Positions 1 through 51,087 of a stretch of 51,087 bases of DNA are shown in pieces (the first letter of the stretch is position 1; each line of letters begins with the position of its first letter). Below the pieces are notes generated by a model. It saw only the letters and a list, made by a program, of their open reading frames with translations, searched no databases and was not told where the DNA came from. Origin of the DNA: Myxococcales bacterium (lineage in GTDB: Bacteria; Lernaellota; Lernaellaia; Lernaellales; Lernaellaceae); assembly GCA_012517325.1 (NCBI GenBank), contig JAAYVF010000106.1:1-51087 (forward strand). The letters run 5' to 3'. Position numbers and translations under genes: made by a program.

Positions 1-7783: not shown

Positions 7784-9475
7784 ATGAGAAAACTTGCTTG
7801 TCTATCAGTTTTATTGCTTCTTTTGTCTGTTTTCCCGGCCGGGGCGACGGAGGTGCCGGCCGCTGATCCGCTTCCGGCGGATGGCCGGGAATGGATCGAG
7901 CCGTCAGCCGTGCTGTTGCATTGGGCGGCGCCCGTCGGCAATCCCTCGCCGGTGGAACATTACCGCGTTCTGCTCGACACGGATCAAGCGGTGATCCTCG
8001 ATCCCCTGGGGCTACCGGACCTTGAAGGCACTGTTGACGGCGACGCCGAGTTGTCGTTCGCCGTCGCCGACCTGGATTTCGACCAAACCTATTACTGGCG
8101 CGTCGATACGGTGCTGGAAGATACGACGGTCGTGGTGGGCCCGGCGTGGTCTTTCCGCACCGAAGCCGTGGACCTGCCCGGCGTCGCGGTCGATTACAGT
8201 GCCGACCCGGCGAACATCTACCTGATGTCGCCGTCCGTTGCCAGGCTGCCCGACGGCGTCTGGGTGGTTTCACACGACCAGGGAGGCCCCGGCATGCCGG
8301 CCGGGACGCGCACGATGGTGCTGGAATCCCGGGACGACGGAATCAACTGGACGCTCCTCGCCGTGGTAGAGCCGTTGCATTGGGCTTCGCTGTTTTATCA
8401 TCAAGGCTCGTTATATCTCCTGGGCGACACCGGCGGCGGCGCCGGCAGCCGATGCGTCATTCATCGCTCGGATGACGGCGGCCTCACCTGGACCGAAGCC
8501 CTGGACGAAAACACCGGCGTTCTTTTTGCGGACACGGGTTACCATACCGCGCCCGTGCCGGTGGCGATTCACGACGGCCGCTTGTGGCGCGCCATGGAAG
8601 ACATTCACGATCCGGGGGAATGGGGCTATTACTTCCGCGCCTTCGTAATGTCGGCGCCCGTCGATGCCGATCTGCTCGTGGCCGCCAACTGGACGGCCAC
8701 CAACCGCCTGTCGTTCGACGAGGATGCCTGGCCGGGCATCGGCTGGTTGGAAGGCAACGCGGTGGTGACCCCGGAGGGCGAAGTCGTGAACCTGCTCCGG
8801 GTCGCCGACGTCGTCGCTTCCCTGGGCCTGATTGAAACGGCGGCGATGGTTCACGTGAGCGCGGACGGCACGACGGCCACATTCGATCCCACAACCGATC
8901 TCGTTGATTTCCCCGGCGGCGGCGTCAAATTCACCATCCGTTACGACGAGACCTCGGGGTTGTACTGGTCGCTCGTGAACAAACAACGCCATCCTTATGC
9001 CATGCGCAATCGCCTGAGCCTTACTTCCTCGCCCGATTTGCGTCATTGGAACGTGGTCGCCGATATTCTCTGGAGTTGGGATCCGGTTTTTCACGCCTGG
9101 CAATACGTCGATTGGCTGATCGACGGCAGCGATATCGTCTTCGTCTCGCGCACGGCGCACCCGATGGGCGGTGGTATCATGCCCCACGGCTATCACGACG
9201 CCAATTTCACGACCTTTCACCGCATCCCCGATTTCAGGGACCTCGCCGACGATGACGATGATGACGACGATGACGATGACGACGACGATGACGATGACAC
9301 AACCGATGACGATTCCGGCGATGATGATCTGGTCGATGATGATGACGACGACAATGACGATAACGATAACGATAACGACAACGACGATGCCGATGACGAT
9401 AACGACTCGACGGACAGCAACTCGACCGCTGATGACGACGATTCGTCCGATAGCGGGTGCGGGTGCGGTTCGTAA
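7784..9475 (+). CDS. Secreted Asp-box (sialidase-fold) protein with C-terminal Asp linker and GCGCGS tail
   Basis: The start at 7784 opens a signal peptide (MRKLACLSVLLLLLSVFP..., cleavage near AGA/TE) and gives 563 residues. Residues about 35-130 look like a fibronectin-III-like domain (YRVLLDTD, YYWRVDT, WSFRTEA). The central 350 residues carry BNR/Asp-box repeats (ESRDDGINWT, SDDGGLTWTEA), as in sialidases and other six-bladed propellers. The canonical sialidase Arg triad is not clear, so enzymatic activity is unproven. The last 70 or so residues are nearly all Asp and Asn, then DDSSDSGCGCGS. The next gene encodes an almost identical tail, and the two are 76 bases apart. Confidence 0.8.
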   Translation: MRKLACLSVLLLLLSVFPAGATEVPAADPLPADGREWIEPSAVLLHWAAPVGNPSPVEHYRVLLDTDQAVILDPLGLPDLEGTVDGDAELSFAVADLDFDQTYYWRVDTVLEDTTVVVGPAWSFRTEAVDLPGVAVDYSADPANIYLMSPSVARLPDGVWVVSHDQGGPGMPAGTRTMVLESRDDGINWTLLAVVEPLHWASLFYHQGSLYLLGDTGGGAGSRCVIHRSDDGGLTWTEALDENTGVLFADTGYHTAPVPVAIHDGRLWRAMEDIHDPGEWGYYFRAFVMSAPVDADLLVAANWTATNRLSFDEDAWPGIGWLEGNAVVTPEGEVVNLLRVADVVASLGLIETAAMVHVSADGTTATFDPTTDLVDFPGGGVKFTIRYDETSGLYWSLVNKQRHPYAMRNRLSLTSSPDLRHWNVVADILWSWDPVFHAWQYVDWLIDGSDIVFVSRTAHPMGGGIMPHGYHDANFTTFHRIPDFRDLADDDDDDDDDDDDDDDDDTTDDDSGDDDLVDDDDDDNDDNDNDNDNDDADDDNDSTDSNSTADDDDSSDSGCGCGS

Positions 9476-9551
9476 TCGGCTGAATTAAATCTTTCTTAAT
9501 GTAGGCGTACAGAATCCGTAATCATAAAAAAACACTATTCCGGAGGTAAAT

Positions 9552-10379
9552 ATGCCGACTCGAAAAACAATGATGTTATTCCTGGTTTTATCGGCCGCCG
9601 TGGTTTTTCCCGCCGCGTGGGTGTTGGCGGAAACCGAGGATCTGATTGAAGACGACGGCGGTTACGAGACGTCCGCGGGATTCCAAGGCAATCCGATCTA
9701 CTTGTTAAGTTGCATCGCCCCCGAACACTATCCTTCGACCCTGATCGAAATCCGCGCTTACGGCGACACTTATCTGACTCCCGGCAGGTTGGCGAGCTTT
9801 ACGGTTTGGACAGACCCGGATAGCGCCGGCGGACCCGAAGGCGCGGCTTTCTACACCGGCGAAACTTTCGGTGTGGTCGTCGGCGATTGGATGGTTTTGA
9901 ACCTTACCGGCATTCCTGCGTTTGATACTCCCCTCGCGGCCGGATCCTGGTGTATCGGCTTGTATTTCCCCAGTGATCCCGGTTATTGGCATACCTGCCC
10001 CATCGATCAGACCACGCACCATCAACACACCTACTATTCCAGTGACGCAACGACCTGGACCCTGGTCGATTCGGGCGGTATCCCGGGCAATGGGGCGTTC
10101 CGCGGGGTCTCGGAATATATGGATGATGATGACGACGACGATGACGATGATGACAACGACACCGCGGATGACGACGACGACGATGATGACGATGACGACG
10201 ACGATGATGACGACAATGATGATAACGACACCGCGGATGACGACGATGACGACAACGATGACGCCGCCGATGACGATGACGACAACAATGACAATGACGA
10301 CGGCGCGGACGACGACGCGACGGACGGCGGTACGGATTCCGAGGACGACGATTCGTCCGACAGCGGGTGCGGATGTTGA
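9552..10379 (+). CDS. Small secreted protein with C-terminal Asp linker and SGCGC tail
   Basis: This 275-residue protein has a near-ideal ribosome site (GGAGGT, 5 bases before the ATG) and a signal peptide (MPTRKTMMLFLVLSAAVVF..., cleavage near VLA/ET). The folded part, residues about 28-190, looks like a compact beta-sandwich with four Cys-poor strands and a Trp/Tyr-rich surface (FTVWTDPDS, SWCIGLYFPSDPG). I do not recognise the family. The rest is an Asp linker with scattered Asn and Thr, ending DDDSSDSGCGC. The tail matches the upstream gene at both protein and DNA level, which points to sharing of the tail between unrelated domains. A terminator follows 30 bases downstream. Confidence 0.78.
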   Translation: MPTRKTMMLFLVLSAAVVFPAAWVLAETEDLIEDDGGYETSAGFQGNPIYLLSCIAPEHYPSTLIEIRAYGDTYLTPGRLASFTVWTDPDSAGGPEGAAFYTGETFGVVVGDWMVLNLTGIPAFDTPLAAGSWCIGLYFPSDPGYWHTCPIDQTTHHQHTYYSSDATTWTLVDSGGIPGNGAFRGVSEYMDDDDDDDDDDDNDTADDDDDDDDDDDDDDDDNDDNDTADDDDDDNDDAADDDDDNNDNDDGADDDATDGGTDSEDDDSSDSGCGC

Positions 10380-10409
10380 GCGGGGAGGCCGACCGATAAC
10401 GGCAAAAGC

Positions 10410-10440
10410 AAAGGGCCGCGCTTTCAGCGACCCTTTTTAT
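10410..10440 (+). terminator. Rho-independent terminator
   Basis: AAAGGGCCGC pairs with GCGACCCTTT around a short loop and is followed by TTAT. It sits 30 bases after the stop of the SGCGC-tailed protein. Confidence 0.75.
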
Positions 10441-10500
10441 CGAACTTGCTTTCGGCGAGGTGAGGTGTTTCCTTAAAGGGAGAAAAAAAGGAGCAGCCGG

Positions 10501-11037
10501 ATGACAACTTCGAAAATCGCTTTGTGGGCAATCAATATGCTGGGAGGAATCGCGGTAATCGGCAGCTACGTTCTCGGCATTCAAGCGCATCCCGGCCAGG
10601 GGGATCGGTTGTGGGGAGGCGTGCCGGAAGGTATCCGTGGCATCTACACCGTCTCGATGCTGCTTTCGGCGGTCGGATATCTGCTGTTTTTCTACCATAT
10701 CGCGCTGCGCATGGACCCAGCCAAGGTGAATCTGCCCTGGAGCGTTCCCTTCGGTTCGTTCGCGGTTCCCTTTCTCCTGATTCTGGTCCCGTCCGCCTTA
10801 TGGATGTCCTTGACGTTCTCCTATCTCGAGTCGCCATCGATCGGGTCGTGGATCGCCGTCCGGGTTGTTCTGGGGTTGGCGGCGCTGGGCTCATTGGTGA
10901 TGCTGGTCATGCTGGCCGGATTGAAAAGCTGGTCGCCGGATCAATTCTGGTGGCCTTCGACCATCGGCGCGGGCATCTTCGCTTTTCACCTGCTCTGTCT
11001 CGACGCGCTTCTTTGGCCGGTGCTTTTTCGGTCGTAA
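10501..11037 (+). CDS. Integral membrane protein of unknown function
   Basis: The product has 178 residues with an AGGAG site 8 bases before the ATG. Hydrophobic segments at about residues 9-28, 47-68, 82-105, 115-137 and 150-172 predict five membrane spans. Small polar loops include HPGQGDRLWGG and MDPAKVNLPW. No motif links it to a known family. It is followed within 12 bases by the PlsC-type acyltransferase gene on the same strand, so the two are probably cotranscribed. Confidence 0.72.
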   Translation: MTTSKIALWAINMLGGIAVIGSYVLGIQAHPGQGDRLWGGVPEGIRGIYTVSMLLSAVGYLLFFYHIALRMDPAKVNLPWSVPFGSFAVPFLLILVPSALWMSLTFSYLESPSIGSWIAVRVVLGLAALGSLVMLVMLAGLKSWSPDQFWWPSTIGAGIFAFHLLCLDALLWPVLFRS

Positions 11038-11049
11038 ACAAACCGGGGT

Positions 11050-12117
11050 TTGTTCAAGGGTTTCCTCGGTCGGATGGGCTTGGGGGTGGACGTGAACCGC
11101 GCTGACCTTCCCGAATTCATTCGCCGGTGGGCAAGGCGCTGGATCAGCATTCCGTTGGTGTTTTTCGCTTTCGCCGTCGTCGTGGCGACGCTGCCCCTGA
11201 CGATTCCACTCGCCGCGGTCCATGACCTGATCGGACGGTCCCGCTGGGCGGTCGTTCGCTGCCTGCTCTATCTCTTTCTGTACCTGTGGTGTGAATCCGT
11301 CGGCATCCTGGCCTGCTTCGTCATCTGGCTGTTCAGCGGGCGATGGCTCGGCATCGGCAAAACCGGTTTTGTCGAAGCGAACTACGCCTTGCAAAGATGG
11401 TGGGCCAGGACGTTGTATCATGGCGCCTTACGGATCTTTCGAATCGAGGTTTCCGTCGAGGCGCCGGAGGACGTGAACGAGGGGCCGTTCATCCTTTTTA
11501 TCCGCCACGCCAGTCTTCCCGATGTGATCCTTCCTTCCGCCCTGTTCATCATCCCGCACGCGATGAGAATCCGTCATATCATGAAAAGCGAACTTCTCTG
11601 GGATCCGTGCCTGGATATCGTCGGTCATCGGGTGCCGAACTGCTTCGTGCGACGCGGTTCGGGCGAAAGCACCCGCGAAATCGAGAAAATCCAACGGCTG
11701 ATGGAAGATCTGAGCCCCCGGGACGGCGTCATGATCTACCCCGAAGGCACTCGTTTCACGATGCAAAAACTGCAACGGGCGCTCCAGCGGCTGAAGAGCA
11801 AAAACGACGCCGATCTTTTTAAACGGGCTTCCTCGTTCCGGCACGTGCTCCCTCCCCGGCTGGGAGGATCGCTCGCGTTACTGGAAGCCAACCGCGGAGC
11901 CGCGGCGGTTTTCTGCGCCCAAGTGGGATTCGAGTCCGCCGGTAAAGCGAGCCATTTGCTATCCGGTTCGCTCATCGGCAGTACGATCCGGGTCCATCTC
12001 TGGAAAGTGCCGTTTGCGGAAATTCCCACGGATCGAGAAAAACGGATCGGGTGGTTGTATAGCCAATGGCTTAAAGTGGACGATTGGATAGATGCTCACC
12101 CGCCAAGCCGTGATTAA
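11050..12117 (+). CDS. PlsC-family (1-acylglycerol-3-phosphate-type) acyltransferase
   Basis: Two or three N-terminal hydrophobic segments (to about residue 100) precede a PF01553-type catalytic domain. The catalytic HX4D motif is HASLPD at about residue 153, and the phosphate-binding motif YPEGTR is near residue 230. The family transfers acyl groups to lysophosphatidate or related glycerolipids at the inner membrane. The C-terminal region (AVFCAQVGFESAG...) is longer than in plain PlsC, giving 355 residues. That resembles the larger acyltransferases of uncertain acceptor. The start is uncertain: TTG 11050 is the longest choice, with ATG 11074 and GTG 11086 or 11092 as alternatives, none with a strong ribosome site. 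Confidence 0.82.
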   Translation: MFKGFLGRMGLGVDVNRADLPEFIRRWARRWISIPLVFFAFAVVVATLPLTIPLAAVHDLIGRSRWAVVRCLLYLFLYLWCESVGILACFVIWLFSGRWLGIGKTGFVEANYALQRWWARTLYHGALRIFRIEVSVEAPEDVNEGPFILFIRHASLPDVILPSALFIIPHAMRIRHIMKSELLWDPCLDIVGHRVPNCFVRRGSGESTREIEKIQRLMEDLSPRDGVMIYPEGTRFTMQKLQRALQRLKSKNDADLFKRASSFRHVLPPRLGGSLALLEANRGAAAVFCAQVGFESAGKASHLLSGSLIGSTIRVHLWKVPFAEIPTDREKRIGWLYSQWLKVDDWIDAHPPSRD

Positions 12118-12156
12118 TCATCGCCACACCCGATTCCGGCGCGGCCAATTCACTCG

Positions 12157-13092
12157 TCACGCCGAATTCCCTTGCCGGCGCGCCAAGAGATCGGCCAACG
12201 CGGCGGAAAGTTCCGGAAAACGAAACACGAAACCCGCCTCCTGCAAACGTTGCGGTTTCGCTCGTTGTCCGGCTAACAGTAGCTCGTCGGCCATTTCCCC
12301 AAGCAGCATCCGCAGGGCGAAAGACGGCGCCGGCACCCACGCCGGGCGGCCGATCGCCTTGCCGAGCGCCTTGGCGAACTCGCGTTGCCGCGTCTCGCCC
12401 GGCGCCGCCAGATTGAACGGGCCTTTGAGGTCGGCGCGCTCCAGCAAAAAGAGGATGGCGTTCACCTCGTCTTGAACATGAATCCAGGGGAACCATTGTT
12501 TGCCGGAGCCGACCGGCCCACCGGCGAAAAACCGAAACGGTAAAAGCATCTTGGGCAGCGCCCCTTCTTTGTCGTCCAACACTGCACTGGTGCGGAGGAA
12601 CACGAGTCGCACGCCTGCTTGCTCAACCGGCCGGACGCCGTCCTCCCAACGAAGCGCGAGCTCGGCCAGAAAACCCTGGCCCGGCGCGGCGGTTTCATCG
12701 ACGATGGCGTCGCCCGCGTTGCCGTAAATGCCGATTCCCGACGCTTGAATGAGAACCGATGGCTTCCGTTTGGCTTTCCGAACGGCGTCCACGACGGCCC
12801 GACCGCTGTCGAGCCGGCTGGAAAGAAGCGCTTCCCGGCGCGACTGGGTCCAGCGTGCCGCGCCGATGTTTTCACCGGCGAGATTGACGATCGCGTCCGC
12901 CCCGTCCGCCTGATCCGACCAAGATTCGGCGGATCTGCCGTCCCATTCCGCGACCTGTACCTGGGGGCCCAATTTGACTTCGGCGCTCTTCCGACTTCTG
13001 GACAGCGCCACGACTTCATGTCCGCGTTCCAATAGCGCGCGACACAGCCGACCGCCGATAAAACCCGTCGCACCCGTCACGATGATTTTCAT
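12157..13092 (-). CDS. TIGR01777-type SDR family NAD(P)-binding protein (YfcH/SDR39U1-like)
   Basis: The product has 311 residues. GGGGAGG lies 7 bases before the ATG at 13092, which settles the start over longer frames. The Rossmann motif is at the N-terminus (TGATGFIGGRL). Family signatures follow: NLAGENIGAARWT, SGIGIYGN in place of the classical YxxxK region, and WIHVQDEV. The C-terminal DUF1731-like segment is present (VPAPSFALRMLLGEMADELL). The cellular substrate of this family is not established; it is classed as a nucleoside-diphosphate-sugar epimerase-like oxidoreductase. It lies downstream of the lipocalin gene in the same orientation with a 197-base gap. Confidence 0.88.
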   Translation of the reverse strand: MKIIVTGATGFIGGRLCRALLERGHEVVALSRSRKSAEVKLGPQVQVAEWDGRSAESWSDQADGADAIVNLAGENIGAARWTQSRREALLSSRLDSGRAVVDAVRKAKRKPSVLIQASGIGIYGNAGDAIVDETAAPGQGFLAELALRWEDGVRPVEQAGVRLVFLRTSAVLDDKEGALPKMLLPFRFFAGGPVGSGKQWFPWIHVQDEVNAILFLLERADLKGPFNLAAPGETRQREFAKALGKAIGRPAWVPAPSFALRMLLGEMADELLLAGQRAKPQRLQEAGFVFRFPELSAALADLLARRQGNSA

Positions 13093-13289
13093 GTCGTTGC
13101 CTCCCCTTGCCGGTGATGGTCGATTGGCACCCATTCTACCGGTTGCTGGCGTCCCCCACACGTTCCCGCCGGACTTTCAGTCCCCACCCGACGCGAAAAC
13201 CGTTGCGCGATTGAGGGCTGTGCCGGCGCTAAAAATTACCCCCGTTCGGGGATGTCACGGCTGCCGGGGCCCCATGCGCCTCACGCCGC

Positions 13290-13838
13290 CTAGCGATCGC
13301 CGGACGGTTGCAGTGTCCGGTTCAATCTCTCTGTCTCGTATCCCTGCGCCTTGAGCCGCGAGACAATTCCCTCATAGACGCCGGATTCCATCGTGGGTGT
13401 GCGGCTGAGTATCCAGAGATAATCCCGGCTCGGATGCCCGACGACGGCGTACTCGTAGTTGGCGCCGAGGTCGATGATCCAATAGTCGCCCCAGAACGGG
13501 CGGAAGAAACTGACCCGCAGCTTGGCGTTGGTCGTTCGATCCGCCACTTGCGCCAAACCCGCGGCCACTTTTTCCTTGCCGTCCAGCGAGCCGATCCGGC
13601 AACGGTTGACCACGTCGATATCCCCGTCGTTCCGCAGTGAATAAGTCGCGGTCGAGCCGGTGCATCCTCGCTGGAAACTCTGCGGAAAACTGGCAATCTC
13701 GTACCAGAGGCCAAGGTAGCGATCGAGGTCCACCTGGGACACCGTCCGCAACTCGGGCAGATGCAGCCGAGCCGTGGTCGTCGTCGCACAGCCGGCGATT
13801 GCCAACAATCCCACCAGCAACGAGCCCATTTTTTTCAT
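13290..13838 (-). CDS. blc: Outer-membrane lipocalin lipoprotein (Blc-type)
   Basis: The 182-residue protein has a type II signal peptide with lipobox LAIAGC and a strong ribosome site (AAAGGAGA). The lipocalin signature follows (RYLGLWYEIASFPQSFQRGC, the GxW motif). So do TATYSLRNDGDIDVVN, the strand WIIDLGANYEYAVVG and the conserved R..YLWILSRTP. Bacterial Blc binds lysophospholipids and other hydrophobic ligands in the outer membrane and is linked to envelope stress. The length and all core strands fit a full, functional protein. Confidence 0.92.
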   Translation of the reverse strand: MKKMGSLLVGLLAIAGCATTTTARLHLPELRTVSQVDLDRYLGLWYEIASFPQSFQRGCTGSTATYSLRNDGDIDVVNRCRIGSLDGKEKVAAGLAQVADRTTNAKLRVSFFRPFWGDYWIIDLGANYEYAVVGHPSRDYLWILSRTPTMESGVYEGIVSRLKAQGYETERLNRTLQPSGDR

Positions 13839-13940
13839 CGCGATCTCCTTTTATGGCACCCCAGAATACTTGGTCTTCACCGACCGAGGTAGACTGACGT
13901 CAACTACTTTACCAAACCAAAGTTGATCGACAAACAGCGC

Positions 13941-14144
13941 AAGGAAGTGTTGTAACAGTCCGACATCTCGACGACGGAGATCTATTCGCCCGCGAAACAG
14001 GAAGTCCTCGCCACGGCCGTCAACGCGCTGGAGTTCGACGACACCGAGCAACCAGGGGGAATGCCTGCCAAGAAGTTATTTACAGTTTCGAGCGGTTGCA
14101 CTTCTGGTTGCAGTGGGCAAAAAGAAGGGGTTACAAACGCCTAG
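13941..14144 (+). pseudogene. 3' fragment of a tyrosine-recombinase (integrase) gene, copy A
   Basis: This stretch aligns without gaps to the end of the integrase remnant at 18481-18684. It encodes the last 68 codons: ...QSDISTTEIYS.AKQE..., with the catalytic Tyr region, then NALEFDDTEQPGG. An in-frame TAA replaces the GGG codon of copy B near its start. The sequence upstream of 13940 shows no integrase homology. It is therefore a truncated, non-functional remnant. Confidence 0.8.
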
Positions 14145-14158
14145 GTGCTTGTAACCCC
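14117..14158 (-). terminator. Duplicated copy of the tRNA-Sec terminator hairpin
   Basis: Identical in sequence to 18657-18698, including the T-rich tract on the minus strand. It has no intact tRNA upstream here and is a by-product of the integration duplication. Confidence 0.55.
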
Positions 14159-14168
14159 TAAGAAAGTC

Positions 14169-14194
14169 TGGCGGAAGTGGATGGGAATCGAACC
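14169..14194. other. Attachment site copy: 26 bp of the tRNA-Sec 3' end, distal to the tRNA
   Basis: TGGCGGAAGTGGATGGGAAT followed by CGAACC is identical to the acceptor-T-arm end of the intact tRNA gene at 18709-18734, including the CCA complement. After 14194 the two copies diverge at once. This is what site-specific integration into a tRNA 3' end leaves behind. Confidence 0.85.
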
Positions 14195-14435
14195 AAGAAT
14201 CTGAGAAAACCGTAAAGCGACGTAGTTCCGGCACCTTACCGAACCCCTTGATTTCACGTGTTGTTGTTATTCTGGTGTGACCTACGTCTCGATACGGCAA
14301 AGTACGTCTTAAGCGCTGTTTTGGTTGCACTGCAACCACGTTTTGGATCACCTCAGGCGTCAACTAGATGGGTTTTGTTCCCCACCACGCAGGGCAGGGT
14401 ACGCCGCTGATTGCAGCGCGCCTTTTTGCTGGCTG
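14195..14435. other. Island-internal stretch with no recognisable gene
   Basis: No frame on either strand shows coding features, and no hairpin or repeat stands out. It lies between the distal attachment copy and the acidic reading frame. Confidence 0.5.
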
Positions 14436-14666
14436 TCAGCCCTCCTCGGCCGGGCTATCGTCGTCGTCACCTTCGTTCTCGTCGCCTTCGTCATCCTTGT
14501 CTTCGTCGTTGTCGTCGTCGCACTTCAATAGCTCCTCTTCATCGTCGGAGATCTTGAAGTAGGTTTCCACCGCTTCCTTCTCAATTCGGTCGGCGTAGCG
14601 CTGAATCCACGTCAACCATCGGCGCGCGCCGGTCCCCTCGCGGACATCCCAAAGCGAAGGCGCAAT
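14436..14666 (-). CDS. Possible small acidic protein downstream of the sigma-54 activator
   Basis: A minus-strand frame of 76 codons begins 2 bases after the activator stop. It reads IAPSLWDVREGTGARRW..., then EKEAVETYFKISDDEEELL and an Asp/Glu-rich tail ending DDSPAEEG. The composition looks like real protein rather than a shadow. The only start near GGAGG is ATT, a rare start codon; an internal TTG is the alternative. It may be a coupled small protein or the 3' end of a lost gene. No family recognised. Confidence 0.35.
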   Translation of the reverse strand: MAPSLWDVREGTGARRWLTWIQRYADRIEKEAVETYFKISDDEEELLKCDDDNDEDKDDEGDENEGDDDDSPAEEG

Positions 14667-14668
14667 GA

Positions 14669-16213
14669 TTAATCCTCCGATCTATCCAGTCTCGGTTTTT
14701 GGCGGAACTTGCGATAGTCGAGGCCGTATTTATTTACCTTGTATTGGATGATGCGTTTGGTGGTACCTAAAAGATAGGCTGCGCGAGTCTGGCTGCCCTC
14801 GGCGTCTTTCAGCGCATCAACGATCAACTCCATTTCGTAAGCGGCGACCAGTTGCTCGAACTTGCCGCGCCGCTTGGTGCGCCCTTCGACGGCCTTCATT
14901 TGCAGCGATGGCGGCAGTAGATGACCGTGAATGACACCGTCGGTCGACATCAGCACCGCGCGTTCGATGACGTTCTCCAGTTCGCGCACGTTGCCCGGCC
15001 AATGATAAGCCATCAGCATATCGATTGCCGGCGTGTCGATGCGGTTGACCTCCTTGCCCAATTCCTCAGCGTATAGTTTGGTGAAGCGATCAGCGAGCAT
15101 CATCACGTCGGCCCCGCGCTCATGCAGCGGCGGCACGTGAATCGGGAAGACGTGCAAACGGTAGAACAGGTCGGTGCGGAACTTGCCCGCCGCAACTTCT
15201 TGTTCCAGATCCCGGTTGGTTGCGGAAATCAGACGCGTGTTCACTTTGATCGTTCGCTGCCCGCCGACGCGTTCGAACTCCCGCTCCTGCAGGACACGCA
15301 ACAGCTTGACCTGCGACTGCGCTGGCAGTTCGCCGACCTCGTCGAGAAAGATCGTGCCGCCGTCCGCCGACTCGAAGCGGCCGATGCGCGTTTGCGTCGC
15401 GCCCGTGAACGCGCCTTTTTCGTGGCCGAATAGTTCACTCTCGATCAGGTTTTCGGGAATCGCGCCGCAGTTGACCTTAACGAACGGCTGGTCACGCCGC
15501 GGGCTGCTCAGGTGAATCGCCCGCGCGACGAGGCCCTTCCCGACGCCTGTTTCGCCAGTAAGGAGCACGGTCGTCTTACTGTCGGCAACCTGCGCGACCA
15601 GCGCGCGCACCTGGCGAATCGCCGGCGACGCGCCGTAGATCAACCCTGACGCGCCCGACAACCCCGCGCCCTCGCGCAGCCAGCGGTTTTCTTCGGCCAC
15701 GCGACGGCTTTCAACGCGCGAGGCGATCAGCTCGACCACGCTTTCCAGAAATCGGATCTCATCGGCGAGTTCCGTTTCGTCGGTCGCTACGCGATCGACC
15801 GACAGCGAGCCGACGACTTCCTTGCCGTACTTGATCGGCACACAGAGAAACGCGAGGTCGGCACGATTTAGCTGGCGCCGCGAGCCGGAGCGGTCGAGAA
15901 ACAGCGGTTCGCGGTCAAGTCGCGGCACGGCGATGGGCTTACCGTATTTTACGACGCGGCCGGTGATCCCCTCACCGAGGCGCAGTACGACGGGATCTTG
16001 GCGCTCGTCCTCCATGCCGACGCGCGCCAGCGTATGAATCTCCTGCAAGTCGCGGCGCAGAATCGCGACGGCGCCACGCTTCATACCGAGCTGTTCGGCG
16101 AGTATGTGCAGGGTGTCGTGCAACACGGTTTCAACCTCGCCGGGTTTGGCCAGCACCGTAGCGATGGCGTGCAGCGTGCGGAGTTGCGCCAGGGTGAAGG
16201 ATTGGTTTTCCAT
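14669..16213 (-). CDS. NifA-like sigma-54-dependent activator (GAF-AAA-Fis HTH)
   Basis: From the ATG at 16213 the product is 514 residues. A GAF sensor spans residues about 20-165 ([19 protein letters not shown]). The AAA domain has Walker A GETGVGKG, the sigma-54 contact loop GAFTGA, Walker [13 protein letters not shown] and the arginine-finger region. A Fis-type HTH closes the protein ([20 protein letters not shown]). Such proteins remodel sigma-54 RNA polymerase from an upstream site. The gene is divergent from amt-glnK, whose upstream region has a good sigma-54 promoter, so that operon is the likely target. The frame extends further upstream, but that extension is antisense to amt and improbable. 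No clear ribosome site precedes 16213, so the exact start is uncertain. Confidence 0.87.
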
Positions 16214-16233
16214 TTTGATAATTTGGCACAAAT

Positions 16234-16248
16234 TTGTATCAAATACAA
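16234..16248. promoter_or_regulatory. Palindrome in the activator-amt intergenic region, candidate operator
   Basis: TTGTAT-CAA-ATACAA is a perfect 6-bp inverted repeat with a 3-base centre. It lies about 100 bases upstream of the sigma-54 promoter and 21 bases upstream of the divergent activator start. Position and symmetry fit an enhancer or autoregulatory site. It does not match the NifA consensus TGT-N10-ACA. Confidence 0.5.
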
Positions 16249-16344
16249 TAAAAGAAACAAATATGTGTCGACCTATTACTCTGCTTCCGCACTGAAAATA
16301 CGTAACTTGCTTACTTTTCAATGGGTTGAAAGCCCCGGATGCCT

Positions 16345-16361
16345 CTGGCACGAAACTTGAT
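16345..16361 (+). promoter_or_regulatory. Sigma-54 promoter for amt-glnK
   Basis: CTGGCACGAAACTTGAT matches the sigma-54 consensus TGGCAC-N5-TTGC at the -24 element and spacing, with one change at -12 (TTGA for TTGC). The predicted start is about 16372, some 80 bases before amt. The divergent gene encodes a sigma-54 activator, which supports the call. Confidence 0.8.
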
Positions 16362-16453
16362 TTACTCAGCGCGGCACAATACTGAAGGCGCACCCACTCG
16401 CGAGGAAGCGGTGCGCCGTCGTCAACCCACTCTTTTTTAGGGAGAATTACACG

Positions 16454-17779
16454 ATGAAAAGAACCGCCATCCCGTTGATTATATTGGCCGCGATTGGACT
16501 GTTCGCGGCGTTTGTACCGCTGGCCGGTCCCTCGGTGAGCGGCGGCCCGATCAATTCGGGTGACGTGGCCTGGATGTTGTGCTCCAGCGCCCTCGTGTTG
16601 TTGATGACTCCCGGCCTGTCCTTTTTTTATGGCGGAATGGTGCGGCCAAAGAACGTCATTTCGACAATGCTGCAGAGCTTCATTTCCATGGGATTGATCA
16701 GCATTGTCTGGTTTGTGGTGGGGTTCAGTCTCGCGTATGGCGACAGCATCGGCGGCGTGATCGGCAATCCGTTCACCTTTTTCATGTTCCGTCAGGTCGG
16801 CGGCGCCACCCATCCGACGCTTTCGCCGACTATACCGCTCGTGCTTTTCGCGTTCTTCCAACTCAAATTCGCTATCATTACGCCGGCGTTGATCACCGGC
16901 TCGTTTGCTGAACGCGTGCGATTCAATAGTTACATGTTGTACCTGGTTTTGTGGGCGCTGGTTATTTATAGCCCGTTAGCGCATTGGACTTGGCACCCCG
17001 ACGGCTTCCTGCGCAAGATGGGCGTGCTCGATTTTGCCGGCGGCACTGTCGTGCACATGTCGGCTGGATTCGCCGCGCTGGCCGGCGCAATCATGCTGGG
17101 GAGCCGCAACGGCAGCGGGAAAAAGCACGCGCCGATGCTGCCGGCCAATATTCCGTTCGTTATCCTCGGCGCGGCGATGTTGTGGTTCGGTTGGTTCGGC
17201 TTCAATGCCGGTTCGGCGCTGGCGGCCAACGAAACGGCGGCCATGGCCTTTGCCACGACAAATACGGCATCCGCTTCGGCGGCACTGGCCTGGATTTTCT
17301 TCGATGTGGCGCGCGGGCGGAAACCGACGGCGATCGGCACGAGCATCGGCGCGGTGGTCGGTCTGGTCGCGATTACCCCGGGCGCGGGCTATGTTTCGAT
17401 CGGGGTGAGCGTTTTCATCGGTGCCGTCGCCGCGATAATCAGCAACACATTGGTGGCCCTGAAAACGTGGACCGAGATCGACGACACGCTGGACGTATTC
17501 CCCTGTCACGGCGTGGGCGGCACGGTCGGCATGCTGTTGACGGCGGTGTTCGCCAAGGACGTGGGTCTTGTATATGGTCATCTGACGACATTTTTGCACC
17601 ACTTGCTGGCATTGCTGATCGTGACAGTCTTCGCCTTCGGCGGTTCGTATCTGTTGTATCTTATAACCGACCTGATCATCCCCTTGCGTGTGACGCGTGA
17701 GCAGGAATTGGTCGGCCTTGATATCAGTCAGCACGGCGAATCGCTCACGTTGCTGCGCGCCGGCGTCGAATCCCATTGA
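16454..17779 (+). CDS. amt: Ammonium transporter (Amt family)
   Basis: The 441-residue protein has a signal-like first hydrophobic segment and about eleven further membrane segments, as in trimeric AmtB. The pore twin His are visible at residue 201 ([13 protein letters not shown]) and residue 352 ([11 protein letters not shown]). Family signatures include [17 protein letters not shown] and [11 protein letters not shown]. Amt conducts ammonium or ammonia across the inner membrane and is gated by PII. The ribosome site GGGAGAA precedes the ATG. The gene is followed by glnK after 18 bases, the classical amtB-glnK pairing in reversed order, and is preceded by a sigma-54 promoter. Confidence 0.95.
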
Positions 17780-17797
17780 AAACCCGAGGAGTTGGCG

Positions 17798-18193
17798 ATG
17801 AAGAAGATTGAGGCCTTTCTTCGCGAAGAGTCCCTGCAAGACGTTAAAGACGCACTGCGCGCCATCGGCATCGTCGGGATGAATGTCCATCAGGTACACG
17901 GGCATGGGCGCCAGGGCGGCATCACACTGGCTTGGCGCGGCTCATCTTACCAGATGGACCTCTTGCCGAAGATGCAGCTCAATATTTTCTTGAGCGAACA
18001 CAACGTCGAGCGAACGATTCAGACCATTATCCAGGCCGCACGCACCGACTCGGAAGGCGAGGAGGGCGACGGGGTCATCTTTGTCTTGCCTGCCGACGAC
18101 GTGATTCGCATCAGCACGGGCGAGCGCGGACGCGATGCGCTGCAATACCGCGGCGATATCGACGATCCATCCGGCCGCAAAAAAGAAGGATAA
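17798..18193 (+). CDS. glnK: PII nitrogen regulatory protein (GlnK/GlnB family)
   Basis: The start is ATG 17798, with GAGGAG 7 bases upstream, rather than TTG 17792. The 131-residue chain has the full PII fold: MKKIEAFLREESLQDVKDAL, GxGRQGG, the T-loop WRGSSYQMDLLPK and the C-terminal GVIFVLPADDVIRISTGERG. The T-loop Tyr is at position 51, the residue uridylylated in proteobacterial PII. Position 46 is Trp instead of Tyr. The C-terminus extends about 15 residues beyond the usual 112. PII binds ATP, ADP and 2-oxoglutarate and blocks Amt when nitrogen is plentiful. Its linkage to amt makes a GlnK role most likely. Confidence 0.93.
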   Translation: MKKIEAFLREESLQDVKDALRAIGIVGMNVHQVHGHGRQGGITLAWRGSSYQMDLLPKMQLNIFLSEHNVERTIQTIIQAARTDSEGEEGDGVIFVLPADDVIRISTGERGRDALQYRGDIDDPSGRKKEG

Positions 18194-18235
18194 AAAGCGG
18201 TCCATACCCGATCGAGCCATTCCAATCGGAGATCA

Positions 18236-18684
18236 AGGCGCGGTCGGCAAAATCACGGCGCTACACTGGTCCGACATCGGCTTCGTCGGAAACGAGATCC
18301 TCGTTAGCCGGGCGCAATATCAGGGTGTCGAGAGCACAATGCTTGTCGGACCTCGACCTGAAGAAGGCGTGGGATAACGTTTTGGCCAGGGCTGAAACGG
18401 CCCGCCGGACATTCCACGAAGCGCGACACAGCTTCGCCTCGATGTTTCTGAACGACGGCAGACAGTCTCAGTATCTGCTCAAGGAACTGCTGGGGCAGAG
18501 CGACATTTCGACGACGGAGATCTATTCGCACGCGAAACAGGAAGCGCTCGCCGCGGCCGTCAACGCGCTGGAGTTCGACGACACCGAGCAACCAGGGGGA
18601 ATGCCTGCCATGAAGTTATTTACATGGTCGAGTGGTTGCACTTCTGGTTGCAGTGGGCAAAAAGAAGGGGTTACAAACGCCTAG
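18236..18684 (+). pseudogene. Tyrosine-recombinase integrase remnant, copy B, frameshifted
   Basis: Two frames carry integrase sequence. The first (18236-18377) reads GKITALHWSDIGFVGNEI and SRAQYQGVEST, the core around box I. The second (about 18350-18684) reads DLKKAWDNVLARAE, FHEARHSFASMF (box II HxxR) and SDISTTEIYSHAKQE (catalytic Tyr). The shift near 18350 and the missing N-terminal half show that it is broken. It sits directly beside the 3' end of tRNA-Sec, pointing toward it, as integrases of tRNA-targeting islands do. Confidence 0.82.
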
Positions 18685-18734
18685 GTGCTTGTAACCCCTA
18701 AGAAAGTCTGGCGGAAGTGGATGGGAATCGAACC
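18480..18734. repeat. 255-bp direct repeat, right copy
   Basis: This is the counterpart of 13940-14194, without gaps. It contains the integrase 3' end, the hairpin and the 3' end of the intact tRNA-Sec. The last 101 bases are identical to the left copy. Confidence 0.85.
18657..18698 (-). terminator. Terminator of the tRNA-Sec transcript (minus strand)
   Basis: GGGGTTACAA and TTGTAACCCC form a perfect 10-bp stem at 18667-18698. Read on the minus strand, the stem is followed by TTCTTTTTGC, a U-rich tract, about 10 bases past the tRNA 3' end. The same hairpin is duplicated at 14117-14158. It lies just across the integrase stop codon, so it could also end the plus-strand transcript, though no T-tract is present on that side. 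Confidence 0.65.
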
Positions 18735-18806
18735 CACCCGAGCCGGGATTAGCGACTCACACCGGGTTTGAAGCCCGGGCGGCACACCAGTTACCGTGCC
18801 ACTTCC
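18709..18806 (-). tRNA. selC: tRNA-Sec (anticodon TCA)
   Basis: The minus strand folds as a selenocysteine tRNA of 98 bases including an encoded CCA. It has an 8-bp acceptor stem (GGAAGTGG with CCACTTCC), a discriminator G, and an anticodon loop CTTCAAA with anticodon TCA at 18769-18771 on a GGG/CCC-rich stem. The variable arm is long, and the T-loop GTTCGATTC sits on a GGTGG-type stem. The long variable arm and 8-bp acceptor distinguish it from Ser or suppressor tRNAs. It implies that the organism decodes UGA as selenocysteine, and it is the integration site of the neighbouring element. Confidence 0.95.
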
Positions 18807-18811
18807 ATCAC

Positions 18812-18850
18812 TTTTCGTTTTTAACCGTTGCCGGCGCGGGAATCAAGCGC
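18812..18850 (-). promoter_or_regulatory. Candidate sigma-70 promoter of selC
   Basis: On the minus strand TTGATT and TTAAAA are separated by 16 bases, and the latter ends a few bases before the tRNA 5' end region. Spacing and position are plausible, but the -10 match is only moderate. Confidence 0.35.
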
Positions 18851-19006
18851 CCGCGCGGGCCGGCGGCCGACATTTCCGCCGCCTCATCCGGGCAACCCGC
18901 CGCCAAGAATGATTATCTTGATGAAAATAATATTTTCGTTTATCCTTAACGCTTACTGGATTTTTTGGTCGGGCAATTTCGATCGGCAAGTCGTCGGGAG
19001 ATGGTC

Positions 19007-20239
19007 ATGAAACGTTTGATCGCGCTGATTGGTTCGGTGGCCGTGCTTTTATTTATCGGCGCCTCATTAAGTTGCGACGATGATGACGACCCCGGCTCAA
19101 GTCCGGGACAGGCTCAGGATGATGACGACAACGATGACAATGACAACGATGACAACGACAACGATGACAACGACAACGATGACAACGACAACGATGACAA
19201 CGACGACGACAATGATGATGTTTCGCCGGCCGAAGCGTGGGCCGTCGGCGTCGACGGCGTTTACGGGGGAAGCGGCGCGGGACTGTTTCTGCATTACCGG
19301 GATGGCGCGTGGACGCTGGACGAATCCGCGCCAGCCACGGTGAATCTCGCCGCGATTTCCTGTTTCGCCGCCGATCGCTGTCTGGCGGTTTCCGATACGC
19401 AAGTATTGGGCTACGACGACGCGCAATGGACGATCGATGATACCTTTCCGACCGCGGCCGACCTGACGTTGTGGGATGTGCTTTGCCTGGACGATGACGC
19501 CTGGGTCGTCGGCCGTGACGACGACGCATCGCGACCGTTGGCCTGGCGGCGGCAAGCCGGAGTCTGGTTCGCGATCGATACGGCGACCCTGCCCGACGGG
19601 TCGTTGCTAAAGATAAAGAAAATCGCCGACCGGATTCTCGCGCTCGGTTATACCTATGACTTGGTGTATTACACCACCACGACTTATCTCCTCGCGTACG
19701 ACTCCGATTCCGGCGAGTGGCAGGAGGAACACGTCTTCAACCAGGCCGACCGAAGCGATTTCGACTTCGCCGGCGCGGACTGGGGCCTCGCCGTCGGTTC
19801 GGCCGCGAATGCGCCGCTGTACTGGGGCATGACGACAATTTACGAGCAAGGCACCTGGACCAACGTTCCGCCGGATGATTATCCCGTCTCTTACGACACT
19901 TCCGGTTCGGCGTTTACGGGCGTGACCGCCGTGGCGCCCGGCGAAGCCTGGGTGATCGGCTACTACGGTTCCAAGGTTTTTTTGGAAGGCGCCTATATTT
20001 ATCATCTGCAAGACGGCGCCTGGACGGACGCCGCCAAGCCCTGGTTGACGGGAATCGTCTTGAATTCCATCGACCGGCGCGACGACACCGGCTGGGCCGT
20101 CGGCTATGTAATCGATGAAAACTACTATCCGCGGAAAGGCGCGGCGGCTATCTACCAGAACGGCGACTGGCATTGGCTGGATCTGCCGGACGGACCGAGC
20201 AACCACTGGGAACTGGTAGACGTGGCGATCATCCCGTAG
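19007..20239 (+). CDS. Lipoprotein with Asp/Asn linker and WAVG-type repeat domain
   Basis: The start at 19007 has GGGAG 7 bases upstream; the ATG at 19001 is too close to it. The 410-residue product has a signal peptide reaching a Cys at GASLSC, a non-canonical lipobox with Ser rather than Leu at -3. DDDDD follows, then PGSSPGQAQ, then a period-5 NDDND linker to about residue 65. The remainder contains repeats of the type AWAVGxDG...FLHYRDGAW, AWVIGYYGS...YIYHLQDGAW and GWAVGY...IYQNGDWHW. These suggest a six- or seven-bladed propeller. Asp at +2 after the lipidated Cys would favour inner-membrane retention under the E. coli rule. The function is unknown. Confidence 0.78.
   Translation: MKRLIALIGSVAVLLFIGASLSCDDDDDPGSSPGQAQDDDDNDDNDNDDNDNDDNDNDDNDNDDNDDDNDDVSPAEAWAVGVDGVYGGSGAGLFLHYRDGAWTLDESAPATVNLAAISCFAADRCLAVSDTQVLGYDDAQWTIDDTFPTAADLTLWDVLCLDDDAWVVGRDDDASRPLAWRRQAGVWFAIDTATLPDGSLLKIKKIADRILALGYTYDLVYYTTTTYLLAYDSDSGEWQEEHVFNQADRSDFDFAGADWGLAVGSAANAPLYWGMTTIYEQGTWTNVPPDDYPVSYDTSGSAFTGVTAVAPGEAWVIGYYGSKVFLEGAYIYHLQDGAWTDAAKPWLTGIVLNSIDRRDDTGWAVGYVIDENYYPRKGAAAIYQNGDWHWLDLPDGPSNHWELVDVAIIP
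19090..19118. repeat. Second, diverged copy of the PGSSPGQAQ-coding palindrome
   Basis: CCCCGGCTCAAGTCCGGGAC, then AGGCTCAGG, matches the element at 7466-7496 (opposite strand) except for a few bases. The palindrome arms have decayed here, but the encoded peptide is unchanged. Confidence 0.7.
19141..19205. repeat. 15-bp minisatellite inside the lipoprotein linker
   Basis: The unit GACAACGACAACGAT repeats in tandem about four times with almost no variation, encoding a period-5 Asp/Asn pattern. Any slippage by whole units keeps the reading frame, so linker length can vary freely. Confidence 0.75.
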
Positions 20240-20334
20240 CGCATCGCCTCCCCACCGATATCGGCTCGCTATTGGTGGTCAAAATACCGGCGAATACCGC
20301 CAGACGGGCGGAGCCTGTTGCGCCCCAGTTTTTT

Positions 20335-21159
20335 TCAGTTGTCGCTTTGACCGGTCCTGAACCGCTCCATTGGTCCCGGCACGCCGATTTCGACGGATTG
20401 CCAATCATCACCCACGCGGCGTTCATAGGCATGGAACGCGCACAAAACTCCCCGAGCCGTCAACGGATCGGGGTTGTCCATCACGTGAAAATGAAGATGT
20501 GGCATCGAGGAATTGCCTGAATTGCCGAGGCTACCCAGCGGTTGACCTGTTTCGACACGAGATCCGGTCCGGACCCGGATGCTGCCGCGTCTAAGATGTG
20601 CATAGAGCGCCACCCCCGGAGTGCCGGCGATTAAAATATAGTTGCCGGTCAAGGGACGATAATCGCGGCCCGCGGGGCGTCGTTGAAAAAGTTTCCCGCG
20701 CGCCATTTCCCACAAAACATTGATTTTTATTTGGTCCGGCCACCCCTCGCCGACCGCAATGACCTCTCCCGGGAACGCGGCCAAAATCGGTTGGTTCCAA
20801 GCGAGAAAATCCTCGGCGGGAACAGCGCCCACGATCTGCTTCCAATTGTCCTGTTTGGAAAAGCTTTGACCGGAGTCATTCAGACGCGCGAAATCGTATG
20901 CAAAACGTTGACCGAAGTAATTGGTGCCATGGCTGGGTACTTGTTTGGCCGGCGTGTTCACGGCGACCCACTCACCCACAAACGGAAGATCGACCACCAC
21001 CGCCGAGGATAGATCGAGATCGCGGGCCGTGTTCGTCGCAGCGGCCGGCTGACGCCGCACCACTTCCCGGTTATTGTCCTGAACGTTCGTTGCGATGAAG
21101 ACCGTCAAAACCGCCGCCGCCAAGCCGCAAATCAAAAAGACAACGGTTTTGGTACGCAT
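20335..21159 (-). CDS. M23-family metallopeptidase, membrane-anchored or secreted
   Basis: The 274-residue protein begins with a hydrophobic segment (VVFLICGLAAAVLTVFIAT), a signal peptide or anchor. The LytM/M23 domain occupies the second half. It shows NYFGQRFAYDF in place of HxGxD, LYAHLRRGSIRVRTGSRVE, GQPLGSLGNSG and the Zn-binding PHLHFHVMD. M23 enzymes cut peptidoglycan cross-links or act as regulators of amidases. The HLHFHV motif is intact. The first Zn-binding motif departs from HxGxD, with Gln or Arg where His is usual, so activity needs testing. It lies downstream of the two M14 peptidase genes on the same strand with a 27-base gap. Confidence 0.82.
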   Translation of the reverse strand: MRTKTVVFLICGLAAAVLTVFIATNVQDNNREVVRRQPAAATNTARDLDLSSAVVVDLPFVGEWVAVNTPAKQVPSHGTNYFGQRFAYDFARLNDSGQSFSKQDNWKQIVGAVPAEDFLAWNQPILAAFPGEVIAVGEGWPDQIKINVLWEMARGKLFQRRPAGRDYRPLTGNYILIAGTPGVALYAHLRRGSIRVRTGSRVETGQPLGSLGNSGNSSMPHLHFHVMDNPDPLTARGVLCAFHAYERRVGDDWQSVEIGVPGPMERFRTGQSDN

Positions 21160-21186
21160 CGCCTTGTCTTCTTCGCTAAACAGTGA

Positions 21187-23274
21187 TCAGCAGCCGCAGC
21201 CTCCGCTATCGTTATCGTCATCGTCATCGCCGCTGTCGTTGTCGTCGTCGGTCGCGTCGTCGTCGGCCGCGTCGTCGTCGGCGCTGTCGTCGTCATCGGT
21301 GCCGCCGGAGACGGTGATGAAGTCCGCTTTGATTTCCTGGTCATCGCCGCCCGGGCCGGACGCGGTCAAGGTCACGGTGTACACGCCGGGTTGGGTGTAA
21401 GTGTGCGTGGGCGAGGTTTCGGCGGATGAACCGCCGTCGCCGAAATCCCACGTCACGGCGGAGAGGCAACCCTGATCCGCGCTCACCAGGCCTTGAAAAT
21501 CGACGATCAACGGCGCGTCGCCCTGCAGCGGCGTCGCGGTGAAATCGGCGGCCGGCGCGTCGCAAACCGGATACGCCTCGATGGCGTCGATGTCGGCGCC
21601 GGGATCGGCGGTGGTGTTGCTGCCATCGCCGTCGTCGGTAAGCAGAATGAAGCGCGCCTCGCTCAGGCCGGAACCCGACAGATCGAATTCCTGCGTACCC
21701 GTGCCGGTGCCGAGGCTCTGCCACGGGCCGGTCCATTGCGCGGCCGCCATCACGGTGTAGCCTTCGTCGTTGCCTTTTTCATAGATTTTCAGGTCGGCGC
21801 CCTCGCCGTCGCGCACCGGCGTGTTTTCACCCATGTCGAAAGCCGCGTAACCGCCGACGCCCAGCGAGAAGGCGGCGCCGTCGTTGCCGCCCAGTGCGGC
21901 GGTCGGCAGGCTGACGTTGGCGGGGTTGTCGGCGGCGTCCTTGCGTAGGTTGAGCACGCAACGGATCGCGGCGTTGACTCCGTCGGCGGCCGGTTCGAGT
22001 TCGATATCCTTTTGGGCGCCGCCGGCGGTGGCGGTGACGGGCACGTCGGTCCAGCCGAAGCCGTTGGCCCAAACGTGGAGCGTGTGCGCGCCGGCCGGCA
22101 GCAGGCGGTAGTAATCGCCCAGGTCGGGATCGGAAGTGACCGCGAGGCGCTGATCGGCGATGATCGTCGCTTCGAGCGGCAGGCCGTCGGCGGCGCTGGT
22201 CACCGTGCCGCGCACCAGCCGGGCGGTTTGCGCGGTCCAATCGAGCATCGCCGGCACGTTCCGGTCGATGTAGGTTTGGATGTTCCCGGCGGCCGGCATT
22301 TTGACATTACTGATCTCCACAATCACCGACAGCGTGCCGTTCGTGGCGTGATACCAGTCCTCGGTGGTGCCGTCGGCGATGTACCAATCGGCGCCGTTGG
22401 TGATGTCATAGCTCGATTCCTGCTGGTAGACCTGACTGATCGCAATCTCGAGATCGTTTTCCGGGCTGCGCGTATAAATGCCGTCCCAGGTGTAGTTGAT
22501 CACCTCGGCGCCGCCGTGGTAACTGACCGACAACACCGGCCGGATGTCGCGGGCCAGTTCCATGATCGCCCGGGTTTCGGGCTGGCCGGACCACTTCGTA
22601 TAGCCCTCCCAGAACGACGGGTAGTTGCGGTTCATGTCGACGCCGTTGGCGTTGCCGCGCATCAGGTTCAAGCCGTCCGGATTGACCGCCGGCACGACCC
22701 AGATTTCGTTTTCGTCCACCAAATCGGCGATCGTGGCGTCCGAATCGTAGTTTTCCAGCAGCTCGTAAATGAAGCCGAAGGCCACGCAGGTGCCGATCGA
22801 TTCATCGCCGTGGATGGCCGCGTCGAACAGCACCGCGGGTTCGGCTTCGTCGGCGGCGACGTTGTCGCTGATCTTCAGGGCGTACATGGTTTTGCCGCCC
22901 GCCGACTGGCCGATTTCGAACCGCTTGGCCAGATCGGGATACTGCTGGGCGATCGTCTGCAATTCGGCCACGACTTCCGGGTAGGTGCGATAGCCGGTCG
23001 CTTTTTCCGCCGGTTCCACCCGCGAGAGCACTTTCACCCGGTAACCGTGCGCCGTCAGCCAGGCGACCTCCGCCGCGCTGGCCAGCAGGCGATAATCGTC
23101 GCCCCGCCGATCCTCGACGGTGAGTTGCAGGTCTTTCAACACCGCGCGGGCCGCCGCGGTCGGCAAGGTCAAAACCGCTTCCAGGTTCTTCTCGTTGACG
23201 TTGACGGTGAGCGGAGCCGCCGCGGCCGTCGCCGCCAGGCCGAAAATCAACAAAGCAACGATCCAGTTACGCAT
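21187..23274 (-). CDS. Secreted M14 zinc carboxypeptidase with PKD domain and GGCGC tail
   Basis: The 695-residue protein has a signal peptide (cleavage near AAA/AP) and an M14 domain at about 95-340. The domain contains the Zn ligands HGDE (His155, Glu158) and His253 (SYHGG), the substrate-binding NR (MNRNYP, 215-216) and the catalytic Glu320 (VIVEIS). A carboxypeptidase regulatory-like beta domain follows (about 350-430). Next is a beta-sandwich with a GTGTG-type motif, and then a PKD domain (about 575-655: VTWDFGDGG, YTQPGVYTVTLTA). The last 40 residues are an Asp/Asn/Ala linker ending DNDSGGCGC. It is an exported enzyme trimming C-terminal residues from peptides. The next gene upstream is a paralogue. 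Confidence 0.9.
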   Translation of the reverse strand: MRNWIVALLIFGLAATAAAAPLTVNVNEKNLEAVLTLPTAAARAVLKDLQLTVEDRRGDDYRLLASAAEVAWLTAHGYRVKVLSRVEPAEKATGYRTYPEVVAELQTIAQQYPDLAKRFEIGQSAGGKTMYALKISDNVAADEAEPAVLFDAAIHGDESIGTCVAFGFIYELLENYDSDATIADLVDENEIWVVPAVNPDGLNLMRGNANGVDMNRNYPSFWEGYTKWSGQPETRAIMELARDIRPVLSVSYHGGAEVINYTWDGIYTRSPENDLEIAISQVYQQESSYDITNGADWYIADGTTEDWYHATNGTLSVIVEISNVKMPAAGNIQTYIDRNVPAMLDWTAQTARLVRGTVTSAADGLPLEATIIADQRLAVTSDPDLGDYYRLLPAGAHTLHVWANGFGWTDVPVTATAGGAQKDIELEPAADGVNAAIRCVLNLRKDAADNPANVSLPTAALGGNDGAAFSLGVGGYAAFDMGENTPVRDGEGADLKIYEKGNDEGYTVMAAAQWTGPWQSLGTGTGTQEFDLSGSGLSEARFILLTDDGDGSNTTADPGADIDAIEAYPVCDAPAADFTATPLQGDAPLIVDFQGLVSADQGCLSAVTWDFGDGGSSAETSPTHTYTQPGVYTVTLTASGPGGDDQEIKADFITVSGGTDDDDSADDDAADDDATDDDNDSGDDDDDNDSGGCGC

Positions 23275-23300
23275 CGCTTTTTCCTTTGGTTCAAATGTGA

Positions 23301-25274
23301 TCAGCAGCCACAGCCGCCGCTGTCGTCGTTGTCGTCATCATCGCCGGCCGGCGTGGCGTCGTCGTTGTCGTCATCGTCGGTCGCGTCGTTGTCGTCGTTG
23401 TCGTCATCGTCATCGTCGTCGTCATCGGTATCATTGTCGTCGTTATCATCGTTGTCGTCGTTGTCGTCATTGTCGTCGTTGTCGTCATTGTCGTCGTTAT
23501 CGTCGTTGTCATCGTTGTCGTCATCGTCATCGTCATCGTCGTCCGGGCTGTAGGCGGCGGTGATAGCGTCGATGTCCGCGCCGGGGGTCGCGCCTGTATT
23601 GACGCCGTTGCCGTCATCCTCGATGCGGACGTAGCGGATATCGGCGGCGGCGACGCTCGCCAGCGAGAAGGACGCCGAACCGGTTCCGGTGCCCAGGGTG
23701 GTCCAGGGGCCGTTCCAATCCTCGCCGACTTTCACCGTGTACCCGTCGGCGCCGTCGTTCGTTTTTTCGGTGACGAACACGCGCCAGCCGTCGTCGGTGG
23801 GCACGGGGGTATTGGCTCCGAAATCGAAGACCGCCCAGCCGCCGACGCCCAGCGAGAAGGCGTCGTCGTTGGCTTCGCCGATCACCGCGTCGGGCAGACT
23901 GACGTTCGCCGGGTTGTCGCTGATGTCCTTGCGGAGGTTGATGACACACCGCACGACGGAAATTTCGCCGTCGTCGGTCGCCGTCAGTTCGATGGGCAGA
24001 TCGAGATGGCCGGTGGCCGGCACGACCACGTCGTTGATGGCGGTCCAGCCGTAGCCGTTGGCCCAGATCGCCAGATCGTAGGTGCCGGCTTCGAGCACCC
24101 GGTAATAGTCGCCGGCGGCCGGATCGCTGCACACCGGCAGGCGGGAATCGACGATAATGGCCGCTTCGATCGGCTCGTCGGTGCTGTCGTCGGTCACCGT
24201 GCCCCAGATGCCCCGGTAGGCGCGCTGGGCGTGATCAACCATCGCCGGCACGTTCAGACCGACGAAATAGGAAATCTGGCTGACGTCGGGTTTTTTCACT
24301 TCGCTGATTTCGACAATCAATGCCAGAGCGCCGAGGCTGCCATGGAACCAATCCTCGACGGAACCGTCGGCGATGTACCACTGGGCGCCGTTGGTCACCC
24401 AGTAATCGTTGAAGGTTGCGTATTGGGTGGCGATCGCCAATTCCAGATCGTTGTCGGGGCTCAGGGTGTAGATGCCGTCCCAATTGTAGTTGACGACTTC
24501 GGCGCCGGAGTGAAAGTCGATGTGCAGCGTCGGGTTGTGCGCCAGGCCGAGGTTCATCAGACCGGCGGTTTCCGGTTCCGGCGACCAGGACGAGCCTTCC
24601 CACCAGAAGGGGAAGTTGCGGTTCATGTCCTCGCCGTTGCCGTTGTAACGCGAGTTGTTGACCACGCCGTCGGGATTCTGCATGGGGATCACGAAGAATT
24701 CGAAATCGTCGACCAGCGCCGTGATCGTCGTGTCGGTGCCGTAATTTTCGAGCAGCTCGTGGATGAACGCCAGCGCCACCTCGAAGCCGATCTGCTCGTC
24801 GCCGTGGATCGTGGCGTCGTACACGATCGCCGGTTCGGCCTCGTCGGTCGTCACATTGTCGGAAATTTTCAAACCGTACAGCGCGCGGCCGCCGGCGGAA
24901 GTCGCCATGACGAACCGCGAGGCGAGATCCGGGTAGGTCGTCGCCAGGCTTTGCAATTCGGCCGCGCAGGTGTCGTAGGTATGGTAACCCGCCTTGTCGT
25001 CCGGCCCGTCGTTGCGGCCGACCACGCGGACCCCGTAGCCCGCCGCGCGCAGATAGGCGATCTCCGCTTCGCTGGCCATGATGGTCAGGTCCAAGCCGTC
25101 GCGGTCGGTGATCGTCAGAGAAAGCGGTTTTAACGAGTCCATGTCGCCCAGCGCATGCAACCGGACCACGGCATCAAAAACCCGGAGGGTATTGTCGGTG
25201 GTAATGGGTGCGGCAAAGGAGACGGACGCCAGCAGCAACATGAGGAACAAAGCAAGTACGCCACGATGAATCAT
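23301..25274 (-). CDS. Secreted M14 zinc carboxypeptidase, paralogue, with SGGCGC tail
   Basis: The 657-residue protein has the same plan as its downstream neighbour. It has a signal peptide (LLLASVSFA/AP), the M14 domain with HGDEQ, MNRNFP, DFHSGAE and the catalytic Glu in LIVEISEV, the regulatory-like beta domain and the beta-sandwich. The PKD domain is missing; the Asp/Asn linker follows the beta-sandwich directly and is longer (about 60 residues), ending DDSGGCGC. The genes are 26 bases apart. Sequence similarity along the shared domains indicates a tandem duplication followed by gain or loss of the PKD domain. Confidence 0.9.
   Translation of the reverse strand: MIHRGVLALFLMLLLASVSFAAPITTDNTLRVFDAVVRLHALGDMDSLKPLSLTITDRDGLDLTIMASEAEIAYLRAAGYGVRVVGRNDGPDDKAGYHTYDTCAAELQSLATTYPDLASRFVMATSAGGRALYGLKISDNVTTDEAEPAIVYDATIHGDEQIGFEVALAFIHELLENYGTDTTITALVDDFEFFVIPMQNPDGVVNNSRYNGNGEDMNRNFPFWWEGSSWSPEPETAGLMNLGLAHNPTLHIDFHSGAEVVNYNWDGIYTLSPDNDLELAIATQYATFNDYWVTNGAQWYIADGSVEDWFHGSLGALALIVEISEVKKPDVSQISYFVGLNVPAMVDHAQRAYRGIWGTVTDDSTDEPIEAAIIVDSRLPVCSDPAAGDYYRVLEAGTYDLAIWANGYGWTAINDVVVPATGHLDLPIELTATDDGEISVVRCVINLRKDISDNPANVSLPDAVIGEANDDAFSLGVGGWAVFDFGANTPVPTDDGWRVFVTEKTNDGADGYTVKVGEDWNGPWTTLGTGTGSASFSLASVAAADIRYVRIEDDGNGVNTGATPGADIDAITAAYSPDDDDDDDDDNDDNDDNDDNDDNDDNDDNDDNDDNDDNDTDDDDDDDDDNDDNDATDDDDNDDATPAGDDDDNDDSGGCGC
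23340..23545. repeat. Asp/Asn-coding trinucleotide-rich tract
   Basis: About 200 bases consist almost only of GAY and AAY codons (seen here as GTC, ATC and GTT on the plus strand) in quasi-periodic order. It is the linker of the M14 paralogue. Confidence 0.7.
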
Positions 25275-25442
25275 GATCGAGTCGTTCCTTTCGCAAAAAT
25301 CACCAAGAGCCGGCCGACTAAAAGCTTTCCGACGCGCCCTTATAGCACTTAACGGGTAGGCTGGCTACCGGCCGGCCGGGACGTTGATCGCCGTATATTT
25401 TCTGCTAACATTCAGTTTCAAAATATGCGAGGGAAGCTCTCC

Positions 25443-26114
25443 ATGCCGTTCCGAAGGGTCGCCTCCGGAGTGTATTTGGTCGGCGGTGAAGGCCTGACTT
25501 ATCCCAATGATTGCCTCGTTTATCTGGTTGCCGGGCCGCCGGTGGTACTCATCGACACCGGCGCCAATCGCGCGGCGCGCCGGCTTCTGGACAACGTGGC
25601 CGAAACGGGCCTGGACCCGCTGGACATCACCTATTGCGTCCTGACTCATTGCCACGTGGATCACATCGGCGGCGCGAAATCCGTGCGCGACATCACCAGT
25701 TGCGCCCTGGCCGCCCACGAGGACGACGCCGAAGCGATCGCCGCCGGCGATCCGGTGCTGACGGCCGCCAATTGGTACAACCTCAAGCTCCCGAAATTGC
25801 CGCTGGACGAAATCCTCACGGGCGCGGAAGGCGAATTCGGCGGGCTGGCCTGGCTGCACACACCCGGCCATACGCCCGGTTCGCTGGCGTTGTACCTGGA
25901 CACCGAAGACGGGCGCATCCTTTTCGCCCAGGATGTGCACGGACCGTTTTCGCCGGAATTCAAATCCGATCTTGACGCCTGGCGGTCCAGTATGGAAAAG
26001 CTGTTGGCGCTGGAGGCCGACATTTTGTGCGAAGGGCACTTCGGGGTCTATCGCGGCAAGGACGAGGTAGCCCGGTACATTCGTTCGCAATTGGCGGCGC
26101 ACGCCCAGGAATAA
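25443..26114 (+). CDS. MBL-fold metallo-hydrolase
   Basis: The start at 25443 follows GAGGGAAG and gives 223 residues; ATG 25425 has no ribosome site. Metal-binding motifs are THCHVDH (HxHxDH), the third His in HTPGHTPGS, the Asp of FAQDVHG and a last His in CEGHFG. The fold covers glyoxalase II-like, lactonase-like and other hydrolases; the exact substrate is not evident. It is 51 bases upstream of purD in the same orientation and may be in the same transcript. Confidence 0.9.
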   Translation: MPFRRVASGVYLVGGEGLTYPNDCLVYLVAGPPVVLIDTGANRAARRLLDNVAETGLDPLDITYCVLTHCHVDHIGGAKSVRDITSCALAAHEDDAEAIAAGDPVLTAANWYNLKLPKLPLDEILTGAEGEFGGLAWLHTPGHTPGSLALYLDTEDGRILFAQDVHGPFSPEFKSDLDAWRSSMEKLLALEADILCEGHFGVYRGKDEVARYIRSQLAAHAQE

Positions 26115-26165
26115 CACCCGGTTCGAACATGCCGAGCGCGCCGGTGCGCGCCGCGGGAGGAAAGT

Positions 26166-27440
26166 ATGAAGATTCTGGTGGTCGGCGGCGGCGGCCGCGA
26201 ACACGCCCTGGTATGGAAAATCGCCCAATCGCCGCTCGTCTCCCGCGTCTACTGCGCGCCCGGCAACGCGGGAACGGCGGCCCTGGCGACCAACGTGCCG
26301 CTCGACGCCGAGAACGTCGACGCGCTCTTCGACTTCGCCAGCCGGGAAGCGATCGACCTGACCGTCGTCGGCCCGGAAGCGGCCCTGGTCAAAGGATTGG
26401 TCGACCGCTTTCGCGCCGCCGGCCTCAAGGCGTTCGGCCCGACCGCCGCGGCGGCCCGGCTCGAAGGCAGCAAGGCCTTCTGCAAGCAAGTGCTCGACGC
26501 CGCCGGGGTTCCCACGGCCGCCTATCGCCGCTTTACCGATGCCGCCGCCGCCAAGGCCTACGTGCGGGAAACCGGCGTGCCGATCGTCGTCAAAGCCGAC
26601 GGCCTCGCGGCCGGCAAGGGCGCCATCGTTTGCCGAACCCGGGTCGATGCCGAAGCAGCCATCGATCAAATCCTGGTGACCCGGGTTTTCGGGTCGGCGG
26701 GGAATCAACTGGTCGTCGAGGAATTCCTCGAGGGCGAGGAAGCCAGCTTTCTCGCGTTCACCGACGGCCAGTCGCTACTGCCGCTGGCCAGCAGCCAGGA
26801 TCACAAAGCGGTCGGCGACGGCGACACCGGCCCCAATACCGGCGGCATGGGCGCGTACAGCCCGGCGCCGGTGGTGACCGAGGCGATTCATCGCCAGGTG
26901 ATGAACGAGGTGATGGTGCCGGTCGTCCGGCAGATGGCCGCGCTGGGCCACCCCTATCAAGGCGTACTGTACGCCGGGTTGATGATCAAGGACGGCTACG
27001 CCAAGGTGCTCGAATTCAACGCGCGTTTCGGCGACCCGGAATGCCAGCCGCTGTTGTACCGCATGAAGAGCGACATCGTGCCCTTGCTGCTGGCATGCGG
27101 CGACGGTACCCTCGGCCGGATGGCCATCGAGTGGGATCAGCGGCCGGCGGTCTGTGTCGTCATGGCCAGTGGCGGCTATCCCGGTTCGTACGAAAAAGGC
27201 AAGGAAATCAGCGGGTTGGACAACATGCCGCCCGACAGTTACGTTTTTCATGCCGGAACCAAGGCGGATGGCGGGCGAGTCCTGTCCAGCGGCGGCCGGG
27301 TTCTGGGGGTGACCGCCAAGGGCGCCGGAATCCGGGAGTCGATCGATTTGGCCTATCGCGCGGTCAAACAGATTTCTTTTGAAAAAGCCTATTACCGGAA
27401 CGATATCGGTCAAAAAGCGCTACGGCGTCCGGAGGAATAA
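26166..27440 (+). CDS. purD: Phosphoribosylamine-glycine ligase
   Basis: The 424-residue protein is a complete PurD of standard length. It starts MKILVVGGGGREHALVWK. It has the ATP-grasp core with KADGLAAGKGA, the catalytic segment with GPNTGGMGAY and the metal-binding EFNARFGDPE. It makes GAR from phosphoribosylamine, glycine and ATP, the second step of purine synthesis. GGAGG precedes the ATG. The stop codon directly abuts the purE start, indicating translational coupling. Confidence 0.97.
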   Translation: MKILVVGGGGREHALVWKIAQSPLVSRVYCAPGNAGTAALATNVPLDAENVDALFDFASREAIDLTVVGPEAALVKGLVDRFRAAGLKAFGPTAAAARLEGSKAFCKQVLDAAGVPTAAYRRFTDAAAAKAYVRETGVPIVVKADGLAAGKGAIVCRTRVDAEAAIDQILVTRVFGSAGNQLVVEEFLEGEEASFLAFTDGQSLLPLASSQDHKAVGDGDTGPNTGGMGAYSPAPVVTEAIHRQVMNEVMVPVVRQMAALGHPYQGVLYAGLMIKDGYAKVLEFNARFGDPECQPLLYRMKSDIVPLLLACGDGTLGRMAIEWDQRPAVCVVMASGGYPGSYEKGKEISGLDNMPPDSYVFHAGTKADGGRVLSSGGRVLGVTAKGAGIRESIDLAYRAVKQISFEKAYYRNDIGQKALRRPEE

Positions 27441-27938
27441 ATGAGCAAAATCTTGATTCTGATGGGATCCGATTCGGATTGGCAGGTGATGAAGGGCGCG
27501 GCGGAAGTGCTCGCCCAATTCGGCGTCCAATACGAAGTCCATGTTTCCAGCGCTCACCGGACGCCGGCCCGGACCGCCAAACTGGTCGGCGAGGCGCGCG
27601 AAAACGGCTTTGCCGCGATCATTTGCGGCGCCGGGGCCGCTGCCCACCTAGCTGGCGTGGCCGCCGCCGAAACCACCCTGCCCGTGCTGGGAGTGCCGCT
27701 GGCGGCGACCAGCCTGGGCGGGCTCGACGCGCTGTTGGCGACCGTGCAGATGCCGGCCGGAGTGCCCGTCGCCACTTTCGCCATCGGCGAGGCCGGCGCG
27801 CGCAACGCCGCTCTCTTCGCGGTGCAGATTCTCGGCACGGCGAAAAAAACGCTCGCGGCCAAACTGGCCGCCTACAAGGCCGAAATGGCCGAAAAAGTAG
27901 CCGAGAAAGACCGTAAATTGCAGGAAAAGGTCAAATAA
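27441..27938 (+). CDS. purE: N5-carboxyaminoimidazole ribonucleotide mutase
   Basis: The 165-residue chain carries the class I PurE signatures GSDSDW, SAHRTP and the [10 protein letters not shown] loop. It converts N5-CAIR to CAIR in purine synthesis. The last 25 or so residues form a charged, coiled-coil-like extension ([20 protein letters not shown]). Its start follows the purD stop without a gap, and GGAGG lies at the end of purD. Confidence 0.96.
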
Positions 27939-27983
27939 ACCGGCCTTGCGCCACGTGCGCCGGTCGGGTAACTTACGCCCGTT

Positions 27984-28631
27984 ATGCAACCCATGGAACC
28001 GGACATAGAACAACCTCCGCCGTTGCTCGCCAGTTTCGCGAAACGGTTGAACGACGGCGAGGTAATCGCGTTTCCCACGGAAACATACTACGGTTTGTTG
28101 GCCCGCATCGACCGGCCGCAAGCGCTACGGCGAATCTTCATTCTCAAGGGTCGCTCCGCCCAGGTCGCATTGCCGGTGATCGTCGCCGACGCCGGAACCG
28201 CGTTCTCGTTATGGCGCGATCCGCCCCCCGCCGCCCGTTTGCTGACCGACCGCTTCTGGCCGGGACCGTTGACGCTGGTGTCGCCGGCCGCGACGGATAA
28301 AGTGGATCCGCTGATCACCGGCGATACCGGCCAGGTGGGCGTGCGCCTGCCCGGCAGCGCGGCGGCGCGCGGCATCGCCGCGATGGCCGGCGGTGCGCTG
28401 GTCGCCACCAGCGCCAACCCCAGCCGCCAGCCGCCGGCGACCAGCGCCGCCGAGGTCGCGGCCTATTTCGGCGACCAGGTGGCCGTTGCGGACGGCCCGC
28501 AATTGCCGCCGAGCCGGGGGAGCACCGTCTTGTCCCTGGCCGAATGGCCGCCGCGCCTGTTGCGCGACGGCGACTTGGATTATCGACATATCGAAACGCT
28601 ACTGGAAGTGGCGCTGACGTTAGGGAATTAA
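27984..28631 (+). CDS. Sua5/YciO/YrdC-family protein, probable threonylcarbamoyl-AMP synthase
   Basis: The 215-residue protein has the YrdC fold signatures FPTETYYGL near the N-terminus, KGRSAQVALPVIV, FWPGPLTLV, VGVRLPG and ATSANPS. The family makes threonylcarbamoyl-AMP for the t6A37 modification of ANN-decoding tRNAs. There is no C-terminal Sua5 domain, so it is the TsaC-length form. The gene follows purE by 45 bases and is 2 bases from the DUF1015 gene. Confidence 0.88.
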   Translation: MQPMEPDIEQPPPLLASFAKRLNDGEVIAFPTETYYGLLARIDRPQALRRIFILKGRSAQVALPVIVADAGTAFSLWRDPPPAARLLTDRFWPGPLTLVSPAATDKVDPLITGDTGQVGVRLPGSAAARGIAAMAGGALVATSANPSRQPPATSAAEVAAYFGDQVAVADGPQLPPSRGSTVLSLAEWPPRLLRDGDLDYRHIETLLEVALTLGN

Positions 28632-28633
28632 AG

Positions 28634-29977
28634 TTGGCAAAAATTCAACCGTTTACGGCATGGCGATACAATCTGGCGAAAGTCGGCGACCCGGGCGATC
28701 TGCTGGCGCCGCCCTACGACCGCATCGATCCGTTCCTGGCCGAGCAACTGACCGATCGCCACGAATACAACGTCGTCCGGCTGATGCCCGGCCGCATCGC
28801 CCTGAACGAACAAAACAGCGAGGAGACGGCCTCGAACCTCGGCGCGACCGCCGCGCGGTGGCGACAGGAAGCCGTCGTGATTCCGGACCGGGAACCGGGG
28901 CTGTATTTTTACCGGCAGGGCTGGCTGGATCGCGAGGGTCGGCACCGGCTGTCGAAGGGCTTTTTCGCCTTGCTCCACCTCGAAACCGAGCGCGAGCGGG
29001 TCGTGTTGCACCACGAAGCCGACTGGATGTCGCCCCGGGTCAATCGCCAACCACTGCTCGCCGCCACACGCCTGCACCCGGCGCCGATTTTAATCCTGTT
29101 CGCCGATCCCGAGCGCGAGGTGATGTCCTGGCTGACCGGCGCCGCCGGCCAAACGAACCCGTGCCTGGATACCGAATGCCGCGACGGCTCGACCCACACG
29201 CTCTATCGCCTGACCGACCGCGACCTGATCGACCGCGTCGCCCGGACGCTGGCCGAACAAAAAGTATTGTTGGCCGACGGGCATGACCGCTACCGGACCG
29301 CCCAGGCCTACGCCGCCGCCAATCCGCGCAACCCGGCGGCCCAGAGCATCCTGGCCTGCTTCATGCCGATCGAAGAAGACGGGCTGGACCTGCAGCCGAT
29401 CCATCGCGCGATCACCGGCCTGGCGACCTTGCGGCCGGACGACCTGCTGTTCGAGATGTCCAAAATTTTCTACCTGCGGGAACTCGAGAAAAAAGCCTCG
29501 CCGGCCGAGCGGATCGAATGCGCACTGCGCGAACTGGCCGCGGCGGGCGCCGCGGGCAAGACGGCGTTCATCATGGGTATCGCCGGCGCGGCCGAGTTGC
29601 TGTTGCTCGAGGTCAAGAACGACGCCGCGCAACTGATCCTGCCCGAGGGCCTGGCCGAACCGATCCGCGATCTGGACATCGCCCTATTGCACCGGTTGGT
29701 GCTCGAGGGCCCGCTCGGGCTCGACCCGCGGCGGCGCGAACTGGGCAGCCTGCTCTTCTTCGAAAATCCCTACGATTTGCCGAGCCTGCTGGAAAGCGGG
29801 AAAGCGCAGATCGCCTTCCTCCTCAACTCGTTGGAGGTTCCCCAATTGGAGGCGGTGGCCCAAGCCAACTTGAAGCTGCCGCACAAGGCGGTGCGTTTCT
29901 TCCCGGATATTCCGGCGGGCGTTGTGTTCCAAAATATCGATCCAACCGCTGGAGGAATTGATGGTTCAGCAAGATAA
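28634..29977 (+). CDS. DUF1015-family protein
   Basis: I take TTG 28634 as the start (447 residues). It follows AGGGA, lies 2 bases after the tsaC-like stop and matches the family N-terminus (LAKIQPFTAWRYN). Diagnostic segments are LAPPYDRID and LADGHDRYRTAQAY; the family usually has ADGHHRY, so one His is Asp here. The protein is cytoplasmic with no membrane segments. Its biochemical role is not settled. The C-terminal end overlaps the next gene by 17 bases. Confidence 0.88.
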   Translation: MAKIQPFTAWRYNLAKVGDPGDLLAPPYDRIDPFLAEQLTDRHEYNVVRLMPGRIALNEQNSEETASNLGATAARWRQEAVVIPDREPGLYFYRQGWLDREGRHRLSKGFFALLHLETERERVVLHHEADWMSPRVNRQPLLAATRLHPAPILILFADPEREVMSWLTGAAGQTNPCLDTECRDGSTHTLYRLTDRDLIDRVARTLAEQKVLLADGHDRYRTAQAYAAANPRNPAAQSILACFMPIEEDGLDLQPIHRAITGLATLRPDDLLFEMSKIFYLRELEKKASPAERIECALRELAAAGAAGKTAFIMGIAGAAELLLLEVKNDAAQLILPEGLAEPIRDLDIALLHRLVLEGPLGLDPRRRELGSLLFFENPYDLPSLLESGKAQIAFLLNSLEVPQLEAVAQANLKLPHKAVRFFPDIPAGVVFQNIDPTAGGIDGSAR

Positions 29978-30758
29978 TCAGCCGACCAGAAAGCCGTTCG
30001 TCACGGTTCCCGTTCATGACGATGAGGATCAACAGGAATTGCTGCGCGGCGCCTTGGTCATCCTGCAGAAAAAAGAAGGGTATCGTTTCAGCGTCGACCC
30101 GATCCTGTTGACCGCCTTCATGGAGATCAACCAAGGCGATCGGGTGCTCGATCTGGGCACGGGCACGGGCGTCATGCCGATCATCCTGGCCAACCGGAAC
30201 GCGGCCAAGGATGCCGCCTATACCGGATTGGAAATCATGGAAACGATGGCCGACATGGCGCGGCGCAGCGTCCAGGCCAATCGGTTCGAGAACCGCATCC
30301 AGATCCAGCTCGGCGACATCCGTGAAATCAAGCAATTCATGGCTCCCGACAGCTACGACGTGGTGATCAGCAATCCGCCCTACATTCCGTTCGACGCCGG
30401 CAACGTCAATCCGGACGATCTCAAGGCCATCGCGCGACACGAGGTGCTGGTCACGCTGCCCGACATCGTCGGGGCGGCGCGTCACGTATTGAAAAGCCGG
30501 GGTCGCGCGTATTTCGTTTATCCGGTTTACCGCCTGATCGATCTGGTCGCCTTGTGCCGCGAACACAATCTGGAGCCGCGGCAGATCCAGTTCGTCCACG
30601 CCAACCAGGCCAGCAGCGCCAAGCTGGTGCTGGTCGAGGCCGTCCGCGACGCCGGCACCGAACTCAAGGTACTGCGGCCGATCATCGTCTACAATATGGA
30701 AGGCGGATACACCGAGGAAGTAGCCGAGATTCTCAACGAACACGACACGCTCGAGTAG
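29961..30758 (+). CDS. SAM-dependent methyltransferase, TrmN6-like
   Basis: The start at 29961 has GGAGGA 5 bases upstream and sits inside the end of the DUF1015 gene. The 265-residue protein has the class I methyltransferase motif I (VLDLGTGTGVMPIIL), the acidic post-I residue in GLEIMETM and the amino-methylating motif NPPY, found in N6-adenine and protein-Gln methylases. It is closest in layout to YfiC/TrmN6, which methylates A37 of tRNA-Val. Residues about 20-45 (LLRGALVILQKKEGYRFSVD) match the family's start. The RNA substrate is inferred from family only. Confidence 0.87.
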   Translation: MVQQDNQPTRKPFVTVPVHDDEDQQELLRGALVILQKKEGYRFSVDPILLTAFMEINQGDRVLDLGTGTGVMPIILANRNAAKDAAYTGLEIMETMADMARRSVQANRFENRIQIQLGDIREIKQFMAPDSYDVVISNPPYIPFDAGNVNPDDLKAIARHEVLVTLPDIVGAARHVLKSRGRAYFVYPVYRLIDLVALCREHNLEPRQIQFVHANQASSAKLVLVEAVRDAGTELKVLRPIIVYNMEGGYTEEVAEILNEHDTLE

Positions 30759-30768
30759 ACCAGACCCG

Positions 30769-31620
30769 ATGAAAATCCTCGTGACCGGCGCGGCGGGCAT
30801 GCTGGGGCGCGATCTGACGCCCTGTCTGGCCGAGCGCCACGAGACGATCGGCGTCGACCTCGCCGACTTCGATCTGACCGACCAAACGGCCGTTTGCGCG
30901 GCGTTGGACCGCCTGGGCCCGGCGTGGGTCGTCAACTGCGCCGCCTACACCGCCGTCGACCGCGCCGAATCCGAACCGGAAAAAGCCGCGGCGATCAACG
31001 AAACCGCCGCGCGGGTGCTCGCCGCAGCCTGCGCGGCGCGACAAATCCGCCTATTGCACCTTTCGACCGACTACGTTTTCGACGGCAGGAATCCGGCGCC
31101 GTATCCGCCGGACGCGCCGGCCAACCCGCTGAGCGTTTACGGCCGCACCAAGCGCGGCGGCGAAACGGCCGTGCTGGCCGCAATGCCGCAGGCGACCATT
31201 TTACGCACGGCCTGGCTGTACGGCCCGCATGGTCCGAATTTCGTCGCCGCCATCCTGCGGCAACTCGATGCGGGCCAACCCTTGCGGGTCGTCGCCGATC
31301 AGGTCGGCTCGCCCACCTATACGGTTCACCTGGCCGCGGCGATCCGCGCCGTCGTCGAACACGACGCGACCGGCATCCATCACGCGACGAACGCCGGCTT
31401 TTGCAGTTGGCGCGAATTCGCCCGGGCGATCGCCGAAGAGACCGGCCGGCCGGACACCCCGATCGAGCCCCTCACCACCGCGCAACTGAACCGGCCCGCG
31501 CCGCGCCCGGCCAACAGCCGCCTGGACACCTCCTCGCTGACCCGAGCGACGGGCTATTCTTTTCCCGATTGGCGCGCCGGCTTGCGGGAGTATTTGCGGC
31601 GCGTCGGCCGGCTGGCCTGA
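30769..31620 (+). CDS. rfbD: dTDP-4-dehydrorhamnose reductase
   Basis: The 283-residue SDR protein has the Rossmann motif TGAAGMLGRDL, NCAAYTAVDRAE, LSTDYVFDG, the catalytic YGRTKRGGE (YxxxK) and RTAWLYGPHG. All are signatures of RfbD/RmlD, which reduces dTDP-4-keto-L-rhamnose to dTDP-L-rhamnose. No other rhamnose-pathway gene is near. It is 10 bases downstream of the methyltransferase gene and probably the last gene of that run. Confidence 0.93.
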   Translation: MKILVTGAAGMLGRDLTPCLAERHETIGVDLADFDLTDQTAVCAALDRLGPAWVVNCAAYTAVDRAESEPEKAAAINETAARVLAAACAARQIRLLHLSTDYVFDGRNPAPYPPDAPANPLSVYGRTKRGGETAVLAAMPQATILRTAWLYGPHGPNFVAAILRQLDAGQPLRVVADQVGSPTYTVHLAAAIRAVVEHDATGIHHATNAGFCSWREFARAIAEETGRPDTPIEPLTTAQLNRPAPRPANSRLDTSSLTRATGYSFPDWRAGLREYLRRVGRLA

Positions 31621-31698
31621 CGCCGCCGGGTATTTTCCCGGCAAGGCTTTTTCCGCCGACCGAAAAAGAATATTCTGGATCGCAACCAAGGAGTGGCG

Positions 31699-33009
31699 AT
31701 GCAGGCTGGCTACTCTTCCGGCGATCGGGTCGACTATATCGATTTTCTCAAAGGCGTGGCATGCATTGTCATGTTGATGTCGCACGCCATGCGGCTGCAA
31801 ATCGGCAACCCCGACCTCGTCGCCAAATACATTCTGATGTCCCAACCGCCCGCCGCGCAGGTGTTCTTCTTCGTTTCGGGCATGAACATCATCCTGGTGC
31901 TCGAACGCTACCGGAACCGGCCCAATTTCAACCTGACCGCCTATTACCTCTGGGGCGCCGTGCTGCTGTTCTTCATGGGGTACCTGTACAATCTGGCGCG
32001 GATGTCGCTGGGCACGTGGCAGATCTTTCAAGGCATCGCCGCCTCCACCGCGGTGGCGTTTCTGCTGCTGAAAACCCGGCTTTCTAATCTTTCACTGGTT
32101 CTGTTGTCGATTCTCTTTTACCTGATCTACTTCCAGTTCCGGCTGACGGTCGAACCGGTGCTGGCGTGGTACCGTTATTCGTTGCCGGTGGGGGCCGCGC
32201 CGCAGCATCCGGAATCGCTGTTGGCCGTGCGGACCCTGCTGACCGGCATCAAGCCGGTGCCGAAAATGCTGTTCACGAATTTCGGCTTGTTGCCCTGGCT
32301 GAGTTACGTGTTGCTCGGCGGCGCGGCGTTTCGTTCGGTGCGCACGAGTCCGGCGCGGGCTCGGGCCTGGGGCATCGGCTTCGCCATTACCTTCGTCCTC
32401 GGCCTGGCGGCGATCTACCTGCCGCTGGGTATCGAGTGGGGCTTGTGGTTCGTGGACGACACAACCGACGTCTTCTTCCGCCACGTGCCCTACCACGCAC
32501 TGACCGCGACCGGCGCGGCCGGGTTGTTGTGGCTGGCCTGCCATCGCTGGTATCGCGGCGCGGCGGCTATTCAAAACCCCTGGCGGCGCGGGGTGGCGGG
32601 CTATCTGGAATATCTCGGACGCTTTTCGTTCGCCTTTTTCTGCTATCACTGGATCGGCCTGATCGCCCTGACCGCAAGCTGGTCCTGGATGGCCAAGCAG
32701 GGTTGGGTGCCGGCGGCGATGAACATCCACCTGCGGTGGATCCTGACTTTCGTGATCGTCCTGCCGCTGTTGATGCCGGTGGCCTGGATGAACATTCACT
32801 GGTCGCGACGCCCGCACTCGCTGGGCGAACAGTTACTGTTCATCGTCCTGACGCTGGTCGGTTGGTTTACCCTGCACCAACTCGGCGAACATCACCTGGC
32901 CACAATCGTCATCTTTTTCGGCTGCACCGCCATGGCCTTCGCCTATCCGACCTGGCGCGGCCGCTTGAAGGTCCTTTACACGCGCCGGCTGCCCGCGCCC
33001 GCCCAATGA
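31699..33009 (+). CDS. Multi-pass membrane acyltransferase-like protein (HGSNAT/DUF1624 or acyltransferase-3 type), copy 1
   Basis: The start at 31699 has AAGGAG at 6 bases (436 residues). The N-terminus RVDYIDFLKGVACIVMLMSH is the signature of membrane acyltransferases, where the first helix carries D.LKG and a conserved His. About ten to eleven membrane spans follow. The loop VFFFVSGMNIILVLERYR recurs in the next gene. Members move acetyl or other acyl groups across the membrane to sugars. The exact acceptor is unknown, but neighbours rfbD and the sulfatase-fold enzyme suggest cell-surface glycan or lipid work. Confidence 0.8.
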   Translation: MQAGYSSGDRVDYIDFLKGVACIVMLMSHAMRLQIGNPDLVAKYILMSQPPAAQVFFFVSGMNIILVLERYRNRPNFNLTAYYLWGAVLLFFMGYLYNLARMSLGTWQIFQGIAASTAVAFLLLKTRLSNLSLVLLSILFYLIYFQFRLTVEPVLAWYRYSLPVGAAPQHPESLLAVRTLLTGIKPVPKMLFTNFGLLPWLSYVLLGGAAFRSVRTSPARARAWGIGFAITFVLGLAAIYLPLGIEWGLWFVDDTTDVFFRHVPYHALTATGAAGLLWLACHRWYRGAAAIQNPWRRGVAGYLEYLGRFSFAFFCYHWIGLIALTASWSWMAKQGWVPAAMNIHLRWILTFVIVLPLLMPVAWMNIHWSRRPHSLGEQLLFIVLTLVGWFTLHQLGEHHLATIVIFFGCTAMAFAYPTWRGRLKVLYTRRLPAPAQ

Positions 33010-33115
33010 AGTCAATGTGAAATGCCGACCGTGGAATGCGGAATGATGTCTCGCTTGTCGCGTTGCCGCCCGATCGTTAGACTTCGACCGGGGAGATCAA
33101 AAAGGACCGGAAAAA

Positions 33116-34405
33116 ATGACGCCGCGCGCGGATGACCGGATCGGTTACATCGACCTGCTCAAGGGCCTGGCGTGCCTGATCATTTTGTACGTCCATGCGG
33201 TGACGCCGCGCGTCGATCTGATGAAACTGCCCGATCTGGCGGTTTTCACCCTGCTGTTTTTTTCGGCCGGCCTGTTCTTTTTCGCCTCCGGAATGAACAT
33301 CGTCAATTTTCTGAATCGCCATCGCGATGACCCGCCGCGGCAAGTGGGCCGCTTTTTCCTGGCGGCCGCGGCCATGCTCTTCGGGCTGAGCATCTGCTAT
33401 TCGGTCAACCATTCAAGCCTGCGGTTACCGCAAATTTTCCAGGGCATCGCCCTGTGCACCGCGGTCACGTTTCTCCTGCTGCGCACGCGCCTGCCCAACT
33501 GGGCGTTGATTCTCGTCGCCCTCGCGCTGTATGCCTTATGGTTGCCTTACTGGGTCCGGGTCGAGCCGCTGGTGGCGCCATTGCGGTCGCTGAGCTTCAA
33601 CGAGGAAGTGCGGCTTTTTCTGCCGTGGGCGAACGGGCGCGGGCCGTTCGAACGATTTTTCCTGCTGCATTTTTCCCTCCTGCCCTGGGTCAGCTACACG
33701 CTGGCCGGCGCCGCAACCTATCGCAGCATCCGTCAAAACCCGGCGGCGGCCGATCGCTGGTGGTTGTTTTATGCCTTGTTGCCGTTGGTCGGGCTGCTGA
33801 GCTATCTGTTTTTACCCTGGCGACAGCCGCTGTTTTTGCGCAGCTATCCCGACATGATTCTGCGCAACTACCCGCTGCCGTTTTTCGTCTGGCTCGGCCT
33901 GACCGGCCTGGCTTTGCTGACCGCGGCGCGGTGGTACGCCGGCGGCGAGGAAATCCGCTCGGCGATCGGCCGGCGGCTCGTCGGTTATCTGGAATTTCTC
34001 GGCCGCGAGTCCTTTCTCTTTCTCGTCTGGCACTGGTTCGTGCTGACCGTCCTGTCGCTTTTCCTGGCCGTTCTGTTGCGCAACCCGGGATACGCCGCCT
34101 CGCGCTGGTCGATCTATTTCCCCTGGTTCGTGACCACCGTCGTCGTCGTCGCGACCATGCCGTGGGCTCAGCGGCTGGGCGATCGCTGGCGGCGGCATCG
34201 GCATTTCGTTCTGGAAGCCTCGCTGGTTCTCGCGTTGGGAACCACCCCGGGCCTGATCTCCTTCGCGTTACGCGGCACGGTCCGGTTGCCCGCCATCTTT
34301 TCTTCCTTCGCCGCGTGTCTGGCGTTCGCCTATTTGTATCCGGTATTGCGCGAAAAACTGCGCCGGCGACTCCGGCAATCGGTTGACCGGCAACCCCCGG
34401 CTTGA
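33116..34405 (+). CDS. Multi-pass membrane acyltransferase-like protein, copy 2
   Basis: The 429-residue paralogue of the preceding gene shares the same landmarks in the same order: RIGYIDLLKGLACLIILYVH, FFASGMNIVNFLNRHR, RLPQIFQGIALCTAVTFLLL, LLPWVSYTLAGAATYRSIRQ and GYLEFLGRESFLFLVWHW. It has ten to eleven membrane spans. The shared motifs point to tandem duplication, with the loops diverged. The 106-base gap between the copies shows no terminator. Confidence 0.8.
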   Translation: MTPRADDRIGYIDLLKGLACLIILYVHAVTPRVDLMKLPDLAVFTLLFFSAGLFFFASGMNIVNFLNRHRDDPPRQVGRFFLAAAAMLFGLSICYSVNHSSLRLPQIFQGIALCTAVTFLLLRTRLPNWALILVALALYALWLPYWVRVEPLVAPLRSLSFNEEVRLFLPWANGRGPFERFFLLHFSLLPWVSYTLAGAATYRSIRQNPAAADRWWLFYALLPLVGLLSYLFLPWRQPLFLRSYPDMILRNYPLPFFVWLGLTGLALLTAARWYAGGEEIRSAIGRRLVGYLEFLGRESFLFLVWHWFVLTVLSLFLAVLLRNPGYAASRWSIYFPWFVTTVVVVATMPWAQRLGDRWRRHRHFVLEASLVLALGTTPGLISFALRGTVRLPAIFSSFAACLAFAYLYPVLREKLRRRLRQSVDRQPPA

Positions 34406-34435
34406 TACCTTGCCGACACTTGCGGGGGCGCCGGA

Positions 34436-35866
34436 ATGAAGAAAGTCTTATTAATCGTCGCCATGCTGCTGACGGTCATCGCCCTGGCCGCCGCCGGCGC
34501 CGTTTATTGGTCGCAACGCCAGGCCGCCGGCCCGCCGGCCGACGACCGGCACCCCAATATCCTGATGGTCAGCATCGACACGTTGCGGGCCGATCACGTC
34601 GGCGCCTACGGTTACCCGAAACCGACGACGCCGCACCTCGACCAAATGGCGGCCGAAGGGGCGCGATTCGCGCGGGCCATTTCGAATTGTCCCTGGACCC
34701 TGCCCAGCCACATCACCATGTTCACCGGCCAGGAAGTCGGGGTGCACGGCGTCCGCACCACCAACAGCGCCCTGTCGCCGTCGGCGCTGACCATCGCGAA
34801 GCTGCTGAAGACCAGCGGCTACCGGACCATGGGCATCGGCAGCGCGCCGTACCTCAAGGCGATTTACGGCAATGCGGTCGGTTTCGACTCGTGGGACGAC
34901 GAACTGGCCCAGGTCAGTTACAAAAACAGCCACGAAGCGGTCACCGCGGAAAAAGCGGTCGACAAGGCGTTGCATGACATCAAGGCGAACAAGGACCGGC
35001 GCTGGTTCGTCTTCCTGCATCTCTGGGACGTTCACTACGATTACGTGCCGCCGCCGCCCTACAACAAAAAATTCGTCGATCCGAGCTATTCCGGTTCGTT
35101 CCCGATGCACAACTGGGAAAAGAATCGCGCCTTCCACGTCGGCATGGACCCGGCGGATTTCGCCTATACCCTCGCGCAGTACGACGGCGAGATCGCCTGG
35201 GTCGACAGCCAATTGGGGCGGTTGCTCGGTCGCCTGCGGGAATGGGGTCTGGATCAACGCACGATCGTCCTGGTCACCGCGGACCACGGCGAGGAGTTTC
35301 TGGAACACGGGCAAAAAGGGCACGGCCACAGCTTGTACGACGAGCTGATCCGCGTTCCCTTGATCGTCAAAGGGCCGCGGATCCCGGCCGGCCGGGTCGT
35401 GGAATGCCCCGTCAGCCTGGTCGATCTGCTGCCGACGATCGCGGAATTGGGCGGTGTGAAAAAGTCCCCCTACGACGGGCCGGGCCGTAGCGTGCTGCCC
35501 CTGTTGGGACAACCCGACGCCTGCGACGCGCAGCGGAACCTGTTCGCCGAAACCAACATGTCGAACCTCGACAAACTCCACAATTACAAGCGCGGCTTCG
35601 AAATGATGCTGGAAAAGGGAACGGTCAAATTCCACAACCGCGTCACCGATCCGTTGCGCGAACTTTTGTTCGACGTCGCCAGCGACCCGGGCGAGCTCAA
35701 CGACCTGCTTGCGGTGGAGCCGGAGCAAGGCGAGGCCTTCAAGACCGAGATGGGCCGCTACCATCACCGCAACAACAATCTGCGGCAGAAAATGCGGCTG
35801 TTGAGCAAGATCCAGATCGACGGCAAGACCCAACAGCAATTGAAAGACCTCGGGTATATCCAATAA
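34436..35866 (+). CDS. Sulfatase-fold (alkaline phosphatase superfamily) enzyme with Thr in the nucleophile position
   Basis: The 476-residue protein has an N-terminal membrane anchor or signal (VLLIVAMLLTVIALAAAGAV). The sulfatase fold then shows NILMVSIDTLRADH (metal Asp), LWDVHYDYVPP and VTADHGEEFLEHGQKGHGH (metal ligands). The usual sulfatase signature C/SxPxR, whose first residue becomes formylglycine, aligns with T88-L-P-S-H. So there is no formylglycine site, although Cys85 lies three residues earlier. Thr is the nucleophile in phosphotransferases such as lipoteichoic acid synthase and phosphoethanolamine transferases. I therefore favour a phospho-ester-acting enzyme over a sulfatase; the substrate is unknown. 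Confidence 0.85.
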   Translation: MKKVLLIVAMLLTVIALAAAGAVYWSQRQAAGPPADDRHPNILMVSIDTLRADHVGAYGYPKPTTPHLDQMAAEGARFARAISNCPWTLPSHITMFTGQEVGVHGVRTTNSALSPSALTIAKLLKTSGYRTMGIGSAPYLKAIYGNAVGFDSWDDELAQVSYKNSHEAVTAEKAVDKALHDIKANKDRRWFVFLHLWDVHYDYVPPPPYNKKFVDPSYSGSFPMHNWEKNRAFHVGMDPADFAYTLAQYDGEIAWVDSQLGRLLGRLREWGLDQRTIVLVTADHGEEFLEHGQKGHGHSLYDELIRVPLIVKGPRIPAGRVVECPVSLVDLLPTIAELGGVKKSPYDGPGRSVLPLLGQPDACDAQRNLFAETNMSNLDKLHNYKRGFEMMLEKGTVKFHNRVTDPLRELLFDVASDPGELNDLLAVEPEQGEAFKTEMGRYHHRNNNLRQKMRLLSKIQIDGKTQQQLKDLGYIQ

Positions 35867-35875
35867 GGCACCACC

Positions 35876-36628
35876 GTGGCTTTGGCGCGTGACACCTCCC
35901 TGCTGGACGAATTGGCCGCCGATGCGGCGGAGGGCCTGACGCGCTACCGGATGTGCGGGCCGGGCGCCCGGGTGGGCGTGGCGTTGAGCGGCGGAATGGA
36001 TTCGTGGTCCTTGTTGGCTTTACTGGACCACTTGCGCCGGACCGATCGCTTCCCCTATCCCCTGACCGCGCTCCACATCGACCTGGGCTATCCGGGCGCG
36101 GCGCGCCGCCTGCAAACCCTGACCGCAGGCTGCCATCGGGCGGAGATTCCGTTGATCGTCCGGCATACCGCCATCGGCCCCGAATCGCTGGCCGCCGAAA
36201 AAGTCCGGCCGTGCTTTCTGTGCGCTCGTCGAAGGCGGCAGGCGCTATACGAAATCGCGGCGCGCGAAAATCTGACTCACCTGGCCACCGGCCACCATCG
36301 CGACGATGTCCTGGCGTCCTTTTTCATGAACCTGATCGAAAACCGGGAATTGAGCACTCTCCTGCCGCGTCAGGAAGCGTTTCAAGGGCGTTTCCAGTTG
36401 ATCCGCCCGCTCTACCTCGTGCCCAAGAAAAGGCTGATCAAACTGCAGCGCCAACAAAATTTCCCTGTTTTTTCATCGGGATGTCCCGTCGACGGCCAGA
36501 CCCGGCGACGCGCCGCCGAGGAACTCGTGGTCGAGATCGAACGCCGTTTCCCCGGTTCGAGCGAGGCGATTTTTCAAGCGTTGCATCGGCCGAAAACCGA
36601 TTTCCTGCCGGTTCGCGATCCTTCCTGA
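35876..36628 (+). CDS. TtcA-like PP-loop ATPase (tRNA thiolation family)
   Basis: The start is GTG 35876, nine bases after the sulfatase-fold gene, and the product has 250 residues. The PP-loop is VALSGGMDSWSLL, which binds ATP for adenylation. CFLC at about residue 105 supplies two of the Cys that coordinate an iron-sulfur cluster in TtcA, and a third candidate is in FSSGCPVDGQ. ATGHHRDDVLASFFMNL is the TtcA/TilS family signature. The likely reaction is 2-thiolation of cytidine 32 in tRNA. The linkage to a sulfatase-fold gene has no obvious metabolic reason. Confidence 0.85.
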   Translation: MALARDTSLLDELAADAAEGLTRYRMCGPGARVGVALSGGMDSWSLLALLDHLRRTDRFPYPLTALHIDLGYPGAARRLQTLTAGCHRAEIPLIVRHTAIGPESLAAEKVRPCFLCARRRRQALYEIAARENLTHLATGHHRDDVLASFFMNLIENRELSTLLPRQEAFQGRFQLIRPLYLVPKKRLIKLQRQQNFPVFSSGCPVDGQTRRRAAEELVVEIERRFPGSSEAIFQALHRPKTDFLPVRDPS

Positions 36629-36719
36629 CCGGTTTCCTTTTCCCAACCATCTATTGGCATGCGCCCTAAGAAGTGGATATGTTATATTCACGCACGCGGG
36701 ATAAGGGAGACGGGAACCT

Positions 36720-38720
36720 ATGGGCGAGGACAACCATTCGCGTAAGAATGAGTCTAACTCCTGGTTTCGGGCGTTGTTCGACGCGCAACCGGATTGCATT
36801 TTCCAGATGGACGAGCGCGGCGTCATCCTCGATGTCAATTCCTCGGCCTGCCAGCTTTTGGAGTATTCCCATAGGGAATTGGTTGGCGCCAACCTGGCCT
36901 TGATCGTACCCCGCGAAAACCTGGCCGACAGTTACGAAAAAATCGCCCTTCTCCGGCAAGGCGGACAGATCGAACCCTATCGCAAATCGTTGCGCACGCG
37001 CGACGGCCGGTTGATCCCGTTTGAAATCCGCCTCACCACCACGACCGACGAAAGCGGCCGGCTGATCATTCAAAGCACGGCTCGCGATCTGCGGGAACAG
37101 ATGGAAACGCAACGGCGCCTGGAGACCAACGAGCAATTCGTCCAGACGCTGATGCAATCGACCCTCGATATCATCCTGGTCAAGGACGCCGACGGCCGCC
37201 TGATCATGGTCAATCAGGCCTTTCTGGATTTGACGGAACGGCAACTCGAGGAATTGCTCGGCAACACCGAACTGGATTTGTTCAACAACGATCAAAGCCA
37301 ATGGATCATGGAAGAAGACCGCGAAGTCTTGCTGCACGGCAAAACGATGCGGGCGGAAAACCAATTCACGCTGCATAACGGCAAGACGCTGATCATCGAC
37401 TACACCAAGGCGCCGATTCGCGACAAGCAAGGGCATATCATCGGCCTGTTGGCGGTCGGCCGCGACATCACGGCGGAACGATCCATCGCCCAGCAGTTGA
37501 TCCAAGCCCAAAAAATGGAAGCGGTCGGCACGATGGCCGGTGAGATCGCGAACGATTTCAATAAATTTCTGACGAGCATCCAGGACAATCTGACCCTGGC
37601 CGAAAAAAACGCCCAACAGGGTGAATCGGCCCTGCCGCAAATCGAAACGGCGCTCGACGCCGTTAGAACCACCGTGGAACTGACCAACCGCCTGTTGAAT
37701 CTGTCGCGCGCCCAACCGAGTGATTTCACGCGCGTCAACCTGGCGGAAGTAGTCAACGAAATCGTCGGCCTGCTGCGTTCGACGCTGGATCGAAAAGTGC
37801 GAATCTCCGCGACGTTGGATCCGAATCTCTGGCCGGTTCATGCCGACCGGAGTCAGATCTACCAGACCTTGATGAATCTCTGCCTGAACGCCCGCGACGC
37901 CTTGGAAGAGCGATCAGCCTTAGCGGAAAGGGCATCGTACTCGCCGTGGATCGAAATCGCCGTGGAAAACGTCTCCATCCGGCAAGGTTGGGCGAACGAA
38001 TCGCCACGCGGCAAACCGGGCGATTACGTGCGTATCACCGTCTCGGACAACGGCATCGGGATCGACCCGGCGATCACGGAACGGGTATTCGAGCCGTTTT
38101 TCAGCACCAAAACCCGCGAAAACAGCTCCGGATTGGGATTGTCGATGGTCTACGCGATCGTCACCAATCACCACGGTTGGGTAACGGTGGAAAGCGAGCC
38201 GGGCATGGGCTCGGATTTCATCGTGTATTTCCCGCGCGACGAATCGGTAATCGCCAAGGCCGATCCCGCCTTTACCAATCGGCCGACCACCCGGCGTTTC
38301 CAGAAGGTTCTGGTGATCGACGATGAAATCATGGTGCGCGGCGTCATCAAGAGCGTCTTGCTGGAAAACGGCTTCCAGGTCTTCACCGCCGAAAACGGCG
38401 CCAAGGGCTGGGAGACACTACAACGATATAAGGATGAGTTGAATTTGATCATTCTCGACCTGATCATGCCCGAAATGTCGGGCAAGCATTTCGTCGAGAT
38501 GATGCAAAAAGCCGGGCATCGGATTCCGGTGCTCGTCTGCACCGGTTATCCCGGCGACATGGTCATCGACGACTTGCGTTCCCTGGGCGTGACGGAATAC
38601 CTGGGCAAGCCCTTTGCGCCGGTTCAATTATTGGATAAAGTACGGCAAATCCTGAAGCTAAATCCGCCGCCCGCGACGGTCGATTTTTCCTCGGCGGCGG
38701 AAGGAGGAGCGGCGATATGA
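36720..38720 (+). CDS. Hybrid sensor kinase (PAS-PAS-HisKA-HATPase-REC) with His-to-Asn change in the H-box
   Basis: The 666-residue protein has no membrane segments. Two PAS domains span about 15-125 and 138-255 (FQMDERGVILDVN, LVKDADGRLIMVNQ). The HisKA helix reads AVGTMAGEIANDFNKFLT, where the family has GGIAHDFNN. The phospho-acceptor His is replaced by Asn278 (codon AAC at 37551). The ATPase domain is intact: N-box NLCLNARDAL, G1 DNGIGIDP, F-box FEPFFSTK, G2 GLGLSMVYAIV. The C-terminal receiver has DD near its start, Asp580 in ILDLIMPEMSG and the KPF Lys. ATP binding should persist, but His autophosphorylation should not. The stop overlaps the next start (ATGA). Confidence 0.92.
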   Translation: MGEDNHSRKNESNSWFRALFDAQPDCIFQMDERGVILDVNSSACQLLEYSHRELVGANLALIVPRENLADSYEKIALLRQGGQIEPYRKSLRTRDGRLIPFEIRLTTTTDESGRLIIQSTARDLREQMETQRRLETNEQFVQTLMQSTLDIILVKDADGRLIMVNQAFLDLTERQLEELLGNTELDLFNNDQSQWIMEEDREVLLHGKTMRAENQFTLHNGKTLIIDYTKAPIRDKQGHIIGLLAVGRDITAERSIAQQLIQAQKMEAVGTMAGEIANDFNKFLTSIQDNLTLAEKNAQQGESALPQIETALDAVRTTVELTNRLLNLSRAQPSDFTRVNLAEVVNEIVGLLRSTLDRKVRISATLDPNLWPVHADRSQIYQTLMNLCLNARDALEERSALAERASYSPWIEIAVENVSIRQGWANESPRGKPGDYVRITVSDNGIGIDPAITERVFEPFFSTKTRENSSGLGLSMVYAIVTNHHGWVTVESEPGMGSDFIVYFPRDESVIAKADPAFTNRPTTRRFQKVLVIDDEIMVRGVIKSVLLENGFQVFTAENGAKGWETLQRYKDELNLIILDLIMPEMSGKHFVEMMQKAGHRIPVLVCTGYPGDMVIDDLRSLGVTEYLGKPFAPVQLLDKVRQILKLNPPPATVDFSSAAEGGAAI

Positions 38721-38977
38721 GTCTGTTGGGATGGATCATCCTGGGTGGATTGGCCGGCGCGTTGGCCTCGCATCTTTCCGGCCGCGATCAGGGCTGCCTG
38801 ATGAACGTCATTCTCGGGATCATCGGCGCGTTGGTCGGCGGCTTCGTTTTTTCCTTTCTCGGCGGTTCGGGCGTGACCGGCTGCAATTTCTGGAGCCTGG
38901 CGGTGGCGACCGTCGGCGCGTTGATCGTTCTGGCCATCGGCCGGGCGTTCGGCGGCGGCGACCGGTACCATCGTTAA
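38717..38977 (+). CDS. GlsB/YeaQ/YmgE-family (transglycosylase-associated) membrane protein
   Basis: The 86-residue protein has three hydrophobic helices, with GWIILGGLAGALAS at the start and the conserved GCLMNVILGIIGALVGGF. This is the typical layout of the small stress-associated GlsB/YeaQ family, whose molecular role is unclear. GGAGGAG precedes the ATG, which overlaps the kinase stop by 4 bases, so the two are translationally coupled. Confidence 0.9.
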   Translation: MSLLGWIILGGLAGALASHLSGRDQGCLMNVILGIIGALVGGFVFSFLGGSGVTGCNFWSLAVATVGALIVLAIGRAFGGGDRYHR

Positions 38978-39038
38978 GATATTTTGGGCGTTCAGGAACT
39001 GCTTGCAAGGCGCCGGTGATTCCCTTATCCTTCGCGCG

Positions 39039-39569
39039 ATGATCGACCATACCATCATATATCGTCCGGCTCGGCCCGTGGACGCCGACCAGATTCACCG
39101 GCTATTGACCGTCATGGCCGAGGAGGAAGGCGCCTTGCTGCTGGCGCCGGACGAAATCAGCCCGGAGGATATCCGGGATCGCATCCGCAACGCCACGAAC
39201 CGCCGCAACCGGTTCTTCCACGTCGCCACCAAGGATGAGATCGTGCTGGGAATGGTCGCCCTCGAATCGGGCCCCTACCGGTCGATGGGGCACGTCCGCT
39301 TCATGAACCTCGCCGTCGATCCGCACCACCGCCGGAAGGGGATCGGCCGCGAACTGACGCGGGTGGCCATGGAATGGGCCTATCAAACGCCGAGCGTCGC
39401 GAAAATCGAAATCCAATTGCGCGAAGCCAACACCGCCGCCTTCAAATTGATGCAATCCTTCGGCTTTATCCTGGAAGGCCGCCTGAAGAAACACGGCCGC
39501 ACTCCCAGCGGCAAGGACATCAACGAACTGATCCTGGCCTTGTTCGTGGATGAGCGCCAAAACTCCTGA
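39039..39569 (+). CDS. GNAT-family N-acetyltransferase
   Basis: The start at 39039 gives 176 residues beginning MIDHTIIYRPARPVDADQIH; TTG 39003 is possible but would add non-conserved residues. The acetyl-CoA-binding motif A is clear (FMNLAVDPHHRRKGIGREL), followed by FKLMQSFGFILEGRLKK as in ribosomal-protein or amino-acid acetyltransferases. The substrate is unknown. The C-terminal end overlaps the endonuclease IV gene by 20 bases. Confidence 0.9.
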   Translation: MIDHTIIYRPARPVDADQIHRLLTVMAEEEGALLLAPDEISPEDIRDRIRNATNRRNRFFHVATKDEIVLGMVALESGPYRSMGHVRFMNLAVDPHHRRKGIGRELTRVAMEWAYQTPSVAKIEIQLREANTAAFKLMQSFGFILEGRLKKHGRTPSGKDINELILALFVDERQNS

Positions 39570-40458
39570 TCGAAAATCCGCACCGCGGCCGGCGAAACGT
39601 TATTCCGGTCCCGCCGGACCTTTGGGTTTTCACGTCGGCATCGCCGGCGGCCTGGACCTGGCGCCCGAACGAGCCCACCGCCTCGGCGCCCGGGCGATGC
39701 AACTGTTCACCCGCAGTCCACGCTCCTGGCAGGCGCCGCCCCTGAACGGCGAAACGGCCGTCGCCTTCCGCCAGGAAACGCTCGCGCACGGACTGTTGCC
39801 GGTGGCGCACGCCATCTACCTGATCAACCTGGCCAGCCCCGACGAGGAACTGCGCGCCCGGAGCGTGGCGGCGTTCAGCGACGAAATCGAACGGTGCGCG
39901 CGGCTGGGCATCGACCGGGTGGTGATCCACCCGGGTTCGCACGGCCTGCTGACCCGGGCGCAGGGCTTGCGGCAGGCGTTGCGCTCCTTGAAGGAATGCA
40001 CCCGGCGGACGCGCACCGCCGCGGTGACGATCCTGCTGGAGACCACCAGCGGCGCGGGACGCCAACTGGGAGGCGAACTGGCCGACCTGGCCTGGATGAT
40101 CGATCATCACCCCGAGCCCGAGCGCCTTGGCGTCTGTTTCGACAGTTGCCACCTGTTCGCGGCCGGCCGGGCGCTGCACGAACCCGACGGCCTGGACCGG
40201 CTGCTCGCCGAAACCGAAAAGACCATCGGCCTTGGCAAGCTGGGTTGCTGGCACCTGAACGACAGCCTGGGCGACTGGAACAGCCATCGTGACCGCCACG
40301 CCCGGATCGGGCGCGGCAAGCTGGGGCGTGATTTCTTTCGGCGATTGTTGGCGGACGAACGGCTTTTCGGCGTTCCGAAAATCCTGGAAGTGCCCGGTGG
40401 CGACGAGGCGTTCGCCGCGGATTTGCGGCTATTGGCGCGCCTGGCGCCGCGCGGATGA
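39550..40458 (+). CDS. nfo: Endonuclease IV (AP endonuclease)
   Basis: The 302-residue protein is a TIM-barrel AP endonuclease. Metal-binding and family motifs appear in order: GFHVGIAGG, VIHPGSH, ILLETTSGAG, CFDSCHLFAAG, CWHLNDS and RHARIGRG, with a late Glu in KILEVPGG. It incises abasic sites in base-excision repair. About 23 N-terminal residues (Arg/Lys/Pro-rich) precede the fold. It overlaps the GNAT gene upstream and converges with recN, sharing 30 bases at the 3' ends. Confidence 0.94.
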   Translation: MSAKTPDRKSAPRPAKRYSGPAGPLGFHVGIAGGLDLAPERAHRLGARAMQLFTRSPRSWQAPPLNGETAVAFRQETLAHGLLPVAHAIYLINLASPDEELRARSVAAFSDEIERCARLGIDRVVIHPGSHGLLTRAQGLRQALRSLKECTRRTRTAAVTILLETTSGAGRQLGGELADLAWMIDHHPEPERLGVCFDSCHLFAAGRALHEPDGLDRLLAETEKTIGLGKLGCWHLNDSLGDWNSHRDRHARIGRGKLGRDFFRRLLADERLFGVPKILEVPGGDEAFAADLRLLARLAPRG

Positions 40459-42141
40459 AGCGTTCGCCAGCAGATCCGCCGCGGCCGCCCGGGTGGCGTC
40501 GGTGATGGTTTCCCCGCCCAGCATGCGCGACAGTTCGGCGAGGCGGTCCGCCTTTTCCAGCGCCGCGATCTCGGTATGCGTCCGCCCTTTGTGAACAGCC
40601 TTGGTCACCCGGTAATGCCGGTCGGCCAGCGCCGCGATTTGCGGCAGGTGGGTGATGCACAGCACCTGATGAGCCCCGGCCACCTCGCGCAATTTGCGGC
40701 CCAGCCGTTCGGCCTGCGCGCCGCCCACCCCGGCGTCGATTTCGTCGAAAATCAGCGTCGGCACCGGGAAGTGCCGCGACAACACCCGTTTGATGGCCAG
40801 CATGATCCGCGACAACTCGCCGCCGCTGGCGATCCGCGCCAGGGGCCGGGGCAGTTCGCCGACGTTCGGGCTGATGAGAAATTCCACCAGATCGCCGCCG
40901 GTTTCGTCGACGCGAAGTTCGCCCAGCGGCAGGCCGCCGGCGCTCAGCGGCTCGATCGCCAGCACGAACCGCGTGCCCGGCATGTCCAGGTCGGCCAATT
41001 CGCGCTCCGTCTCGTTTTCCATTTTCTTCGCGGCCTTTTCCCGCGCGGCGGTCAACGCCGCGGCGGCCGTGCGCAGGGTTGCGGTCAGGGCCGCCAGCTC
41101 CTTTTCTAGGCTTTGAATGTCGCCGGCGAGCCGGGTCAGGGCGGCGCGTTCGGCGGCGGCGGCGGCGCGGTGTTCCGCCACGGCGTCCAGCGAACCGCCG
41201 TATTTTTTCTTCAGATCGCGCAGCGCCTGCAGGCGTTCTTCCCAGGCGGCCAGGCGGTCCGGCTCGAATTCCAGCCCCTCGGCGTAGTCGCGGCTTTGCG
41301 CGGCGACATCCTCGGCGAGCGCGACCATCTCTCCCAAGCCGTCGGCGATCGGCCGCAACCGCGCGTCGAGTTCCACCCTGGTTTCGGCGTCACGCCGCAA
41401 CCGGCCCGTCGTTTCGGCCACCGAGCCCGTTTCGCGGTCATAGAGCGCGTCGGAAATTTCCCGCGCCAGGCGCAGCAGGTTTTCGGCATTGGCCAGCACG
41501 CGGATGCGCGCCGCCAGTTCCTCGTCCTCGCCCGGCTTGGCCTGGGCCGCGTCGATTTCGTCGATCACGAAACGCAGATAATCCAGCCGCGCCTCGCGCT
41601 CGGCTTCCCGGCGGCGTAAATCGTCCAGGCGGGAATCCAACTCCTTCCAACGGCCGACATTCTCGGCGAACCGGCGGCGGTCGGCGGTAAGCCCGGCGTA
41701 ATCATCGAGGTACCACAGATGGGTTTCCGGCCGCATCAGGCCCTGGGCCTCGTGCTGGCCGTAAAGGTTGAGCAGGGTTTCGCCCAGCCGGCGCAAACCG
41801 GCGAGCGGCACGTTCGCGTCGTTGATCGTCACGCGATTGCGCCCGGCCGCTTGAATCCACCGCCGGACGCGAATGGCGCCGTCCGCCGGGATTTCCAGTT
41901 CCCGCAACACGGCCGCGGCTTCGGCGGTGATTTCGTCGAAAAACGCGGTGACCTCGGCGTCATCGCAACCGGTGCGGATCAGATCGCCGCTGGCCCGCCA
42001 ACCGAGCGCCAGGCCGATCGCGGTGACCAGGATCGATTTCCCGGCGCCGGTTTCGCCGGACAGGACGTTCAATCCCGGGCCGAAGGCGACTTGTACGTCC
42101 TCGATGACGGCCAGCCGTCGCACGATCAATTCGCGCAACAT
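40429..42141 (-). CDS. recN: DNA repair protein RecN
   Basis: The 570-residue protein has the SMC-like plan of RecN. The N-terminal ATPase half has Walker A SGETGAGKS and NLYGQHEAQGL. Two coiled-coil arms follow (about 150-390, rich in Arg, Glu and Ala). The C-terminal half has the signature ARIASGGELSRIMLAIK and Walker B TLIFDEIDAGVGG. It acts early in double-strand-break repair. The start lies 3 bases after the nadK stop, so nadK and recN are probably one operon, as in many bacteria. Confidence 0.96.
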   Translation of the reverse strand: MLRELIVRRLAVIEDVQVAFGPGLNVLSGETGAGKSILVTAIGLALGWRASGDLIRTGCDDAEVTAFFDEITAEAAAVLRELEIPADGAIRVRRWIQAAGRNRVTINDANVPLAGLRRLGETLLNLYGQHEAQGLMRPETHLWYLDDYAGLTADRRRFAENVGRWKELDSRLDDLRRREAEREARLDYLRFVIDEIDAAQAKPGEDEELAARIRVLANAENLLRLAREISDALYDRETGSVAETTGRLRRDAETRVELDARLRPIADGLGEMVALAEDVAAQSRDYAEGLEFEPDRLAAWEERLQALRDLKKKYGGSLDAVAEHRAAAAAERAALTRLAGDIQSLEKELAALTATLRTAAAALTAAREKAAKKMENETERELADLDMPGTRFVLAIEPLSAGGLPLGELRVDETGGDLVEFLISPNVGELPRPLARIASGGELSRIMLAIKRVLSRHFPVPTLIFDEIDAGVGGAQAERLGRKLREVAGAHQVLCITHLPQIAALADRHYRVTKAVHKGRTHTEIAALEKADRLAELSRMLGGETITDATRAAAADLLANASSARRQARQ

Positions 42142-42144
42142 GAA

Positions 42145-42993
42145 TCAGCGTTCTCCGTAGTGCAATTTCTGCCGCAGCACCTCGAAATAGGATCGCTTGG
42201 GGCTTTTCACGACCAGGAGCGGCTGCGGGCAGACCTCGACGATCACGCGATCGCCCTGGTGCATCGGCCGGCCTTCCTGGCCGTCGCAGGTGACGAACAC
42301 CTCGGCTTCGTCGGTCAGTTCCAATTCGATTTTCATGTGTCCCGGCACGACGACCGGCCGGTTGGTCAGCATGTGCGGATTGATCGGCGCAATGACCAGA
42401 CACTTGGTCGCCGGGTGGATGATCGGCCCGCCGACCGCCAGGTTGTAGGCGGTGGAGCCGGTGGGCGTGGAGACGATCAGGCCATCGGCCCGCGTGGTAT
42501 TCATGAAATTGCCGCCGACGGTGATCTTCAGGTCGAAGATGCGGGAGATCGCGCTTTTCGTCACGACCACGTCGTTGAGCACGACGTAGGAAAAAACCTG
42601 CTGGCCTTCCCACACCTCCACCTTGAGCCGGATCCGTTCGACGATGCGCACGTGACCGGCCAGCACCAGTTCCAGGGTCGGGTAAAGCTCTTCCTTGCGC
42701 ACCTCGGTCAGGAAACCCATGCTGCCCAGGTTGACGCCCAGCACCGGCACCTGCCGGCCGCGCAGCATCCGCGCCGCCGCAAGCAGCGTGCCGTCGCCGC
42801 CCAGCACGATCATCAATTCGCATTCGTCGAACACCTGTTCGAGCGGATATCCCTCGCCCAGGCCGTTCGACTTCGCGTCGGACTCGGGAATCAGCGGGGT
42901 CAGGTCGCGCGCTTCCAACCAGGCGATCAGTTCGCGGGCGATGGTCACCGCCTCCGGCTTGGAACGCTTGAGCATCATCCCGATTTTTTTCAT
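42145..42993 (-). CDS. nadK: NAD kinase
   Basis: The start at 42993 has GGGAGG 7 bases upstream (282 residues). A longer frame to 43170 runs antisense-like through the glycosyltransferase and is not credible. The catalytic GGDGT is at residues 65-69, followed by VNLGSMGFLTEV, LNDVVV and STPTGSTAYNLAVGGPI. The enzyme phosphorylates NAD to NADP. The ATG shares one base with the stop of the upstream glycosyltransferase (TGATG). Confidence 0.96.
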   Translation of the reverse strand: MKKIGMMLKRSKPEAVTIARELIAWLEARDLTPLIPESDAKSNGLGEGYPLEQVFDECELMIVLGGDGTLLAAARMLRGRQVPVLGVNLGSMGFLTEVRKEELYPTLELVLAGHVRIVERIRLKVEVWEGQQVFSYVVLNDVVVTKSAISRIFDLKITVGGNFMNTTRADGLIVSTPTGSTAYNLAVGGPIIHPATKCLVIAPINPHMLTNRPVVVPGHMKIELELTDEAEVFVTCDGQEGRPMHQGDRVIVEVCPQPLLVVKSPKRSYFEVLRQKLHYGER

Positions 42994-44705
42994 CACCAGA
43001 CCTCCCATCCTTTGGGAACCTTGAAATCCTTGTTTCCGGCGGCGTCCGCGCCCATCACGCCGGCCGCGTTGATCCGCACCGGTTCGACGGCGGGCACCGG
43101 ACAATGCGCGCCCTCGACCGGATACGTCCCCGGATTGACGCTCGGATCCTCGAAATCGCGCCGGCTCCAATAATGGAAATAGCCGTTGGGCAACACCAGG
43201 CGATGAAAGGCGTAATCGGCGTTGAAAAATTTATTGCGCAGCAAATCGACCGTCGCCAGATGCGTTGCCTTGCGAATCGCCCATTCGGGCAAAGGCATGG
43301 AAAACTGGCGGATCTGCACCAGAATCAGTTTCGGCTTTTTCGTCTTGAGTACGTATCGGTTGTTGTAGCGGCCATGGCCCGGCATGCTCTTGGTCAGATC
43401 CGTCGGCGTGCGGGCGATCTCCCGGTCGGTCAGCCCGACGAAATCCACGATCGGCAACTTGCTGCAATAGCCGATCGCGCCGATCGGGATCAGGCCGACC
43501 GTCGTGTCGGGCGGGTAGAGCCTGGCGAGATTCTTGCCGAGGTCGCACCAGGACAAGGCCATGCGCCCTTCCCGGATGAAGGTGATGCCGTCGTTGTGAT
43601 AAAACATCGCGGTCGCCAGACTCGCCAGTAGCAAGGCGCCGCAGGACAGGTAACCGGCGACGATCAGGCTTGTTTGGGCCATGGTCGCGAACCGCCGGTT
43701 CAGCGCCTGCCGCGCTTCACGCCACCCTTGCGCCAGTACGAGCAACAACACCGGCGTGATCGGCACGAAAAACCGTGACAATGGAAAGTGGTCGCCGCCG
43801 ACCCAGATGACCGAGCCGATCTGCACCACCGCCACGCCCAACAGGCACCACCACCAGCCGGGCATCCGGGTGCGCAGCAATCCTTGCAGCGCCAGCAGCG
43901 CGAGCAACGCGAACGGAAACAGCGCGCCGATCAGGTAAACGGCGAAATACCGCAACCCCGCGGGCATCATGCGCCAGCCGACGCCGGCCGCCTTCGCGTA
44001 ATAGGTGTTGGGTTGCCAATCGCCGAAATACCAGTGCCGCCAGAGCAGAAACGAGCCGTAGGCGACCGCAAAGACCGCGCCGAAGGCAATCGCCCGCGGC
44101 CAGCGGCCTTCCTTGTTGCCCAGCAACAGATAAAGCCCGATCGGCGCGGCGAGCGCCAGCATCTCCGGCCGGGTCAACGCCAACAGGAAGGTCCCCACGG
44201 CGGCGGCCGCAGCCAGCCCCGCCGAACGTCCCTTTTCAACCGCCGCGCCGGCCAGGTAAAGGGTCAGCAACAGCAGAAAGGAAGCCAGGCTCGTTTCCAT
44301 GCCCGATTCGGCATAGGCCACTCCCGTCGGGTGCAGCGCGGTGAAAAGCAGCGCGAAGAGCGGCAGCGGCCGATACCATTTGTCCGTCAGGAACCGGCGC
44401 AGGAAGGCCAGCAGCATCGCTACGGTCGCGGCGTGAAAAAACAGGCCGACGAACAGCGCGCCGATCGGTATCTTGACGCCGAACAGATGGATCAGCGCCA
44501 GCAGCAGAACCAAGGTGGTCGTCGAATAACCCTCGACGCGCTCGCCAGGGTTGAACACCAACCCATGACCCTCGGCGAGGTTTTCGGCGTAGCGGAACGA
44601 GATATAGGCGTCGTCGATAAAATAGAACGGACTGATGCCGTTCAGGCCGATCAACACCCCCGCCAGCACGAACAACACGATCCATGGCGCCAGTTTGCCG
44701 AACAA
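42993..44705 (-). CDS. Multi-pass GT-C-like glycosyltransferase (AftB/mannosyltransferase-like)
   Basis: The 570-residue protein uses TTG 44705 as its start after GGGAGAAA. It has about ten membrane spans. The first extracytoplasmic loop has the acidic GT-C motif (FYFIDDAYISFRYAENLAEG) and FNPGERVEGYSTTT, which recurs in AftB-type arabinofuranosyltransferases and related polyprenyl-phosphate-sugar enzymes. A soluble C-terminal domain of about 150 residues follows. The likely role is adding a sugar to a surface glycan or lipid from a polyprenyl donor; donor and acceptor are unknown. It overlaps nadK by one base. Confidence 0.82.
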   Translation of the reverse strand: MFGKLAPWIVLFVLAGVLIGLNGISPFYFIDDAYISFRYAENLAEGHGLVFNPGERVEGYSTTTLVLLLALIHLFGVKIPIGALFVGLFFHAATVAMLLAFLRRFLTDKWYRPLPLFALLFTALHPTGVAYAESGMETSLASFLLLLTLYLAGAAVEKGRSAGLAAAAAVGTFLLALTRPEMLALAAPIGLYLLLGNKEGRWPRAIAFGAVFAVAYGSFLLWRHWYFGDWQPNTYYAKAAGVGWRMMPAGLRYFAVYLIGALFPFALLALLALQGLLRTRMPGWWWCLLGVAVVQIGSVIWVGGDHFPLSRFFVPITPVLLLVLAQGWREARQALNRRFATMAQTSLIVAGYLSCGALLLASLATAMFYHNDGITFIREGRMALSWCDLGKNLARLYPPDTTVGLIPIGAIGYCSKLPIVDFVGLTDREIARTPTDLTKSMPGHGRYNNRYVLKTKKPKLILVQIRQFSMPLPEWAIRKATHLATVDLLRNKFFNADYAFHRLVLPNGYFHYWSRRDFEDPSVNPGTYPVEGAHCPVPAVEPVRINAAGVMGADAAGNKDFKVPKGWEVW

Positions 44706-44840
44706 CGGTTTTTCTCCCTCGATTGGAAACGCTCGGATTGTACAATCGCGGCGGCCCAGCGTAAACCGGAGCGGCGCCTCGCGAGTGGCCCCGGTGGCGT
44801 CGCGGGGTGACGTGAGGCGTCAGTCACTGGCGGATGTCGT

Positions 44841-45431
44841 TTAACGAGGCAGGCGATCTTCGAAGAGTTCGATCCTCGCTCCGGCCCGTAGTTCGGCAAC
44901 AAGTGCGTTGTAACGCGCCCGCTCCTTCTCCAAGACGATCTGCTTGCGGACAATGAGCCGGTACTGATCCGGGCCGAGGTTCGTCTTCCCTTTCAAGTTC
45001 CGGTCGAAATAGGCGGCGATTTCCTCATCCGAAACCTCAATCCCTTGGTGAACGCGAGCCGCAAGCACTCGGCGAACCACGTCGCGTTTATCCGTCGCAT
45101 CGGAGTACTCGCCGGCGAACCGTTGGTTGATCAGTTCCGCATCGATCAGATCGTTTGCGACTTTCCTTACAATCCGGTCAAACGGCTCGCCCGTGCGCAT
45201 GGCCCCGGCCTCCGCCAACGCCGTTCTCAACTCCGCCAGCGGCAAGGGACGTTCATTGACCGTCGCGAAGGCCATGGTCGCCGTGACCGCAGGGGCATTT
45301 ATCTGTATGACTACAATGGCAATGCCGATCGCGGACACCGCAACCAATCCGGTCATCGCGAGAATCCGGACCCACCGCAGCGTTTGATCACCCCGCAGTG
45401 AATTGTCACATGACTTTGTATTTATGTTCAT
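44841..45431 (-). CDS. Membrane-anchored SurA-N-like protein lacking a PPIase domain
   Basis: From ATG 45431 the protein has 196 residues: a basic N-tail, one membrane helix (about 25-48) and an alpha-helical domain. The domain reads FATVNERPLPLAELRTALAE, then LIDAELINQRF, DEEIAAYFDRNL and YRLIVRKQIVLEK. This order matches the N-terminal chaperone domain of SurA/PrsA-type foldases, but no parvulin domain follows. It would help fold exported proteins at the membrane. The start codon is uncertain (TTG 45440 is also open) and no ribosome site is visible. The gene overlaps the preceding lipoprotein stop by 26 bases, so coupling is likely. Confidence 0.7.
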   Translation of the reverse strand: MNINTKSCDNSLRGDQTLRWVRILAMTGLVAVSAIGIAIVVIQINAPAVTATMAFATVNERPLPLAELRTALAEAGAMRTGEPFDRIVRKVANDLIDAELINQRFAGEYSDATDKRDVVRRVLAARVHQGIEVSDEEIAAYFDRNLKGKTNLGPDQYRLIVRKQIVLEKERARYNALVAELRAGARIELFEDRLPR

Positions 45432-46086
45432 AAATTTCAAAGATGATTGGGAGGTTGGCGCGGTTCACTTTGACCAGGTGGCAAACATCAATCTCCACTT
45501 CTGCACCACCGAAACAATTAAAGTAATACACAAGAGCTGACAGTATCCCCTCTTTCTCGTAAATCCCACAAAAGGTTGTCGATGCACAATCTCCTGATAG
45601 CGAGGTTGTTCCCACCAATAAAACGAGTTCCTGCTCGAAATCGACTTCACATTCGTGGCCACTGATGAATACCTCCAATTCTTCCTGAGATTGGATTATT
45701 GTTGTGGAAAGATACGGTTGGTAAGCCAGGTGAGAAATTCCTCCTCCCTGCTCTATGTACATGGGAACACCGTCGCACACGAGGGTTTCAAACCCCACCG
45801 GTTCACCATAGCCGGCATTCGGCACTTCGTCGCATGAGTCGATCGTATCGTCGCGATGCCAAAGGATGTTTTTCGCCTCGCTTTGAACCAGCGTCAAATT
45901 TTCACCGCTTTGATCATCATTGTCGTTGTCATCATTGTTGTCATCGTTATCGTCGTCATCATCGTCGTTAGCCGGCGATTCGTTCTGTCCGTCTTCACTG
46001 TCTTTGTTCGAAGAGGAATCGCACGCGGGAAAGAAAAAAAACAGAACCGCCAGCAATGCGGCGATGGTCGGAAAAACCCATTTCAT
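45406..46086 (-). CDS. Lipoprotein with Asp/Asn linker, unknown function
   Basis: The 226-residue protein has an AAAGGAGGT ribosome site. Its signal peptide ends FFFFPAC, with Asp at +2 after the Cys, and an Asp/Asn linker runs to about residue 60. The mature domain has eight Cys, probably in disulfides, and segments such as ISGHECEVDFEQELVLLVG. I do not recognise a family, but the end resembles protease-inhibitor-like beta domains. The base composition is clearly more AT-rich than neighbouring genes, suggesting recent acquisition. Confidence 0.75.
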   Translation of the reverse strand: MKWVFPTIAALLAVLFFFFPACDSSSNKDSEDGQNESPANDDDDDDNDDNNDDNDNDDQSGENLTLVQSEAKNILWHRDDTIDSCDEVPNAGYGEPVGFETLVCDGVPMYIEQGGGISHLAYQPYLSTTIIQSQEELEVFISGHECEVDFEQELVLLVGTTSLSGDCASTTFCGIYEKEGILSALVYYFNCFGGAEVEIDVCHLVKVNRANLPIIFEIYEHKYKVM

Positions 46087-46098
46087 GGCGCACCTCCT

Positions 46099-46233
46099 TT
46101 ACCGATAAAAAAGGAGTTGATCGGGCTCGCCTGAAATGTCCGCGTTGACGAGATCGCCGTCCTGAAGCTCGGCCGAGGAGATGGCGGGTAGGATGAAGAA
46201 ACACATCACGAGTGATGATAACCATATCTTCAT
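46099..46233 (-). CDS. Short secreted peptide (44 residues)
   Basis: GGAGG lies 7 bases before ATG 46233. The frame reads MKIWLSSLVMCFFILPAISS, then AELQDGDLVNADISGEPDQL and FYR before a TAA at 46099. It is a clean signal peptide (cleavage near SSA/EL) followed by about 22 residues. The stop is 12 bases before the start of the lipoprotein gene, so they likely share a transcript. It is either a genuine small exported peptide or a gene cut short by a frameshift in a run of six A. Confidence 0.5.
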   Translation of the reverse strand: MKIWLSSLVMCFFILPAISSAELQDGDLVNADISGEPDQLLFYR

Positions 46234-46394
46234 GACCATCCTCCAAAATACCTAATCCATGATATAACAAAGCATGAGCATCTCCTGGCGTCAAGGGCGG
46301 AAACGAAAGCCCGGAGCGACGCCTCGCGGCCGGGCGTCTGGTCGGACGGACGGCGGCCGTGTTATGGTAGGCCGATCACGAGCGGACGGTATCG

Positions 46395-47741
46395 ATGACC
46401 CAGGATTTGTTTGCCACCCCCGAGGATCTCGGCCCGAATACGCCCCTGGCGGAGCGAATGCGCCCCCGCCGGCTGGACGAGGTCGTCGGCCAGGAAAAGG
46501 CGATCGGCCCCGGCAGCATGTTGCGCCAGGCGATTCAGGCCGGCGAGGTGCCGTCGCTGATTTTCTGGGGCCCGCCCGGCAGCGGCAAGACGACCATCGC
46601 CCGCCTGCTCGCCCAGCACACCGACACCGTGTTCACCGCCTTTTCCGCGGTGCTGTCGGGCGTCAAGGAAGTTCGCACGGTCGTCGAGGAAGCCCGGCAG
46701 CGGCAACGTTCCAGCGGCAAGAAAACCATCCTGTTCGTCGACGAAATCCACCGCTTCAACAAAAGCCAGCAGGACAGCTTTCTGCCGCACATCGAGGCCG
46801 GCACCATCGTCCTGATCGGCGCCACGACCGAAAACCCCAGCTTCGAGGTGAACGCCGCGCTGCTCTCCCGTTGCCGGGTGATCACGCTGGAAGGGCTGGC
46901 GCCGAAAGACATCGAAACGCTGTTGCGCCGCGCCCTCGAGGACCGGCAGCGCGGTTTGGGCAAACGCGGCCTGACCGCCACCCCCAAGGCGCTTGACCAC
47001 CTCGCCCGGCTGGCCCACGGCGACGCCCGCGTGGCGCTCAACGCCCTGGAAATCGCCGCCGCCGGCGAGCTACCGCTGATCGACGGCAAGCCGACGATCA
47101 CGCTGGAAGTCGCCGAAACCGCCATTCAGTCGAAGGCGCTGCTCTACGACAAGGCGGGCGAGCAGCACTACAACGTCATTTCGGCTTTCATCAAAAGCCT
47201 GCGCGCCTCCGACCCCGACGCCGCGCTGTACTGGCTGGCGCGGATGCTCGACGCCGGCGAGGACCCGATGTTCATCGCCCGCCGGATGGTCATCCTGTCG
47301 TCGGAGGACATCTCCAACGCCGACCCGCGCGCCCTGCCCCTGGCCACCGCGGCCATGCAGGCGGTGCACATGATCGGCCTGCCCGAGGCGCGGATCATCC
47401 TCGCCCAGGCGGCTTCCTACCTGGCCTGCGCCCCGAAAAGCAACGCCAGCTACATGGGGCTGGAAAAGGCGGCGCGCGACGTCAAGGAAAAGGGCGCCCT
47501 CGAGGTGCCAAAGCACCTGCGCAACGCCCCGACCCGCCTGATGAAGGATTTGGGCTACCACGACGGCTACAAGTACGATCACGATTTCGATCACCATTTT
47601 TCCGGCCAGCCCTGCCTGCCGGTGGAACTGGAAGATCGCCGCTATTACGAGCCGAGCGACCAGGGCGTGGAGGAACGAATCCGCGTCCGCCTAGAATGGC
47701 TGCGCCAACACCGCGACAAACATTCGAAAAAAGCCCCCTGA
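46395..47741 (+). CDS. rarA: Replication-associated recombination protein A (AAA ATPase)
   Basis: The 448-residue protein starts with the family signature PLAERMRPRRLDEVVGQE. Walker A is GPPGSGKTT, Walker B is ILFVDEIHRFNKSQQD, and sensor I is in IGATTENPSFEVN. The C-terminal tetramerisation region has YDKAGEQHYNVISAFIKSLR and HLRNAPTRLMKDLGYHDGYK. RarA/MgsA acts at stalled replication forks. The length and all motifs are standard. Confidence 0.96.
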   Translation: MTQDLFATPEDLGPNTPLAERMRPRRLDEVVGQEKAIGPGSMLRQAIQAGEVPSLIFWGPPGSGKTTIARLLAQHTDTVFTAFSAVLSGVKEVRTVVEEARQRQRSSGKKTILFVDEIHRFNKSQQDSFLPHIEAGTIVLIGATTENPSFEVNAALLSRCRVITLEGLAPKDIETLLRRALEDRQRGLGKRGLTATPKALDHLARLAHGDARVALNALEIAAAGELPLIDGKPTITLEVAETAIQSKALLYDKAGEQHYNVISAFIKSLRASDPDAALYWLARMLDAGEDPMFIARRMVILSSEDISNADPRALPLATAAMQAVHMIGLPEARIILAQAASYLACAPKSNASYMGLEKAARDVKEKGALEVPKHLRNAPTRLMKDLGYHDGYKYDHDFDHHFSGQPCLPVELEDRRYYEPSDQGVEERIRVRLEWLRQHRDKHSKKAP

Positions 47742-47812
47742 ATCCCCCGTTTTTCCGCCCCGCCCGTTTTGTAGTAGAATAAATTTTTCAACCTTCCGCT
47801 CGGAGATCGACG

Positions 47813-50140
47813 ATGAAACGATTGCTGTCGATGGCGTTTTTCTCGGTCTTACTACTAGCCTTGTCGGTGCTGGTCGGTTGCGCGGGCAACGACGACGACG
47901 ATAACGAAAATCAAATCGTCGATGACGACACCGTCGTCGACGACGACGACGATGATGACGACGACGACAATGACGACGACAATGACGATAACGATGATAA
48001 CGACGATAACGACAACGACGACAATGATGATAATGACGACAACGACGATAACGACGACAACGACACCACGCCGCCGCCCGATGTGACCAACGAAGCGCGG
48101 GCGGCCGGTTTCAAACTCTATTACCAGGAACGGCTCAGCCGCCTGTTGCTGGCCTGGAACCGCTTCGGACTGGCCGGCGACGCGGTGCCGGCGACCAATA
48201 TCCGCAAGCATTTCATCGCCAAGGACGGTAATGAATTCGAGGTTCAGGCGGGCGAAACCGACAACAACGACCTGGGCAAGTCGATCTGGACGGCGTGGAA
48301 CGCCTACCGTCATTTCACCGGCCGCGACCTCGAATTGACGCTGATCCGCATGTTCGAGGGCCTCTCCTACTACGAAGCAATCACCGGGCATACCGGGATC
48401 ACCTCGCGCGAAGTCCTGCCCGGCTGGACGCGGGTCATGGACGGCGTCAGCGATACCGTCACCCGGACGAAATACGGCGACCCGGTCACCCCGCCCGTCG
48501 CGTTCTCGACGGAACTGGAAACGGAAATCCTCGACACGTTCTATGACGGCATCGTGATGACCTACCGCGAGAATCCCGGCGAATATTATTACGCGCTCAA
48601 GCCGATCAGCGAACTGACCAGCTTCGCCATCACCTATGTCTTTTCCGAACCCGACAATTTCATGCGCATCTCCAATTGCTGCTCGTCGTGGAAAATCTCG
48701 CAACTGGGCATTTGGGAAGGCGCCTATTGGGGCAATCACAACAGCCGCGACAACTTCCCCGACATGGCGATCGGCTATCTGGCCGCGCTGGACGCCGCCA
48801 CCGAAGCCGGGCTGCCCGCCGACCTGCAAACGGCGGTGAACGACGCCGTCGCGGCCGGCCACCGCATCGGCGACCGCATCATCGCCGACGGCGACATCCA
48901 GATGACCGTGGCGGAAACGGGCGATTACGACGAACTGATCCCCGGCGGCCAGGTGCGCCCCGACGGCACCACCGAATGGCAGGATCTGGGATCGTTTTCC
49001 TCGTGCCCGATGGTCTATCTGGCCAAGGCCATTTCCACCGCGGGCCTGGACGATCCGGTTCCCGAGATGCCGCTGCCCGGCTCGATCGAAATGAGCGCCC
49101 TGCGCGAACTGCTGCGCCTGCTGGGCATCACCGACCCGATCCTTCCGATTTTGAACTGCCGGTCGCTCGACGACGCCTTCTTCGGCCTCACCTGGGCCGA
49201 TTTCCTCTCCGGCGAGATTTTCGGCCGGCCCTGGTATGAAATCGCCTTCGAGGTCGCCGACCTCTTCCCCGAGCTGTTCCCGACGCTCATCGGTTCCTCG
49301 GCCGACGATTTCTCGGAAATGGAAATGGGCGCCATGGCTGTCTGCTATTACGCCAAGATCACCGAAAAAACCGACCTCGAACGGACCGCGCGGCACACGC
49401 TTTCCAATCTGGTCGACATGCACCGCATCCTGGCCGAACTGGCTTATTCAGCCGCCGCCAGCCCCAACCGGCAAGGCGACGGCACGGAATTCGACGACCT
49501 GATCGCCTCGCTGGAAGACCAGCTCTATTACGCCGCGCTGATGGGCGCGCAATGCGGCGTCGACGCCCCCCGCGAGGATTACAACGGCTTCAGCACCGCC
49601 GAGGCGCAAAACGCCTATCTGGAAAGCATCCTCGCCCTGGGCGACACCTCGCCGTGGGCGTTGCTCACCGACGAGGACATCCAGACCGCCATCGACAACC
49701 GATTGGCCGAACTGGCCGCCGACGAATACTGGCTCTACGATCGCTATTACGAGCGGTTCGGCGACACCTATCCGGTGCGCCGCGCCGGCGACGGCTACGA
49801 GGCGATCGGCGCGGACGGCAATTGGCAGGCGGCGGAAAATCCGCGGCATATCCAATTCTCGGCCAGCAACCTGCTGTACGACCTGCCGCTATGCACCAAC
49901 GCGCCGTGGGTGTTGTCGTGCGATTGGGCGGCGCTCGGCTGCGCCCGGCCGGACCTGGACGATTCGGGCGGCGTTGACGCCGCCGACCAGGCGCTCTTCG
50001 ACACGGCGATGTCGACCTATGCGGGCGTGCCGTGCGAGGCGGCCAACAATTGGTGCGACGGTGCGGATCTGAATCGCGACGGCGCCGCCGACGACAACGA
50101 TACGGCCTTCATGACCGCGGCTCAGGGGTGTGTGCGGTAG
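47813..50140 (+). CDS. Large lipoprotein with Asp/Asn linker and C-terminal dockerin-like EF-hand loops
   Basis: The 775-residue protein has a signal peptide with lipobox SVLVGC, then AGNDDDDNENQ and an Asp/Asn linker to about residue 84. A long mostly alpha-helical domain follows (about 90-690), starting FKLYYQERLSRLLLAWNRFG, with many Trp and Tyr and few Cys. It recalls alpha/alpha-barrel carbohydrate-active proteins, but I cannot name a family. The last 60 residues have two Ca-binding loops in dockerin spacing: DLDDSGGVDAADQALF and DLNRDGAADDNDTAFM. I infer a surface lipoprotein with Ca-dependent folding or docking at its C-terminus. Confidence 0.8.
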   Translation: MKRLLSMAFFSVLLLALSVLVGCAGNDDDDNENQIVDDDTVVDDDDDDDDDDNDDDNDDNDDNDDNDNDDNDDNDDNDDNDDNDTTPPPDVTNEARAAGFKLYYQERLSRLLLAWNRFGLAGDAVPATNIRKHFIAKDGNEFEVQAGETDNNDLGKSIWTAWNAYRHFTGRDLELTLIRMFEGLSYYEAITGHTGITSREVLPGWTRVMDGVSDTVTRTKYGDPVTPPVAFSTELETEILDTFYDGIVMTYRENPGEYYYALKPISELTSFAITYVFSEPDNFMRISNCCSSWKISQLGIWEGAYWGNHNSRDNFPDMAIGYLAALDAATEAGLPADLQTAVNDAVAAGHRIGDRIIADGDIQMTVAETGDYDELIPGGQVRPDGTTEWQDLGSFSSCPMVYLAKAISTAGLDDPVPEMPLPGSIEMSALRELLRLLGITDPILPILNCRSLDDAFFGLTWADFLSGEIFGRPWYEIAFEVADLFPELFPTLIGSSADDFSEMEMGAMAVCYYAKITEKTDLERTARHTLSNLVDMHRILAELAYSAAASPNRQGDGTEFDDLIASLEDQLYYAALMGAQCGVDAPREDYNGFSTAEAQNAYLESILALGDTSPWALLTDEDIQTAIDNRLAELAADEYWLYDRYYERFGDTYPVRRAGDGYEAIGADGNWQAAENPRHIQFSASNLLYDLPLCTNAPWVLSCDWAALGCARPDLDDSGGVDAADQALFDTAMSTYAGVPCEAANNWCDGADLNRDGAADDNDTAFMTAAQGCVR
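47937..48065. repeat. Asp/Asn-coding low-complexity tract
   Basis: About 43 consecutive GAY or AAY codons, mostly in a GAC-GAT-AAC quasi-period, form the linker after the lipidated Cys of the 775-residue lipoprotein. Confidence 0.7.
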
Positions 50141-50346
50141 GGGCAAATCCTCAACACGCAAATATCTTGAGTGAATGACGAAAAATAAGCCTCTTCCCAA
50201 GATCTTGGATCGGACACATCCGGTAACAGTTCAATACAATACATCCACAAACTTCCTCCTTTCGCCGTGCCATACTTTATCGGGTTCCGCTGAATTGTTC
50301 ACGCCATTTCAGCAATAACAACTCGGATCGGCAAAGGAGAACAACA

Positions 50347-51087
<741 letters not shown>

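Follow-up and report, generated by a model that had tools for sequence, protein, structure and literature searches.

A putative pseudo-histidine kinase with Asn in place of the phospho-acceptor His and with its ATP-binding and receiver domains retained

The kinase gene and its domains

The window, a stretch of 51,087 nucleotides, contains a gene for a 666-residue protein with the domain order of a hybrid histidine kinase. The reading frame begins with an ATG. The product is referred to here as the Asn278 protein, after the residue at its phospho-acceptor position. The features of the locus are as follows.

36720–38720, + strand: gene for a putative hybrid pseudo-histidine kinase, 666 aa, PAS-PAS-DHp-CA-REC (ORF, Pfam, syntenic orthologues in two related genomes)
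36765–37088, + strand: PAS domain 1, residues 16–123 (Pfam PF00989; AlphaFold pLDDT >90)
37167–37475, + strand: PAS domain 2, residues 150–252 (Pfam PF13426)
37521–37595, + strand: H-box region, residues 268–292, on predicted helix 251–297 (5 of 12 near-invariant positions altered)
37551–37553, + strand: Asn278, codon AAC, at the phospho-acceptor His position (sequence; aligns with the His of CckA 5idj)
37563–37565, + strand: Lys282, codon AAA, at the position of the +4 Asn of phosphatases (sequence; role of +4 as described in PMC3510030)
37845–38240, + strand: CA (HATPase_c) domain, residues 376–507, with the N, G1, F and core G2 motifs retained (Pfam, 77.9 bits)
38307–38645, + strand: receiver domain (Response_reg), residues 530–642 (Pfam, 74.2 bits)
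38457–38459, + strand: receiver Asp580, codon GAC (sequence; invariant in alignment A1)
38717–38977, + strand: small protein of 86 aa, Transgly_assoc (PF04226), a candidate co-expressed partner (ORF, Pfam, neighbour in both orthologous loci)

The AlphaFold model of the protein, built from a 60-row alignment, has a mean pLDDT of 88 and a pTM of 0.55. Asn278 is located on the long helix 251–297, where confidence is lower (block means 67–83). The closest solved structure by sequence in a PDB search is CckA 5idj (E 5.4e-33).

The GC content at third codon positions of the gene is 0.74, at the low end of the range of five neighbours (0.74–0.83). Long antisense ORFs of 391 and 470 aa are present over the kinase gene (36666–37841, − strand) and over the sulfatase gene (34451–35863, − strand), respectively. 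These are probably by-products of high third-position GC.

Changes in the H-box, CA domain and receiver

The H-box of the protein is GEIANDFNK (GEIANDFNKFL), with Asn at residue 278 as the first-pass annotation had stated. Across 199 aligned rows, in which some kinases of the same genome were entered twice, the acceptor column contains His in 182, a gap in 15, Asn in the present gene only and Val in one (L155, a CheA by eye). No substitute His occurs anywhere in residues 255–345.

The same annotation had described a single change in the H-box. The Asn is real, but five of the 12 near-invariant H-box columns are altered, namely L272M, G275E, H278N, N282K and G289D. Columns with at least 90% conservation across 80 outside relatives were taken as near-invariant, which gave 63 in total. 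These relatives were the best 80 of 417 found by a scan of genome contigs, with 26–38% identity and with records nearest the window's genome possibly omitted; no orthologue-like sequence was among them. H-box departures average 0.21 in the outside relatives (maximum 2) and 0.25 in eight paralogues from the same genome (maximum 1), the 26 loci of that genome with too short a match being left out. None of the ten remaining near-invariant DHp columns is altered. The excess within the H-box of the Asn278 protein, 5 of 12 columns versus 7 of 51 elsewhere, is modestly significant (Fisher p = 0.041).

The Pfam HisKA model (cut-off 26.9 bits) has no match in the Asn278 protein at E up to 1. It matches 59 of the 60 members of alignment A1 at E up to 0.001, the sole exception being the Asn278 protein, and all ten paralogues sampled from 23 in the same genome, at 34.9–47.5 bits. 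The orthologues in the related genomes G001 and G002 score 33.1 and 21.3 bits, respectively. Scores of 27.0, 18.3 and 12.6 bits were obtained for L166, L167 and L165, three kinases of another phylum which also carry Asn at the acceptor position. Two of these fall below the cut-off, so a low HisKA score can accompany Asn even in an otherwise standard motif, and a weak score alone does not imply wider erosion of the DHp domain. Among the four Asn proteins scored, that of the window is the only one in which HisKA is wholly unmatched.

A sequencing or assembly error at 37551 could be suspected in a draft assembly of 134 contigs, with AAC a single base from a His codon. This explanation is extremely improbable: four further near-invariant H-box positions differ, and HisKA is unrecognisable here, though L166 still reaches 27.0 bits with the same Asn.

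The N, G1, F and G2 boxes had been called intact. The core motifs are indeed kept, with N390, D443, G445, G447, G471 and G473 invariant across A1, but 5 of 28 near-invariant CA columns differ, including Gly469 to Ser just ahead of the GLGL core of the G2 box. The maximum among the 80 outside relatives is 3. The orthologues depart at 4 (G001) and 7 (G002) of the 28 columns, so the CA domain of the whole orthogroup has drifted. The HATPase_c score of the Asn278 protein (77.9 bits) compares with 79.8 and 65.6 bits in G001 and G002, and its receiver score (74.2 bits) with 84.9 and 76.3 bits. In the receiver, 2 of 13 near-invariant columns are altered, and Asp580 is intact as annotated. The protein can probably still bind nucleotide and may act as an ATP sensor, as the first-pass annotation had proposed. 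It combines a CA domain and a fused receiver with, by sequence and the AlphaFold model, a kinase fold that has no acceptor residue, as in pseudo-histidine kinases.

Orthologues and the frequency of Asn at the acceptor position

A search of seven genomes of the phylum (E below 1e-75) found the kinase in three, those of the window, G001 and G002, which represent three different genera of one family; the four genomes with no match at this threshold belong to two other families. The G001 and G002 proteins are ~45% identical to the Asn278 protein. The conserved gene order is sulfatase, PP-loop protein, kinase, PF04226 protein, GNAT, xylose-isomerase-like TIM barrel, recN and NAD kinase, of which the PP-loop protein is absent in G001 and the TIM barrel was not found in G002. 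In a 113-row tree, whose bootstrap was not fully settled (correlation 0.989), the three proteins form one clade (100/99), with the window protein and that of G002 paired (100/88), apart from the separate and distant clade of 23 HDFNN-type paralogues from the same genome. The three kinases are orthologues by both synteny and tree. The PF04226 homologue adjoins the kinase in all three genomes. Its start overlaps the kinase stop in the window (ATGA, 38717–38720), and the gap is ~30 nt in G002 and ~350 nt in G001. It is a candidate partner of the kinase, which is a lead and not evidence of interaction.

The H-box of G001 is canonical (GGIAHDFNNLL). That of G002 is GGVAHDFADYL (HDFAD), with His kept, both Asn gone and Asp at +4. 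H-box departures number 3 of 12 in G001 and 2 in G002, despite intact His. The first-pass annotation had raised the question of whether orthologues share the Asn. Both of those found have His, so the Asn is lineage-specific and known from one genome, in which case conservation of the Asn state is not demonstrable; an error is not thereby shown, as Asn is one of five changes. With the sister protein of G002 retaining His within an HDFAD motif, erosion of the H-box across the trio appears stepwise. The path would run from canonical HDFNN (G001) through HDFAD with His (G002) to a state in which His is gone too (the window).

Relaxed selection is the main rival explanation. It holds that kinase function is fading in this lineage and that the gene, not yet truncated, is in early decay without having gained another role. 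A dispensable gene under relaxed selection would give much of the same pattern as a pseudokinase. The restriction of Asn to a single genome, the eroded H-box of the sister G002 and the CA departures here and in G002, both above the maximum of the outside relatives, are as this explanation predicts. It is nevertheless considered unlikely. The earlier statement that the gene is not decaying was borne out with regard to gross decay, as the frame is open, codon-position GC is near that of the neighbours, the CA and REC scores are near those of the canonical orthologue, and the position beside the same genes is conserved.

The genome of the window has 74 HATPase_c matches, made up of the window gene, 70 loci and 3 weak matches. 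The acceptor check covered the 70 loci and left out the weak matches: 62 align with His, L102 has His by eye, L112 is ambiguous, and the remaining six, judged by eye, are either without this region or ATPases of another kind. In L112 (G000:C27, around 26367–26687, − strand), which adjoins a sigma-54-type regulator (by eye), the HATPase frame has no readable H-box upstream; a frameshifted kinase or an assembly error is possible. The kinase ORFs L009 and L058 have an AHNFNN H-box, with Asn in place of the acidic residue after His. The same genome has five matches to HPt domains. Four of them, assigned by contigs and frame lengths equal to those of loci seen by eye, share their frames with kinases that are CheA-like or large hybrids, and the fifth lies in a 654-aa frame.

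A DNA pattern scan for the Asn version of the motif, G(I/V/M)A-N-DFN(N/K), gave no match in ten genomes of outside relatives. Three matches were found in 395 genomes from the phylum of G007 (Geomonas), where the His version has 2727 matches in 321 genomes, i.e. the Asn version amounts to ~0.1%. The three matches (L165, L166 and L167) sit in kinase-like ORFs of HDFNN type with Asn in an otherwise standard ANDFNN H-box, a feature they share with the gene at 36720–38720; they differ from it in that all three retain the +4 Asn. L167 (423–2465, − strand), a REC-PAS-ANDFNN-REC kinase, has F and G2 boxes altered by eye (FERSDTAFPGRDGTRLEMST), with HATPase_c still at 60.4 bits; this is possibly a more complete pseudokinase. 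A published survey reports that His is absent from 0.9% of HisKA domains (722 of 76,471; PMC12632262). A literature search returned no title naming a natural Asn-for-His kinase, though such reports may still exist. Kinase-like proteins that lack the acceptor are uncommon but already known.

Possible modes of action

The first-pass annotation had suggested that the protein may act as a phosphatase. Without His, such a protein would donate no phosphate but could remove it from a receiver. It has been reported that His is dispensable for the phosphatase activity of HisKA kinases (PMC3510030, PMC12632262). The CrdS variant H371A still dephosphorylates its regulator, with a half-life of 2.6 min compared to 0.7 for wild type and 53.5 for the regulator alone (PMC3510030). 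According to the same source, four HisKA kinases, CrdS among them, need the Asn/Thr at +4 for this activity; CrdS N375A, N375Q and N375D are all without phosphatase activity, and N375D is also without kinase activity, which further requires the acidic residue following His (PMC3510030). CrdS is an HExxN kinase, and its rules are transferred here to a kinase of HDFNN type. The +4 residue is Lys282 in the window protein and Asp in G002, which argues against the suggested activity, and family frequencies have been taken to argue against phosphatase activity as a general role of pseudo-histidine kinases (PMC12632262). A dedicated phosphatase is therefore highly improbable. By analogy with CrdS, the Asn278 protein is unlikely to dephosphorylate a receiver, and the G002 orthologue may be enzymatically impaired too. 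With its acceptor lost and no other His nearby, the window protein would also be unable to autophosphorylate or to feed its own receiver.

A heterodimer, also raised by the first-pass annotation, is an alternative. In it the CA domain would transfer phosphate in trans to the His of a partner kinase, and one subunit would supply the receiver of the other. His-to-Asn subunits of NtrB reportedly complement in trans; H139N was not mentioned in any of the papers listed by a literature search. The retained CA motifs and the HDFNN-type paralogues of this genome, at least 23 in number, are compatible with such pairing. These paralogues form a separate and distant clade, however, and G275E, N282K and G289D go beyond mere loss of the acceptor, which leaves the heterodimer quite improbable.

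Three known systems resemble the protein in part. CckA has PAS, DHp, CA and REC domains in a like layout, and the His of CckA 5idj aligns with Asn278. It differs in being a bifunctional, active kinase (title of 5idj). The NCBIfam CckA models score the Asn278 protein at 250.8 and 234.9, versus a cut-off of 1000.

DivL of Caulobacter reportedly shows neither kinase nor phosphatase activity and exerts its effect through binding of DivK~P (PMC4211667). Both DivL and the Asn278 protein are PAS-DHp-CA proteins without the acceptor His. The two differ in the residue at the His site, which is Tyr in DivL and Asn here, and in the receiver fused to the C-terminus of the Asn278 protein, which DivL is not known to have.

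NifL of Azotobacter vinelandii is described as a PAS-PAS-H-GHKL protein without kinase activity; it responds to redox state and ADP and blocks NifA by binding to it directly (PMC9866876, PMC8063818). A NifL structure, 9qq6, is the first Foldseek match of the Asn278 model by E-value, but with a TM-score of only 0.34 and an rmsd of 16.8, so little beyond domain order is common to the two; Foldseek TM-scores were low and were not used for class membership. The NCBIfam NifL model TIGR02938 gives 81.6 versus a cut-off of 242.45, and a Pfam analysis of 14 neighbouring proteins in the window, three of which had no family, revealed no nifA. As the score lies below the cut-off for NifL, as for CckA, the protein is classed no more narrowly than as a pseudo-histidine kinase. 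Another route has been reported for laboratory-evolved ChrS, in which a frameshifted CA domain acts through a paralogue (PMC9491836).

With the acceptor His and the residue of the reverse reaction both lost, signalling probably takes place by binding of partners and not by enzyme chemistry. The preferred reading, held with moderate confidence, is that of a pseudo-histidine kinase specific to this lineage, laid out like CckA and acting as a non-enzymatic binding protein regulated through its PAS domains, nucleotide and receiver, in a mode like that of DivL and NifL. The conformation of the non-enzymatic dimer would be set jointly by its PAS ligands, by the nucleotide it holds and by the state of its receiver, which may be phosphorylated in trans or simply bound, and a partner protein would read the result. 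A further proposal is that the orthogroup is being inverted, with kinase and phosphatase residues lost in turn and the receiver and ATP site retained, so that the receiver now takes the input, by phosphorylation from another kinase, and what was the catalytic core delivers the output; this is rather unlikely.

In the gene at 36720–38720, a hybrid kinase has naturally lost the residues for kinase and phosphatase activity, with its neighbours and other domains retained. To call it a ‘hybrid sensor histidine kinase’ would be wrong as regards mechanism. The trio of canonical, apparently intermediate and Asn278 forms, in three genera of one family, is apparently stepwise and worth specialist attention. 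With it, the conversion of a kinase into a signalling protein without enzymatic activity could be tested directly, as could the question of whether the fused receiver then takes its input from outside.
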